DNA of 43,963 nucleotides from Methanomassiliicoccales archaeon (lineage in GTDB: Archaea > Thermoplasmatota > Thermoplasmata > Methanomassiliicoccales > UBA472): NCBI GenBank assembly GCA_036504055.1, contig DASXVU010000027.1, positions 1 to 43,963 on the forward strand, given 5' to 3'. The notes below the pieces were generated by a model, which did not search any database, was not told where the DNA came from, and saw only the letters and a list, made by a program, of their open reading frames with translations. Numbering within the stretch: the stretch's first letter is position 1; every line of letters begins with the position of its first letter. A program made the position numbers and the translations under genes. Positions 1 to 43,963 of this stretch are shown piece after piece.

Positions 1-642
1 GATGTACTGGATCTTGATGCGATCCTCCCCTGCCTCCAATCCCGCCATGAGCGCTTCCCTTATCTTGTCCACGCCATCGGCGGCGGGGCATTTGAGCTCC
101 AGGTAGCCAGATATCTGCACGTATGGTGGGGTGACATTCTCTTTAGCTACCTCGGCGAAGATCGTGGTCCAATCGCCTTCAACTTCCGCGTCCTGCAAAG
201 CTGTAGGACTGGCGGCACATGCCTCGAAAGCTGCATACAGATTGCCGAACTTGTCGGCCAAATCATACCCGAAGCTCTCAAGGGTGGCGTCGACGGTCAT
301 TCCTAACCGCTCGGCGACAATCTCCATAAGCTTCTCAGCTTTATTTTCATTCTTCCACTGTTGGATCTTCTCACGGCGCTGGTGTTCGTTTACGGATTTC
401 AGGGAAAGATCGATGTGACCCTTTGATGAATCGACGCCAAGGACCTTCGTGACTATCTTCTGTCCTTCCCTGACGTAATCCCTGATGTACTTTACCCAGC
501 CCGTGGCTACATCCCTGACGTGGATGAAACCTTCTTTGTTCCCATATTCGTCCAATGTGACGAACGCACCGAAGTTCTTTACGTTTTGGACTGTGCAAAC
601 AACGAGTTCGCCTTCCTCAGGAAACTCGCTGGCTTTGGGCAT
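1..642 (-). CDS. Translation initiation factor aIF2 subunit alpha (3' end cut by window edge)
   Basis: Alpha subunit of the heterotrimeric factor that brings initiator Met-tRNA to the small ribosomal subunit. The 214 codons present start MPKASEFPEEGELVVCTV and open with an S1-type OB fold (about residues 10-85, including EGFIHVRDVA and GHIDLSLKSV), then the helical middle domain and the beginning of the C-terminal alpha/beta domain that docks on the gamma subunit. The family is usually about 260 residues, so roughly 50 residues lie left of base 1. The start ATG overlaps the stop codon of the S27e gene (TAATG), which fits translational coupling in an L44e - S27e - aIF2 alpha operon, a classic archaeal order. 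The reading frame is open throughout. Very sure of identity. Confidence 0.96.
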   Translation of the reverse strand, partial: MPKASEFPEEGELVVCTVQNVKNFGAFVTLDEYGNKEGFIHVRDVATGWVKYIRDYVREGQKIVTKVLGVDSSKGHIDLSLKSVNEHQRREKIQQWKNENKAEKLMEIVAERLGMTVDATLESFGYDLADKFGNLYAAFEACAASPTALQDAEVEGDWTTIFAEVAKENVTPPYVQISGYLELKCPAADGVDKIREALMAGLEAGEDRIKIQYI

Positions 643-815
643 TAATCGACCACCTCTAGCAGCTGTCCCTTCATCTCCCCCACGCCTCCGCGGGGTTTGA
701 TCAAGGTCGAGCCGCAGACGTGGCAAGTTACGGGCATGGCTGGCTTCTTGAAGGCCACCTGCTCGTTGCCGCAATCAGCGCACTTTACTTTTACGAAGTT
801 TGTCGTATGTACCAT
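642..815 (-). CDS. rps27e: Ribosomal protein S27e
   Basis: Small zinc-binding protein of the 30S subunit, 57 residues. Four cysteines form the zinc ribbon as two CxxC pairs (CADC and CHVC), followed by the family's glycine-rich GGVGEMKG stretch. The start is the ATG at 815 (MVHTTNFVKVKC). The frame stays open upstream to about 998, but that extension would run antiparallel over and into the L44e gene and has no S27e-like content, so it is rejected. It lies 5 bases after the L44e stop and its own stop overlaps the aIF2 alpha start, so the three genes are one transcript. Confidence 0.96.
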   Translation of the reverse strand: MVHTTNFVKVKCADCGNEQVAFKKPAMPVTCHVCGSTLIKPRGGVGEMKGQLLEVVD

Positions 816-820
816 CTGGA

Positions 821-1099
821 TCACTCCGTGAGCTCGAATTTCTTGGCCCTGAAGCAGCGCTTCTGGTGGGCCTTCTTGCATTTCTTGCAGCGGTATCTCA
901 ATGGGACCCTCTTGGTCGGTTTCTCCCTGCCTTCCGGTTTCGGACGCGGGAAACCTCCATATCCAGAGGTTGCCCTTCTGAATCTTCTCTGACCCCACTT
1001 GAGTTCGCTGGCCTTCTTTTTCTTGACCCTTTCTACCTCATGGTCGGTGTGAACCTTGCAGAAAGGACAGTAAGTCTTAATTTGCCTGGGCATTTTCAT
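821..1099 (-). CDS. rpl44e: Ribosomal protein L44e
   Basis: Zinc-ribbon protein of the 50S subunit, located near the tRNA exit site. At 92 residues it has the usual length, starting [20 protein letters not shown] and carrying a second cysteine pair near the C-terminus ([15 protein letters not shown]), so four cysteines for one zinc. It is very basic, as expected. The ATG at 1099 follows a Shine-Dalgarno-like GGGTGA at 1105-1110; an in-frame ATG two codons later (1093) is an alternative. It is the first gene of the L44e - S27e - aIF2 alpha operon, with a TATA box at 1137-1148. Confidence 0.96.
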
Positions 1100-1136
1100 T
1101 ATATCACCCTTGGAGCAACAGGCTTAATACTCAATT

Positions 1137-1148
1137 CCTATATAAACC
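1137..1148 (-). promoter_or_regulatory. TATA box of the L44e-S27e-aIF2 alpha operon
   Basis: On the minus strand the sequence GGTTTATATAGG lies about 40-50 bases before the L44e start. With an archaeal spacing of about 25 bases, transcription would begin near 1115 and leave a short leader holding the GGGTGA ribosome-binding site. Confidence 0.65.
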
Positions 1149-1360
1149 TATTACCCTAGGTCTGGATGCTGGTCCCTATACTGGCCAAGTCTTGCGACCG
1201 TGGTTAGGTAAGGTACGCTTCTTCCGTTTTTATGCAATAAAGCCTCATGTTTATAACCATTTTCCTGAATAGCGCTAGTACCGGATCGTTTATGTAAGAT
1301 TCACGTCACACTCTGCAATTCATTTCCATCGGGTAGGTCATCGGACCTGGAAGTGCGGAC

Positions 1361-1383
1361 TTATAATCACCGAAAGATTATAA
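1361..1383. repeat. Perfect 8-bp inverted repeat in long intergenic region
   Basis: TTATAATC (1361-1368) and GATTATAA (1376-1383) are exact reverse complements with a 7-base spacer. The site sits in the 466-base gap (1100-1565) between the L44e promoter and the winged-helix regulator, in an AT-rich stretch. It could be a dimeric regulator operator or a promoter element. I see no protein or recognisable RNA gene in this gap. Confidence 0.5.
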
Positions 1384-1444
1384 TATAGAGGCGGTGGTCT
1401 GGAGGATTCCGCTCAAATAACTTCTTGCAGACAATGCAATTCTA

Positions 1445-1468
1445 AATACTGGATAAATTGCCAGTATT
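1445..1468. repeat. Second perfect 8-bp inverted repeat, candidate operator
   Basis: AATACTGG (1445-1452) and CCAGTATT (1461-1468) are exact reverse complements around an 8-base spacer, about 40 bases before the TATA-like box of the downstream winged-helix gene. Position and symmetry suit a binding site for a dimeric repressor or activator, perhaps the adjacent regulator itself; this is inference. Confidence 0.5.
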
Positions 1469-1508
1469 CAGGAAAATGTTATTTGAATCGATACGTCAAA
1501 TAGAAAAC

Positions 1509-1518
1509 GATATATATC
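1509..1518 (+). promoter_or_regulatory. TATA-like box before winged-helix regulator gene
   Basis: The self-complementary GATATATATC lies 48-57 bases before the chosen start at 1566. Transcription from about 1540 would leave a leader of roughly 25 bases that includes the AGGTGA ribosome-binding site at 1555-1560. Confidence 0.5.
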
Positions 1519-1565
1519 TATGCGATAATAAATGATATGTATCAGGTATTGGATAGGTGAAATTA

Positions 1566-1931
1566 ATGGCTGACAGGGGTTTCAGTAAGAAGGACGAGAC
1601 ACTGGTCGAGCTTCTCATGGGCACTGGCATGCCCAAGAATGTGGCTAAGACACTAGCCTTCCTGCGAAAGAAGGAAGAGACGACCTCAGTAGAGATCGAA
1701 ATATCCACCGCGCTAAGGCAACCCGAAGTGTCGATCGCGATGCAGGAGCTCAGAAGGAGAAAATGGGTTATCAAACGGGACATAAAGAAAGAGGGCAAGG
1801 GCCGTCCGGTCCACGCCTATAAGCTTGCTATCCCGTTCGAGAAGATCGTCGAAACGCTCGAGAAGGAAGAAAGAAAGAGGATCGAGCGGATTGAAAGCAA
1901 TATCGAACAGCTAAAGACCATGGCCCATTAG
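1566..1931 (+). CDS. Winged-helix transcriptional regulator
   Basis: A 121-residue predicted DNA-binding protein. Residues about 10-85 form a winged helix-turn-helix: a helical segment VAKTLAFLRKKEETTSVEI, the recognition-helix region RQPEVSIAMQELRRRKWV, and a basic wing (IKRDIKKEGKGRPVHAYKL). This resembles archaeal TrmB/MarR-like predicted regulators. The C-terminal 35 residues (EKIVETLEKEERKRIERI) look like a dimerising coiled coil. The ATG at 1566 is preferred over a GTG at 1557 because AGGTGA at 1555-1560 is 5 bases upstream of it. Two perfect inverted repeats in front of the gene may be its operators. It is convergent with rpiA. The ligand and target genes cannot be told from sequence. 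Confidence 0.8.
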   Translation: MADRGFSKKDETLVELLMGTGMPKNVAKTLAFLRKKEETTSVEIEISTALRQPEVSIAMQELRRRKWVIKRDIKKEGKGRPVHAYKLAIPFEKIVETLEKEERKRIERIESNIEQLKTMAH

Positions 1932-1944
1932 GCCAGGTCGTTCC

Positions 1945-2613
1945 TCATTTTTCTAATACCACGGTCCGGTCATCGTAAGCCACGACCGCTTTCGTTGCTA
2001 GCCCAAGGAATAGGCCGGTCTCTACGACACCAGGGATGCTTTTGAGCTTCCTTTCCAAGGAAACCGGGTCATCGATCCTTTCAAAACGACAGTTGTAAAT
2101 GTAGTTACCATTGTCCGTGATGAACGGTTTGTCGCCACCTTTGAGCTCCGGAACACATCCCAGGGCCCTGATGTTCCTGGCGGTCAGGCCGTGGCCGAAG
2201 CGAGTCACCTCAATGGGGAGCGGCGATTTCGTTCCTAGTGTTTTCACAAGCTTCCCGCTATCCACTATGATGATCTCCTGTTTGGAGGCATAGGCCACCA
2301 TCTTCTCCCGCAGCAGGGCGCCTCCCATCCCTTTGATCAGGTTCAGTTCATCATCGACCTCGTCCGCTCCGTCAATGGTTAGGTCGATCCGGTCCACGTC
2401 ATCTAACGAAACAAGCGGGATGCCGCACTTCAGGGCCTGCTCCTCCGAGGCGACCGATGTGGGGACTCCGCGCAAATTGTATCCATCATCCACCAGCTTT
2501 CCGATCGCCTCGATGGCAAAGAACGTGGTCGATCCGGTGCCCAAGCCAAGGGTCATTCCGTCCTCGATGAAATGGACAGCCTTTTCTGCCGCCCTCCTTT
2601 TCAGATCGCTCAT
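1945..2613 (-). CDS. rpiA: Ribose-5-phosphate isomerase A
   Basis: Interconverts ribose 5-phosphate and ribulose 5-phosphate, giving archaea ribose for nucleotides. The 222 residues match the family length. The phosphate-binding GLGTGSTTFFAIEAIG occurs near residues 23-38, the catalytic DGADEVDDELNLIKGMGG around residues 81-98, and LREKMVAYASK after it, where the active-site lysine lies. The start ATG overlaps the stop of the creatininase-family gene (ATGA), so the two are translationally coupled. Pairing a pentose-phosphate enzyme with a hydrolase of the riboflavin/F420 deformylase family is suggestive, but the link is inference. Confidence 0.96.
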   Translation of the reverse strand: MSDLKRRAAEKAVHFIEDGMTLGLGTGSTTFFAIEAIGKLVDDGYNLRGVPTSVASEEQALKCGIPLVSLDDVDRIDLTIDGADEVDDELNLIKGMGGALLREKMVAYASKQEIIIVDSGKLVKTLGTKSPLPIEVTRFGHGLTARNIRALGCVPELKGGDKPFITDNGNYIYNCRFERIDDPVSLERKLKSIPGVVETGLFLGLATKAVVAYDDRTVVLEK

Positions 2614-3332
2614 TCTTTCACATCCAGATCCTTTCGGATGAGATCGGTCAAAGCATCGGTAATGTAATCGTTCAGACGCTTTCCTGCCTGGACATTGGCC
2701 TTGCTGGCATCACCGACGAACCCCTGCGGATAGCATCGCTCCGGGTCGCTGATCACTGCGTAACCCGCAGAGACGAATTCGCCCTTGGTGCGGTTCTTGG
2801 GAACAAGGTCCGGCCTGATCGCCATGATCCTCGACGTTTCCATCATCCCCCCATGGCCATCACCGTTTCCCGCACCTATCTCTTCCTGGACGTTCTTTCC
2901 GATATCGTAATCTGCCAGGAATATGAGGTCCATCTGGTATCGGCGCACCACGTCCTCGCAGGCATCCTTTATCATGGCCATGTGGACGCTTCCCGAATGG
3001 CCGCTGATGATCACGACCTTGCGAATCCCGTTACGGTGCATGGACTCCAGGACGTCGATGACCAAGGCTCGGAGCGTTGACGACGTGATCCCGATGGTGC
3101 CAGGAAGGTTCCTCGTCGAGGAATGCTGTCCGTACTTGATGGCCGGTGCGACCAGGCCATTGACCCTCTGGGCCACAGCATCCGCGATGGCCTCAGGCTG
3201 GAAGGAGTCTGTTCCCAAGGGTAGATGTGGTCCATGTGCCTCGGTCGCCCCAATAGGAAGTATGACCACCGGGTCCCTTTCGACCGCTTCGGCGAACTCG
3301 TTGCTGGTCATCTCCTCGATGCGCACGTTCAC
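2610..3332 (-). CDS. Creatininase-family amidohydrolase (ArfB-like)
   Basis: A 240-residue metal-dependent hydrolase of the creatininase superfamily. Expected metal and active-site motifs are present: LPIGATEAHGPHLPLGTD near residues 25-42, IISGHSGS in the middle, and GDGHGGMMETS. In archaea the best-known member is ArfB, which deformylates a pyrimidine intermediate on the way to riboflavin and coenzyme F420; mycofactocin and creatinine hydrolases are other members, so the exact substrate is not settled. The GTG at 3332 overlaps the stop of the zinc-ribbon gene (GTGTGA) and is preferred over the longer frame starting at 3377, which would lie on the zinc-ribbon gene. A second GTG at 3326 is possible. 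Confidence 0.85.
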   Translation of the reverse strand: MNVRIEEMTSNEFAEAVERDPVVILPIGATEAHGPHLPLGTDSFQPEAIADAVAQRVNGLVAPAIKYGQHSSTRNLPGTIGITSSTLRALVIDVLESMHRNGIRKVVIISGHSGSVHMAMIKDACEDVVRRYQMDLIFLADYDIGKNVQEEIGAGNGDGHGGMMETSRIMAIRPDLVPKNRTKGEFVSAGYAVISDPERCYPQGFVGDASKANVQAGKRLNDYITDALTDLIRKDLDVKE

Positions 3333-3481
3333 ACCTTCTTGTCTGACTTGAGCAGCTTTGTGCCGCAAACCGGGCACATGCCCTTTGAGAGGGAATCCTT
3401 GTTGAACTGTTCGACGAGCTGCTTATTGACCTCTTCCAGACGCTCGTCCTTGATGGTCTTATTGCATTTCGGGCAGTACAT
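3329..3481 (-). CDS. Small zinc-ribbon protein
   Basis: A 50-residue protein with two zinc-binding knuckles, MYCPKCNKTI at the N-terminus and GMCPVCGTKLL near the C-terminus, separated by a charged helical linker (DERLEEVNKQLVEQFN). Four cysteines would bind one zinc. It is the first gene of a coupled operon with the creatininase-family hydrolase and rpiA. The upstream in-frame extension to 3601 overlaps the divergent PP-loop gene and is unlikely to be coding. Function is unknown; such proteins often act as protein- or RNA-binding adaptors. Confidence 0.75.
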   Translation of the reverse strand: MYCPKCNKTIKDERLEEVNKQLVEQFNKDSLSKGMCPVCGTKLLKSDKKV

Positions 3482-3560
3482 CGGCGCGGCTATCGCTTTC
3501 CTTGATATTTTTATGCTATCCCGGGGCAAGATTGAAATCACCCGCAGAGGATGGCAGATC

Positions 3561-4232
3561 ATGCGTCTAGCCTGCCTATATTCCGGAGGAAAGGATTCCA
3601 CCTACTCCGCCTACCTGATGGAACAGCAGGGGCACCGGGTATGCACATTGGTGAACATCGTCCCCAGCGATCCGTATTCATGGGTCTTTCATACTCTTAA
3701 CCTTGATGCGATCCCGCTGATGGCCCAGGCCATGGGCAAAAGGTTGGTCTCCGTACCGTCAGACGGCACCGAGCAGGGGGATCTGGCTGCCCTCAGACAG
3801 GGACTTGAGGGATTGAACGTTGAAGGAGTGGTCGTCGGAGCGATAGCCTCCGATTATCAGTGGGACCGCATAAACGGAGTGTGCGAGTCGCTGGGACTGA
3901 GGCTGTTCGCACCCATGTGGCGAAAGGACCAGTTGATCCTCCTGAACGACATGGTCGAAGCAGGCGTGAAGGCCATCATCGTGGGCGTGTTCGCCGAAGG
4001 TCTCGACCAGAAATGGCTGGGAAGAACGATAGACCACGATTGCATCGGGGATCTGATCGAGGTGGCCAAGAAATATCGGATCAACGTTTCGGGCGAGGGC
4101 GGCGAATATGAGACCATGGCCTTGGACTCACCCATGCATTCCCAGCCCATAAAGGTGGAGTCCACCGAGACTGTGGTGGAGCGGGACACGGCTAGATTGC
4201 TGGTCAAGAAGTGCTCTCTCGACTTCGTCTGA
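3561..4232 (+). CDS. Dph6-like diphthine-ammonia ligase / PP-loop ATPase
   Basis: A 223-residue N-type ATP pyrophosphatase. The PP-loop SGGKDST is at residues 8-14 (MRLACLYSGGKDST), and the family-typical EGGEYETMALDSP is near residue 180. This matches the archaeal proteins related to Dph6, which amidates diphthine on elongation factor 2 in the last step of diphthamide synthesis. The archaeal function is taken from the family. The ATG at 3561 is chosen because the PP-loop must be near the N-terminus; the frame upstream to 3225 runs antisense to the neighbouring operon. It is divergent from the zinc-ribbon - creatininase - rpiA operon, and convergent with the peroxiredoxin gene at a distance of 3 bases. 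Confidence 0.85.
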   Translation: MRLACLYSGGKDSTYSAYLMEQQGHRVCTLVNIVPSDPYSWVFHTLNLDAIPLMAQAMGKRLVSVPSDGTEQGDLAALRQGLEGLNVEGVVVGAIASDYQWDRINGVCESLGLRLFAPMWRKDQLILLNDMVEAGVKAIIVGVFAEGLDQKWLGRTIDHDCIGDLIEVAKKYRINVSGEGGEYETMALDSPMHSQPIKVESTETVVERDTARLLVKKCSLDFV

Positions 4233-4235
4233 AGA

Positions 4236-4712
4236 TTAGAGCCTCTGTACCTCAGCCAGGAGCGCGTCATAGTCAGGTTCGTAGGATGGGTCCTCTGGGA
4301 CCCACCGGTAGCGAATGATCATCTTTCCGTCCACCAGGAACGCTGCCCTATAGGCCCTTCCGTTCATGTATCCTTCATCCTCTATGAGAAGGCCCCATTC
4401 CCTCGATACCCGTCCGTCAAGATCCGACAGCAGCGGGAATTGCAGGCCGAGACCTATGCTCCAATCCCCGTGGGAACGGACCGTGTTTGTGCTGATGCCG
4501 ATCAGGTGGCATCTTAGTGCGAATTGGTGAAGACGGTTCTGGAAGGTCTTCATCTCGATGGAACAGATCATCCCGAAGTCGGAAGGGTAGAAGAGGACGA
4601 GTGCCGGTTTCGATCGGACCAGCTCGCTCAGCGAGATCGAGACGTCCATACCCGCCGGCAGGATGAAATCTGGGGCTTTGGTTCCGGTCGGTGGGCCCAG
4701 GACTACGGCCAT
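4236..4712 (-). CDS. Peroxiredoxin (AhpC/TSA family) with atypical active site
   Basis: A 158-residue thioredoxin-fold peroxidase. The peroxidatic cysteine is Cys50 in FYPSDFGMICSIEM. The family motif is PxxxTxxC; here Pro43 and Cys50 are kept but the threonine position (47) is glycine. That threonine normally helps orient the peroxide, so the enzyme may be slower or use another substrate. The conserved late arginine region (YRAAFLVDGKMIIRYRWV) is present. A second cysteine, Cys69 (LRCHLIG), is not at a usual resolving position. Its start overlaps the last 10 bases of the tandem GNAT gene, so both are cotranscribed. Confidence 0.85.
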   Translation of the reverse strand: MAVVLGPPTGTKAPDFILPAGMDVSISLSELVRSKPALVLFYPSDFGMICSIEMKTFQNRLHQFALRCHLIGISTNTVRSHGDWSIGLGLQFPLLSDLDGRVSREWGLLIEDEGYMNGRAYRAAFLVDGKMIIRYRWVPEDPSYEPDYDALLAEVQRL

Positions 4713-5635
4713 GGTTCACGCCCTCGGCCTTCGACCGTGACCATCTCCTTCAGGGATATGGCGTAATAATCGATGGTGAATTCCTTCTCGAAACCGGATT
4801 TCAGATATAGGGAAAGCGCCACATCGTTGTCCGTCTGGACATCCAGGATTATCCTGCCTTTTCCTTCGGCCCGTAACATATTGACCATGTTGCGTAAGAT
4901 CGATCTGCCAAAACCTTTCCCCCGAGACCAGGGTAGCACGCAGAACCCGGTGAGCTCCGAGACCGATCCTTCATCAAGGACATCGATCTTGCCGATAGGC
5001 CTTCCGTCCACCTGTGCCAAGAATCTCCTCTGGTCCGGTTTCGAGTAGAAACGGTCATGGCATTCCAGTTCCACCTCTCGCAGCATCAGGTCGTCGTTTC
5101 CTACCTCCCTCAGGTCGATCTGCTGTGTCGGGACCATCTGTGATCCGGTCGAGCTCATCCGATGCTCGGAGAAGGCCAGCTTTCCTCCGACGCCTTTTAT
5201 GAGATCTACTCCGACGTTGAGCCTACGGTCGTTCATGACCAGGATCCGGAAGTGTCCCCTGCGTTTGCATTCCGCCGTGGTGGCATCAAGAAGCATTGAG
5301 CAGACGACCATCCAATCTTCGTCGGGATCGGCGAAGATCGATACCTCCGCCTCTTCCTTTTCAAAGGAGTAGAAGAAGGAGAAGCCGATGCAGCGCGCCT
5401 CCCTCACGAAGGCCAAGGCGCCGACCCCGGGTTTGTCAAGGGACCTCAGGAAATCACCGGTAAGAAGTATCCCGACTCCCATCCTCATCTCGCATTTCTC
5501 TTTCAGTGCTAGGATCTGCGAGATCTCGTTCTCCGAGGGGTCCGCGATCGGTATGATCCTTCCCTCATCTGCCTTTTCACCCGCAACCTTGTTCACATCC
5601 CAGCCAATCGGTCGCTGACATAATAATACTTGCAT
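4703..5635 (-). CDS. Tandem GNAT-family N-acetyltransferase
   Basis: A 310-residue protein built of two GNAT-like halves. The C-terminal half has a clear acetyl-CoA-binding motif A (GFCVLPWSRGKGFGRSIL, near residue 237) and the following LDVQTDNDVALSLYLKSGF, typical of active GNATs. The N-terminal half (about 25-165) keeps the fold pattern but no clear acetyl-CoA loop, so it is probably structural or substrate-binding. The acetyl acceptor is unknown. The ATG at 5635 is only about 13 bases from a TATA-like box, so a start further in, such as the GTG at 5596, is plausible. It is coupled to the downstream peroxiredoxin gene by a 10-base overlap. Confidence 0.8.
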   Translation of the reverse strand: MQVLLCQRPIGWDVNKVAGEKADEGRIIPIADPSENEISQILALKEKCEMRMGVGILLTGDFLRSLDKPGVGALAFVREARCIGFSFFYSFEKEEAEVSIFADPDEDWMVVCSMLLDATTAECKRRGHFRILVMNDRRLNVGVDLIKGVGGKLAFSEHRMSSTGSQMVPTQQIDLREVGNDDLMLREVELECHDRFYSKPDQRRFLAQVDGRPIGKIDVLDEGSVSELTGFCVLPWSRGKGFGRSILRNMVNMLRAEGKGRIILDVQTDNDVALSLYLKSGFEKEFTIDYYAISLKEMVTVEGRGREPWP

Positions 5636-5643
5636 GCAGGCTA

Positions 5644-5652
5644 AACTTTATG
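5644..5652 (+). promoter_or_regulatory. TATA box of the TPR/ATPase-like gene
   Basis: AACTTTATG lies about 27 bases before the GTG at 5675, the spacing expected for a leaderless archaeal transcript. It also lies between divergent genes and could serve the GNAT gene on the other strand. Confidence 0.55.
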
Positions 5653-5674
5653 CCTTCCGTGAGCATCTAGAAAC

Positions 5675-7153
5675 GTGGACCAGACGACGCCAGAGAGCGC
5701 AGCGCAGGATGCTGGAGACATAGAACTCAGGTTGGTGGACCTGGCAGGTGACGCCATGGGGGGAAAGGGTTCGGTTACGTTCATCTCTGGAGGTTCAGTC
5801 GATCGGCGGCGCTCGATCATCGCCCGCGTTCTGATGGAGACCGAGGAGATGGGGTGCCTGACGGTGATATGCGACTGCCGCCGCCCCCTCTCCGGGAATG
5901 AACCTCTGGCCGAAGCGCTGTTGGCTCTCAGGAAGGTCATCGAGGGAGGAGCCGCGGCCTATCCACCCGTTCCACCGGAAGGCGTGTGGCCATCAGACCG
6001 CTCATATCGGGCTGAGATGGAGGGGCTGGATCTGCTCCGTTCCATCACCGAAAACAGCACAACGGTGGTGGTCATCGAGGAGATGGGGGCCGCAGACCTA
6101 GACACGATGGCCATGTTCCAATTCCTTGCCCGGAACATCGGTCGGATGGGTGCGATGATGGTCGTCACCCACTCAAGAATGGATGAGGACCAAATCGCGA
6201 TGAAGATGCTCGACGAACTAAGGGATGAGGTGGCGGTTCAAGAGCTTCATCTTCCGGTAACTGCCGATGATATGAAAGACAGAGGGGCATCGGCTGGGCA
6301 TGCGGCACCGGCCGAAAGGGCCGCGAACCGAACCGCTTGCCAGCGCCCAGAGGCGACCTCATTGATCGAAAACCACATTCGTTCCTCCCGTGCAGCAATG
6401 GCAACCGGGGACATCAGCGGTTCTATAAATTATGCCTATGCCGCGCTCAGCGATTCGATGTCCATCGAACACTTCGGATTTGTGCTCGACTCCTATACGC
6501 TGCTGGGAGAATCCCTGACCCAGGCGGGCAAGGAGAAAGAGGCGTTCGACATCCTTGATAAAGCGATCGATCTTTCGACGGTGATCGGTGAACTGCCATC
6601 TCAAAGAAATGCTCATCTCAGGAAGGCGGAGCTCCTTCTTTTTAGCATCGGGGAACCGGATTCCGCTCTCAAAGAGGCGATCATGGCCGACAGGATCGCA
6701 TCAAGATCATCGAGCGAGCTGGACAGGATCGAGCCATTGGGTATGGTTGCCATCATCGAGGCGAGGAATGGTCGGAGGGATAGGGCAGAGAAGGCCTTCT
6801 GCGACGCTTCTGGAACGCTTGATGGGCAGCCTTTGGACACGTTCATCAAGGAGAGGATGTTGCTTGCCTTGGCTGCCTCCCTGCTGTTGGAGGCCAGGAA
6901 CGACATGGTCGGTATGAATGCCAGGTACGGGGAGGCAGAAGTGCTTGCCACGGCAACCAGTTCTCCGACCTATTGGTCGGCCGCGATGTCACTGCAACAC
7001 GGTCGCTCGCTCCTCAGATTGAGAAGACCTCGGGAGGCCATAAGAAATCTGGACGAGTCCGCACGGCTTTTCGAACGGTTAGGGAATCCTCTGCAGTGCG
7101 CCCGGGTCAAGCGTGCGATCGAGGGGTCTGAGCTGGGTCCGATGCCTGATTGA
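5675..7153 (+). CDS. TPR-repeat protein with degenerate AAA/STAND-like ATPase domain
   Basis: A 492-residue protein in two parts. Residues about 10-200 follow the layout of an AAA/STAND ATPase module: a beta strand and loop at the Walker A position (VTFISGGSVDRRRS), and a Walker-B-like strand STTVVVIEEMGAADLDTM followed by MFQFLARNIGRMGAMMVVTHS. The Walker A loop has no GKS/T, so nucleotide binding is probably lost. A low-complexity linker (about 205-230) leads to tetratricopeptide helices (about 230-485; for example AFDILDKAIDLSTVIGE and REAIRNLDESARLFERLG). The GTG at 5675 lies at leaderless spacing from a TATA box. It is likely a scaffold or sensor; the partner is unknown. Confidence 0.7.
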   Translation: MDQTTPESAAQDAGDIELRLVDLAGDAMGGKGSVTFISGGSVDRRRSIIARVLMETEEMGCLTVICDCRRPLSGNEPLAEALLALRKVIEGGAAAYPPVPPEGVWPSDRSYRAEMEGLDLLRSITENSTTVVVIEEMGAADLDTMAMFQFLARNIGRMGAMMVVTHSRMDEDQIAMKMLDELRDEVAVQELHLPVTADDMKDRGASAGHAAPAERAANRTACQRPEATSLIENHIRSSRAAMATGDISGSINYAYAALSDSMSIEHFGFVLDSYTLLGESLTQAGKEKEAFDILDKAIDLSTVIGELPSQRNAHLRKAELLLFSIGEPDSALKEAIMADRIASRSSSELDRIEPLGMVAIIEARNGRRDRAEKAFCDASGTLDGQPLDTFIKERMLLALAASLLLEARNDMVGMNARYGEAEVLATATSSPTYWSAAMSLQHGRSLLRLRRPREAIRNLDESARLFERLGNPLQCARVKRAIEGSELGPMPD

Positions 7154-7290
7154 CATTCTGACCGAGAGGATGGCGCCCGCACGGTGCAAAGATGTTTATC
7201 GGTGCATTTACTAGATTCTACCTGGCCCGGTACAGCATGCAGGCGCGTTGCAGGTGAGGCGCCATTTAACGGGTCAAGGGGTGTTCCGCA

Positions 7291-8178
7291 ATGATATTGG
7301 TCGTAGGGGCGACGGGACAGCTAGGCAGCATAGTGGTGAGGAATCTCCTGCAGCAGAAGAGGTCAGTACGGATCCTGGTCCGTCCGGGGTCAGACTATGA
7401 GCCGCTTATCAAGGCCGGTGCGAGGGCTGTGTTCGGTGATATAAAGTCACCGATAACCCTGATCGATGCGCTCAGGGGCGTGGAGACCCTGATCACCACG
7501 GCCAACTCAGCCCGACGCGGGGGCGATGACAACGTTCAGAATGTGGATCTCATCGGTAACCGCCATCTGGTGAACAGTGCCAAGACGGTCGGGGTCAAGC
7601 ACTTCATTTTCGTTTCCGCCGCCCGGGCCGATGACAAGAGCCATTCCCCATTTCTGCAGGCTAAGAAGAAGACCGAGAACCACATCATCCAGAGCGGAAT
7701 GAACTACACCATCGTGGCACCCGAGCCGATCATGGAGGTGTGGTTCAACACGTTCATTGCTGGACCGCTCAAGGCAGATCGGCCGGTGACGGTGATAGGC
7801 GAGGGCAACAGACGACACAGTTACATCTCCATAGAAGATGTGGCCGGATTCATCATCTCCTCGGTGGGAAACCCCGCGGCGAGGAACACCCGCCTGCTGA
7901 TAGGCGGTCCAAAGGCGATCAGCTGGAACGATATCATCGGGACGTTCGAGATGACATTGAGAAAAAGGATCCCGGTCATTCACGACCTTCCCGGAACGGA
8001 GATACCAGGGATCCCCGAAGGCATGCTGGAACTGCTGACCGGGATGGAGACCTACGATTCCATGGTGGACACGGCCAAGCTGTACAAAGTGTTCGGGCTC
8101 AGGCAGACCTCCATGGAAGAAGCGGTCGTTTCTTACCTGTCCGGGCTGAAATTGGACCGGCCGATCCGGGAAAAATGA
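7291..8178 (+). CDS. NmrA-like NAD(P)-binding protein (atypical SDR)
   Basis: A 295-residue Rossmann-fold protein of the NmrA/atypical short-chain dehydrogenase group. The dinucleotide-binding motif GATGQLG lies at residues 6-12 (MILVVGATGQLGSIVVRNLL), followed by VRILVRPGSD and VFGDIKSP, which are typical of NmrA-like proteins. The usual YxxxK catalytic pair is not evident; the equivalent region reads FLQAKKKTENHIIQSGMNYTIV, as in many NmrA-like members. It may be a quinone or flavin reductase or a redox sensor. A TATA-like TTTATC near 7195 and GGGGTG shortly before the ATG support this start. It stands alone as a transcription unit. Confidence 0.85.
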   Translation: MILVVGATGQLGSIVVRNLLQQKRSVRILVRPGSDYEPLIKAGARAVFGDIKSPITLIDALRGVETLITTANSARRGGDDNVQNVDLIGNRHLVNSAKTVGVKHFIFVSAARADDKSHSPFLQAKKKTENHIIQSGMNYTIVAPEPIMEVWFNTFIAGPLKADRPVTVIGEGNRRHSYISIEDVAGFIISSVGNPAARNTRLLIGGPKAISWNDIIGTFEMTLRKRIPVIHDLPGTEIPGIPEGMLELLTGMETYDSMVDTAKLYKVFGLRQTSMEEAVVSYLSGLKLDRPIREK

Positions 8179-8258
8179 TACGCCGAAAGCAGGGCTGAGG
8201 TCCGACCAAAGGTATTATCATGTGCCGGGCTCCGAACTCCTAGCATCAGGTGTCAACA

Positions 8259-8426
8259 ATGTTCGTTCCCAATGCCGAATTGGATGAAAAGGTGAAGATC
8301 AAGATGGAATGCAAACGCTGTGGTCATTCATGGTTCAGAAAGGAGGGAGAAGGTGTCCCGGTCTGCCCGGAATGCAACGCCCCCTGCGAGGACAATGAGC
8401 ATTGCAACGTCAACCGTAAGAACTGA
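8259..8426 (+). CDS. Small zinc-ribbon protein
   Basis: A 55-residue protein starting MFVPNAELDEKVKIKMEC. It has a rubredoxin-like zinc ribbon, CKRCGHSWFRKEG then VCPECNAPC, plus one more cysteine near the C-terminus (HCNVNRKN). It resembles the short archaeal zinc-ribbon proteins read as nucleic-acid- or protein-binding adaptors. A TATA-like GTATTATCAT lies near 8213 and AGGTGT precedes the ATG. It is convergent with carbamate kinase at a distance of 5 bases. No function can be assigned. Confidence 0.75.
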   Translation: MFVPNAELDEKVKIKMECKRCGHSWFRKEGEGVPVCPECNAPCEDNEHCNVNRKN

Positions 8427-8431
8427 TCCGA

Positions 8432-9391
8432 TCAGCTCCGACCATCAGTGATCGTGGTGCCAGCATTGCCGGTCAGGGCTTCGAGGGCCTTCTCCATGGA
8501 AGTGATCACAGCCCGTCTGCCTCCGTTCTTAACGAACTCGATCGCCGATTCAACCTTGGGTCCCATGCTGCCCTCCATGAACTGGCCTTCTTTCAGCCAT
8601 TTTTCCGCCTGTGTCACCGTCATGGGGCCGATCGCTCGCTGTTCCGGCCTTCCATAATCCAGGAAGACCGATTCGACATCGGTGAGGATGAGCATCGAAC
8701 AGGCGCCGATCAGGTGTGCCATCACCGCGGCCGAATGGTCCTTGTCGACCACTGCCTCCACGCCGCCGATCTCTCCCTCACTCTCAACCACTGGAATGCC
8801 ACCCCCTCCGCAGGCTATCACGACGTATCCGTTCTCGAAGAGGTCCTTGATCGACTGCCCTTCCAGGATCGAGACAGGTCTGGGTGATGGGACGACCCTT
8901 CTAAAGCCTCGGCCGGGCGACTCCGCGACCGTCCAACCCTTTTCTTTCCGAAGCGCTTCCGCCTCCTGGGCTGAATAGAAGGGGCCGATCGGCTTTGAGG
9001 GTCGCCCGAAGGCCGTGTCGTTCGGGTCCACCAGCGTCTGGGTCAATATCGTCATGACCGGTCTCAAATCCCCGGTCTGTCGCAGCTCGTTCATCAGGCA
9101 CTGCTGGAGCATGTAGCCGATCATCCCCTGGCTCTCCGCCCCGCAGAAGTCCAGGGGCATGGGCGGAAGCACTCCCTTGGCCATCTCATTGCGCAAAAGG
9201 ATGTCACCTACCTGAGGTCCATTTCCATGGGTGATCGCGATGTGATAACCCTCTCCTATGAGCTGGGCGAGCGTCCGACAGGATGCCCTTACATTCCTGA
9301 GTTGCTCCTCCGCCGTCCCTTCCTCCTTGTATCTCAGGATGGCGTTGCCGCCTAAGGCTACCAAGACGGTCTTTTCGCATTCGTATTTCAT
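8432..9391 (-). CDS. arcC: Carbamate kinase
   Basis: A 319-residue amino acid kinase-fold enzyme interconverting carbamoyl phosphate + ADP and carbamate + ATP. Diagnostic segments are VALGGNAILR near the N-terminus, ITHGNGPQVGDILLRNE, FCGAESQGMIGYMLQQ, VIACGGGGIPVV, AVVDKDHSAAVMA, and MEGSMGPKVESAIEFV near the end. The ATG at 9391 (MKYECEKTVLVALGGNA) is chosen over a TTG at 9478, whose extra 29 residues have no counterpart in the family. The enzyme could make ATP from carbamoyl phosphate or supply carbamoyl phosphate. No arginine deiminase or ornithine carbamoyltransferase gene is adjacent, so its pathway is open. It is divergent from the nitroreductase gene. Confidence 0.95.
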   Translation of the reverse strand: MKYECEKTVLVALGGNAILRYKEEGTAEEQLRNVRASCRTLAQLIGEGYHIAITHGNGPQVGDILLRNEMAKGVLPPMPLDFCGAESQGMIGYMLQQCLMNELRQTGDLRPVMTILTQTLVDPNDTAFGRPSKPIGPFYSAQEAEALRKEKGWTVAESPGRGFRRVVPSPRPVSILEGQSIKDLFENGYVVIACGGGGIPVVESEGEIGGVEAVVDKDHSAAVMAHLIGACSMLILTDVESVFLDYGRPEQRAIGPMTVTQAEKWLKEGQFMEGSMGPKVESAIEFVKNGGRRAVITSMEKALEALTGNAGTTITDGRS

Positions 9392-9562
9392 CGGCCTGAT
9401 CTGGGAGCCGATGGTTCTTCTACTTTCCTTGGCTGAAATCCGTCTCTCGAGCGCTACTAACCCCGATAATGAGACCAACCTGCACGGTCGCTGGTAAGCA
9501 ATCGATTAATAACATGAAGTTAGTTTTTACCCATCCACTATCGAATCGTGAAGTGTGCTGTC

Positions 9563-10153
9563 ATGAACGAAGTATTGAAGAACATCTATGCCAGGCGGTC
9601 GGTGAGGAGCTATTCCGAAAAGAAGGTTCCAGAGGATACGATCAAGGAGATACTCAGGACGGGTGCATCGGCGCCGAACGGGATGGGCGTCCAACCCCTG
9701 AGGTTCGTGGTCATTGAGAACCAAGAGAGGATCGATCACTATTCTGGGATAGCGAAGGAACTGTTCAAGGCGGGGGTGACCAAGAACCGCCCCAAGGACG
9801 AACCGTTACCGGAGAACCTCCAGGGACTCGTCAGGACACTGTCAAACCCGGACTTTCACCTGTTCTACCACGCCCCGGTCACGGTGTTCGTCTTCGCTCA
9901 CCCCTCCGCCCTAACGCCGGTCGAGGACGCTAGCACGGCGGTGGAGAACATGTTCCTGTATGCCCGTTCGCTTGGGATCGGCAGCTGCTGGATCGGATTC
10001 GCTGGTTCACTGGCCCATAGTCAGGAGTTCCTGCAGGAATGCCAGGCCCCGTCCGATCACAAACTGGTCGCGCAGTTCGTGTTGGGCTATCCTAAAGGGG
10101 ATTTCCCCGAGGCGAAGCAGCACGAACCACAGATCATAGGATGGATCAAGTGA
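9563..10153 (+). CDS. Nitroreductase-family FMN oxidoreductase
   Basis: A 196-residue FMN-dependent nitroreductase-fold protein. The FMN-phosphate contact motif ARRSVRSY is near residues 10-17, followed by LRTGASAPNGMGVQPLRFVV. The C-terminal half has the family pattern ENMFLYARSLGIGSCWIGF and VLGYPKGDFPEAKQ. The physiological substrate in archaea is unknown. The ATG at 9563 is preferred over a GTG at 9548 because family members start just before the ARRSVR motif. The TATA-like GATTAATAAC at 9503-9512 lies between this gene and the divergent carbamate kinase gene and may serve both. Confidence 0.93.
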   Translation: MNEVLKNIYARRSVRSYSEKKVPEDTIKEILRTGASAPNGMGVQPLRFVVIENQERIDHYSGIAKELFKAGVTKNRPKDEPLPENLQGLVRTLSNPDFHLFYHAPVTVFVFAHPSALTPVEDASTAVENMFLYARSLGIGSCWIGFAGSLAHSQEFLQECQAPSDHKLVAQFVLGYPKGDFPEAKQHEPQIIGWIK

Positions 10154-10192
10154 TCGCCCAAACCTTTCAGGGTCGTTTCATTGGGATAGGTC

Positions 10193-10876
10193 TCAGCGCC
10201 TGTCCTCCTCACGCTCGACCATTCCCATCAACAACATAGCGGTCAGGAGGGTCCTCCGGTCGAATTGGGGCGGAAGGTACTGACAGTCCACCTCCCAGGT
10301 GTCGCCGATGATCCTGAATTGTTGTTGGATATATGCCACTAAACGGCCATAGTATTCCACCTTGACCTGCTCGGTGATCAATCCACCTCCGGGAAGATAC
10401 TTGCGCATAATACCGCGTCCGGACGGCTCCACCACCCGGCCTATCTGTTGGTTGAAGGCATCGAGCAAGGCATATTCGTCCTGGGCATAGTTCGAGAGGT
10501 AGCTCTTCCTCATCTTGCCAACACATGCGCCGCTACTGGAATCGATGACCGCCCATGTCCCCCAGTCATCCACGATGTTCTCCTGTTGGATCCGGAAGAG
10601 CTCGTCGGACATGTTCTCGTCCGAATAGACCCGAATGTCGTCCTTGATCCTCATCAGCTTCTGTTTGGAGAATCCGATCATGTTCCCCTGACGGTCCTCG
10701 ATGAAGTACCTGTTGCCGACGGTGAGGACCTTCCTGCGTATACGATAGAAGTTCTGGAACCAGAGCCCTGTTTGACCCGGGGGGACATTGTGGATGGTTG
10801 CATCCAACCTCGTTCCGCAATGTCCGCAGAAACTGCTTCCGTCAGGCATTTCCAAGCCGCATTTTGGGCAATTCAT
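10193..10876 (-). CDS. Zinc ribbon plus LURP-one/scramblase-like domain protein
   Basis: A 227-residue protein. The first 25 residues are a zinc ribbon (NCPKCGLEMPDGSSFCGHCG, two CxxC pairs). Residues about 40-200 follow the LURP-one-related / phospholipid scramblase (tubby-like) pattern: KVLTVGNRYFIEDRQGNMIG, then repeated strand pairs such as GTWAVIDSSSGACVGKMRK and GRLVAYIQQQFRIIGDTWEV. Such domains bind lipids or act as membrane-associated adaptors; the archaeal role is unknown. A strong GGTGATG precedes the ATG, and a TATA-like ATTAAATGA is at 10909-10917 (read on the minus strand). It lies alone between convergent and codirectional neighbours. Confidence 0.75.
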   Translation of the reverse strand: MNCPKCGLEMPDGSSFCGHCGTRLDATIHNVPPGQTGLWFQNFYRIRRKVLTVGNRYFIEDRQGNMIGFSKQKLMRIKDDIRVYSDENMSDELFRIQQENIVDDWGTWAVIDSSSGACVGKMRKSYLSNYAQDEYALLDAFNQQIGRVVEPSGRGIMRKYLPGGGLITEQVKVEYYGRLVAYIQQQFRIIGDTWEVDCQYLPPQFDRRTLLTAMLLMGMVEREEDRR

Positions 10877-10995
10877 TTCATCACCGAGAGAGCAAAATCA
10901 TTGTCCGGATTAAATGATTAGGACCGATTTCTCAGACGGATGGAGATCAGACCTGTTCATGATTTCTGAGCGTATTCGTCCTAGAGAAAGTTCTC

Positions 10996-11490
10996 TCACA
11001 TCCATTCCTGAATGTGCGCCAGATAGACCAGGGTGCCAAAGAACAGAGCAACCAGCCAGGCCCCGACGGTCGCCCGCATGAGGTTCCGTTGATAGCATCC
11101 CTTCCCAAGACGGAAACGGTTCCATACCCATTTGCCGGTCACGAAGGCGGACAGTCCTATCGCTATCGCCCCGGACAGGGCGTGTTCTAAATTGACCTGG
11201 GCCCGAACCGATCCGGCCTGGACGTCGTTGAGGAAATCCGATAGACTATCGTTGAAGATCGGCAACATGACCAGGGCGAAGGATGTCAGGCTGATCGCGG
11301 TGGCCATGCCCATGATCATTCCGTGGCTGGAGAGCCTCCTCCTTCTCCACTCGATGAGTGCGATAACCAGCATTCCCAGTATGATGATCTGGACGATCAT
11401 GGTGGCCTGGGTCTCCAATCGCACCCCTGAGGCGCCATGCGAGAATTCCTGGGGCGTCTGCAGATCCATAGTGTTCAAACTTGACCTCAT
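10996..11490 (-). CDS. Four-helix membrane protein (DUF420-like)
   Basis: About 164 residues with four hydrophobic segments: MIVQIIILGMLVIALIEW, an ISLTSFALVMLPIF segment, ALSGAIAIGLSAFVTGKW, and VGAWLVALFFGTLVYLAH. Histidines at helix edges (SSHGMIMGMAT and VNLEHALSG) and the NLMRATVGAWL end recall DUF420-type proteins linked to haem-copper oxidase assembly, but the match is judged by eye only. The start is uncertain: ATG at 11490 or 11469; the longer frame from 11523 begins with TTG. It is divergent from the LysE-like gene, with an AT-rich box (11571-11580) between them that could act in both directions. Confidence 0.6.
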   Translation of the reverse strand: MRSSLNTMDLQTPQEFSHGASGVRLETQATMIVQIIILGMLVIALIEWRRRRLSSHGMIMGMATAISLTSFALVMLPIFNDSLSDFLNDVQAGSVRAQVNLEHALSGAIAIGLSAFVTGKWVWNRFRLGKGCYQRNLMRATVGAWLVALFFGTLVYLAHIQEWM

Positions 11491-11570
11491 CCCGGATAAT
11501 CCTTGCCATGAAATCCAAAACAAGAGAGCGAAGATCCCACCGCCTCATCCCGGATGCTCATGGTCGGGTT

Positions 11571-11580
11571 ATTAATATTT
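11571..11580 (+). promoter_or_regulatory. TATA box of the LysE-like exporter gene
   Basis: ATTAATATTT lies about 24 bases before the ATG at 11599, fitting a leaderless transcript. It may also serve the divergent membrane protein gene. Confidence 0.6.
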
Positions 11581-11598
11581 CAGGTCGTTCCCCGCCCA

Positions 11599-12225
11599 AT
11601 GGACGTATCCCTCCTGTTCACCACTGCGTTGGGGCTTGGTCTGATCATGGCCTTTGTTCCGGGAGCGGTCTTCTGCGAGGCCCTGCCATTGGGCTTCAGA
11701 AAGGGCTTCCGGCCAGTCCTGTCCCTGGAATTGGGTGCGTCCGCCGGAGATGCGATATGGGCAATAATCGCCCTGGTCGGCCTGGCCTTCCTGGTGCAGG
11801 ATCCATTGACCAAGCTCGGCCTGGGCTTGATGGGAAGCGCCTTCCTCGGTTATCTGGCGTACAAGATGTTGACCGAGCATAGGAAATGTCTCCCAGATGA
11901 CGAGAATGTCGAAAGCACCCGGAATGCTTTCATCACCGGAGCAGTCATATCGTTCGCCAGCCCTTTCCAGATAGCGTTCTGGTTGGGGATCGGGGCGTCA
12001 ACCATACTGGTCTTGGTCTCCGAGCCTCAGCCTATACACTACGTATTATTCTTCGTGGCCTATATGATCGGTTCCTGCCTCGGAGGGACGATCATCGCCG
12101 CGTTATTGGCCTACGGGCGCAGGTTCGTAAAGGACCGCCTTTTCCGAGTCATCAATATCATATGCGCAGTGTTCATGATCTATCTGGCGGCCAGCCTCCT
12201 ATGGAACACGATCCAAAGCCTGTGA
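11599..12225 (+). CDS. LysE/RhtB-family exporter
   Basis: A 208-residue membrane protein with about six hydrophobic helices. The N-terminal FTTALGLGLIMAFVPGAVFCEAL corresponds to the LysE/RhtB family's first helix with the PGP-like turn, and ASAGDAIWAIIALVGLAFL to the conserved G-D helix 2. A second repeat begins at AFITGAVISFASPFQIAFWLGIGAS. Members export amino acids or related metabolites, and the substrate cannot be told here. The ATG at 11599 is chosen over one at 11554, because the TATA box at 11571-11580 would put the earlier start outside the transcript. Confidence 0.8.
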   Translation: MDVSLLFTTALGLGLIMAFVPGAVFCEALPLGFRKGFRPVLSLELGASAGDAIWAIIALVGLAFLVQDPLTKLGLGLMGSAFLGYLAYKMLTEHRKCLPDDENVESTRNAFITGAVISFASPFQIAFWLGIGASTILVLVSEPQPIHYVLFFVAYMIGSCLGGTIIAALLAYGRRFVKDRLFRVINIICAVFMIYLAASLLWNTIQSL

Positions 12226-12279
12226 ACAATAGGGTCAAGAGGCTCTATCGTGATCGCTAGAAATCACCATTCAGCGGTC

Positions 12280-12289
12280 TTTAAATATG
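12280..12289 (+). promoter_or_regulatory. TATA box of the four-gene ABC transporter operon
   Basis: TTTAAATATG lies about 28 bases before the ATG at 12312, fitting a leaderless transcript of the ABC operon. Confidence 0.65.
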
Positions 12290-12311
12290 CCCATTCATAT
12301 TTTGATATCTG

Positions 12312-13298
12312 ATGGATTCTGGGAATGAGGTCAAAGCTGGCGGCCTGAATGAAGGTGTTGACCCGAGTGACGCTGCCTCCATAACCTCTACGGATGTGGT
12401 AGTCCGTTATGGCCAGATAATGGCCCTTGATCATTTCTCAGTGGCCATACCTCACGGCATCGTCGGACTCCTTGGCCCGAACGGGGCCGGAAAGAGCACC
12501 TTCATCAAGGCGGTCCTGGGATTGGTGCAACCGCAGTCTGGTAGCATCACCATCTCAGGCCTGGATTCTCGTGTTGACACCTTGGCCATCAGAGATCGCG
12601 TCGGCTATATGCCGGAGCACGATTGCCTGATCGACGCTATGCCAGGCGTGGAACTGGTGTCATATATGGGAAGGCTGTCAGGAATGGCCAAGGGAGACTC
12701 GATCCCTCGTAGCCATGAGGTACTGGATTTTGTCGGCATCGGGGAGGAGCGATATCGGCCAGTGGGGTCGTATTCCACCGGAATGAAGCAGAGGGTCAAG
12801 CTTGCCCAGGCCATCGTGCATGATCCGGACATAATGTTCCTCGATGAACCGACCAACGGCATGGACCCGAACGGCCGCGAGGAGATGCTGGAGCTTATCG
12901 GCAGGATCGCCGCCTCGGACAAGTCCATACTGGTGTCATCCCACATACTGCATGACGTCGAGGAGGTCTGTAAAGAGGCGATCATAATCAACAACGGCCG
13001 GGTGGTGGTGAAAGGGCCGCTGGAAACACTGTTGTCGCAGGGGTCGGACAGAAAGTCCATCAAGGTGAAAGGGACACCGGACAGGATCAGGTCGTTCATC
13101 GAAGCCCTCGGAAAGTACCACAACATCATAACCGTCACGGACCATTTCGGACTGGCCACGATCGTTTTTCTGAACCCGGGGGGAAGCAGGCCGGTTCTGG
13201 AGCTTGCCCATGACCTGGGAGTCCAGGTCCGCAGCTACCTCCCCGATCGTATCACCCTTGAGGACGTGTTCATAAAGGCCGTCACCGAGGTGAGATGA
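12312..13298 (+). CDS. ABC transporter ATP-binding protein 1
   Basis: A 328-residue ATPase of the ABC-2-exporter type. Walker A GPNGAGKST is near residues 54-62, the signature YSTGMKQR near 155, and Walker B IMFLDEPTNGMDP near 175, followed by the switch histidine in SSHILHDVEEVCKEA. The C-terminal 100 residues match those of drug- or Nos-type exporter ATPases. The first 25 residues before ITSTDVVVRYG are unusually long and acidic. It starts the operon, and its stop overlaps the first permease start (ATGA). The substrate is unknown. Confidence 0.92.
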   Translation: MDSGNEVKAGGLNEGVDPSDAASITSTDVVVRYGQIMALDHFSVAIPHGIVGLLGPNGAGKSTFIKAVLGLVQPQSGSITISGLDSRVDTLAIRDRVGYMPEHDCLIDAMPGVELVSYMGRLSGMAKGDSIPRSHEVLDFVGIGEERYRPVGSYSTGMKQRVKLAQAIVHDPDIMFLDEPTNGMDPNGREEMLELIGRIAASDKSILVSSHILHDVEEVCKEAIIINNGRVVVKGPLETLLSQGSDRKSIKVKGTPDRIRSFIEALGKYHNIITVTDHFGLATIVFLNPGGSRPVLELAHDLGVQVRSYLPDRITLEDVFIKAVTEVR

Positions 13299-14119
13299 TG
13301 GGCCTCGAACCAATCGGATATCGGCCATGGAAGGGAAAGCGAAGCGAACACCGACAGAGGTTCCTGGTCATCGCGGACCAGGTGCTGCGTCAGAAGACGG
13401 CATCACTGTGGTTGATCGGCGTCTTAATCCTGGGAACCATGCTGGTCCACATGTTCAGCATCATAATCATGTCCATCTCTCCTCACCTTTCCCTCACCGA
13501 GGCGGCGATGGCCGATGTGTTCCGGGGCCCGCTGTTCTACCTGTTCACACTGATACTGGTGGCAATGGTGTGTTCCGACCTGGTGTCGGAGGACATGCGC
13601 AGCCGCTCGCTAACGCTCTATATGTCCAGAGCACTGCGTCCGGAGAATTACCTGGCGGGCAAGGCTTTGGGTGCGCTGGCGGTGATATCGGTCTTCACCC
13701 TGTTGCCACCGCTGATAATGGCCCTCGCCGTGACCGCGACCCAGACCGGCGGAGATTACCTGTCCAGTCTGGCGGTCGTCGGAAGAACGCTGATCGCATC
13801 GATAGTGGCGACGATATTCCTGGTGCCCTTGGGACTGATGATCTCCTCCCTGACCACCAGGAAGACGTACGCCGCGGTTGGGACCTTCATGGTCGTGTTC
13901 GTTCTCCAGGTCATCGCTGGCATCTTTGAGAGGTTCGATCCGAACTGGACGTTGCTCGGGCCGGAGAACATCCTATTCTATTGCTATGACGTAATATTCG
14001 ATCAGGCGATGCCATCAGGGATCAACACCGTGCTCCTGGCGATGGCTTTGCTGGTCGTTATCGTTCCCCCGTCGATGGTCGTCTTCGACCGGGTAAGGCG
14101 CAAGGGGGTGGGGAAGTGA
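13295..14119 (+). CDS. ABC-2 type permease 1
   Basis: A 274-residue membrane protein with six predicted hydrophobic segments, including SLWLIGVLILGTMLVHMFSI, GPLFYLFTLILVAMVCSDLV, and LLAMALLVVIVPPSMVVF. The stretch VSEDMRSRSLTLYMSRALRP is typical of ABC-2 exporter permeases of the NatB/Nos type. The start ATG at 13295 overlaps the preceding ATPase stop; the next codon is also ATG. Its stop overlaps the GTG start of the second ATPase. It forms an exporter with one or both ATPases of the operon. Confidence 0.85.
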   Translation: MMGLEPIGYRPWKGKRSEHRQRFLVIADQVLRQKTASLWLIGVLILGTMLVHMFSIIIMSISPHLSLTEAAMADVFRGPLFYLFTLILVAMVCSDLVSEDMRSRSLTLYMSRALRPENYLAGKALGALAVISVFTLLPPLIMALAVTATQTGGDYLSSLAVVGRTLIASIVATIFLVPLGLMISSLTTRKTYAAVGTFMVVFVLQVIAGIFERFDPNWTLLGPENILFYCYDVIFDQAMPSGINTVLLAMALLVVIVPPSMVVFDRVRRKGVGK

Positions 14120-15045
14120 ACGACCCGGTGGTCAGCGCAAAGGGCGTATCCAAGTGGTATGGCCAGGTGATCGGGCTGAACAATTTCAGCGTGGAGATCG
14201 GCCACGGGATCACCGGCATCGTGGGTCCGAACGGATCGGGCAAGAGCACGTTCTTCAAGATCGTGACTGGCACCATCCGTTCCGAGGTCGGGGAGATCGC
14301 CGTCCTGGGACAAGAACCCTGGAGGAATCCCGTCCTGTTGCAGGACATCGGTTTCTGTCCAGACTATGATTTCCTGCCCTTCGACCTGACCGGGAGAGAG
14401 TACCTGCGCTTCGCCGGAGGGATGCACGGAATGGAAGGTGCGGCGCTTGGCACCCGCACCGATGAAGTGCTCGGCATTTTCGGTATGAAGGCAGCGGCGG
14501 ACCGCAAGATGGGCGGTTACAGCAAGGGCATGGTGCAGCGTATCAAGATGGCCGGGTCGATGCTGCATGACCCGAAACTACTGTTGCTGGACGAGCCGCT
14601 GACCGGCACCGACCCGATCGCACGACGCGACCTGATGGACCTCATAGCCGATCTGAACGAGGTGCATGGGCATGACATCATCGTTTCCTCCCATGTCCTC
14701 CACGAGATAGAGCGTCTGACCTCCAACGTGGCGCTCATCTACAAAGGACGGGCAGTGGCGTCAGGTGGCATCCATGAGATCCGCTCATTGATGAGCGATC
14801 ATCCACACAACATCGTCCTCGAAGGCCGGGGAATGGTGGAACTGGCAAAGGTGTTGATTGGTAGACCGTACACAGTATCGGTGGAAATGAGGCCGGAACG
14901 GAAGGGTCTGATCGTCAGGGTGTCGGACCCAGAAGCGTTCTTCGATTCCGTCGCCGACCTGATCCGTGAGTCCGGCTGCGATCTGGACACAATGCAAAGC
15001 CTGGATGACGACCTGGAAGCGGTGTTCAAGTACCTGGTGGGGTGA
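14116..15045 (+). CDS. ABC transporter ATP-binding protein 2
   Basis: A 309-residue ATPase paralogous to the first one in the operon. Walker A GPNGSGKST is near residue 38, the signature YSKGMVQR near 136, Walker B LLLLDEPLTGTDP near 155, and the switch region SSHVLHEIERLTSN follows. The GTG at 14116 overlaps the upstream permease stop (GTGA). It shares the KWYGQVIGLNNFSVEIGHGI start pattern with paralogue 1 (VVRYGQIMALDHFSVAIPHG), pointing to duplication of an ATPase-permease pair. Confidence 0.92.
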   Translation: MNDPVVSAKGVSKWYGQVIGLNNFSVEIGHGITGIVGPNGSGKSTFFKIVTGTIRSEVGEIAVLGQEPWRNPVLLQDIGFCPDYDFLPFDLTGREYLRFAGGMHGMEGAALGTRTDEVLGIFGMKAAADRKMGGYSKGMVQRIKMAGSMLHDPKLLLLDEPLTGTDPIARRDLMDLIADLNEVHGHDIIVSSHVLHEIERLTSNVALIYKGRAVASGGIHEIRSLMSDHPHNIVLEGRGMVELAKVLIGRPYTVSVEMRPERKGLIVRVSDPEAFFDSVADLIRESGCDLDTMQSLDDDLEAVFKYLVG

Positions 15046-15049
15046 GAAA

Positions 15050-15802
15050 ATGGATGTTGCTTTGAACATGGTCGGGCTTAGGGCGATGATCCTCTATTCG
15101 ACAAGGAAGCTGTTGACCAACAGACGCTGGGTCATCATACTGTTCGTGGCTGCTCTGGTGGGGGTGGTCATGGGCTATTCCGCATCGCTCGCCACAGACG
15201 CACTGAGCCAAGGCAGCGACCTGCTCAACCTCCTGGTCCTTTCGTTCATATTGCCCATCATGGCGATGATCTTCGGCGCTTCCATGATAAGGAACGAGAT
15301 AGACGACCGGAGCGTCACCCAGGTGATCACATCGCCGGTCGACCGCAGAACATCCTATATGGGGTACTATCTGGCGCTGATAGCGGTCCTGTCGCTCGCG
15401 CTGATCCTGGTCACCACGATCGGCTGGGCTGGTTACTATCTCATATCGGGAATGATGGACGACGCTGTCGGTCTGTACCTTTCATACCTGTTGGTCATCC
15501 TCCTCGGAGCTATCGTATACGCTTCCCTCTTCCTGGTCGTTGGCGTGATATTGAGACAGCCGATATACTTCGGGCTGATCTACGCATTCGTCTGGGAGGG
15601 GTTCATCGGCTCCCTCCCTGGCGCGGTGGGTGAGCTGACCATCATGCATCAGCTACGAGTGATAGCGGCCAGTCAGATCCATCATGGCAGCATATCAGGA
15701 TTTACCGGTGACGCCACCGTCTCGTTCATATCATTGATGGCGGTCGCCGTCCTGCTCCTGTTCCTGGGGGCCTATTCGTTCAGGGAGAAGCAGGTACCCT
15801 GA
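15050..15802 (+). CDS. ABC-2 type permease 2
   Basis: A 250-residue membrane protein with about six hydrophobic segments (RRWVIILFVAALVGVVMGYS; LLNLLVLSFILPIMAMIFGA; YLALIAVLSLALILVTTIG; YLSYLLVILLGAIVYASLFL; and a last one near ISLMAVAVLLLFLGAYSF). NEIDDRSVTQVITSPVDRR matches the cytosolic loop of exporter permeases. The ATG at 15050 has GGTGAG 5-10 bases upstream; the longer frame from 14966 overlaps the ATPase gene and is rejected. It is the last gene of the four-gene operon. Confidence 0.85.
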   Translation: MDVALNMVGLRAMILYSTRKLLTNRRWVIILFVAALVGVVMGYSASLATDALSQGSDLLNLLVLSFILPIMAMIFGASMIRNEIDDRSVTQVITSPVDRRTSYMGYYLALIAVLSLALILVTTIGWAGYYLISGMMDDAVGLYLSYLLVILLGAIVYASLFLVVGVILRQPIYFGLIYAFVWEGFIGSLPGAVGELTIMHQLRVIAASQIHHGSISGFTGDATVSFISLMAVAVLLLFLGAYSFREKQVP

Positions 15803-15820
15803 TCCGAACAGCCGAGCATC

Positions 15821-16672
15821 CTAGGCGTAGCTCATCAGCGTGCTCTTGGTCTCTATCTCCTCGGAAACGAACCGGGCCAGTTCCTCGATGACCTTGTCGC
15901 TCTCCTCGTAACAGATGGCGTGCCCGCTGGATTCGAACCGGATCAGCTGGGATCCGGGTATGCTCTCCCTCTGCACCTCGCCTAGCTCGAACGGCACCAC
16001 TTTGTCGTTTACCCCATGGAATATCCTGGTCGGTATCCTTATCGACCCGATCTCCCCGGTCAGGTCTTCGTCCCGAAGTTCCTCAAGCCCTCTCAGACTG
16101 GCATGGGCGGAGGCCTGCATGCCCAATGATTCATAGAAACGCGCCATCGGCTCGCTTGGGGCCTTGTGGAAGAATATGTTCCCGAAATCCTGCTTCAGCT
16201 TGGCTCGGTCGGCCTTCTCTCCCTGGATCAGCCCCTCGACCGCGCTCGTCGGCACTCCATGTGGGAACTTTGGACGGTTGACGAAGCTCGGTCCTGCGGC
16301 GGCGATCAGCACCAATTTGGAAACTCTGTCATCATTTTGGGTGGCCGCATAATGCATTGCGATCGCCCCTCCGATCGAGAACCCGACCAGGGTGACATCC
16401 CTAAGTTTCAGAGCATCAATGACCTTCCTTATGTCTTGGACCCAGGTGTCATAGTCATATCCGTTCCAGGGCTTGTCCGACATGCCGAAACCCCGAAGGT
16501 CCAGCGCGATGACCCGGAAGCCCTGTTTAGGCAAGGCCATCGTCTGGTACTCGAACATGCGGTGGTTCAGAGGCCATCCGTGGATGAACAATATCGGTTT
16601 GCCTTCTCCCCAATCTTGGACATACAGCTTGACCCCCGGTTCCACTTCAACATAATTGCTTGATCCATCCAT
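15821..16672 (-). CDS. Alpha/beta hydrolase
   Basis: A 283-residue alpha/beta-hydrolase fold enzyme. The oxyanion segment FIHGWPLNHR is near residue 30, the nucleophile elbow GFSIGG near residue 98, the acid Asp in HGVNDKVVPF, and the catalytic His in SSGHAICYEE, so the triad is complete. RVIALDLRGFGMSDKP is typical of the non-haem chloroperoxidase/arylesterase group. The substrate is not predictable. It is convergent with the ABC operon, 18 bases away. Confidence 0.9.
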   Translation of the reverse strand: MDGSSNYVEVEPGVKLYVQDWGEGKPILFIHGWPLNHRMFEYQTMALPKQGFRVIALDLRGFGMSDKPWNGYDYDTWVQDIRKVIDALKLRDVTLVGFSIGGAIAMHYAATQNDDRVSKLVLIAAAGPSFVNRPKFPHGVPTSAVEGLIQGEKADRAKLKQDFGNIFFHKAPSEPMARFYESLGMQASAHASLRGLEELRDEDLTGEIGSIRIPTRIFHGVNDKVVPFELGEVQRESIPGSQLIRFESSGHAICYEESDKVIEELARFVSEEIETKSTLMSYA

Positions 16673-16773
16673 ATGTATCAGGTTGCCCTTTTAGCCAAAG
16701 GTATAAAGGCCTTGCCAGTTCTAAATGCGGGATGGCGTCTTCGGGCTGAGGAAACCGCGCTCACGAACCTTTC

Positions 16774-17679
16774 TCATGGTTTGGACGGAGAGAACATGGA
16801 CTTCGACAGGTAGATCAGCCATATGATGTCCACCAGCGTGCATACTGTGGCCGGAACAGCGGCGGCCGGTCCGATCAGAGCAATGGCCAAGGTGGCCGCC
16901 ATTCCGGTGTTCTTGTAGGATGCGAACAGGACCTCCGGGACCCTCCTGGTCCGTTTGATATTCCTCCTTTCCAGATACCAGTTCCATAGGATGCCGATGC
17001 CGAACAACCGGATGAAGGCGACAAGCACCAGGCTCAGCAACAGTATTTGATCACCGAAGAAGACCTGCCGGTTCGGGCCGGCAATGGCAACGATCAGGAC
17101 AAAGAATGCCACGTTAATCGCGGCGCTCTTCTGTGCCGGTCTGATGTCCACCTGCCTGAGAACCCGGGAGACGGCCATTGGCAGAAGGATGAGATATCCG
17201 ACATAACCCAACAGGGTCATGACGTCCACCGCTGTCCCGATGAACACCAGGGTGATGAGCGGGGTGACCGCAAGTGCTATCAGATACAGGGATGTGGTCG
17301 AGACCAGCGTGGATTCGAGATCCCCTTTGAGCAGGTAGGTGAACGGGACGATGGATACCGCCGAGGGCACCGCCGCCATTATTATCCATCCATCTCTGAG
17401 CTCTCCCTGGAAAAGATAGCTCATGGCGATAGTGGTCGCTGTGGATAGAACGAAAGAGAGCAAGAACGCGTTCCTGATGGGGACTGAATGGTCCTTCAGC
17501 TTTAGCCCCCTCAGCCTGAGGGCGGTCAGCGACAATGACATCATCACGATGAGGGACAGCATGGCGATGTTGCTGTTCGTGAGGGGGATCCCTGCAGGGA
17601 ACCCTCCGGTGATAATGGCCACAACGAACGCCGATACCATCATGACCGGGTTATTGGTGAGGATCCTCCAGGCTTGCAC
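16774..17679 (-). CDS. BASS-family (bile acid:sodium symporter-like) transporter
   Basis: A 301-residue membrane protein with about ten hydrophobic segments. The C-terminal SYKNTGMAATLAIALIGPAA resembles the BASS crossover helix pattern, in which a polar residue-Gly pair is followed by alanine-rich helix and a proline. The early MSLSLTALRLRGLKLKDHSV also fits the family. The substrate and coupling ion are unknown. The GTG at 17679 lies 27 bases from a TATA box at 17701-17710. Confidence 0.75.
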   Translation of the reverse strand: MQAWRILTNNPVMMVSAFVVAIITGGFPAGIPLTNSNIAMLSLIVMMSLSLTALRLRGLKLKDHSVPIRNAFLLSFVLSTATTIAMSYLFQGELRDGWIIMAAVPSAVSIVPFTYLLKGDLESTLVSTTSLYLIALAVTPLITLVFIGTAVDVMTLLGYVGYLILLPMAVSRVLRQVDIRPAQKSAAINVAFFVLIVAIAGPNRQVFFGDQILLLSLVLVAFIRLFGIGILWNWYLERRNIKRTRRVPEVLFASYKNTGMAATLAIALIGPAAAVPATVCTLVDIIWLIYLSKSMFSPSKP

Positions 17680-17700
17680 ACAGGGAAGAAGCGGATGTCC

Positions 17701-17710
17701 GATTAATTGG
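17701..17710 (-). promoter_or_regulatory. TATA box of the BASS-like transporter gene
   Basis: On the minus strand CCAATTAATC lies about 27 bases before the GTG at 17679, fitting a leaderless transcript. Confidence 0.6.
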
Positions 17711-17761
17711 TTTCGTGACCGGTCGGGTCACCCGAACGGACCCGATCGGTCTCATTCCGGT

Positions 17762-18298
17762 TCATTTCCTTGGCTGGCGGTCAAAGAAAATGTTCTTTCC
17801 GGTCGCGGATAATGGTATCCCGTGGACGATCTGGGCTTTGGTCAGACCAAGCCGCCTCGCCGCCACTCCGACCCGGTACATGATGCGATTGTCCACATTG
17901 AGCTCGGAGGCGATCTTGACCGCCGATCCCATGGCTATTCCCAGGTCCAACAGTCTTATCGCGCAATTCCCTCCTATGAAATCAGCATTGCACGGGTGTC
18001 CTTCCATTTCTGCACAGGTGGTGAATCCACATGCGCCGCAGTTCAGACCCGCACCTTTGTGCGGAAGGAGGCCGATTAGCACCAAGCCATCGGAATCCAG
18101 GACGTTCTGCCCGTCCCTGTCGAAATTTGGACGGCTCGGTTCCCTTGCCATGCTCATCATCTCGTTCCCCACATCGATCCTTTCGGCATCGCTCAGCACC
18201 TTGATCTCGATGAAATCCTTACCTACGCCCTTAGGTGCGGTCCGGGCGGCCACCTCCATCAGGTCCGCGACCATCCTTACCGTGTCCTTGATCGCCAT
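17762..18298 (-). CDS. DUF2148 ferredoxin-domain protein
   Basis: A 178-residue protein of the DUF2148 family. Its cysteine motif NCGACGFTTCAEMEGHPC near residues 86-103 would hold a 4Fe-4S cluster, and a further cysteine is in GGNCAIRLLDLG. The N-terminal half is a conserved helical/beta region without recognised catalytic residues. Family members occur in anaerobes and have no established function. It is divergent from the iron-sulfur flavoprotein gene (98 bases between starts), so the two may share control and act in one redox process. Confidence 0.85.
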   Translation of the reverse strand: MAIKDTVRMVADLMEVAARTAPKGVGKDFIEIKVLSDAERIDVGNEMMSMAREPSRPNFDRDGQNVLDSDGLVLIGLLPHKGAGLNCGACGFTTCAEMEGHPCNADFIGGNCAIRLLDLGIAMGSAVKIASELNVDNRIMYRVGVAARRLGLTKAQIVHGIPLSATGKNIFFDRQPRK

Positions 18299-18396
18299 GA
18301 AAAGGAATGCCGATACCTTCCATTATAGCTTGCCCTTGTCCTGACCAGGCAGAACGTTTTACTATCTAGAAGTCCCCTCACTCTCCGGTGGGATCA

Positions 18397-18966
18397 ATGA
18401 AAGTAGCGATCTTCAATGGAAGCCCAAGGAAAGAGGGCAATACGGCCGCGATCCTCAGGGATGTTGAGAAGAGGTGTTCTGAAAGTGGGGCCGAGGTCGA
18501 CTATTTCGACCTTTACTATCTGGATTTCAAAGACTGCTCCGCCTGCATGGGCTGCAAGAAAGGGGAGAGGTGTGTCCAAAAGGATGGGCTATCTCCCGCT
18601 CTGGACAAGATCAGAGAGGCAGACGCGATCGTGATCGGATCTCCGATTTACATGTCGGCCGAAACGGCGACCACGAAGGCTCTCGTCGATCGTTTCTATT
18701 CCTTCCTGGCGATGGGTTCGGGACAGGGCCAATACTCGAACCGCTTGCCCAAGGGCAAGAAGGGTGCGGTCCTCTTCACCTGCGGCAACCCTCAAGGGGT
18801 AGAGATGTTCTCTCCGGTGACCGCTCGTTACCAGAACCTGCTCCAGAGGTATGAGATCGACGGAACGGTCGTGGTGGTGCCCTCGGTCACTCCGAACATG
18901 AAGGTGCTTGAGACTCTGAGAGGCCAGAAGGCGGTCGCGGACATCATCGAGAGGATATCTGGATGA
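18397..18966 (+). CDS. Iron-sulfur flavoprotein (NADPH-dependent FMN reductase family)
   Basis: A 189-residue flavodoxin-like protein. MKVAIFNGSPRKEGNTAAIL carries the FMN-phosphate loop, and SPIYMSAETATTKALVDRF is the second FMN-binding segment. Between them is a compact cluster motif CSACMGCKKGERC (CX2CX2CX5C, about residues 47-59), as in the archaeal Isf flavoproteins that accept electrons from ferredoxin and reduce oxygen or peroxide. The ATG at 18397 is preferred over an in-frame GTG at 18388. It is divergent from the DUF2148 gene. Confidence 0.9.
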   Translation: MKVAIFNGSPRKEGNTAAILRDVEKRCSESGAEVDYFDLYYLDFKDCSACMGCKKGERCVQKDGLSPALDKIREADAIVIGSPIYMSAETATTKALVDRFYSFLAMGSGQGQYSNRLPKGKKGAVLFTCGNPQGVEMFSPVTARYQNLLQRYEIDGTVVVVPSVTPNMKVLETLRGQKAVADIIERISG

Positions 18967-19093
18967 TCCTGTGATATTGCCCATACAACTCAGCGTCGGA
19001 CACCGCTTCACGGTGACCCGCACCAACGCTATCGTTTCCAGTCATCTTTAATAGCCCAGTCGCCAATCTGATTTCCAGGGGAGACGAAAAATC

Positions 19094-19462
19094 TTGAACC
19101 GTATAGCACAAGGCCTAGTCCTATTCGTCGCGATGTTCCTGATATTGTTGGGCGTGATCTTTCTAATAGCGTCGCGGATCGAGGACATGATCCTCGGTGC
19201 GGTTCTGGTCATGATCGCGGTGATGCTCCTGCTCTTCATCTACCGCAGCCAGAAGATAGAAGCGGCGAAACCGACATTGGTCACCCAGAACTTCGATGTT
19301 AAGATGGAAGGTTCTGGCACCATGGAGCAGAAGGAATTAAGATGCAAGACATGCGGGGCACCGCTTTCCGAGAAGAACCTGAAGGTAGTGGAAGGGGGCG
19401 TCGTCATGGTGTGTCCATACTGCAACACTGTCACATCCTTGCAGGAATCTCCCAAATGGTGA
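19094..19462 (+). CDS. Small membrane protein with C-terminal zinc ribbon
   Basis: A 122-residue protein. Two hydrophobic helices fill the first 50 residues (GLVLFVAMFLILLGVIFLIA and GAVLVMIAVMLLLFIY). After a linker, residues about 83-110 form a zinc ribbon (RCKTCGAPL and VCPYCNTV, two CxxC pairs) on the cytoplasmic side by the positive-inside rule. The start is TTG at 19094, with GGGGAG about 12 bases upstream. Its stop is 5 bases before the ATG of the tailed membrane protein, which uses this gene's end (GGTGAG) as ribosome-binding site, so it is probably part of the same radical SAM operon. Function unknown. Confidence 0.75.
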   Translation: MNRIAQGLVLFVAMFLILLGVIFLIASRIEDMILGAVLVMIAVMLLLFIYRSQKIEAAKPTLVTQNFDVKMEGSGTMEQKELRCKTCGAPLSEKNLKVVEGGVVMVCPYCNTVTSLQESPKW

Positions 19463-19467
19463 GAAAA

Positions 19468-21102
19468 ATGGAAGGACCATTGAGAATTGGATCGACCCGG
19501 AAGTTGTTGATGTTGGTTGTTTCGGCCTCTTTGATGCTATCCGCTCTCGGGCTCATCGGGAGTTCACCACTCGGTAGAGTGGAAGGGGCCAATCCTTCAT
19601 TCGGGCTCACCAGCGAGGACGTCAACGTGACCGTTCTGCGTGACGGCAGCGTCAACATCGACTATCACTTCCGTTTTAACAGCGCCAGCTCACTGGATGG
19701 CGTGGACATAGGTCTCCCGAACTCATATTACGACAGCTCATCAGCCTATGCCTGGGTCATCGTCCAAGGTTCGAACTACACTCCAGCCCAGGTACATGTC
19801 TCGCCATTCGTCAACCCAGGAATGGCGGTGGAGTTCGGTAGCTCTCTCCAGGGCCTGATCCAAAGCTCCAGCTTCTTCGATCTGTATTTTCATGTCAACA
19901 ATCCACACATGGTGTACCGGAACGACCTGGTAAACGGTTCCGTGGGAGTGAGCTTCCGGCCCACTTGGTTCGATGCCTCCTTCCAGAACGGACCTGCTGG
20001 CGTACTGACCGGGCACTTGATCTTCCCGATCGGCTTCGACAATGCCACTCAGGCCTACTGGCTGCAGTCGAATCCCTGGGATTCCCTGACCTTCGATAAT
20101 CTCACCAGCCGTACCGTGGCCTCCTGGACCTGGACGAACGCATATCCCGGTGCGGTGGCAGCCGGAACGTATGATTTCGGAGGAGGGTTCCCTGCGGTCT
20201 ATGTAGAGAAATACTTCGTGCCCGGGGTCTCATCGCCGGACGCCCTCGGCGATCTCATCGCCCTGATCGGGCTGCTTGCGCCCGTACTGGTCTTCGCATT
20301 CATCTTCGCGCTCGTGATCATCGTGAGCATCTCATCGGCCAGGCGGAGGAATGGGGACTACTACGAGCCAAAGATGAACGTGGTCGGGGCTGGTCCCCGC
20401 CGCGACCTGACGGCAGTGGAGGCGGCAGTGATACTTGAACGGCCGATTGAGAATGTGGCCACGATGATACTGTTCGGGCTCATCAAGAAAGGAAAGGTGC
20501 AGATCGCCTCGGAGGAGGCTCCCATGAGGCTTACGAAGATGGCGGAGACCGCCGATTATCCCTATGAGAACGACTATCTGAAGTCGATACTGCCTGACCA
20601 GACGGTGGGCCGGGCCGCATTGAAGAACACTCTGGTGCACCTTATCGAATCGACCCGGGACAAGATGAAGGGATTCGATCTGGAGGTCACCAAGCATTAC
20701 TATGAATCCATTGCGGACAAGGCCTGGCAACAGGTCAAGGAAGCGGGAACGCCGGAGGACATCGGGCGATTGCTAAACGAGAAGAACGAATGGATGATGC
20801 TGGACCGGGACTACCCCGGCAGGATGAACAGCCAGATCCTGATCCTGCCGATCCTGCTGGGAAACCGTAATGTGCCGGGAAACGCCGGACCCAACATCGC
20901 GCAGGCAGCATCGAGCTATGTTTCGCAGGTCAGATCGGCGGCCAGCAACCTGGTGAGCGATATGCGCGGCATCTCGCGGGACGTGGTCGCCGTGACCAAC
21001 CCGGTGCCGATCGCCGCCGCCAGCGGCTCCGGGATGTCGGGCGGCGGTCACTGCGCATGTGCCTGCGCCTGTGCCTGTGCATGTGCCGGAGGTGGACGAT
21101 GA
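19468..21102 (+). CDS. DUF2207-like membrane protein with C-terminal Cys-Ala repeat tail (candidate radical SAM substrate)
   Basis: A 544-residue protein. Residues 11-40 are a signal peptide or anchor; about 42-255 form an extracellular beta-rich domain with several N-glycosylation sequons, like the DUF2207 N-terminal domain (VTVLRDGSVNIDYHFRF). A transmembrane helix spans about 258-290, and ARRRN after it places residues 291-544 in the cytoplasm. The cytoplasmic part starts with a winged-helix-like segment (LTAVEAAVILERPIENVATM). The last 18 residues are GHCACACACACACAGGGR: six Cys-Ala pairs then Gly3-Arg. The ATG at 19468 has GGTGAG 6-11 bases upstream. The stop overlaps the start of a radical SAM/SPASM gene. 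I infer the tail is modified by that enzyme; redox or metal binding by the cysteines is an alternative. Confidence 0.85.
   Translation: MEGPLRIGSTRKLLMLVVSASLMLSALGLIGSSPLGRVEGANPSFGLTSEDVNVTVLRDGSVNIDYHFRFNSASSLDGVDIGLPNSYYDSSSAYAWVIVQGSNYTPAQVHVSPFVNPGMAVEFGSSLQGLIQSSSFFDLYFHVNNPHMVYRNDLVNGSVGVSFRPTWFDASFQNGPAGVLTGHLIFPIGFDNATQAYWLQSNPWDSLTFDNLTSRTVASWTWTNAYPGAVAAGTYDFGGGFPAVYVEKYFVPGVSSPDALGDLIALIGLLAPVLVFAFIFALVIIVSISSARRRNGDYYEPKMNVVGAGPRRDLTAVEAAVILERPIENVATMILFGLIKKGKVQIASEEAPMRLTKMAETADYPYENDYLKSILPDQTVGRAALKNTLVHLIESTRDKMKGFDLEVTKHYYESIADKAWQQVKEAGTPEDIGRLLNEKNEWMMLDRDYPGRMNSQILILPILLGNRNVPGNAGPNIAQAASSYVSQVRSAASNLVSDMRGISRDVVAVTNPVPIAAASGSGMSGGGHCACACACACACAGGGR
21052..21087 (+). 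repeat. Six Cys-Ala codon pairs encoding the tail repeat
   Basis: Alternating TGC/TGT and GCA/GCC codons encode (Cys-Ala)6. Both codons vary between units, so the repeat is held at the protein level rather than being a recent slippage product. It ends 12 bases of Gly-Gly-Gly-Arg before the stop codon. Confidence 0.85.
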
Positions 21103-22448
21103 GCCTAAGGGGGAGATGGCAGGAACTGGAAGGCAAAGGTCTCAAGCCAGGCGTGTACAAGTACGACGGCAGGGGGGACCTCAAGCAGCATCGGTTCCAT
21201 CTGCGGGTGGACTCGGAGAGCAAGGGGGCCTTGCTGGTGGACGCGGCCAGCATAATCTTCCTGAATGGGACGGCCGTCGACTACGTGCGATGCATCCTGG
21301 AAGGCCGGTCCGATAAGGCGGTCGTCAGGTACATGCGCCGCCGGTATCGCGGTCTGGGAAAGCCGCAGGCTTTGGAGCATTATAAGGGCATCAAGGCCCA
21401 GCTATCTACCTACCTGGAAGGGGATGGCGAGATCCTGAGCATGATCGGACCGGACAAGCCATCCATCGGCAAGGACGACTTCCCGGCCCCGTACCGGATG
21501 GACCTGGCCTTGACCTATAGGTGCCAGAACAAGTGCGACCATTGCTACAACGAACCCCGACAGATGAAAGAGCTGACCGTGGAACAATGGAAGCAGGTCA
21601 TCGACAAGACCTGGAGGCTGGGGATCCCCCACATCGTCTTCACCGGGGGAGAGCCGACGATGTTCGAGGGGTTGGCCGAACTGGTCGTCCTTTCGGAGAA
21701 GTACGGGCAGGTCACCGGCATGGTCTCGAACGGCAGGAACCTGGCCAAGCCTGGCTATCTTCATGACCTGGTGGTGAAAGGGCTGGACCATGTCCAGATA
21801 ACCGTGCTATCGTCACGCGAGGAGCTTCATGACCGTTTGGTGGGAGAGGCCGGAGCGTGGAAGGAGACCGTGGAGGGGTTAAGGACAGCTCTCCTGGAGC
21901 AGATGTACGTGAGCACGAACACCACCATCATGCGCTCCAATCTGGACGATCTGGAGGATACCATGCGTTCCCTCATCTCCCTGGGCGTCAGGAACATCGC
22001 CTTCAACGGCATCATCCGTTCTGGCAAAGGGGTAGGCACCGAAGGCATAACCTATGCGGAACTGGCATCGGCCCTGGTCAAGCTCAAGGAGATCGCCGCC
22101 GCGGCCCAGGTGAAGCTGATCTGGTACACTCCCACGCCATATCACGAGTTCAACCCGGTGAACTACGGGCTGGGGATCAAGCAATGCACCGCCTGCTCCC
22201 TCAACATGGCGATCGAACCGGACGGGACGGTCCTGCCTTGCCAGAGCTACTATGAGCCGCTGGGTAACATCCTGACCGACCCGTGGGACAAGATATGGGG
22301 CCACGACCTCTGCAAGAGGATCAGGGAAAGGAAGTATCTAGACGGGGAATGCCTGGAATGCGGAATGAAAGACGTCTGCGGGGGCGGTTGCCCCCTCTCC
22401 CGGAAGGCTGGGGATTACATCTGCCTGGACCGGCATTCGAGCATGTGA
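21099..22448 (+). CDS. Radical SAM/SPASM peptide-modifying enzyme with N-terminal PqqD/RRE-like domain
   Basis: A 449-residue enzyme. Residues about 30-85 have a PqqD-like pattern (GALLVDAASIIFLNGTAV then VVRYMRRRYRG), a likely leader- or substrate-recognition domain. The radical SAM core starts at Cys142, with Cys146 and Cys149 (RCQNKCDHCYNE, CX3CX2C) and the SAM-contact GGEPT motif (VFTGGEPTMFEG). The C-terminal SPASM region carries about nine cysteines, from CTACSLNMAI (363, 366) through 381 and 418-442 (CLECGMKDVCGGGC), enough for two auxiliary 4Fe-4S clusters. SPASM enzymes mature peptides by thioether or C-C crosslinks or other changes. Its ATG overlaps the stop of the Cys-Ala-tailed protein, so that protein is its likely substrate. 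Confidence 0.92.
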   Translation: MSLRGRWQELEGKGLKPGVYKYDGRGDLKQHRFHLRVDSESKGALLVDAASIIFLNGTAVDYVRCILEGRSDKAVVRYMRRRYRGLGKPQALEHYKGIKAQLSTYLEGDGEILSMIGPDKPSIGKDDFPAPYRMDLALTYRCQNKCDHCYNEPRQMKELTVEQWKQVIDKTWRLGIPHIVFTGGEPTMFEGLAELVVLSEKYGQVTGMVSNGRNLAKPGYLHDLVVKGLDHVQITVLSSREELHDRLVGEAGAWKETVEGLRTALLEQMYVSTNTTIMRSNLDDLEDTMRSLISLGVRNIAFNGIIRSGKGVGTEGITYAELASALVKLKEIAAAAQVKLIWYTPTPYHEFNPVNYGLGIKQCTACSLNMAIEPDGTVLPCQSYYEPLGNILTDPWDKIWGHDLCKRIRERKYLDGECLECGMKDVCGGGCPLSRKAGDYICLDRHSSM

Positions 22449-22452
22449 CCGG

Positions 22453-23202
22453 TCATTTGTTACCTATGGCATAGAAGACCGGATTGTAGAAGAGCAGTGA
22501 ACCGTCCGACGTCGCATCATTCCAGGCCTTCCTCGCCCTGTCCAAGGCCTTTCGGCCGATCATCGGCCGTGCCGCATCCTCGATGGAATCCCATTCCGAG
22601 GCGGCCTCGTTCCTCAGGCGACCGACGGTCCATGTTCCGGAATGGACCCCAACATCCGCGCGAAGGCCGGCATTCTCCATAAGCGCTCCCAGCCTCCTTC
22701 CTATGTAAGGGTCTGCCCCTTCGTCCATCATCGACCTGACCAGGTACTGGTCGAGGTCGGCAACCTCCTTTGGAACTACGATCCTTCCCCCATAGTCAGG
22801 TTCGGCCAGGCATACCACGTGCCTCCTTGCCACACGTGCCATTTCCTGAACGGCCCTCTGAGGGTCATCCACCCAAAGCAGTGTGAATGAACAATACACC
22901 ACATCGAAGCTGCCATCATCGAAAGGCAAGCTCATGGCGCTGGCCTGGAGGGCCTCGAATCCATTTTCTCTGGCCGTTCGCACCATCTGCGAGTCCTGAT
23001 CCAATCCCTTCACGTCGAACAGGGGGGAGAACAGCTCCATGACCAATCCGGGGCCGCACCCAACATCCAAGGCAGTAGGCCTTATGCCGGCCGGGTCCGA
23101 TTCCGGTAGGACCTTGCTACGAATCAGCCACAGCCAAGAATCGCTTAGCCATCCCAGCTGCCTGCGCAGCTGTTCTTCCGAGGTGACGCCTCTCCCGCTC
23201 AC
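22453..23202 (-). CDS. Class I SAM-dependent methyltransferase
   Basis: A 249-residue methyltransferase. Motif I LDVGCGPGLVMELF is near residues 45-58, motif II VKGLDQDSQMVRTA follows, then LQASAMSLPFDDGSFDVVYC with the post-motif acidic residue. This is the UbiE/Methyltransf_11 pattern. The acceptor is unknown. It is convergent with the radical SAM gene, only 4 bases from its stop, so it belongs to a different transcript despite being next to a possible RiPP locus. Confidence 0.9.
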   Translation of the reverse strand: MSGRGVTSEEQLRRQLGWLSDSWLWLIRSKVLPESDPAGIRPTALDVGCGPGLVMELFSPLFDVKGLDQDSQMVRTARENGFEALQASAMSLPFDDGSFDVVYCSFTLLWVDDPQRAVQEMARVARRHVVCLAEPDYGGRIVVPKEVADLDQYLVRSMMDEGADPYIGRRLGALMENAGLRADVGVHSGTWTVGRLRNEAASEWDSIEDAARPMIGRKALDRARKAWNDATSDGSLLFYNPVFYAIGNK

Positions 23203-23323
23203 GTATCCTGATCGCCTGGTCGGGATAAATCTCCTCTCCTTGGTTCGTCATCCCGTCGTTCAAATATGGACTCTCTATCCACCGGGTCTGAACATATATC
23301 TTCGTCAGAATTTCAATCGGCAT

Positions 23324-23340
23324 CCGGTTCCATGAACCGG
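23324..23340. repeat. Perfect 7-bp inverted repeat, candidate operator
   Basis: CCGGTTC and GAACCGG flank a 3-base spacer (CAT), about 60 bases before the TATA box at 23402-23409. It lies in the 228-base gap between the divergent methyltransferase and LuxE-like genes. It could bind a dimeric regulator of either gene; as RNA it would fold only into a tight hairpin. Confidence 0.45.
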
Positions 23341-23401
23341 TCTCTATCTGTCAGGACAAACATGTCATGTACTGCTTAAACGGTAGTTCATCTCCAGATA
23401 T

Positions 23402-23409
23402 CTTTATAG
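23402..23409 (+). promoter_or_regulatory. TATA box of the LuxE-like / transglutaminase-like operon
   Basis: CTTTATAG lies about 26 bases before the ATG at 23431, fitting a leaderless transcript. Confidence 0.65.
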
Positions 23410-23430
23410 CAAGGGCGGCATTCAAGCCCG

Positions 23431-24795
23431 ATGGGTTACACCGAATATGTAAACTCTTTCGAGGAAAGGGTCCAGAAGTACCGGCCTACTGGCTCGGAGT
23501 GGACTCCCGCAGATAAGGCGGTCTACGGACCAACGGATCTGTTCCGCGTCCCCACAGAAGAGGCAGATGCCCTGAGGTTCGATGCGGTCAAGTATCAATT
23601 CACCCGTCATTATGCGGAGAACCCGATGTACCGTGGGTTCTGCCAGGACGCCGGGATATCGCCCCTGGACATCAGATCGCTGACCGACCTGTCCAAGGTC
23701 CCTCTGATCCAGAGCGAGTTCTTCAAATCGCATCCGGAAGGTCGGGATTTCGCCACCTGGTTGGGCAATATCTATACCGGTGAGTTGCCGCAGGTGAAGA
23801 TCAGCGGCAAAGAGCCGACCTATGACCAGGTCATCGAGGCCTTCAACGAGTCCGGACTGGTCACCACTTACAGCAGCGGAACGGGCGGGCGGCATACCTT
23901 TGTTCCCCGTGACCGCAGGAGCTTCAACATCAACGAGTATGCCATGGCCAAGAGCGTCATTTCCATGTTCTATCCCCGTTGGAACCCAGGAATGTATGGA
24001 TATCTCCTGCTTCCCAACCCCTTCAAGACCAATCTGTTCGCCGGACGTTTGGGGACCATCTATTATGACATCATGAAGGATGTAGAGTGTGCGGTGGACC
24101 GGGTCATCGACACCGAACTGATCAAACTGACCATGAGCGACGACAAGAGCCTGAAGTCCCGACTGGTCAAGAAGATGTCCAGCCGTGCCCAGAAGAAGGC
24201 CGTCGGCGATATCATCACCTGGATCGAACACCGGGAGAGGTCGAAGGAGGAGATGGCGTTCTGCGGAGCACCTTTCATTCTATACTCGGTCATCCAGCGC
24301 CTCAAGGAGGAGGGCCGCAGGTTCGATATCGGTAGCCGAGGCCTCGTGCTGACCGGAGGGGGCTGGAAGGTGCAGGAGCTGAAACGTATTCCGGAAACGG
24401 AGTTCCGCAAGGACATCCAAGACTATCTCGGCATTCCGCCAGAGAACGTGGTGGACATGTACGGAATGGTGGAAGGCAATGGCTGGATGGTGCAGTGTCC
24501 GGAGGGCCACCATCTCCACATACCCACGACCTACATCCACCCGATGGTTCTGGATGACAATTTCAGCCCGCTCGGATATGGTGAATCCGGAAGGTTCGCA
24601 TTCCTGGACGGTTCCATGTACAGCTATCCCGCCTTCATAATCACCGGGGACCGGGTCAAGATGCTGGAGCGCTGCCCAGTTTGCGGAAGGCCGGGCCCGG
24701 TCCTTGAGCCTGGTGTGACCCGCGCCGCCGGCAAGGAGACGCGCGGATGCGCCGAAGAGGTAAGGAAGGTCATGTCCGCGGACATGGGGGGATGA
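23431..24795 (+). CDS. LuxE/PaaK-like acyl-adenylating enzyme
   Basis: A 454-residue member of the adenylate-forming superfamily, closest by motif to acyl-protein synthetase (LuxE) and phenylacetate-CoA ligase (PaaK). The ATP phosphate loop is YSSGTGGRHTFVPRD near residue 150, and the adenine region VVDMYGMVEGNGWMVQC near residue 345 matches the LuxE-type YG motif. The N-terminal LRFDAVKYQFTRHYAENPMY is also LuxE-like. A late cysteine pair (ERCPVCGRPG) may bind zinc. It activates a carboxylate as acyl-AMP and passes it to a thiol or amine; substrate unknown. The ATG is at leaderless distance from a TATA box. The next gene starts 1 base after this stop. Confidence 0.85.
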   Translation: MGYTEYVNSFEERVQKYRPTGSEWTPADKAVYGPTDLFRVPTEEADALRFDAVKYQFTRHYAENPMYRGFCQDAGISPLDIRSLTDLSKVPLIQSEFFKSHPEGRDFATWLGNIYTGELPQVKISGKEPTYDQVIEAFNESGLVTTYSSGTGGRHTFVPRDRRSFNINEYAMAKSVISMFYPRWNPGMYGYLLLPNPFKTNLFAGRLGTIYYDIMKDVECAVDRVIDTELIKLTMSDDKSLKSRLVKKMSSRAQKKAVGDIITWIEHRERSKEEMAFCGAPFILYSVIQRLKEEGRRFDIGSRGLVLTGGGWKVQELKRIPETEFRKDIQDYLGIPPENVVDMYGMVEGNGWMVQCPEGHHLHIPTTYIHPMVLDDNFSPLGYGESGRFAFLDGSMYSYPAFIITGDRVKMLERCPVCGRPGPVLEPGVTRAAGKETRGCAEEVRKVMSADMGG

Positions 24796-24796
24796 G

Positions 24797-25774
24797 ATGG
24801 CTGGTCTCAGGAGGATGAAGGAAATGGGCTACGTGCCGCAGCGGACCTTCTTCAGCCAGATGGTCCGCGGTGGAATATCGATCTCAAGGATCATCCTTCT
24901 GAACATGAGGGAGCTGAAGCGCACCCGGGTCATTCCAGATGATGCGGAGCGCTACGTCCTGCCGAAACTGCAGTACTCCATCCCGGTCTACAGGGAAGGA
25001 ATGAGGTACTGCGATAAGGACGAGAAGTACCTGAGACCGACCCTGCACTGCGATTCCCATGACCCTCTGGTCATCGCCATGGCCAACGAGCTCGGGGCGT
25101 TCCAGGTGTCCGACCGCGAGTTCGCCGAGCGGGCATTCCATTTTGTCAAAGAGAATTTGATGCTGGATGAGCGTCCGATGAACCCGGTCGCGGACACGCT
25201 GGGGCGCGGGACCGGGACCTGCTTCCATCTCATCAGCGCCTACATCGCCCTCTGCCGTTGTGCCGGAATCAAGGCCAGGTACAAGATATTCTCGATGAAG
25301 ATGATCCCATCATGGTATGATGTGGTCATCCAGCCCGACCCGTTCATCAAAAGATGGTATGATACCTTGGGGTATTTCGTCCTGGAGGGCGAAGGGGAGG
25401 TCTTCGTGGACGGCGAATGGCTGGTGGCCAACGTCACTCCCGAGGCGGAATGGCAGGCGGCAGCCGGTACGGCGATCAACAAGCTGGGAGAGGATTCCAT
25501 CGGCAGCTGGTACAATGCCGTGCCCGGCACGATCATGCGCATGGAATCGATACCCTACGGGTTCGCGGCATCGCTCGAGGTCCTCCATATCGTTTCACCG
25601 GGATCTATGGAGCGGGTCAACATAAGCATCAAGAAACAGAAAGAGCTGGGCCGCAGGATCATCGAATCAGCCGGCGGGGTCGACGCTTATGACAGGATCG
25701 CCCGTTCGAGACAGGGGTTCAAGTGCCCCAAGGTCATGCTCGAGCTTAAGAAACAGATAGTGTTCGACGACTAA
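24797..25774 (+). CDS. Transglutaminase-fold protein with altered catalytic residues
   Basis: A 325-residue protein with a transglutaminase/protease-like core. The nucleophile segment GRGTGTCFHLISAYIALCRC has Cys142, followed by AGIKARYK as in microbial transglutaminase-like domains. The normal His and Asp positions seem changed: LGYFVLEGEGEVFVDG has no histidine where one is expected, and WLVANVTPE has Asn212 where DPT is usual. So hydrolysis may be lost, or another residue takes over. Three cysteines are near 142-155. It starts 1 base after the LuxE-like gene, so the two proteins very likely act together. The substrate is unknown. Confidence 0.75.
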   Translation: MAGLRRMKEMGYVPQRTFFSQMVRGGISISRIILLNMRELKRTRVIPDDAERYVLPKLQYSIPVYREGMRYCDKDEKYLRPTLHCDSHDPLVIAMANELGAFQVSDREFAERAFHFVKENLMLDERPMNPVADTLGRGTGTCFHLISAYIALCRCAGIKARYKIFSMKMIPSWYDVVIQPDPFIKRWYDTLGYFVLEGEGEVFVDGEWLVANVTPEAEWQAAAGTAINKLGEDSIGSWYNAVPGTIMRMESIPYGFAASLEVLHIVSPGSMERVNISIKKQKELGRRIIESAGGVDAYDRIARSRQGFKCPKVMLELKKQIVFDD

Positions 25775-25902
25775 GTGCTCGTTCTCGATGATCAGGGTAG
25801 CCTGATCGAATTAGGACACTTCTGACAATATCGCTGATGGTTCGAGCGATAGTCACCACTGGTGATCCATCAACTATTGAAGTTTTTCACTATGTAACAA
25901 TC

Positions 25903-25912
25903 GATAATTATT
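25903..25912 (+). promoter_or_regulatory. TATA box of the CDGSH protein gene
   Basis: GATAATTATT lies about 34 bases before the ATG at 25942. This supports the internal ATG over the first one in the frame (25837), which would lie upstream of the transcript. Confidence 0.5.
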
Positions 25913-25941
25913 TGACTCTCCCCGACTCAATAGGGCGCCTG

Positions 25942-26706
25942 ATGAACGAGAACGAAGGCGAAGGATCCGATAGGCCATCCAGGAAGATCAGTATCGTCAA
26001 GGATGGGCCGTATATCGTGAATGGATGGGTGCCACTTGCCAAGGAGTACATAGTAAGGGACAAGGACGGCGTCCCGAAGGAATGGAAGAGAGGGTCGAAA
26101 TACCCAGTCACCGAGACCCACGCTTTATGTCGATGCGGCGGATCGTCCACCAAGCCTTTCTGTGACGGTACCCACGCCAAGATCAAGTTTGACGGGACGG
26201 AAGAGGCCAGCCGGGATCCCTATATATCGAACGCCGGCCTGATCGAAGGTCCCGAGATCGACATGAACGACAATCGTGACCTCTGCGCAGGACAGCAATT
26301 CTGCCATCGGGCCGGTGGGGTCTGGGACCTGGTGGAGAAGAACGGGGACCCGAATGCAAAGGACCTTGTGGTCGAGATAACAGGCCAGTGCCCGACGGGA
26401 CGCCTGGTGGCACGATGCAAAGACGGGAAGGACATCGAACCCGCCTTGCCGAAGGAGATCACCCTGACGGAGGATCCTTACCGTCGGGTAAGCGGCCCCC
26501 TTTGGGTCAAGGGCGGGATCCCGATCATCTCGGCAGACAACACCCAGTATGAAGTTAGGAACCGTGTCACCCTCTGCCGTTGCGGGCATTCAGAGAACAA
26601 GCCTTTCTGCGACGGGACCCATATCGGGGAGGGATTCAAGGATGGGGATGATGCCATCAGCAGTTCCAGACCGGTGAAGCCCAGATCCGCGGAACCGAAG
26701 TCCTGA
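25942..26706 (+). CDS. Iron-sulfur protein with two CDGSH motifs
   Basis: A 254-residue protein with two CDGSH-type clusters. CRCGGSSTKPFCDGTH (near residue 63) and CRCGHSENKPFCDGTH (near residue 215) each give the three cysteines and one histidine that bind a 2Fe-2S cluster. Between them lies a segment with CAGQQFCHRAGGVWDLVE and ITGQCPTGRLVAR, recalling the divergent 4Fe-4S domain found beside CDGSH repeats. Such proteins are thought to transfer electrons or clusters; the partner is unknown. The ATG at 25942 is supported by a TATA-like box; the frame is open up to 25837. Confidence 0.88.
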   Translation: MNENEGEGSDRPSRKISIVKDGPYIVNGWVPLAKEYIVRDKDGVPKEWKRGSKYPVTETHALCRCGGSSTKPFCDGTHAKIKFDGTEEASRDPYISNAGLIEGPEIDMNDNRDLCAGQQFCHRAGGVWDLVEKNGDPNAKDLVVEITGQCPTGRLVARCKDGKDIEPALPKEITLTEDPYRRVSGPLWVKGGIPIISADNTQYEVRNRVTLCRCGHSENKPFCDGTHIGEGFKDGDDAISSSRPVKPRSAEPKS

Positions 26707-27059
26707 TCTCAGGAACAACATAACGTTCAAGATAGAGATTGATGAATATGACACGCCGGCCAGGGTGTGAAGGAATGGGACAATCTTAGGGGGAAAGTCT
26801 CAGGGCCGGTCGTGTAATCATCTATTGCCGCACACACCTAATCTGCCTTCCGACACGGATATCAATCTCACGAATGAGAATGAATTACCTGGCTATATGA
26901 GATCATTGGATCGGAACGATGTCCTCGAAAATTGAACCAGCTCAAGAAGTCCTTTCTCGAGAGCCGGGCGTCTCATTTGCCGTACGGGGACAAATGGACC
27001 TCATCGGGTTCGCGATGGTATTTGTTCCTTCTACCGGATTTCTGTAACAATCGCTAACC
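26707..27059. other. Intergenic region without recognised gene
   Basis: The gap before the NosD-like gene holds no supported protein or RNA gene. A short inverted repeat (TCCTGA-TC-TCAGGA, about 26700-26713) overlaps the stop of the CDGSH gene and could act as a weak 3' hairpin. The base composition becomes more AT-rich towards the promoter. Confidence 0.5.
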
Positions 27060-27070
27060 TTAATATATCG
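27060..27070 (+). promoter_or_regulatory. TATA box of the NosD-Fn3 surface protein gene
   Basis: TTAATATATCG would start transcription near 27090-27095, leaving a leader of about 30 bases before the ATG at 27121. Confidence 0.6.
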
Positions 27071-27120
27071 AAATCCCTCCCACAATTCAATAACCGTATT
27101 GAACAATGGTGGTAGGGGAC

Positions 27121-30048
27121 ATGAAGACAGCAACTGGCAAGGGACTTCTGATTTTAGTTACATTTTCATTGATCGTTTCGATCTTCGCTTCGGTCGGAAC
27201 GATCGGTGATGTGCAGGCGAGCGGACCGACCTATTCTTCGCATGGGCCGATCTCAATTACCAGCCACGGCGACCTTTTGACCCTTAAATCGTCAGGCACT
27301 ATCACTGGATCGGGAACAGTGACCGATCCGTTCGTCATCAACGGGTACGACATAACCGGCACGGGCGGAGCATGCATCAATGTCTATAACATAACCGACT
27401 ACCTGGTCATCAGCAACTGCTACTTGCATGGTAACTCGTATGGGGTCGAGATATCGAGATCGAGTCACATAACCGTGACCAACAGCAATTGTAGCGACAA
27501 CGTCCGCTATGGTATCTGGCTGGACTACTCCGGGAACAATACCTTGACCAATAACGTCTGCATAGTGGGGGCTCACGGCATCTACACGGTCGCCTCGAGC
27601 GATAACATCATGGAGAACAACACGTGCAGAGCGACCGCGGCATGCGCCGTAATGCTGGCCGGCGCCTCTAGTAGGAATATATTCTCTAACAACACCTGTT
27701 ACTCCAGTGGTGACAATGGTCTATACGTGCTCAATTACTCAGATTACAACATCATATCGAATAACGTTTTCAAGAACAACAGAGGGCACGGCATCCATCT
27801 TGCCAACGCACATCATAACGAAGTCTATGGCAACGACATTATCGATAACAATGGATCGTCGTCGGTGTACAATGCATTGCATCCGCAAGCGGCTGATACA
27901 GGTATCGGAAACCATTGGAACACTGGATCGTACGGCAATTATTGGAGCGACTGGACGACACCGGACGTCAACGGTGACGGCATAGTTGATAACCCATATC
28001 CGATCGGCGAGGGCAGCAGTCTGGATAACTACCCCCTCGTCAACATCCACAATTCAATTACCGTTCCAGGTGCTCCGACCGGTCTGACCGCCACCGCCGG
28101 CAATGGACAGGCAAGTCTCATATGGAATGCGCCGGGCAACGGCGGAGCGGCGATCGACTATTACATCGTCTATCGTGGCGGGACGGATGTCAATCATTCG
28201 ACAACGACCAGCTTCACCGATATGGGGCTCACCGACGGTGTCACGTATTCCTATGCGATCGCAGCGCATAACATTGCAGGGCTAGGAGCCCAGTCGTCGC
28301 TGGCGATCGTAACGCCACTGGCAGTCCCGGACGCTCCAACATCTTTGACCGCAACGCCCACCGATGGTCAGGTGTCACTATCCTGGACCGTCCCAGCAAG
28401 CGATGGAGGGGCGGCTATCGAGTATTATCTGGTCTATGTTGACGGGACCGCCGGTCCGGACCATTACACGACCACCTCCGCGACCATCACCGGTCTGACC
28501 AACGGCCAGTCGTACAGTTTCACCGTGGCGGCGCACAACTCAGCCGGAAACGGATCTCAAAGCGGTCCAGCAACAGCCATTCCCTTCACTATCCCGGGAA
28601 CGCCAGGTGTACCAACCGCCGTTCCGGGCAGCACACAGGTGTCACTATCCTGGACCGCACCAGCAAGCGATGGAGGGGCGGCGATCGAGTATTATCTGGT
28701 CTATGTTGACGGGACCGCCGGCCCGGACCATTACACAACCACCTCCGTTACCATCACCGGTCTGACCAACGGCCAGTCGTACAGTTTCACCGTTGCGGCG
28801 CACAACTCAGCCGGAAATGGATCGCAGACCTCCGGCGTCTCGGCAACTCCTGCTACAGCCTCAACTGTTCCAGGCACCCCTACCGGACTGACCGCCACTA
28901 CAGGCAACTCTCAGGTATCTCTGTCCTGGACCGCACCAGCAAGCGATGGGGGAGCGGCCATAGATTATTACATCATCTATCAGGACGGGGTTGATGTTCA
29001 ACACCCGACGGGTGCTATCTATATGATCACAGGGCTCACCAATGGACAGGTCTACAGTTACACCGTTGCTGCACACAACTCCGTTGGTACTGGTCTACAG
29101 TCATCAGCAGTGACGGCCACGCCCTCTACTGCCCCGGCCGCTCCTGGTGTTCCAACCGGTCTTTCCATCATTCCAGGAAACGCTGAGGTTTCCATCTCAT
29201 GGGCAGCGCCGACCAGCAATGGGGGCGCATCGATCGATTACTACATAGTCTTCCAGGACGGGTTCGATGTTGCCCATTCTGCCACAAGCTCAATAACGGT
29301 TACTGGGCTGACCAACGGGCAGTCCTATGCCTTTACCGTGGCGGCCCACAACTCCATTGGTGTGGGCCCTCAGACATCTGGTGTTTCGGCGATCCCGCTC
29401 CAGACCCCCGGTGTCCCAACTGGGTTGACCGTGACCTCGGGTAATTCCCAGGTATCCATTTCATGGTCCGCGCCAACTAGCGATGGGGGAGCGGTCATAG
29501 ATTATTATGTTGTCTATGTCAACGGGATCGTCAGGTCAGAGCACTACACAACAACATCGACAACTGTTAACGGCCTAACGAATGGGCAGTCCTATACCTT
29601 TACCGTGGCGGCCCATAACTCAGCCGGAACCGGGGCACAGACATCTGCGGTAACAGCGACGCCTGATGTGGATGTCGCCGTACCAGGAGTGCCGACCAAT
29701 CTGATCACCATGGCCGGTACAGGAACGGTTAAGTTGTCATGGACGGCTCCATCAGGAGGGGCAGTCGATTATTACATCGTTTACCAGAACGGCGTCGATG
29801 TGGCTCATCCGACCACCAACTTCACGACCATCCAGGGATTGACCAGCGGGGAGAACTATTCCTTTGCAGTGGCAGCCCATAACTCAGGCGGTGTTGGGGG
29901 GCAGACCCCAGTCCACAATATTTCGCCCATAGCGGCGGGCTCTGCATCTGGGGACGACAACACTGCCTTGGTCTCAGTGGTCCTGGCACTTCTGCTGGCG
30001 GCGATCGTCGCGGCAGTTCTGATAGTGAGAAGAAAGCGGAAAGCGTAG
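27121..30048 (+). CDS. Secreted beta-helix (NosD-like) protein with seven Fn3 domains and C-terminal anchor
   Basis: A 975-residue surface protein. Residues 1-35 are a signal peptide (GKGLLILVTFSLIVSIFASV). About 35-300 form right-handed beta-helix repeats of the NosD type (repeated patterns such as SSHITVTNSNCSDNVRYGIW and SDNIMENNTC, ending WSDWTTPDVNGDGIVDNPYP). About 312-945 hold seven fibronectin type III domains of 85-90 residues, each with a PxxPTxLT start, a SWTAP strand, DYYIVYxxG, and GLTNGQSYxFTVAAHNSxG. A final hydrophobic helix (ALVSVVLALLLAAIVAAVLI) and RRKRKA anchor it. Many N-glycosylation sequons fit an archaeal surface protein. It is likely used for carbohydrate or cell contact. 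The ATG at 27121 is preferred over 27106 because GGTAGGGG precedes it. Confidence 0.9.
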   Translation: MKTATGKGLLILVTFSLIVSIFASVGTIGDVQASGPTYSSHGPISITSHGDLLTLKSSGTITGSGTVTDPFVINGYDITGTGGACINVYNITDYLVISNCYLHGNSYGVEISRSSHITVTNSNCSDNVRYGIWLDYSGNNTLTNNVCIVGAHGIYTVASSDNIMENNTCRATAACAVMLAGASSRNIFSNNTCYSSGDNGLYVLNYSDYNIISNNVFKNNRGHGIHLANAHHNEVYGNDIIDNNGSSSVYNALHPQAADTGIGNHWNTGSYGNYWSDWTTPDVNGDGIVDNPYPIGEGSSLDNYPLVNIHNSITVPGAPTGLTATAGNGQASLIWNAPGNGGAAIDYYIVYRGGTDVNHSTTTSFTDMGLTDGVTYSYAIAAHNIAGLGAQSSLAIVTPLAVPDAPTSLTATPTDGQVSLSWTVPASDGGAAIEYYLVYVDGTAGPDHYTTTSATITGLTNGQSYSFTVAAHNSAGNGSQSGPATAIPFTIPGTPGVPTAVPGSTQVSLSWTAPASDGGAAIEYYLVYVDGTAGPDHYTTTSVTITGLTNGQSYSFTVAAHNSAGNGSQTSGVSATPATASTVPGTPTGLTATTGNSQVSLSWTAPASDGGAAIDYYIIYQDGVDVQHPTGAIYMITGLTNGQVYSYTVAAHNSVGTGLQSSAVTATPSTAPAAPGVPTGLSIIPGNAEVSISWAAPTSNGGASIDYYIVFQDGFDVAHSATSSITVTGLTNGQSYAFTVAAHNSIGVGPQTSGVSAIPLQTPGVPTGLTVTSGNSQVSISWSAPTSDGGAVIDYYVVYVNGIVRSEHYTTTSTTVNGLTNGQSYTFTVAAHNSAGTGAQTSAVTATPDVDVAVPGVPTNLITMAGTGTVKLSWTAPSGGAVDYYIVYQNGVDVAHPTTNFTTIQGLTSGENYSFAVAAHNSGGVGGQTPVHNISPIAAGSASGDDNTALVSVVLALLLAAIVAAVLIVRRKRKA
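28063..29927 (+). repeat. Seven tandem Fn3-coding repeats
   Basis: Tandem units of about 255-275 bases encode the Fn3 domains. Units two and three are nearly identical over about 190 bases, beginning at 28372 and 28639 (offset 267 bases, 89 codons), with only scattered third-base differences. The other units are more diverged. This indicates recent duplication or gene conversion inside the gene. Confidence 0.85.
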
Positions 30049-30071
30049 TGAGGACGATGGAGAAGTTATAG

Positions 30072-30107
30072 CCGAGACCGGGGGGCCTCTCCTTGGGGGG
30101 GCCTCGG
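30072..30107 (+). terminator. GC-rich hairpin after the NosD-Fn3 gene
   Basis: CCGAG at 30072-30076 pairs with CTCGG at 30103-30107, and CC at 30078-30079 with GG at 30100-30101, with one mismatch between. The hairpin lies about 25 bases after the stop codon. It has no following T-run, so termination is a guess; it may instead stabilise the mRNA end. Confidence 0.35.
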
Positions 30108-30240
30108 TCAAGGCCGTTGCGCCTTTCTCTATGATACGGGGGCACCGAGGGACTTGCTGTCCAGATGAAATGCCGGAGATCATGAAGAAGGACAGGAAGA
30201 ATGGTAAGAGTTACTATGATCCAGATTATCTAATCGGGTG

Positions 30241-30307
30241 ATTTTCGAGATTGGGATGTCCTTTGTAGAATTGTTCAAACAGATCAATTCAAGATATTTT
30301 CGAGATT
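30241..30307 (+). repeat. 12-bp direct repeat before the FKBP-Fn3 gene
   Basis: ATTTTCGAGATT occurs at 30241-30252 and again at 30296-30307, 55 bases apart, the second copy running into the TATA-like box. It may be a paired regulator site. The rest of the 300-base gap holds no supported gene. Confidence 0.45.
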
Positions 30308-30316
30308 AATTATAAG
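30305..30316 (+). promoter_or_regulatory. TATA box of the FKBP-Fn3 gene
   Basis: ATTAATTATAAG would start transcription near 30335-30340, just before the ATG at 30348. A second AT-rich box at about 30322-30335 may be an alternative. Confidence 0.5.
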
Positions 30317-30347
30317 ATGACTTTTATTGTATAATGGTCCGATAAGA

Positions 30348-32525
30348 ATGAGATCCAGCTCCAATCGAATAGCCACTCGACTCATCGCGGCCAATCTCTT
30401 GGTGCTGCCAGTCTTGGTATTATTGAGTACATTAACGACCTCTAACGTATCGGCCGCAGACGTATCTGGTTCCTGGTCATCCAATATCTCCGGCAATGGT
30501 TACATCCAGACCAGCAATATCATCGACACGAACTCCGATGTCGAGTTGGTTTTATCTCAGAGCGGAAGCACAGTGAACGGCACGATTACCACCACCTTTA
30601 CCTATTCCTATCTTCATCCTGGATACGAATCTTGGCAGAAACCAGCCATTGGGCAGAAGAACATGAACACCGTGAGCGGAACCATGTCCGGTTCAACCCT
30701 GACCTTGAACTGCTACACGCCGGCATCCTCGGGAACGACCAACGGTATTAGCTGGATTTCCCCTGCAACCACCACAACATGGACCCTCTATCAAAACGGG
30801 GACAAATTGACTGGAAGCGGGACATATGTCGCAGCCGGAATAACCTATAGTTATACATTTGATCTAGTGGTGGCGGAACGCTACCATACCGTGGTTAATG
30901 GGAACACGGTCAAGGTCGATTATGTAGGCAAGCTTCCAGACGGAAGAGTCTTCGACACTTCGCTCGCGAGCGTTGCGAACGATGCGTCAGTTCCAAAATC
31001 ATTATCTTTCGTCCTTAGGTCGAATTCATCCTACTCACCTCTGTCGTTCACCGTTGGATCGGGTTCATTGATCGCCGGATTCAACAATGCGGTGATCGGG
31101 ATGAAGATCGGAGAGACCAAGACGGTCACTATTCCCCCTTCGGAGGCATATGGAAACCTGGTCCTGAGCAAGGTCACCAACTTCAATCTCACCGAGACCA
31201 AGAACGTCTATGAGAACATGTCGTTCTCCCAGTTCATAACCAAATATTCCGTAACGGCCGTGGCTGGGATGACGGTCACCGACCCGGTCTACAAGTGGCC
31301 GGTCAAGGTGCTGCTGGCCAACTCGGACGCCGACATCGTTAGGATACAGAACTCGCCGGTACAGGGACAGAGCTACTTGATATACAGCAACACTGCCCAG
31401 AAAGCAACCGGCTGGAACATCACCGTCACGAGCGTCAACCCGTCCATCTCCTTCGCTGGACAGATCGTACTGGTCCACGATATAACTGATTTGGACGCAG
31501 GCAGGATCCTCGGTGTCGATTTGAAGGGCACGGCTTTTATCCTAGACAATGTGAATATTTCTGCCGGGACAGCATCGAGGAACACTAACAGCGAGCTCGT
31601 TGGCAAAACGCTGACCTTCACGATAATCCTGGATAAGATCCTCGGATTGATAGAAACTTCCCCTCAAGGCCTAATTGCTGTACCAGGCGATAGTCATGTG
31701 TTGCTTTATTGGACCAAGCCTTATACGGATGCTGGAAGCAACATCAACATCGATTATTATGTTGTCTATCAGAATGGAACGGTCCTTTCTGGTAATGCCA
31801 AAGGGCTTTTCATGAATGTTACCAACCTTACAAACGGTATGACTTATTATTTTGCTGTGGCTGCACATAACTCAAATGGAATAGGCCTCCGATCTGAACA
31901 GGTGTTCTCAACTCCAAACAAGATTCCTACTGCTCCTTCTGGGTTAACCTTTGCTTCGTCCAAGTCCTCAATGAATCTGAATTGGGGGGGAGTATCGTTG
32001 TCTACTTCCTATAACATCTACCGGGGGAACAGTAGTGATTCGATGATATTGATAGGGCATTGCGCCTTGACTGGGTATAACGACCCAACAGTCAGACCGG
32101 GCTCAACATATTATTACTCAGTGAGTGCCATTAACTCAGCTGGAGAAGGTCCAAGAAGTGAAGCGTTGAAAGGAACAACGCTAACAACGTTGAAAGGAAC
32201 GATCGTGAACGCATATGGTCTTCCACTATCCGGCATAACCGTCACATTGGAGAACGGTACAAGCACTCAGACAAATATTACAGGAGGTTATGAGTTTGCA
32301 GTATCACCAGGCACTCATGAGCTCACAATAAGCGGCTCAGGCATCCAGACTATGAAAGTCCCCGTCAACGCTCAAAACCAAGGCTCAACCATCGGCCCAA
32401 TAACGACTAGTGCTGACACAAATATGTCAACGCTATCGACGATGGCGTTAGTCGTGATTGCCGTTTCCGTAATCATCATCGCCATCGTGGTAATTGCGAT
32501 GTATGCCCGTCGAAGAGGGAAATAA
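30348..32525 (+). CDS. Secreted FKBP-type peptidyl-prolyl isomerase fused to Fn3 domains
   Basis: A 725-residue surface protein. After a signal peptide (LIAANLLVLPVLVLLSTL) comes a beta-rich region (about 38-180), then an FKBP domain (NGNTVKVDYVGKLPDGRVFD; FTVGSGSLIAGFNNAVIGMK; GETKTVTIPPSEAYG). The family-typical aromatic and Asp residues are present. It continues with a domain like that of long archaeal FKBPs (FITKYSVTAVAGMTVTDP). Two Fn3 domains follow (about 447-625), then a carboxypeptidase-regulatory-like beta sandwich (LKGTIVNAYGLPLSGITVTL), and a C-terminal helix with RRRGK. It may fold proteins outside the membrane. The ATG at 30348 is preferred over 30327 because of the TATA box position. 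Confidence 0.88.
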   Translation: MRSSSNRIATRLIAANLLVLPVLVLLSTLTTSNVSAADVSGSWSSNISGNGYIQTSNIIDTNSDVELVLSQSGSTVNGTITTTFTYSYLHPGYESWQKPAIGQKNMNTVSGTMSGSTLTLNCYTPASSGTTNGISWISPATTTTWTLYQNGDKLTGSGTYVAAGITYSYTFDLVVAERYHTVVNGNTVKVDYVGKLPDGRVFDTSLASVANDASVPKSLSFVLRSNSSYSPLSFTVGSGSLIAGFNNAVIGMKIGETKTVTIPPSEAYGNLVLSKVTNFNLTETKNVYENMSFSQFITKYSVTAVAGMTVTDPVYKWPVKVLLANSDADIVRIQNSPVQGQSYLIYSNTAQKATGWNITVTSVNPSISFAGQIVLVHDITDLDAGRILGVDLKGTAFILDNVNISAGTASRNTNSELVGKTLTFTIILDKILGLIETSPQGLIAVPGDSHVLLYWTKPYTDAGSNINIDYYVVYQNGTVLSGNAKGLFMNVTNLTNGMTYYFAVAAHNSNGIGLRSEQVFSTPNKIPTAPSGLTFASSKSSMNLNWGGVSLSTSYNIYRGNSSDSMILIGHCALTGYNDPTVRPGSTYYYSVSAINSAGEGPRSEALKGTTLTTLKGTIVNAYGLPLSGITVTLENGTSTQTNITGGYEFAVSPGTHELTISGSGIQTMKVPVNAQNQGSTIGPITTSADTNMSTLSTMALVVIAVSVIIIAIVVIAMYARRRGK

Positions 32526-32601
32526 GGATTATTTACAATGTCTGAATGGACACTGTACATATCCATGATGTAAACCGTGGTCAGATCAGAGAGCACTCTA
32601 A

Positions 32602-33312
32602 TTCTGGCTCTGCCTGCCCCCAATCCAACACGATTGGGTATTCTGCCCATCTTTAACTGTTTCCATCGAACGGACCCGACTGAAGATGACTGGGTCAGTG
32701 ATCTCATATGCCTGTCCGAGGAATATTGGTATCCGTTTCGCCACCGGGGTCCGGCCGTCCGAGCTCAGACTGGCCCATTATGAGGACCTGAAGCTTAGGA
32801 AGATGACCCTCTATGTCAGGCACCCGAAAGGTGAAGGTAACTGGGCATCACCGCAGGACGTCGAGATCATACGTGCTGATATGATCCCCTTCATTGAGCA
32901 ATATCTGAGGGAGCGGAAGGAATGGATAAAGAGCCACGGACTGACCCAAGCAACTCCACTTTTCCCCAGTCTCGGAGAGAGAGGGGATGCACTGGGCTTT
33001 TACAGCGCAAACGGTTTCAGACTGATCAAGAAGAAGATAGAAGTGATCTCCGGAGTCGAGTTCAAGCTCAAGGACTTCCGATCGACCCTAACCTCGATCA
33101 CCGTCAACGGAGATCTCAGCAGATTGCCTGCAATGTCGGCTCAATTGAGGCATGCAAGCGTAGCAACTACCCAAAAAAGCTACTTCGCAATGGAGAGGGG
33201 AGTTGCGGGCAAACAGCTACGGGATGCATGGAAAGAGCATCCCATAGCCAGCTCAATAAAGCACGAAAAGGCCGTTATTGACCAAAATCGTCACTTGCCT
33301 GGATATGGATAA
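32602..33312 (+). pseudogene. Truncated tyrosine recombinase (integrase) next to tRNA-Pro
   Basis: Only the C-terminal catalytic half of a tyrosine recombinase is recognisable, from about 32700. It has the box I arginine in TGVRPSELRLAHYEDL, a KDFRSTL segment at the box II HxxR position (Lys in place of His), and LRHASVATTQKSYFAM with the H and the nucleophile Tyr. Family members are about 300-400 residues; the frame is open only from 32602, and its first ATG is at 32686, so the arm-binding and core-binding domains are missing. The stop codon ends at 33312, the base before the CCA end of tRNA-Pro. This is a likely relic of an element integrated at the tRNA; whether it still makes protein is unknown. 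Confidence 0.8.
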
Positions 33313-33390
33313 TGGTGGGTCTGCCCGAATTTGAATCGGGGTCTCAGGCTCCCAAAGCCCGAAGGATGGACCAAGCTACCCCACAAACCC
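33313..33390 (-). tRNA. tRNA-Pro (anticodon TGG), CCA encoded
   Basis: The minus strand folds as a cloverleaf. The acceptor strand GGGTTTG pairs with CAGACCC (one G-U), the anticodon stem CGGGC pairs with GCCTG around the loop TTTGGGA with anticodon TGG, and the T stem CCCGA pairs with TCGGG around TTCAAAT. The discriminator is A at 33316, and CCA is encoded at 33313-33315. The body is 75 bases without an intron. A TATA-like CTTTATTGATTA lies upstream near 33413-33425. The 3' end abuts the integrase remnant. Confidence 0.95.
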
Positions 33391-33476
33391 ATTTGAGCCG
33401 CTAAACGCACAACTAATCAATAAAGGTTGCTGATGCAGGTTCCTATGGATGCACTCCTCGTTATACAAACTGAAAG

Positions 33477-33486
33477 AATAATATAG
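33477..33486 (+). promoter_or_regulatory. TATA box of the secreted transglutaminase gene
   Basis: AATAATATAG lies about 27 bases before the ATG at 33509, fitting a leaderless transcript. Confidence 0.65.
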
Positions 33487-33508
33487 CTGCCTGGCCGTCC
33501 CTTGAAGG

Positions 33509-34672
33509 ATGCGTAGGCTAGTTATCATCGCAATCACGATGGTGGTCATTATAGCCTTGGTCATGGCGGGATCGTTCATCCTGTTCATGAATCCGCGGAC
33601 TCCCAACGGATTCGAGGTCAGTTCGCTCCGCGCCCCTACCATTGTCATCGAATCGCCGGTCGAACGTGTCCATCACACCGGGTCGAATGGCAACTCCCCG
33701 GTCAATCTCGGTCTGAATTGGACCATAACCCCTATCTATGCTGGATACGGCGGGGTCATTGACATCACCGCAATGAACTATGAATCCACGCAGGTCTATG
33801 TCTACGCCGTTGGATTGTCCTGGAAAGGCACCTCGATCGAGACCTGGCGTAATGTGTCCGTGACGATTTCTGGATACCAGCATGCGTCGCTTGGAATGCT
33901 GTTCTTCAAGGCCCCGGCAAATATCACCGGCGGCTACTATTCGATCAAACTGAAGGCCGAGGTAAAGGTCAGCGGCGGTATAGGCTGGAACGACATCGGG
34001 GCTTACAAGATCACAGAGGATAGGTATGCCGAGATAGTCAAGCCGCTTACCTACCTGGATCATACAACGGCCACCAATACTCCCGTTTACTATTCCAAGG
34101 TCAACAAACGTATCGACATGGGAGCCACCCAAACCATCGTCTCCAATATCCTGACCAACAATTCCAACATCTATAGCATCCAAGCAGTGGCGGATGCATT
34201 CGATTGGGTACGTGATCATATCGTCTACACCAACGATCCAAATGATTATTGGCAATCGGCGACCGAGACCCTGTCTTGGCGCACCGGCGATTGCGAGGAT
34301 TATGCGATATTGTTGGCATCGATGATCGATCAGATGGGGGGAAATGCCCGGGTGAACATAATCGATGGCCATGCGTTCGCCACGGTCTTCGTTGGATCCG
34401 ATGCAAGCGTCATCGGCAACGTGACCGAGGCAATATCCTCCCATTACCAGACCGATGTCCCCGTCCATTTCCTTAACGATACCACCGGTTATTGGATGGT
34501 CATCGATCCCACCGGGTTCCCCTATGCCGGAGGACTGGCAACCCTTTCCGGTCCGGTCCTATACAATGCGAACCACAACTGGTCCTTCGATTCAAGCACC
34601 TGGCTGTCCCAAGTCGACGCCACCGGTTCGACCGAGGACACCGGTCTATTTCCGTTCCAGACAAAACTTTAA
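33509..34672 (+). CDS. Membrane-anchored extracytoplasmic transglutaminase-like protein
   Basis: A 387-residue protein with an N-terminal anchor or signal helix (LVIIAITMVVIIALVMAGSF), an Ig-like beta region (about 60-170), and a transglutaminase-like domain (about 215-345). The catalytic triad is complete: Cys in TGDCEDYAILLASM, His in IDGHAFATVFV, Asp in YWMVIDPTGFPY. Many N-glycosylation sequons support an outside location. Such proteins may be proteases or crosslink surface proteins. The neighbouring Fn3-rich surface proteins could be substrates; that is inference. It is convergent with the epimerase gene, with a 4-base overlap of their ends. Confidence 0.85.
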   Translation: MRRLVIIAITMVVIIALVMAGSFILFMNPRTPNGFEVSSLRAPTIVIESPVERVHHTGSNGNSPVNLGLNWTITPIYAGYGGVIDITAMNYESTQVYVYAVGLSWKGTSIETWRNVSVTISGYQHASLGMLFFKAPANITGGYYSIKLKAEVKVSGGIGWNDIGAYKITEDRYAEIVKPLTYLDHTTATNTPVYYSKVNKRIDMGATQTIVSNILTNNSNIYSIQAVADAFDWVRDHIVYTNDPNDYWQSATETLSWRTGDCEDYAILLASMIDQMGGNARVNIIDGHAFATVFVGSDASVIGNVTEAISSHYQTDVPVHFLNDTTGYWMVIDPTGFPYAGGLATLSGPVLYNANHNWSFDSSTWLSQVDATGSTEDTGLFPFQTKL

Positions 34673-35640
34673 AGATGTTTTGAGGTGAGGATCTCAAGCA
34701 CCGCTTTGTGGATGGACTGGCTTGAATTGAACCTGGGAGACCATCCCTTGGACTTCAGGTGCTCCACGTCCAGGCGCATCAATTTCACATCGCCTATCCA
34801 GCCGCGGCCGCCCTGGACCCCTCCGGTCCAATCGTACCTGACGTTTCCCAGCTTCATGCCGTTGACCACTGAGTCCGCGATCCCCTTCACGTCCAATGTG
34901 TCCTCGGACCCGATGTTGTAGATCTCGACCTTGGACGTCGCCTTCTTTGCCCCCGTCAGCATGCCGTCAACGCAATCGGACACGTGGACGTAGGACTTGT
35001 TCGTGCCCGGTTCGACCCCCAGTATCTCCAGCCGGCTGGAATCCTTTTCCAGTTTGTGGATGAAGTCATGGAGGACGTTATGCGTGCTCCTGGAACCGAC
35101 GACGTTCGCAAAGCGGTAGATGACCGCTTCCATGTCGAACGTGTACGCGTAGGACGATATCAGGGCCTCACAGGCAAGCTTCGAAGCCCCGTAGATACTG
35201 ATCGGGACCAGCGGCCCGTAATCCTCCCTGGTGGGGATCTGGGTGGCCTCGCCGTAGATCGTCGATGTGGAAGGGAAGGCGATGTTCTTGACCTTGAGCT
35301 CCTTCATCGCCTCCAGAACTCGGAACGTGGCTTCGATGTTCTGTTCGAAATGCGTACGGGTGTTGGAAGGTCCCTGCCGGACGTCTGGGTTGGCCGCAAA
35401 ATGGAATACCGCATCGCACCCTTCCATGGCCGGGGCGATATCGTTCTTGAGCAGGTCCAGTTTGACGAACCTGAACCGGTCTGAGCGTTGTGCCTCGGTC
35501 AGGAACTCCATCTTGCCGGCGGATAGATTGTCGACGCCGACCACCTCATTGCCGTTGCGCAACAGCGCGTCGACCATGTGGCTGCCGATGAAACCGGCGC
35601 AACCCGTGACAAAGATCCTGCGGCCTTCCAGCCGCATCAT
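34669..35640 (-). CDS. NAD-dependent sugar epimerase/dehydratase (GalE-like)
   Basis: A 323-residue extended SDR. The NAD-binding GCAGFIGSHMVDALL (GxxGxxG) is at the N-terminus, the catalytic Thr/Ser segment AFPSTSTIYGE near residue 125, and the YxxxK motif in SIYGASKLACEALI near residue 148. The NVVGSRSTHNVLHDF segment is typical of nucleotide-sugar 4-epimerases. It probably supplies sugars for surface glycans. The ATG at 35640 overlaps the stop of the XTP pyrophosphatase gene (ATGA), and it is last in the Bud32 - XTP pyrophosphatase - epimerase operon. Confidence 0.9.
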   Translation of the reverse strand: MMRLEGRRIFVTGCAGFIGSHMVDALLRNGNEVVGVDNLSAGKMEFLTEAQRSDRFRFVKLDLLKNDIAPAMEGCDAVFHFAANPDVRQGPSNTRTHFEQNIEATFRVLEAMKELKVKNIAFPSTSTIYGEATQIPTREDYGPLVPISIYGASKLACEALISSYAYTFDMEAVIYRFANVVGSRSTHNVLHDFIHKLEKDSSRLEILGVEPGTNKSYVHVSDCVDGMLTGAKKATSKVEIYNIGSEDTLDVKGIADSVVNGMKLGNVRYDWTGGVQGGRGWIGDVKLMRLDVEHLKSKGWSPRFNSSQSIHKAVLEILTSKHL

Positions 35641-36209
35641 TTGTTGTCCCCCATCCTCCATTTGAGCTGCTCGACCAGCTTATTGATGGCGATGCCCCGG
35701 TGGGAGATCTTGTTCTTCTCGTCCATGTCCATCTCCGCGAAGGTCTTGGTCGAACCGTCGGGGACGAACACCGGATCAAAGCCGAATCCGCCCTTCCCCC
35801 TCTCGGTGTAATCGATCCATCCCTGGCAGGCTCCTTTGACAAAGATGCGGCCCACGTCCTGGATGCTGCACCCGATCACGCACTCGAAGTGCGCGCCCCT
35901 TTCCGGTTCCCTGTCCAGGAGCTTGATTATGCCCTTGGACCCGATGGTCTTGAACGCGTAAGAGGAGTAGACTCCGGGAAAACCATCGTAGTTGTGCAGG
36001 AACAGTCCTGAATCGTCCAGTATGAAGTCGGTCTTCCCCATGAGCTCGACCTGGGCCACGCAGCTCTTCACCACTTCCTCCAGTGTATCGGTCTGGATCT
36101 CATCGCATTCCACGTCGAGCTGGGTCACCTTGAAGCCCAAAGGTTCCAACCCGGCCTTGAATTCCTGCATCTTGCCTTTGTTAGACGTTACGATGGCCAT
36201 CTCTCTCAT
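35637..36209 (-). CDS. XTP/dITP diphosphatase (HAM1/RdgB family)
   Basis: A 190-residue house-cleaning enzyme that hydrolyses non-canonical purine nucleotides. The family's segments are all present: VTSNKGKMQEF at the N-terminus, ILDDSGLFLHNYDGFPG, GFGFDPVFVPDGSTKTFAEM, and KNKISHRGIAINKL. It starts with ATG at 36209, overlapping the Bud32 stop (ATGA). HAM1 and Bud32 genes are often neighbours in archaea. Confidence 0.95.
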   Translation of the reverse strand: MREMAIVTSNKGKMQEFKAGLEPLGFKVTQLDVECDEIQTDTLEEVVKSCVAQVELMGKTDFILDDSGLFLHNYDGFPGVYSSYAFKTIGSKGIIKLLDREPERGAHFECVIGCSIQDVGRIFVKGACQGWIDYTERGKGGFGFDPVFVPDGSTKTFAEMDMDEKNKISHRGIAINKLVEQLKWRMGDNK

Positions 36210-36820
36210 GTGTATCTCCCCCGGTCCTCTATCTCCTTGATCTTTTTCAGAACCTCGTTCCCCCGTTCGAAATTGGAGTGGTAGGAATCGAGAATGACAT
36301 CATACATGGGCAGTATCTTGGAATGGGCCGACTGGAACGCCTCATGGAGGAGGTGCAGGTCGACCCCCATCTCCTCGATCATGGCATTGCGCGTGCCAAG
36401 GGAAAGGTCGATGAACCATATCTTGCCGTCACGGAGGATCATGTTCGAGGTGGTTAGGTCCCCATGGGTGAGCGAGGCTTTGTGCAGCAACGCCACTAGC
36501 CTCCCGATCTCCTTGCATACTTCACTGCAGGTTCCCTCATCGGCACTATCGAGGACGTCCTTGACCCTCTCCCCCTCGATCTCCTCCATGACGATCTTCC
36601 CGTTCTTCAGGTCGATGTCATAGATGATCGGGGTCGGGACCCCGTTCCTCCTGGCATCCTGGATCAAGCGTGCCTCGTTCTTGGTGCGGGACACCTTGAT
36701 GGAAGCGTCCAGATCGGGATGGCGATAGCCCTTGGTCACCCTGCTCTTGATTATGACCTTCCGCCCCATCCAAACATCACGGGCGATCACGGCCTCCGCG
36801 CCACGTCTGATGACTTCCAC
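36206..36820 (-). CDS. bud32: Bud32 kinase of the KEOPS complex
   Basis: A 204-residue small RIO-like kinase/ATPase that supports Kae1 in making t6A on tRNAs. The N-terminal MEVIRRGAEAVIARDVWMGR and VIIKSRVTKGYRHPDLDASI match the family, with the catalytic loop LTHGDLTTSNMIL and metal-binding WFIDLSLG. The GTG at 36820 is chosen because a TATA box lies 28 bases upstream and it gives the usual N-terminus; the frame is open to 37009 but would overlap the helicase gene. It is a stand-alone Bud32, not a Kae1-Bud32 fusion; no Kae1 is in the window. Confidence 0.93.
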   Translation of the reverse strand: MEVIRRGAEAVIARDVWMGRKVIIKSRVTKGYRHPDLDASIKVSRTKNEARLIQDARRNGVPTPIIYDIDLKNGKIVMEEIEGERVKDVLDSADEGTCSEVCKEIGRLVALLHKASLTHGDLTTSNMILRDGKIWFIDLSLGTRNAMIEEMGVDLHLLHEAFQSAHSKILPMYDVILDSYHSNFERGNEVLKKIKEIEDRGRYT

Positions 36821-36843
36821 GGCCGAGAAAACCAGTGCTCGAT

Positions 36844-36852
36844 GTAATAACC
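36844..36852 (-). promoter_or_regulatory. TATA box of the Bud32 operon
   Basis: On the minus strand GGTTATTAC lies about 28 bases before the GTG at 36820, supporting that start as leaderless. Confidence 0.6.
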
Positions 36853-36911
36853 TTTTGCATGCCGTCATGCCGTCGTCATTAGGATAATGTCCTTTTTGCC
36901 GGAGAACCGGT

Positions 36912-38831
36912 TCAGGGTCCGGCATCACCCGCCCCGATCGGCTTGACAGCCTCCCGCTCCTTGGCCGTTGTCGGCAGATTCCCTTCCTCCGACCCGCCCT
37001 CATTCGCATGGAACCGATGCAGGGTCGCTCCCAGGTCCCTCACCTTCTCGATGTGGAAATCCTCCGGGAAGGCCGTTTGCATCGACGGCATGAGATACCT
37101 CTCATCCAGCAAAACCATGGCAGCTCGGTCGAACTCGCTGCGGATGGCCCTGCCGGCGGCCTGCAGTACGCGGGAGACCGCCGGGTATGTCGATACGTAT
37201 AAGATCGCTTTCCTTGCGCCGTATCTCTTCTCATAGCGGGACTTCATGACCTCTCCCTCCATGGTAGGTGGTGAGAATGGGAAACCCGCCACCACGATGG
37301 AGGACAGAAGGTTGTCATTGAAATTGACCCCTTCCGCAAAGGAACCGCCGATCGTTGCCATGAGCAGTGCGTTCCTGTCCCTTCTAAGGTCGGAGATCAT
37401 GGCCTCCTTCTCGTTCTTCCCGAACTCCCGCCTTTCCATCAGGATCCTTTTCCCCATGTTCGATTCACGGATGAACGGCTCGACCCGCTGCATGAAATCA
37501 TAGGAGGGAAAGAACGCGGCCACGTTGCCCGGCGTGGCCTCGCAGGTCTCCACGATCTTGGAGGCCATGGTGCGGAACATGTCGTCCGTGCGCAGATCGT
37601 ATTTTGACGAGACTCCCTCGACACCGATCACCAGGCGGTTGCCTGGAGGAAATGGGGAGGGGTAACGGCGGCAGGCGCAGCGGTCCGCCAGGCCCAGCAC
37701 GTCCGCGAACATCTCCGGGGGATGAAGCGTTCCCGACATGAGGAGGGAGCAGCGCACCCGGTCGAAGACCGCGGACGACACAAGAGAAGGCTCGATGAAC
37801 CGGGTGATGATCCTGGCGGGATGCCGTTCCGCGTACCGGACCGTGGAGTCCCCGAAAGCATGCCAGTTGGCCAGGAATTCGATAAGGTCCTCCACGGAAT
37901 GGCGGCTGCGGCCGATGAAGTACCGATCCATCTCGTCGGCCGCCTGGGCGCAGTCAATGGAGAACTCCGACATCAGCACATCGTCCAGCGCCATCGTGTC
38001 CAGATAGGGGTCTCCCGTAAGCGATGAGATGTCGTCCATGGTCCTTTCCAGAGATTCGAACATGGCACGGAACCGGCGGTTGCCGGTGCTGTTGCAGGCC
38101 CGTTGCAACATCTCCCGGGTCAGGACGTGGCTGTGGTTCTCCATGATCCTGGTCGGCAGGTTATGGCCCTCGTCGACCACCATGATCATCTCCTCTGCCT
38201 TCCTTCCGGTCCGGTCGATCAGGCTGGTGTTCACATCGCCGAACACCTGGTTGTAGTCGCATACGGCGATGTCCGCCATGGTCAGCGCCTTAATCGCCGC
38301 ATGATGGGGGCAGGCCCCTACCCTTATGCACATCCGAATGACCTCCTGGACATGGAGCGGGTATTCCAAGAGCTTGTCAGCCGCCTCGTTGATCCTGGCC
38401 TCATCCAGGAAGTAGCAGTCCCCCGACGAGAGGCAAGGAACCCCGCCGCCCTTCTTCCGGCACAGACAGGTGTCTTCGCGTGAGATCATGTCCACTGCAC
38501 TGACCCGGTGTCTCTTCCAGATATGGCGGAGCGTTTCTACCGCCGCGGCGTGTTGGGATTGGCGGGAGGTAAGGAAGAAGACAAAGCCGTCGCTCTCCAG
38601 GGATGTCTCCAGAGAAGCGGTCAGGGCCACCGCCGTCTTTCCCAATCCGGTAGGGGCGTGGGCCAGCAGGTTGATCTTGTTCTTCATGCAGGATCGGGCG
38701 TCCTCCAGGAACTGGCGCTGCCCTTCCCTGACGATATCGTATGGAAAGAGGTCGGCCGGGACTTCATGGGTGTCGCTCCCAAGGCACTTGGTTTCGGTCA
38801 TGTACCATTTGAGCGCCTCAGGATGATGCAT
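36912..38831 (-). CDS. XPD/Rad3-like superfamily 2 DNA helicase
   Basis: A 639-residue helicase. Walker A APTGLGKTA is at residues 59-67, the box II is VVDEGHNL (residues 218-225, DEGH in place of the usual DEAH), and motif VI is QAAGRAIRSEFDRA. Between motifs Ia and II are the cysteines 122, 124, 133, 139, 168 and 174 (TCLCRKKGGGVPC; VGACPHHAA), enough for the 4Fe-4S domain of XPD-type helicases. It is expected to unwind DNA 5' to 3' in repair. The C-terminal 40 residues after HIEKVRDLGATLHRF are low-complexity. A later ATG (residue 11) is an alternative start. It is divergent from radB. Confidence 0.92.
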   Translation of the reverse strand: MHHPEALKWYMTETKCLGSDTHEVPADLFPYDIVREGQRQFLEDARSCMKNKINLLAHAPTGLGKTAVALTASLETSLESDGFVFFLTSRQSQHAAAVETLRHIWKRHRVSAVDMISREDTCLCRKKGGGVPCLSSGDCYFLDEARINEAADKLLEYPLHVQEVIRMCIRVGACPHHAAIKALTMADIAVCDYNQVFGDVNTSLIDRTGRKAEEMIMVVDEGHNLPTRIMENHSHVLTREMLQRACNSTGNRRFRAMFESLERTMDDISSLTGDPYLDTMALDDVLMSEFSIDCAQAADEMDRYFIGRSRHSVEDLIEFLANWHAFGDSTVRYAERHPARIITRFIEPSLVSSAVFDRVRCSLLMSGTLHPPEMFADVLGLADRCACRRYPSPFPPGNRLVIGVEGVSSKYDLRTDDMFRTMASKIVETCEATPGNVAAFFPSYDFMQRVEPFIRESNMGKRILMERREFGKNEKEAMISDLRRDRNALLMATIGGSFAEGVNFNDNLLSSIVVAGFPFSPPTMEGEVMKSRYEKRYGARKAILYVSTYPAVSRVLQAAGRAIRSEFDRAAMVLLDERYLMPSMQTAFPEDFHIEKVRDLGATLHRFHANEGGSEEGNLPTTAKEREAVKPIGAGDAGP

Positions 38832-38986
38832 ATCCGTCTGCTAGAGTCAGTCTACCCAAAGGCTGCATCTTCGACCAAGATATGATGGTCGGCTTCCAAA
38901 TCCATACCTAATGAACAGCGCGAATGGGGCCAGTCGATCCTCTGGATGTTCGATGCGGTCCACCAGCGGAGCGGATTCTGGAAAGA

Positions 38987-38994
38987 CTTTAACG
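38987..38994 (+). promoter_or_regulatory. TATA-like box of radB
   Basis: CTTTAACG lies about 26 bases before the GTG at 39016, supporting that start over the ATG at 38911. Confidence 0.5.
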
Positions 38995-39015
38995 TTGAGA
39001 GGCTGTTCACACCTC

Positions 39016-39684
39016 GTGGATTATATCCCGACCGAATGCGGAGCCCTCGACGCGATGCTTGGCGGGGGCATCGAGACCAGTTGCATCACCCTGCTCTATG
39101 GTGAGGCCGGTACCGGGAAGACGAACCTTTGCCTGGTGATGGCCAGGAACGTGGCCAGGACGGGCAAGAAGGTCATCTATGTGGACTCCGAGGGCGTTTC
39201 GGTGGAAAGGCTGCGCCAGATATCCGGGAAGGATTATGAGGAGGTCACCAGGAACGTTCTGTTCTCGGAGGTGCATTCGTTCCCCGAGCAGGAGACGATG
39301 GTGGACAAGGCCATCAAACTGGCGGAAGGAAATCCGGACTTCGGACTGATCGTCATCGATTCCATGACCATGTACTACCGGCTCACCTCCCGGGAGGAGG
39401 AGCGGAGCGAGAGAAGGTCCATCGCCGGCATGAGCGCACGACTGCTGACGCTCGCCAGGAAGAGAGGCTTGCCCGTGCTGATCACTTCCCAGGTGTACAC
39501 CGATATCGATAAGGGCACATCCGAGGCATTGGGGGGAAACGTGCTGATGCACAACTCCAAGACCATCGTGAAACTTGAACGGATCGGAACCGGCCGGCGC
39601 CGGGCTATCGTCATGAAGCACCGTCATCTGGCAGAAGGAAGGTCGGGGGAGTTCGCCCTGGTCGATTGGGGAATCACCTGTTGA
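39016..39684 (+). CDS. radB: RadB recombinase paralogue
   Basis: A 222-residue RecA-fold protein of the archaeal RadB family, which helps RadA-mediated strand exchange. It opens MDYIPTECGALDAMLGGGIE, then Walker A YGEAGTGKTN near residues 28-36, and Walker B FGLIVIDSMTMYYR near 110. LARKRGLPVLITSQVYTD and LGGNVLMHNSKTIVKLER are typical of RadA/RadB. It lacks RadA's N-terminal helix-hairpin-helix domain. The GTG at 39016 is chosen because it gives the family length and a leaderless promoter; the frame is open to an ATG at 38911 (257 residues). It is divergent from the XPD-like helicase gene. Confidence 0.92.
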   Translation: MDYIPTECGALDAMLGGGIETSCITLLYGEAGTGKTNLCLVMARNVARTGKKVIYVDSEGVSVERLRQISGKDYEEVTRNVLFSEVHSFPEQETMVDKAIKLAEGNPDFGLIVIDSMTMYYRLTSREEERSERRSIAGMSARLLTLARKRGLPVLITSQVYTDIDKGTSEALGGNVLMHNSKTIVKLERIGTGRRRAIVMKHRHLAEGRSGEFALVDWGITC

Positions 39685-39718
39685 TCACGGCCTCAAGATC
39701 GGTTTTGGGGAAAGGGTT

Positions 39719-40708
39719 TCAGGCGTCGCGTCCGACCGCGAAGTCCACGAGTGCCGCAAGGACGTCCTTCTCCCGGCTGGGCTTGAGGCAATCCAGTTTC
39801 TGTTTGGCCTCCTTGGCGTAGCGCAGAGCCTCCGACCGTGCATATTCGATGGACCCGGTCTTTTCCAGGATCCCGATGGCCTTGTTTACCTGGGCGTCCG
39901 TCGCCCTCTCGTTTCCCAGGGCCTCCAGGAGCGTCGCCTTGTCCTTGGACCCATCCTTAAGGTGTTCCATGGCATGGACGATGATCAGCGTTCTCTTGCC
40001 GTTCCTGATGTCGGAGCCTACCGGCTTTCCGGTCTTCTTCGTGTCGCCCTTGATGCCGAGCACATCATCCCACATCTGGAACCCGATGCCCATCCGCCGG
40101 GCGTACTCCTTCATGTCCTTGACCTGCCTCTTGGTCCCTCCGCCGATGATCGCCCCGCCCTCGGCGGCACAGGCGAACAGGACGGCGGTCTTCTTCTCCA
40201 CCATCTCCACGTACTCGTCGATCTTGACGGTGTCCGTGCCCTCGAAATCCACGTCCATCTGTTGGCCTTCGGCGATCAGGTAGACGGTCTCGGAGACGGA
40301 ATGGAAGATGGTGCGAAGGTCCTCCAGGCCCACATCGGTCTCGGCCAGTACCTCATAGGCGATGGCGAAAAGCGCGTCCCCGGCAATGATGGCGGTGGGC
40401 ATGTCGAACAGCACGTGCACCGCCGGCCTTCCCCGTCTGACCGGGTCCTGATCGATGACATCATCGTGCACCAGGGTGAAGTTGTGGATTATCTCCAGGG
40501 AGCAGCCGAACGGCATGGCCTTGCTGCCCTGCTTCCCCACGGCATCGGCGACAAGGATGGCCATCACCGGACGCATCCGCTTTCCGCCCGCCTCCGGGTA
40601 GTGCTTCATGGCCTTCCTCAGCTTCTCATGCTTCCCGACGTCCAGATAGGCCATCAGGCTTTTGTCCACATCCTTTGCGATGGTGATCATTTCCTTAGGG
40701 AATTCCAT
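39719..40708 (-). CDS. Polyprenyl diphosphate synthase (GGPP/FPP synthase)
   Basis: A 329-residue trans-prenyltransferase that condenses isopentenyl diphosphate onto allylic diphosphates for archaeal lipids. The GGKRMRP motif is near residues 41-47, the first aspartate-rich motif DDVID at 82-86 (LVHDDVIDQDPVRRGRP), and the second is WDDVLGIKGD, followed by TGKPVGSDIRNGKRTL. In the second motif the last Asp of DDxxD is Gly, as is common in archaeal enzymes. Small residues upstream of the first motif would allow a C20 product. It starts 2 bases after the Fni stop, third in the IPK - Fni - synthase operon. Confidence 0.94.
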   Translation of the reverse strand: MEFPKEMITIAKDVDKSLMAYLDVGKHEKLRKAMKHYPEAGGKRMRPVMAILVADAVGKQGSKAMPFGCSLEIIHNFTLVHDDVIDQDPVRRGRPAVHVLFDMPTAIIAGDALFAIAYEVLAETDVGLEDLRTIFHSVSETVYLIAEGQQMDVDFEGTDTVKIDEYVEMVEKKTAVLFACAAEGGAIIGGGTKRQVKDMKEYARRMGIGFQMWDDVLGIKGDTKKTGKPVGSDIRNGKRTLIIVHAMEHLKDGSKDKATLLEALGNERATDAQVNKAIGILEKTGSIEYARSEALRYAKEAKQKLDCLKPSREKDVLAALVDFAVGRDA

Positions 40709-40709
40709 T

Positions 40710-41792
40710 TCATAACCCCTCCTCGTCCTTCTGGGTGATCCACTCGGCGGTCTTGCCGGTCACGATGCAATCCTTTGAAGACAGTGATGCCACATCAGCT
40801 GAGCCTGTCAAGAACATTGTGGCCCTCAGCTCCTCTCGGATAAGGATCAGCTTGTCCTCCACGGCCTTCGAAGAGATCATGGCCTCCTTGAGCACCCCGC
40901 GGGCTATACCGCCGCATCTCGCGCCCAGCGCCAGCGCCTTAGCCACCTGAAGTCCGTCCTCTATCCCTCCGCTGGCAATGATGGGCAGACCGACGTTCGC
41001 CTCGAGCACCGAGGCCGGCGCGGGTATGCCCCAATCGGAGAACAATCTCCCAATGGCTGCGCAATGGGCATATCCAGCCCTTTCCGCCCGGAAACGCTCC
41101 ACGGCGGAGAAGCTCGTCCCGCCCGCTCCTGAGATGTCCATGCCGATTATCCCGCTGCCCTTGAGCCTTACCGCCACCTCATGCGATATTCCCGCACCGG
41201 TCTCCTTGGCTATCGAGGGCACTTCCCTTGCCACCGCCCTGATCGCATCCAGGCATCCCTTGGAGTTGGTATCTCCCTCGGGCTGCGCGATCTCCTGAAG
41301 GAAGTTCAGGTGGATCGCCATGACATCGGCATCGATCATATCCATGGCCTGTTTGACCTGGTCCAGCGTGAATGCCTTTTTTCGCTTCTGCTTGATGAGC
41401 TGCGGCGCCCCGACATTTCCGATCATCAGCGGAACATCGTAATCCTTAAGGACGGTGTACGAGGCATCGGCGCCATTCTCCACCGCCGCTCTCTCGGAAC
41501 CCACCCCCATTCCGATCTGAAGCTCCTGGCAAGCCTCGGCCAGATTCTTATTGATCCTTTCCGCCTTGGAATAGCCTCCGGTGATGGCGGTGACGATCAA
41601 TGGAAAGGACAGCTTCTTTCCGAACAATTTGCATGAGGTATCGATCTCGGACATATCCACTTCCGGCAATGCGCAGTGGGTCATCCTGACATCGTCCCAA
41701 TACCGATATCCGCAGCAGACCTGCTCCTCTAAGGCTATCTCGATATGGTCCGATTTCCTTTTCTCGATCTGCTTCAAATCAATCCTCTCCAA
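40710..41792 (-). CDS. fni: Type 2 isopentenyl-diphosphate delta-isomerase
   Basis: A 360-residue FMN-dependent enzyme interconverting IPP and DMAPP. The N-terminal RKSDHIEIALEEQV binds substrate, VTAITGGYSKAERINKNLAE lies near residue 70, MAIHLNFLQEIAQPEGDTN carries the catalytic Gln and metal-binding Glu, and IIASGGIEDGLQVAKALALG binds the FMN phosphate. The start overlaps the last 14 bases of the IPK gene. It supplies DMAPP to the polyprenyl synthase encoded next. Confidence 0.96.
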   Translation of the reverse strand: MERIDLKQIEKRKSDHIEIALEEQVCCGYRYWDDVRMTHCALPEVDMSEIDTSCKLFGKKLSFPLIVTAITGGYSKAERINKNLAEACQELQIGMGVGSERAAVENGADASYTVLKDYDVPLMIGNVGAPQLIKQKRKKAFTLDQVKQAMDMIDADVMAIHLNFLQEIAQPEGDTNSKGCLDAIRAVAREVPSIAKETGAGISHEVAVRLKGSGIIGMDISGAGGTSFSAVERFRAERAGYAHCAAIGRLFSDWGIPAPASVLEANVGLPIIASGGIEDGLQVAKALALGARCGGIARGVLKEAMISSKAVEDKLILIREELRATMFLTGSADVASLSSKDCIVTGKTAEWITQKDEEGL

Positions 41793-42555
41793 TGATGCGG
41801 GAAGAGACCGCTCTGCGGTCGGCCATTACGTCGGCCAGCCTGCCTTCGGCGTTCCCATTGATTATCTCACATTTGCCAGCGTTTCTGGCGATCTGGAGCA
41901 TGTATTCGATCTTTGCATAGATGCTGCCGGTGACGTCGATGCAGCGTTCCGTGCGGGGAATTGTGGCCAGTGTGTCACGGTCCACCTTTTCGATGAGGGT
42001 CGCATTCGGGTCACAGTTCGGGTCCGCCGTGTAGAGTCCGTCCACGTCGGCACAGAAGATGACCTTTCTTGGTCGGAACCGTTCTGCCAGCCTCATCATC
42101 AACTGGTCCCCTGAGCAGATGCTCACTCCCTTGTCGTCATCCAGCGCGACATCCCCAAAGGTTACCGGGGTCATGCCGATCTTTAGGAAGCGCTCGAATG
42201 GCCAGAGGTCCAATTTGGATAGGGTCCCGTTCTTCATTATTGCGGAGGAACCGGGCGGGATGGCGGCGGACCACATGCCCTCATCGTTGAACGCGCCCAC
42301 GACCAGATTGTCCAGCTCCCTGACGTCGTGCATGACCTTGGCGACACCTTCGACCTGGCGTCTCTCATGCAGGCCGGATTGAAGTGCATACTCCTTGGCA
42401 TAGATGTGGCCATAAGAACCGGCGCCGTGGACCACTATCCTCTCCTCATCGGTGGCCATCATCTCCCGGGCTAGCCTGCGGACCGTTCCTTCCCGGAATG
42501 TGCGGTAGGTGGTCTTGTCGGTGATTACGCTGCCCCCGAGCTTGACCAGTATCAT
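41779..42555 (-). CDS. Isopentenyl phosphate kinase
   Basis: A 258-residue amino acid kinase-fold enzyme that phosphorylates isopentenyl phosphate to IPP, the defining step of the archaeal mevalonate pathway. MILVKLGGSVITDK starts the fold, and VVHGAGSYGH includes the catalytic histidine that separates IPK from other kinases. GVSICSGDQLMMRLAERF and VIFCADVDGLYTADP bind nucleotide. The ATG at 42555 is chosen because it fits the family N-terminus and a TATA box; upstream in-frame codons to 42666 overlap the neighbouring gene. It is first in the IPK - Fni - synthase operon. Confidence 0.95.
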   Translation of the reverse strand: MILVKLGGSVITDKTTYRTFREGTVRRLAREMMATDEERIVVHGAGSYGHIYAKEYALQSGLHERRQVEGVAKVMHDVRELDNLVVGAFNDEGMWSAAIPPGSSAIMKNGTLSKLDLWPFERFLKIGMTPVTFGDVALDDDKGVSICSGDQLMMRLAERFRPRKVIFCADVDGLYTADPNCDPNATLIEKVDRDTLATIPRTERCIDVTGSIYAKIEYMLQIARNAGKCEIINGNAEGRLADVMADRRAVSSRIIGED

Positions 42556-42582
42556 TAGGAACCGTTCGAGCATGAACCCGTC

Positions 42583-42593
42583 GATATAAAAAA
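42583..42593 (-). promoter_or_regulatory. TATA box of the isoprenoid operon
   Basis: On the minus strand TTTTTTATATC lies about 33 bases before the IPK ATG, placing the transcript start near 42560. Confidence 0.65.
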
Positions 42594-42604
42594 TGTTCTG
42601 ACAG

Positions 42605-43546
42605 CTATTTTTCGAACCTGGCTCCGCACTTGGGACACACAGGATCGTTGTCCGTGGCGACCGCACCGCATTCGGGGCACTGGTATGCGGTCTTTATCTC
42701 GGCTCCGCACTTGCGGCAGAAGACATCCTCTTCGGACACCTCGGCACCGCAGTTAGGGCACTCTTTTTTCCTTTCGATGGGGGTGCCACATTTGGCGCAG
42801 AAGTTGTCGTCATCCTTTGCGACGACCCCACACTCTGAGCATCGGACATCATTCTTCGGCCCTTCGACGATTTGCTCACTGATCATGAGGGGTTGAGGGG
42901 TTGTCTCCACAACCTTTGTCACGGTCTGTTCGGATGACCCGTCGATCGCCTTTTTGGCCTTGAGCGATTTCTTGAACGCTGTATCATAATCCTTACAATC
43001 AAATGCCATTCTCGCCTCGTCCAGTAGGCAGACAGAAGCGGTAATGTCCTTACCCTCCGACCGGCTCTTCTCGATATCATCTCCGGCGGCGGTTATCATG
43101 AACTTGGATTCCAGGTAATTCTGCGGTAGCTTCTTCGTCTCCCCGATGTTGGCATGATCTTGGATAACTTCCTCGGCCTCTATCGGTTCGATCTTCAGCG
43201 GAACCTTCTTAGGCTCGGCCTCGAACGGTTTGGTGGGTGCCTCATCAAGAAGCTTCTTTGCCCTCTTGACCGATTCTATGCATTCCAGATAATTACGCCG
43301 ATCATATGCCATGCTGGCGTGGATCAGTTCCATGTCGGCCGGTCCGGTGTCCTTGCCCTTGTCCTTCAGGGCCCGGCTCACCGCCTGGGTCGTGTTGAGC
43401 GCGTTGAAAGCCTCATCCTTCTCCAGGCCACGTTCGATGGTGTCATCTTTCTTGCCCCTGATGTATCTGATCTCCACGAAGACAGCTATTCCGAGAACAA
43501 CAAAGAGAATGATGATCAACGTCAGGTCCAGATCCATCGCGGGCAT
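42605..43546 (-). CDS. Membrane-anchored protein with multiple C-terminal zinc ribbons
   Basis: A 313-residue protein. One N-terminal helix (LTLIIILFVVLGIAVFVEIR) anchors it. Two helical repeats follow, each like half of a helical-bundle motif (MELIHASMAYDRRNYLECIE near residue 72, and LLDEARMAFDCKDYDTAFKK near 170), joined by an acidic linker. The C-terminal 85 residues hold about three double-knuckle zinc ribbons (RCSECGVV / NFCAKCG; ECPNCGAEV / VFCRKCG; QCPECGAV / PVCPKCGARF), so twelve cysteines. It may be a membrane scaffold for protein or nucleic acid. ATG at 43546 or 43537. Function unknown. Confidence 0.75.
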   Translation of the reverse strand: MPAMDLDLTLIIILFVVLGIAVFVEIRYIRGKKDDTIERGLEKDEAFNALNTTQAVSRALKDKGKDTGPADMELIHASMAYDRRNYLECIESVKRAKKLLDEAPTKPFEAEPKKVPLKIEPIEAEEVIQDHANIGETKKLPQNYLESKFMITAAGDDIEKSRSEGKDITASVCLLDEARMAFDCKDYDTAFKKSLKAKKAIDGSSEQTVTKVVETTPQPLMISEQIVEGPKNDVRCSECGVVAKDDDNFCAKCGTPIERKKECPNCGAEVSEEDVFCRKCGAEIKTAYQCPECGAVATDNDPVCPKCGARFEK

Positions 43547-43827
43547 CGTCCTTTTCTAGTTTTGAGCGACTACCAGTATCGGTGTTTATTATACTATTGG
43601 ATGATTTCAAATTACGATCGATTTACTGATAATCTCAGTTGTTTACTTTGTAAGTTGATTCATAAATCTACCGTTCTGATTATCATCCCCCGAAGAGCAC
43701 CGGAATGTCGGTCTGGTCACATTGGCGTATGGTCATGAAAACGGGCCGAGCAGATTCATAGAAGCTACCCTATCGCCCCTTGGTTCCTTGATAAGAGATC
43801 ATCTAAGCCGATGGATCTGATGAAAAT
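43547..43827. other. AT-rich intergenic region
   Basis: No supported gene. It includes a TATA-like TATAATAAACA (minus strand, about 43580-43592) that probably serves the zinc-ribbon gene, and on the minus strand the T-rich CTTATTTTCATC just after 5S rRNA, a likely archaeal terminator. Confidence 0.5.
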
Positions 43828-43962
43828 AAGAATGGCTGACAGCTTTCGAAGGTTCCCGTGGGCTCGCGCACCACAGTACAGCGCCGAACGACGGCAGGCT
43901 TAGCTTCTGGGTTCGGATGAGACCAGGCGTATCCCCGCCTCTTTGGCCGTCATACCATTCTT
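43828..43962 (-). rRNA. 5S ribosomal RNA, solitary
   Basis: The minus strand has the 5S rRNA core: CATCCGAACCCAGAAGCTAAG (loop B/C region, seen 43890-43921), GCCTGCC after it, TGTACTGTGG in the loop E/helix IV region, and a closing helix I formed by AAGAATGG (43955-43962) with CCATTCTT (43828-43835). The mature ends are uncertain by a few bases. No 16S, 23S or tRNA gene is adjacent, so this is an unlinked 5S gene, as known for Thermoplasmata. Confidence 0.9.
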
Positions 43963-43963
43963 A

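Follow-up and report, generated by a model that had tools for sequence, protein, structure and literature searches.

A poly-(Cys-Ala) membrane-protein tail as the probable substrate of an adjacent radical SAM/SPASM enzyme in archaea and bacteria

Short, rapidly evolving antibiotic peptides are the best-known setting of radical SAM peptide chemistry. PQQ and mycofactocin arise from precursor peptides as well, and besides thioethers SPASM enzymes form C–C bonds, oxidise or epimerise. Among the SPASM/RRE enzymes, SkfB, CteB and RumMC2 link the sulfur atom of Cys to an alpha-carbon (PMC6231123, PMC8188230), and RumMC2 can take Ala as the thioether acceptor (PMC8188230). Membrane proteins of the TIGR04222 family, which have C-terminal segments rich in Cys and are encoded beside MNIO enzymes, were proposed in 2025 to be MNIO substrates (PMC12452194). 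They are the closest precedent for the locus described here, and one precedent for a modified membrane-protein tail.

The window, that is, the whole stretch of DNA that was analysed, spans 43,963 nucleotides of a contig from a Methanomassiliicoccales archaeon. The original prediction, made from its letters, described a 544-residue membrane protein with a (Cys-Ala)6 tail, whose stop codon overlaps the start of a radical SAM enzyme, and proposed the tail as that enzyme's substrate. The arrangement was confirmed, with the two ORFs at 19468–21102 and 21099–22448. The two-gene picture held for these genes but had missed a methyltransferase, a zinc-ribbon protein and, in bacteria, a pseudo-radical SAM protein. 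Taken as a whole, we consider it probable that the enzyme modifies the tail, which then stays in place as a cofactor-like group. The features of the locus are as follows.

19094–19462, plus strand: zinc-ribbon protein with a membrane anchor (122 aa), its gene immediately upstream of that for the tailed protein; conserved homologues
19468–21102, plus strand: tailed membrane protein (544 aa), proposed substrate; ORF, with AlphaFold2 and hydropathy topology
21049–21099, plus strand: C-terminal tail H(CA)6GGGR, proposed core for modification; kept in complete homologues
21099–22448, plus strand: radical SAM/SPASM enzyme (449 aa) with an N-terminal PqqD-like RRE, proposed tail maturase; Pfam
22453–23202, minus strand: class I SAM-dependent methyltransferase of the LLWV...EPDY family, encoded convergently; Pfam Methyltransf_11, 1.4e-21

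The tailed protein and the enzyme

The tailed protein begins with a signal-like helix (residues 13–31), followed by an extracytoplasmic beta domain (about 44–245; AlphaFold2 and hydropathy). Both methods agree on a single transmembrane helix at 267–285, followed by SSARRR, with no transmembrane segment further on. A helical domain, predicted to be cytoplasmic, then leads into a disordered linker and the tail, again by both methods. Because there is one transmembrane helix, with SSARRR after it and none later, the tail is predicted to lie on the cytoplasmic side, as originally proposed, and enzyme and tail are therefore predicted to share a compartment. The C-terminus reads HCACACACACACAGGGR. 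The coding end of the ORF is ...GGGHCACACACACACAGGGR (21049–21099) and the next codon is TGA; the enzyme start at 21099 overlaps this stop (ATGA).

Searches of Pfam and NCBIfam returned no family for this protein. It had been called DUF2207-like, a likeness that is one of fold and architecture only: Pfam DUF2207 (PF09972 / PF20990) misses the window protein, and among 46 homologues there was one match at E 0.045 and one at 0.079. Foldseek returned ribophorin I of OST and M1 aminopeptidases, which were set aside as uninformative, being weak and partial matches to the beta domain (TM-score ~0.25).

Homologues of the tailed protein are present in 25 of the 147 Methanomassiliicoccales genomes, with 48–60% identity in the body. 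They were found by a whole-protein search that imposed none of the tail residues, and every one with its C-terminus on the contig and an intact frame ends exactly in (CA)6GGGR. The linker before the tail varies completely among these proteins. The homologue in genome G139 carries a premature stop ahead of the tail, whose codons were still found by pattern; recoding of this TGA was considered and rejected, since it occupies a Trp position and has the look of an error or decay. The last ten residues, CACACAGGGR, were compared in 131 loci, where 126 different DNA sequences encode them. This argues that selection acts at the peptide level, although in the pattern-fetched bacterial loci most of the tail residues were imposed by the search itself. 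The tail takes the forms (CA)6, (CA)4-G-(CA)3, (CA)3-G-(CA)3, (CA)5-G-(CA)3, (CA)3-G-(CA)4 and (CA)2-G-(CA)4, each followed by GGGR. The spacer between cysteines is Ala at nearly every position of every tail, GGGR is fixed, and some bacteria encode two tailed proteins in tandem. Judged by its conservation, the tail is no chance repeat.

The enzyme matches the Pfam models Radical_SAM (2.1e-20) and SPASM (4.1e-9), and its radical SAM motif CxxxCxxC (C142, C146, C149) is invariant in 46/46 homologues. The nine-cysteine SPASM region of the original prediction was recovered: nine cysteines lie from residue 363 onward, and seven of them fit the consensus CX9-15GX4C..CX2CX5CX3C..C as stated in PMC6231123. 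In the window copy this motif reads C363-G376-C381-C418-C421-C427-C431-C442, and its last cysteine is present in 29/46 homologues as aligned. The PqqD/RRE-like N-terminus held for the family, with 39 of the 46 homologues matching PF05402 (best E 4.7e-9), but not for the window copy alone, which falls below threshold. The best PDB matches to the AlphaFold2 model (mean pLDDT 86) are SkfB, SuiB and CteB, each of them an RRE-containing RiPP enzyme. A profile search of solved structures placed SkfB first (2e-31) and PqqE second (2e-27), with SkfB aligned by sequence from profile position 48, so that the RRE is included. Since all NCBIfam scores are far below curated cut-offs, the enzyme belongs to a separate, unnamed family.

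Distribution and co-inheritance

A scan of genome contigs for the system gave at least 118 stretches, of which about 108 are judged genuine. The other matches to the pattern, about ten (Acetobacter, Pseudomonas, Sulfitobacter and others), were attributed to chance, with neither a protein nor an enzyme homologue adjoining. Among the matches listed, the archaeal carriers are Thermoplasmatota and the Asgard groups Heimdall-, Hod- and Sigynarchaeota and Hermodarchaeum, and the bacterial carriers are Chloroflexota, Aminicenantes, Zixibacteria, Coatesbacteria, Fermentibacteria, Edwardsbacteria, Armatimonadetes, Pirellulales and Acidobacteriota.

Of the 147 genomes of the order Methanomassiliicoccales, 24 carry the tail pattern; these are also the ones with the enzyme (E<=1e-60), and the other 123 have neither. 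The 249 Anaerolineae genomes (thresholds E<1e-100 for the enzyme and E<=1e-15 for tailed-protein homologues) include 30 with the tail, all among the 34 with the enzyme. Four Anaerolineae genomes have the enzyme and no tail: in three it lies at a contig end, while G167 has it on a long contig and no tail was found, a point against the tail as substrate. Tailed-protein homologues occur in the same 30 genomes as the tail and in no others; thus, no untailed homologues were seen. Fisher tests gave 1e-34 for Anaerolineae, with values ranging from 1e-28 to 1e-35, all of which ignore relatedness; presence is patchy at the genus level. Two contrary patterns raised by the original prediction were also looked for. 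The first was tailed proteins that occur without the enzyme; the enzyme accompanies the tail in 24/24 genomes of the order and 30/30 Anaerolineae, and where the fetched tail locus lacked a radical SAM gene, 15/16 genomes encode the enzyme elsewhere. The second was enzyme homologues beside other peptides; their neighbours are tailed membrane proteins, including those of a sister subfamily. It is important to note that this co-inheritance could also fit an enzyme and a tailed protein that share a pathway acting on something else.

The sister subfamily provides a parallel system with a different tail. Its enzymes, 33–37% identical to the CA enzyme, are encoded directly downstream of a (CHSA)n-tailed membrane protein in 17/21 loci. 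The (CHSA)n tail is invariant and occurs in 29 genomes of the Anaerolineae sample, all among the 31 with the cousin enzyme; in the two remaining genomes the enzyme lies at or near a contig end. Comparison of the CA- and CHSA-tailed proteins without their tails showed the two families to be homologous (hhalign probability 99.9, E 4e-31). No genome in the sample carries both systems, and neither enzyme goes with the other's tail. The enzyme tree places the CHSA enzymes in a single group with full support, whereas the CA enzymes are sorted by tail subtype. This match of enzyme clade to tail type is the strongest evidence that the enzyme would recognise the tail. In both tail types Ala precedes nearly every Cys, which suggests Ala-Cys as the chemical unit. 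The CHSA loci of Anaerolineae include L206–L210 and L218–L230, and in several of them a protein of ~387 aa and a zinc-ribbon protein come after the pair.

Because the CA pair is co-inherited, and the CHSA pair likewise with its cousin enzyme, the enzyme very probably remodels the tail. The claim that the tail, and not a separate short peptide, is the substrate gains support from this co-inheritance and from the match of tail type to enzyme clade, and we would assign the tail to the adjacent RRE/radical SAM/SPASM enzyme with high confidence. Short, separate precursors are usual in sactipeptide systems, as is generally known and has been reviewed (PMC5682303, PMC8172795), and by that analogy the true substrate could be a separate short peptide of the operon, with the tail incidental. 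However, ~130 loci held no recurrent family of short Cys-rich ORFs above a 60-aa cut-off, and tail and enzyme are inherited together almost without exception, with the tail type tracking the enzyme clade. We therefore regard a separate peptide as very improbable.

The tail could instead be a bare thiolate strip of CxC repeats for a metal or cluster, which the radical SAM enzyme uses, repairs or is regulated by, without modifying it. Runs of CxC are generally known to bind soft metals in proteins, and the zinc-ribbon partner is conserved. A near-constant Ala spacer and a fixed GGGR would nevertheless be needless for plain metal binding, and the RRE domain and the closest kinship, which is to peptide crosslinkers, fit a peptide substrate. 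A different tail also goes with a different enzyme clade. We consider an unmodified strip improbable.

Partner genes and the fate of the tail

The only widely recurring neighbours are the zinc-ribbon protein, the tailed protein, the radical SAM enzyme and the methyltransferase. The zinc-ribbon protein starts with a hydrophobic helix or hairpin, has two CxxC pairs and ends in ESPKW; homologues lie directly upstream of the tailed protein both in Methanomassiliicoccales and in Chloroflexota, where the C-terminus is EEPKW. Using an HMM, the same methyltransferase family was found adjoining the system in archaea, in Chloroflexota and in type III loci, and in 49 of the 72 loci with at least 3.6 kb of downstream sequence. 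It is convergent in Methanomassiliicoccales, co-directional in Chloroflexota and directly after the tail in a third layout. In Chloroflexota, a second radical SAM paralogue follows the active enzyme, and it is read as a pseudo-enzyme because CxxxCxxC is visibly gone and few cysteines are left in most copies. It lies beside the active enzyme in L105 (after +1365), in L113 (at −3260) and in ~36 other loci of Chloroflexota and Armatimonadetes; it may act as a scaffold.

Several loci carry further genes. The layout in L212 and L213 consists of the radical SAM gene, a gene that resembles Ser/Thr protein kinases in sequence only, the pseudo-radical SAM gene, tandem tailed proteins and the methyltransferase, an arrangement that hints at regulation. 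In four Heimdallarchaeota loci (L055, L070, L082, L155) the tail is followed, ~3 kb downstream, by a desulfoferrodoxin gene (Pfam E 3e-32 in L055), accompanied by a coiled-coil protein, a hint of a redox or oxygen-stress context. In the Anaerolineae loci L056, L110, L120 and L124, a PAS-domain protein (F12) and/or an unnamed protein of 335 aa (F13) lies near or between the active and pseudo-radical SAM genes. The window itself has a LuxE-type acyl-protein synthetase gene and then another, unassigned gene at 23422–25774. A similar pair in L028 lies ~4–5 kb upstream of the tail, and the pair thus has no fixed place in the system.

No protease or exporter family recurs in the neighbourhoods of the ~130 tail loci, in agreement with the original prediction, which had seen neither gene. 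For this reason, we lean towards the modified tail remaining on the protein. If the tail were instead modified and then cut off, it would give a small diffusible cofactor or peptide, and the membrane protein would be a carrier to be discarded or recycled. The enzyme's closest solved relatives include PqqE, the tail sequence is invariant as in a cofactor and unlike antibiotic core peptides, and the methyltransferase partner suggests further tailoring, all of which would suit such a release. No protease family is conserved nearby, however, although a housekeeping protease could still serve, and a membrane protein of 544 aa would be a costly carrier. We judge release unlikely, though a serious contender.

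In the preferred reading, in which the enzyme modifies a tail that stays attached, the folded, membrane-bound part of the protein would be an oversized leader, and the enzyme would work along the tail on the cytoplasmic face. The most likely link would be a sactionine-type thioether between Cys sulfur and Ala carbon; Cys-Ala chemistry with Ala as the acceptor falls only slightly short of an even prospect. The conserved methyltransferase would perhaps methylate or cap the product afterwards. Given a near-invariant tail, the product should be a fixed one, for instance a redox or metal group bound to the protein, and not a diversifying antibiotic. The mature tail may be a compact, invariant group facing the cytoplasm, either cofactor-like or handling metals or redox, and we offer the metal or redox role only tentatively. 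It is possible, though we would not yet favour it, that the system represents a new class of membrane-tethered, protein-bound prosthetic group, in which a poly-(Cys-Ala) tail becomes a crosslinked redox or metal centre at the inner membrane face. We extend that reading, with the same reserve, to the methyltransferase, zinc-ribbon and bacterial pseudo-radical SAM partners, to archaea and bacteria alike, and to the parallel (CHSA)n version.

Comparison with known systems and significance

In the open-access literature, no paper pairs DUF2207 with radical SAM, and subscription papers could hold a description; searches of the same literature for CA tail strings found nothing, and 'CHSACHSAC' was likewise absent from the papers checked. 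As for ready-made models of predicted systems, the TIGR04222 model does not match the window's tailed protein, and the CHSA-tailed homologue reaches it at E 1.1e-9 and 38.3 bits, against a cut-off of 43, through its cytoplasmic domain and not its tail. MNIO (PF05114) was considered as the alternative enzyme and rejected, being absent from 17/19 tail-bearing genomes tested, including that of the window (G000); two have a match.

The enzyme shares with SkfB (6efn), CteB (5wgg), SuiB (5v1q) and RumMC2 the order of RRE, radical SAM and SPASM/Twitch domains and the 7-Cys SPASM motif, and as with the sactipeptide and ranthipeptide maturases, a Cys-containing candidate substrate is encoded next door. 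Unlike in sactipeptide systems, the candidate core forms the C-terminus of a membrane protein of 544 aa, with no short leader-core precursor. The locus also departs from sactipeptide and ranthipeptide systems in having no conserved protease or exporter, a core that is invariant across two domains of life, and extra methyltransferase, zinc-ribbon and (in bacteria) pseudo-radical SAM partners. An invariant core that suggests a fixed, cofactor-like product recalls PQQ/PqqE and mycofactocin; in contrast to those systems, there is no small precursor peptide, and the enzyme scores 112 bits against a PqqE cut-off of 381. The predicted radical SAM systems of NCBIfam (ACGX, His-Xaa-Ser, GeoRSP) resemble it in pairing SPASM enzymes with repetitive targets, and the ACGX model gives sub-threshold matches to both enzyme subfamilies, all such scores being far below curated cut-offs.

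If the reading is true, the target here is a fixed membrane-protein tail, unchanged from archaea to bacteria while the other residues are ~70% different. A tail so unchanged between the two domains would therefore point to a core physiological function, not warfare. With two tail types and an enzyme clade to match each, substrate recognition could be probed by exchanging tails, and the cultured carriers Ornatilinea apprima, Levilinea saccharolytica and Leptolinea sp. HRD-7 make mass spectrometry of the native protein feasible. Like TIGR04222/MNIO, the system would be a proposed RiPP-type modification of a Cys-rich C-terminal tail on a larger membrane protein; unlike it, the enzyme is a radical SAM protein, and the tail has one fixed sequence and is predicted to be cytoplasmic, where theirs is periplasmic. 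Covalent tail modification of the unexplained membrane proteins of the DUF2207/TIGR04222 type would thus be tied to a second enzyme class, unrelated to the first.
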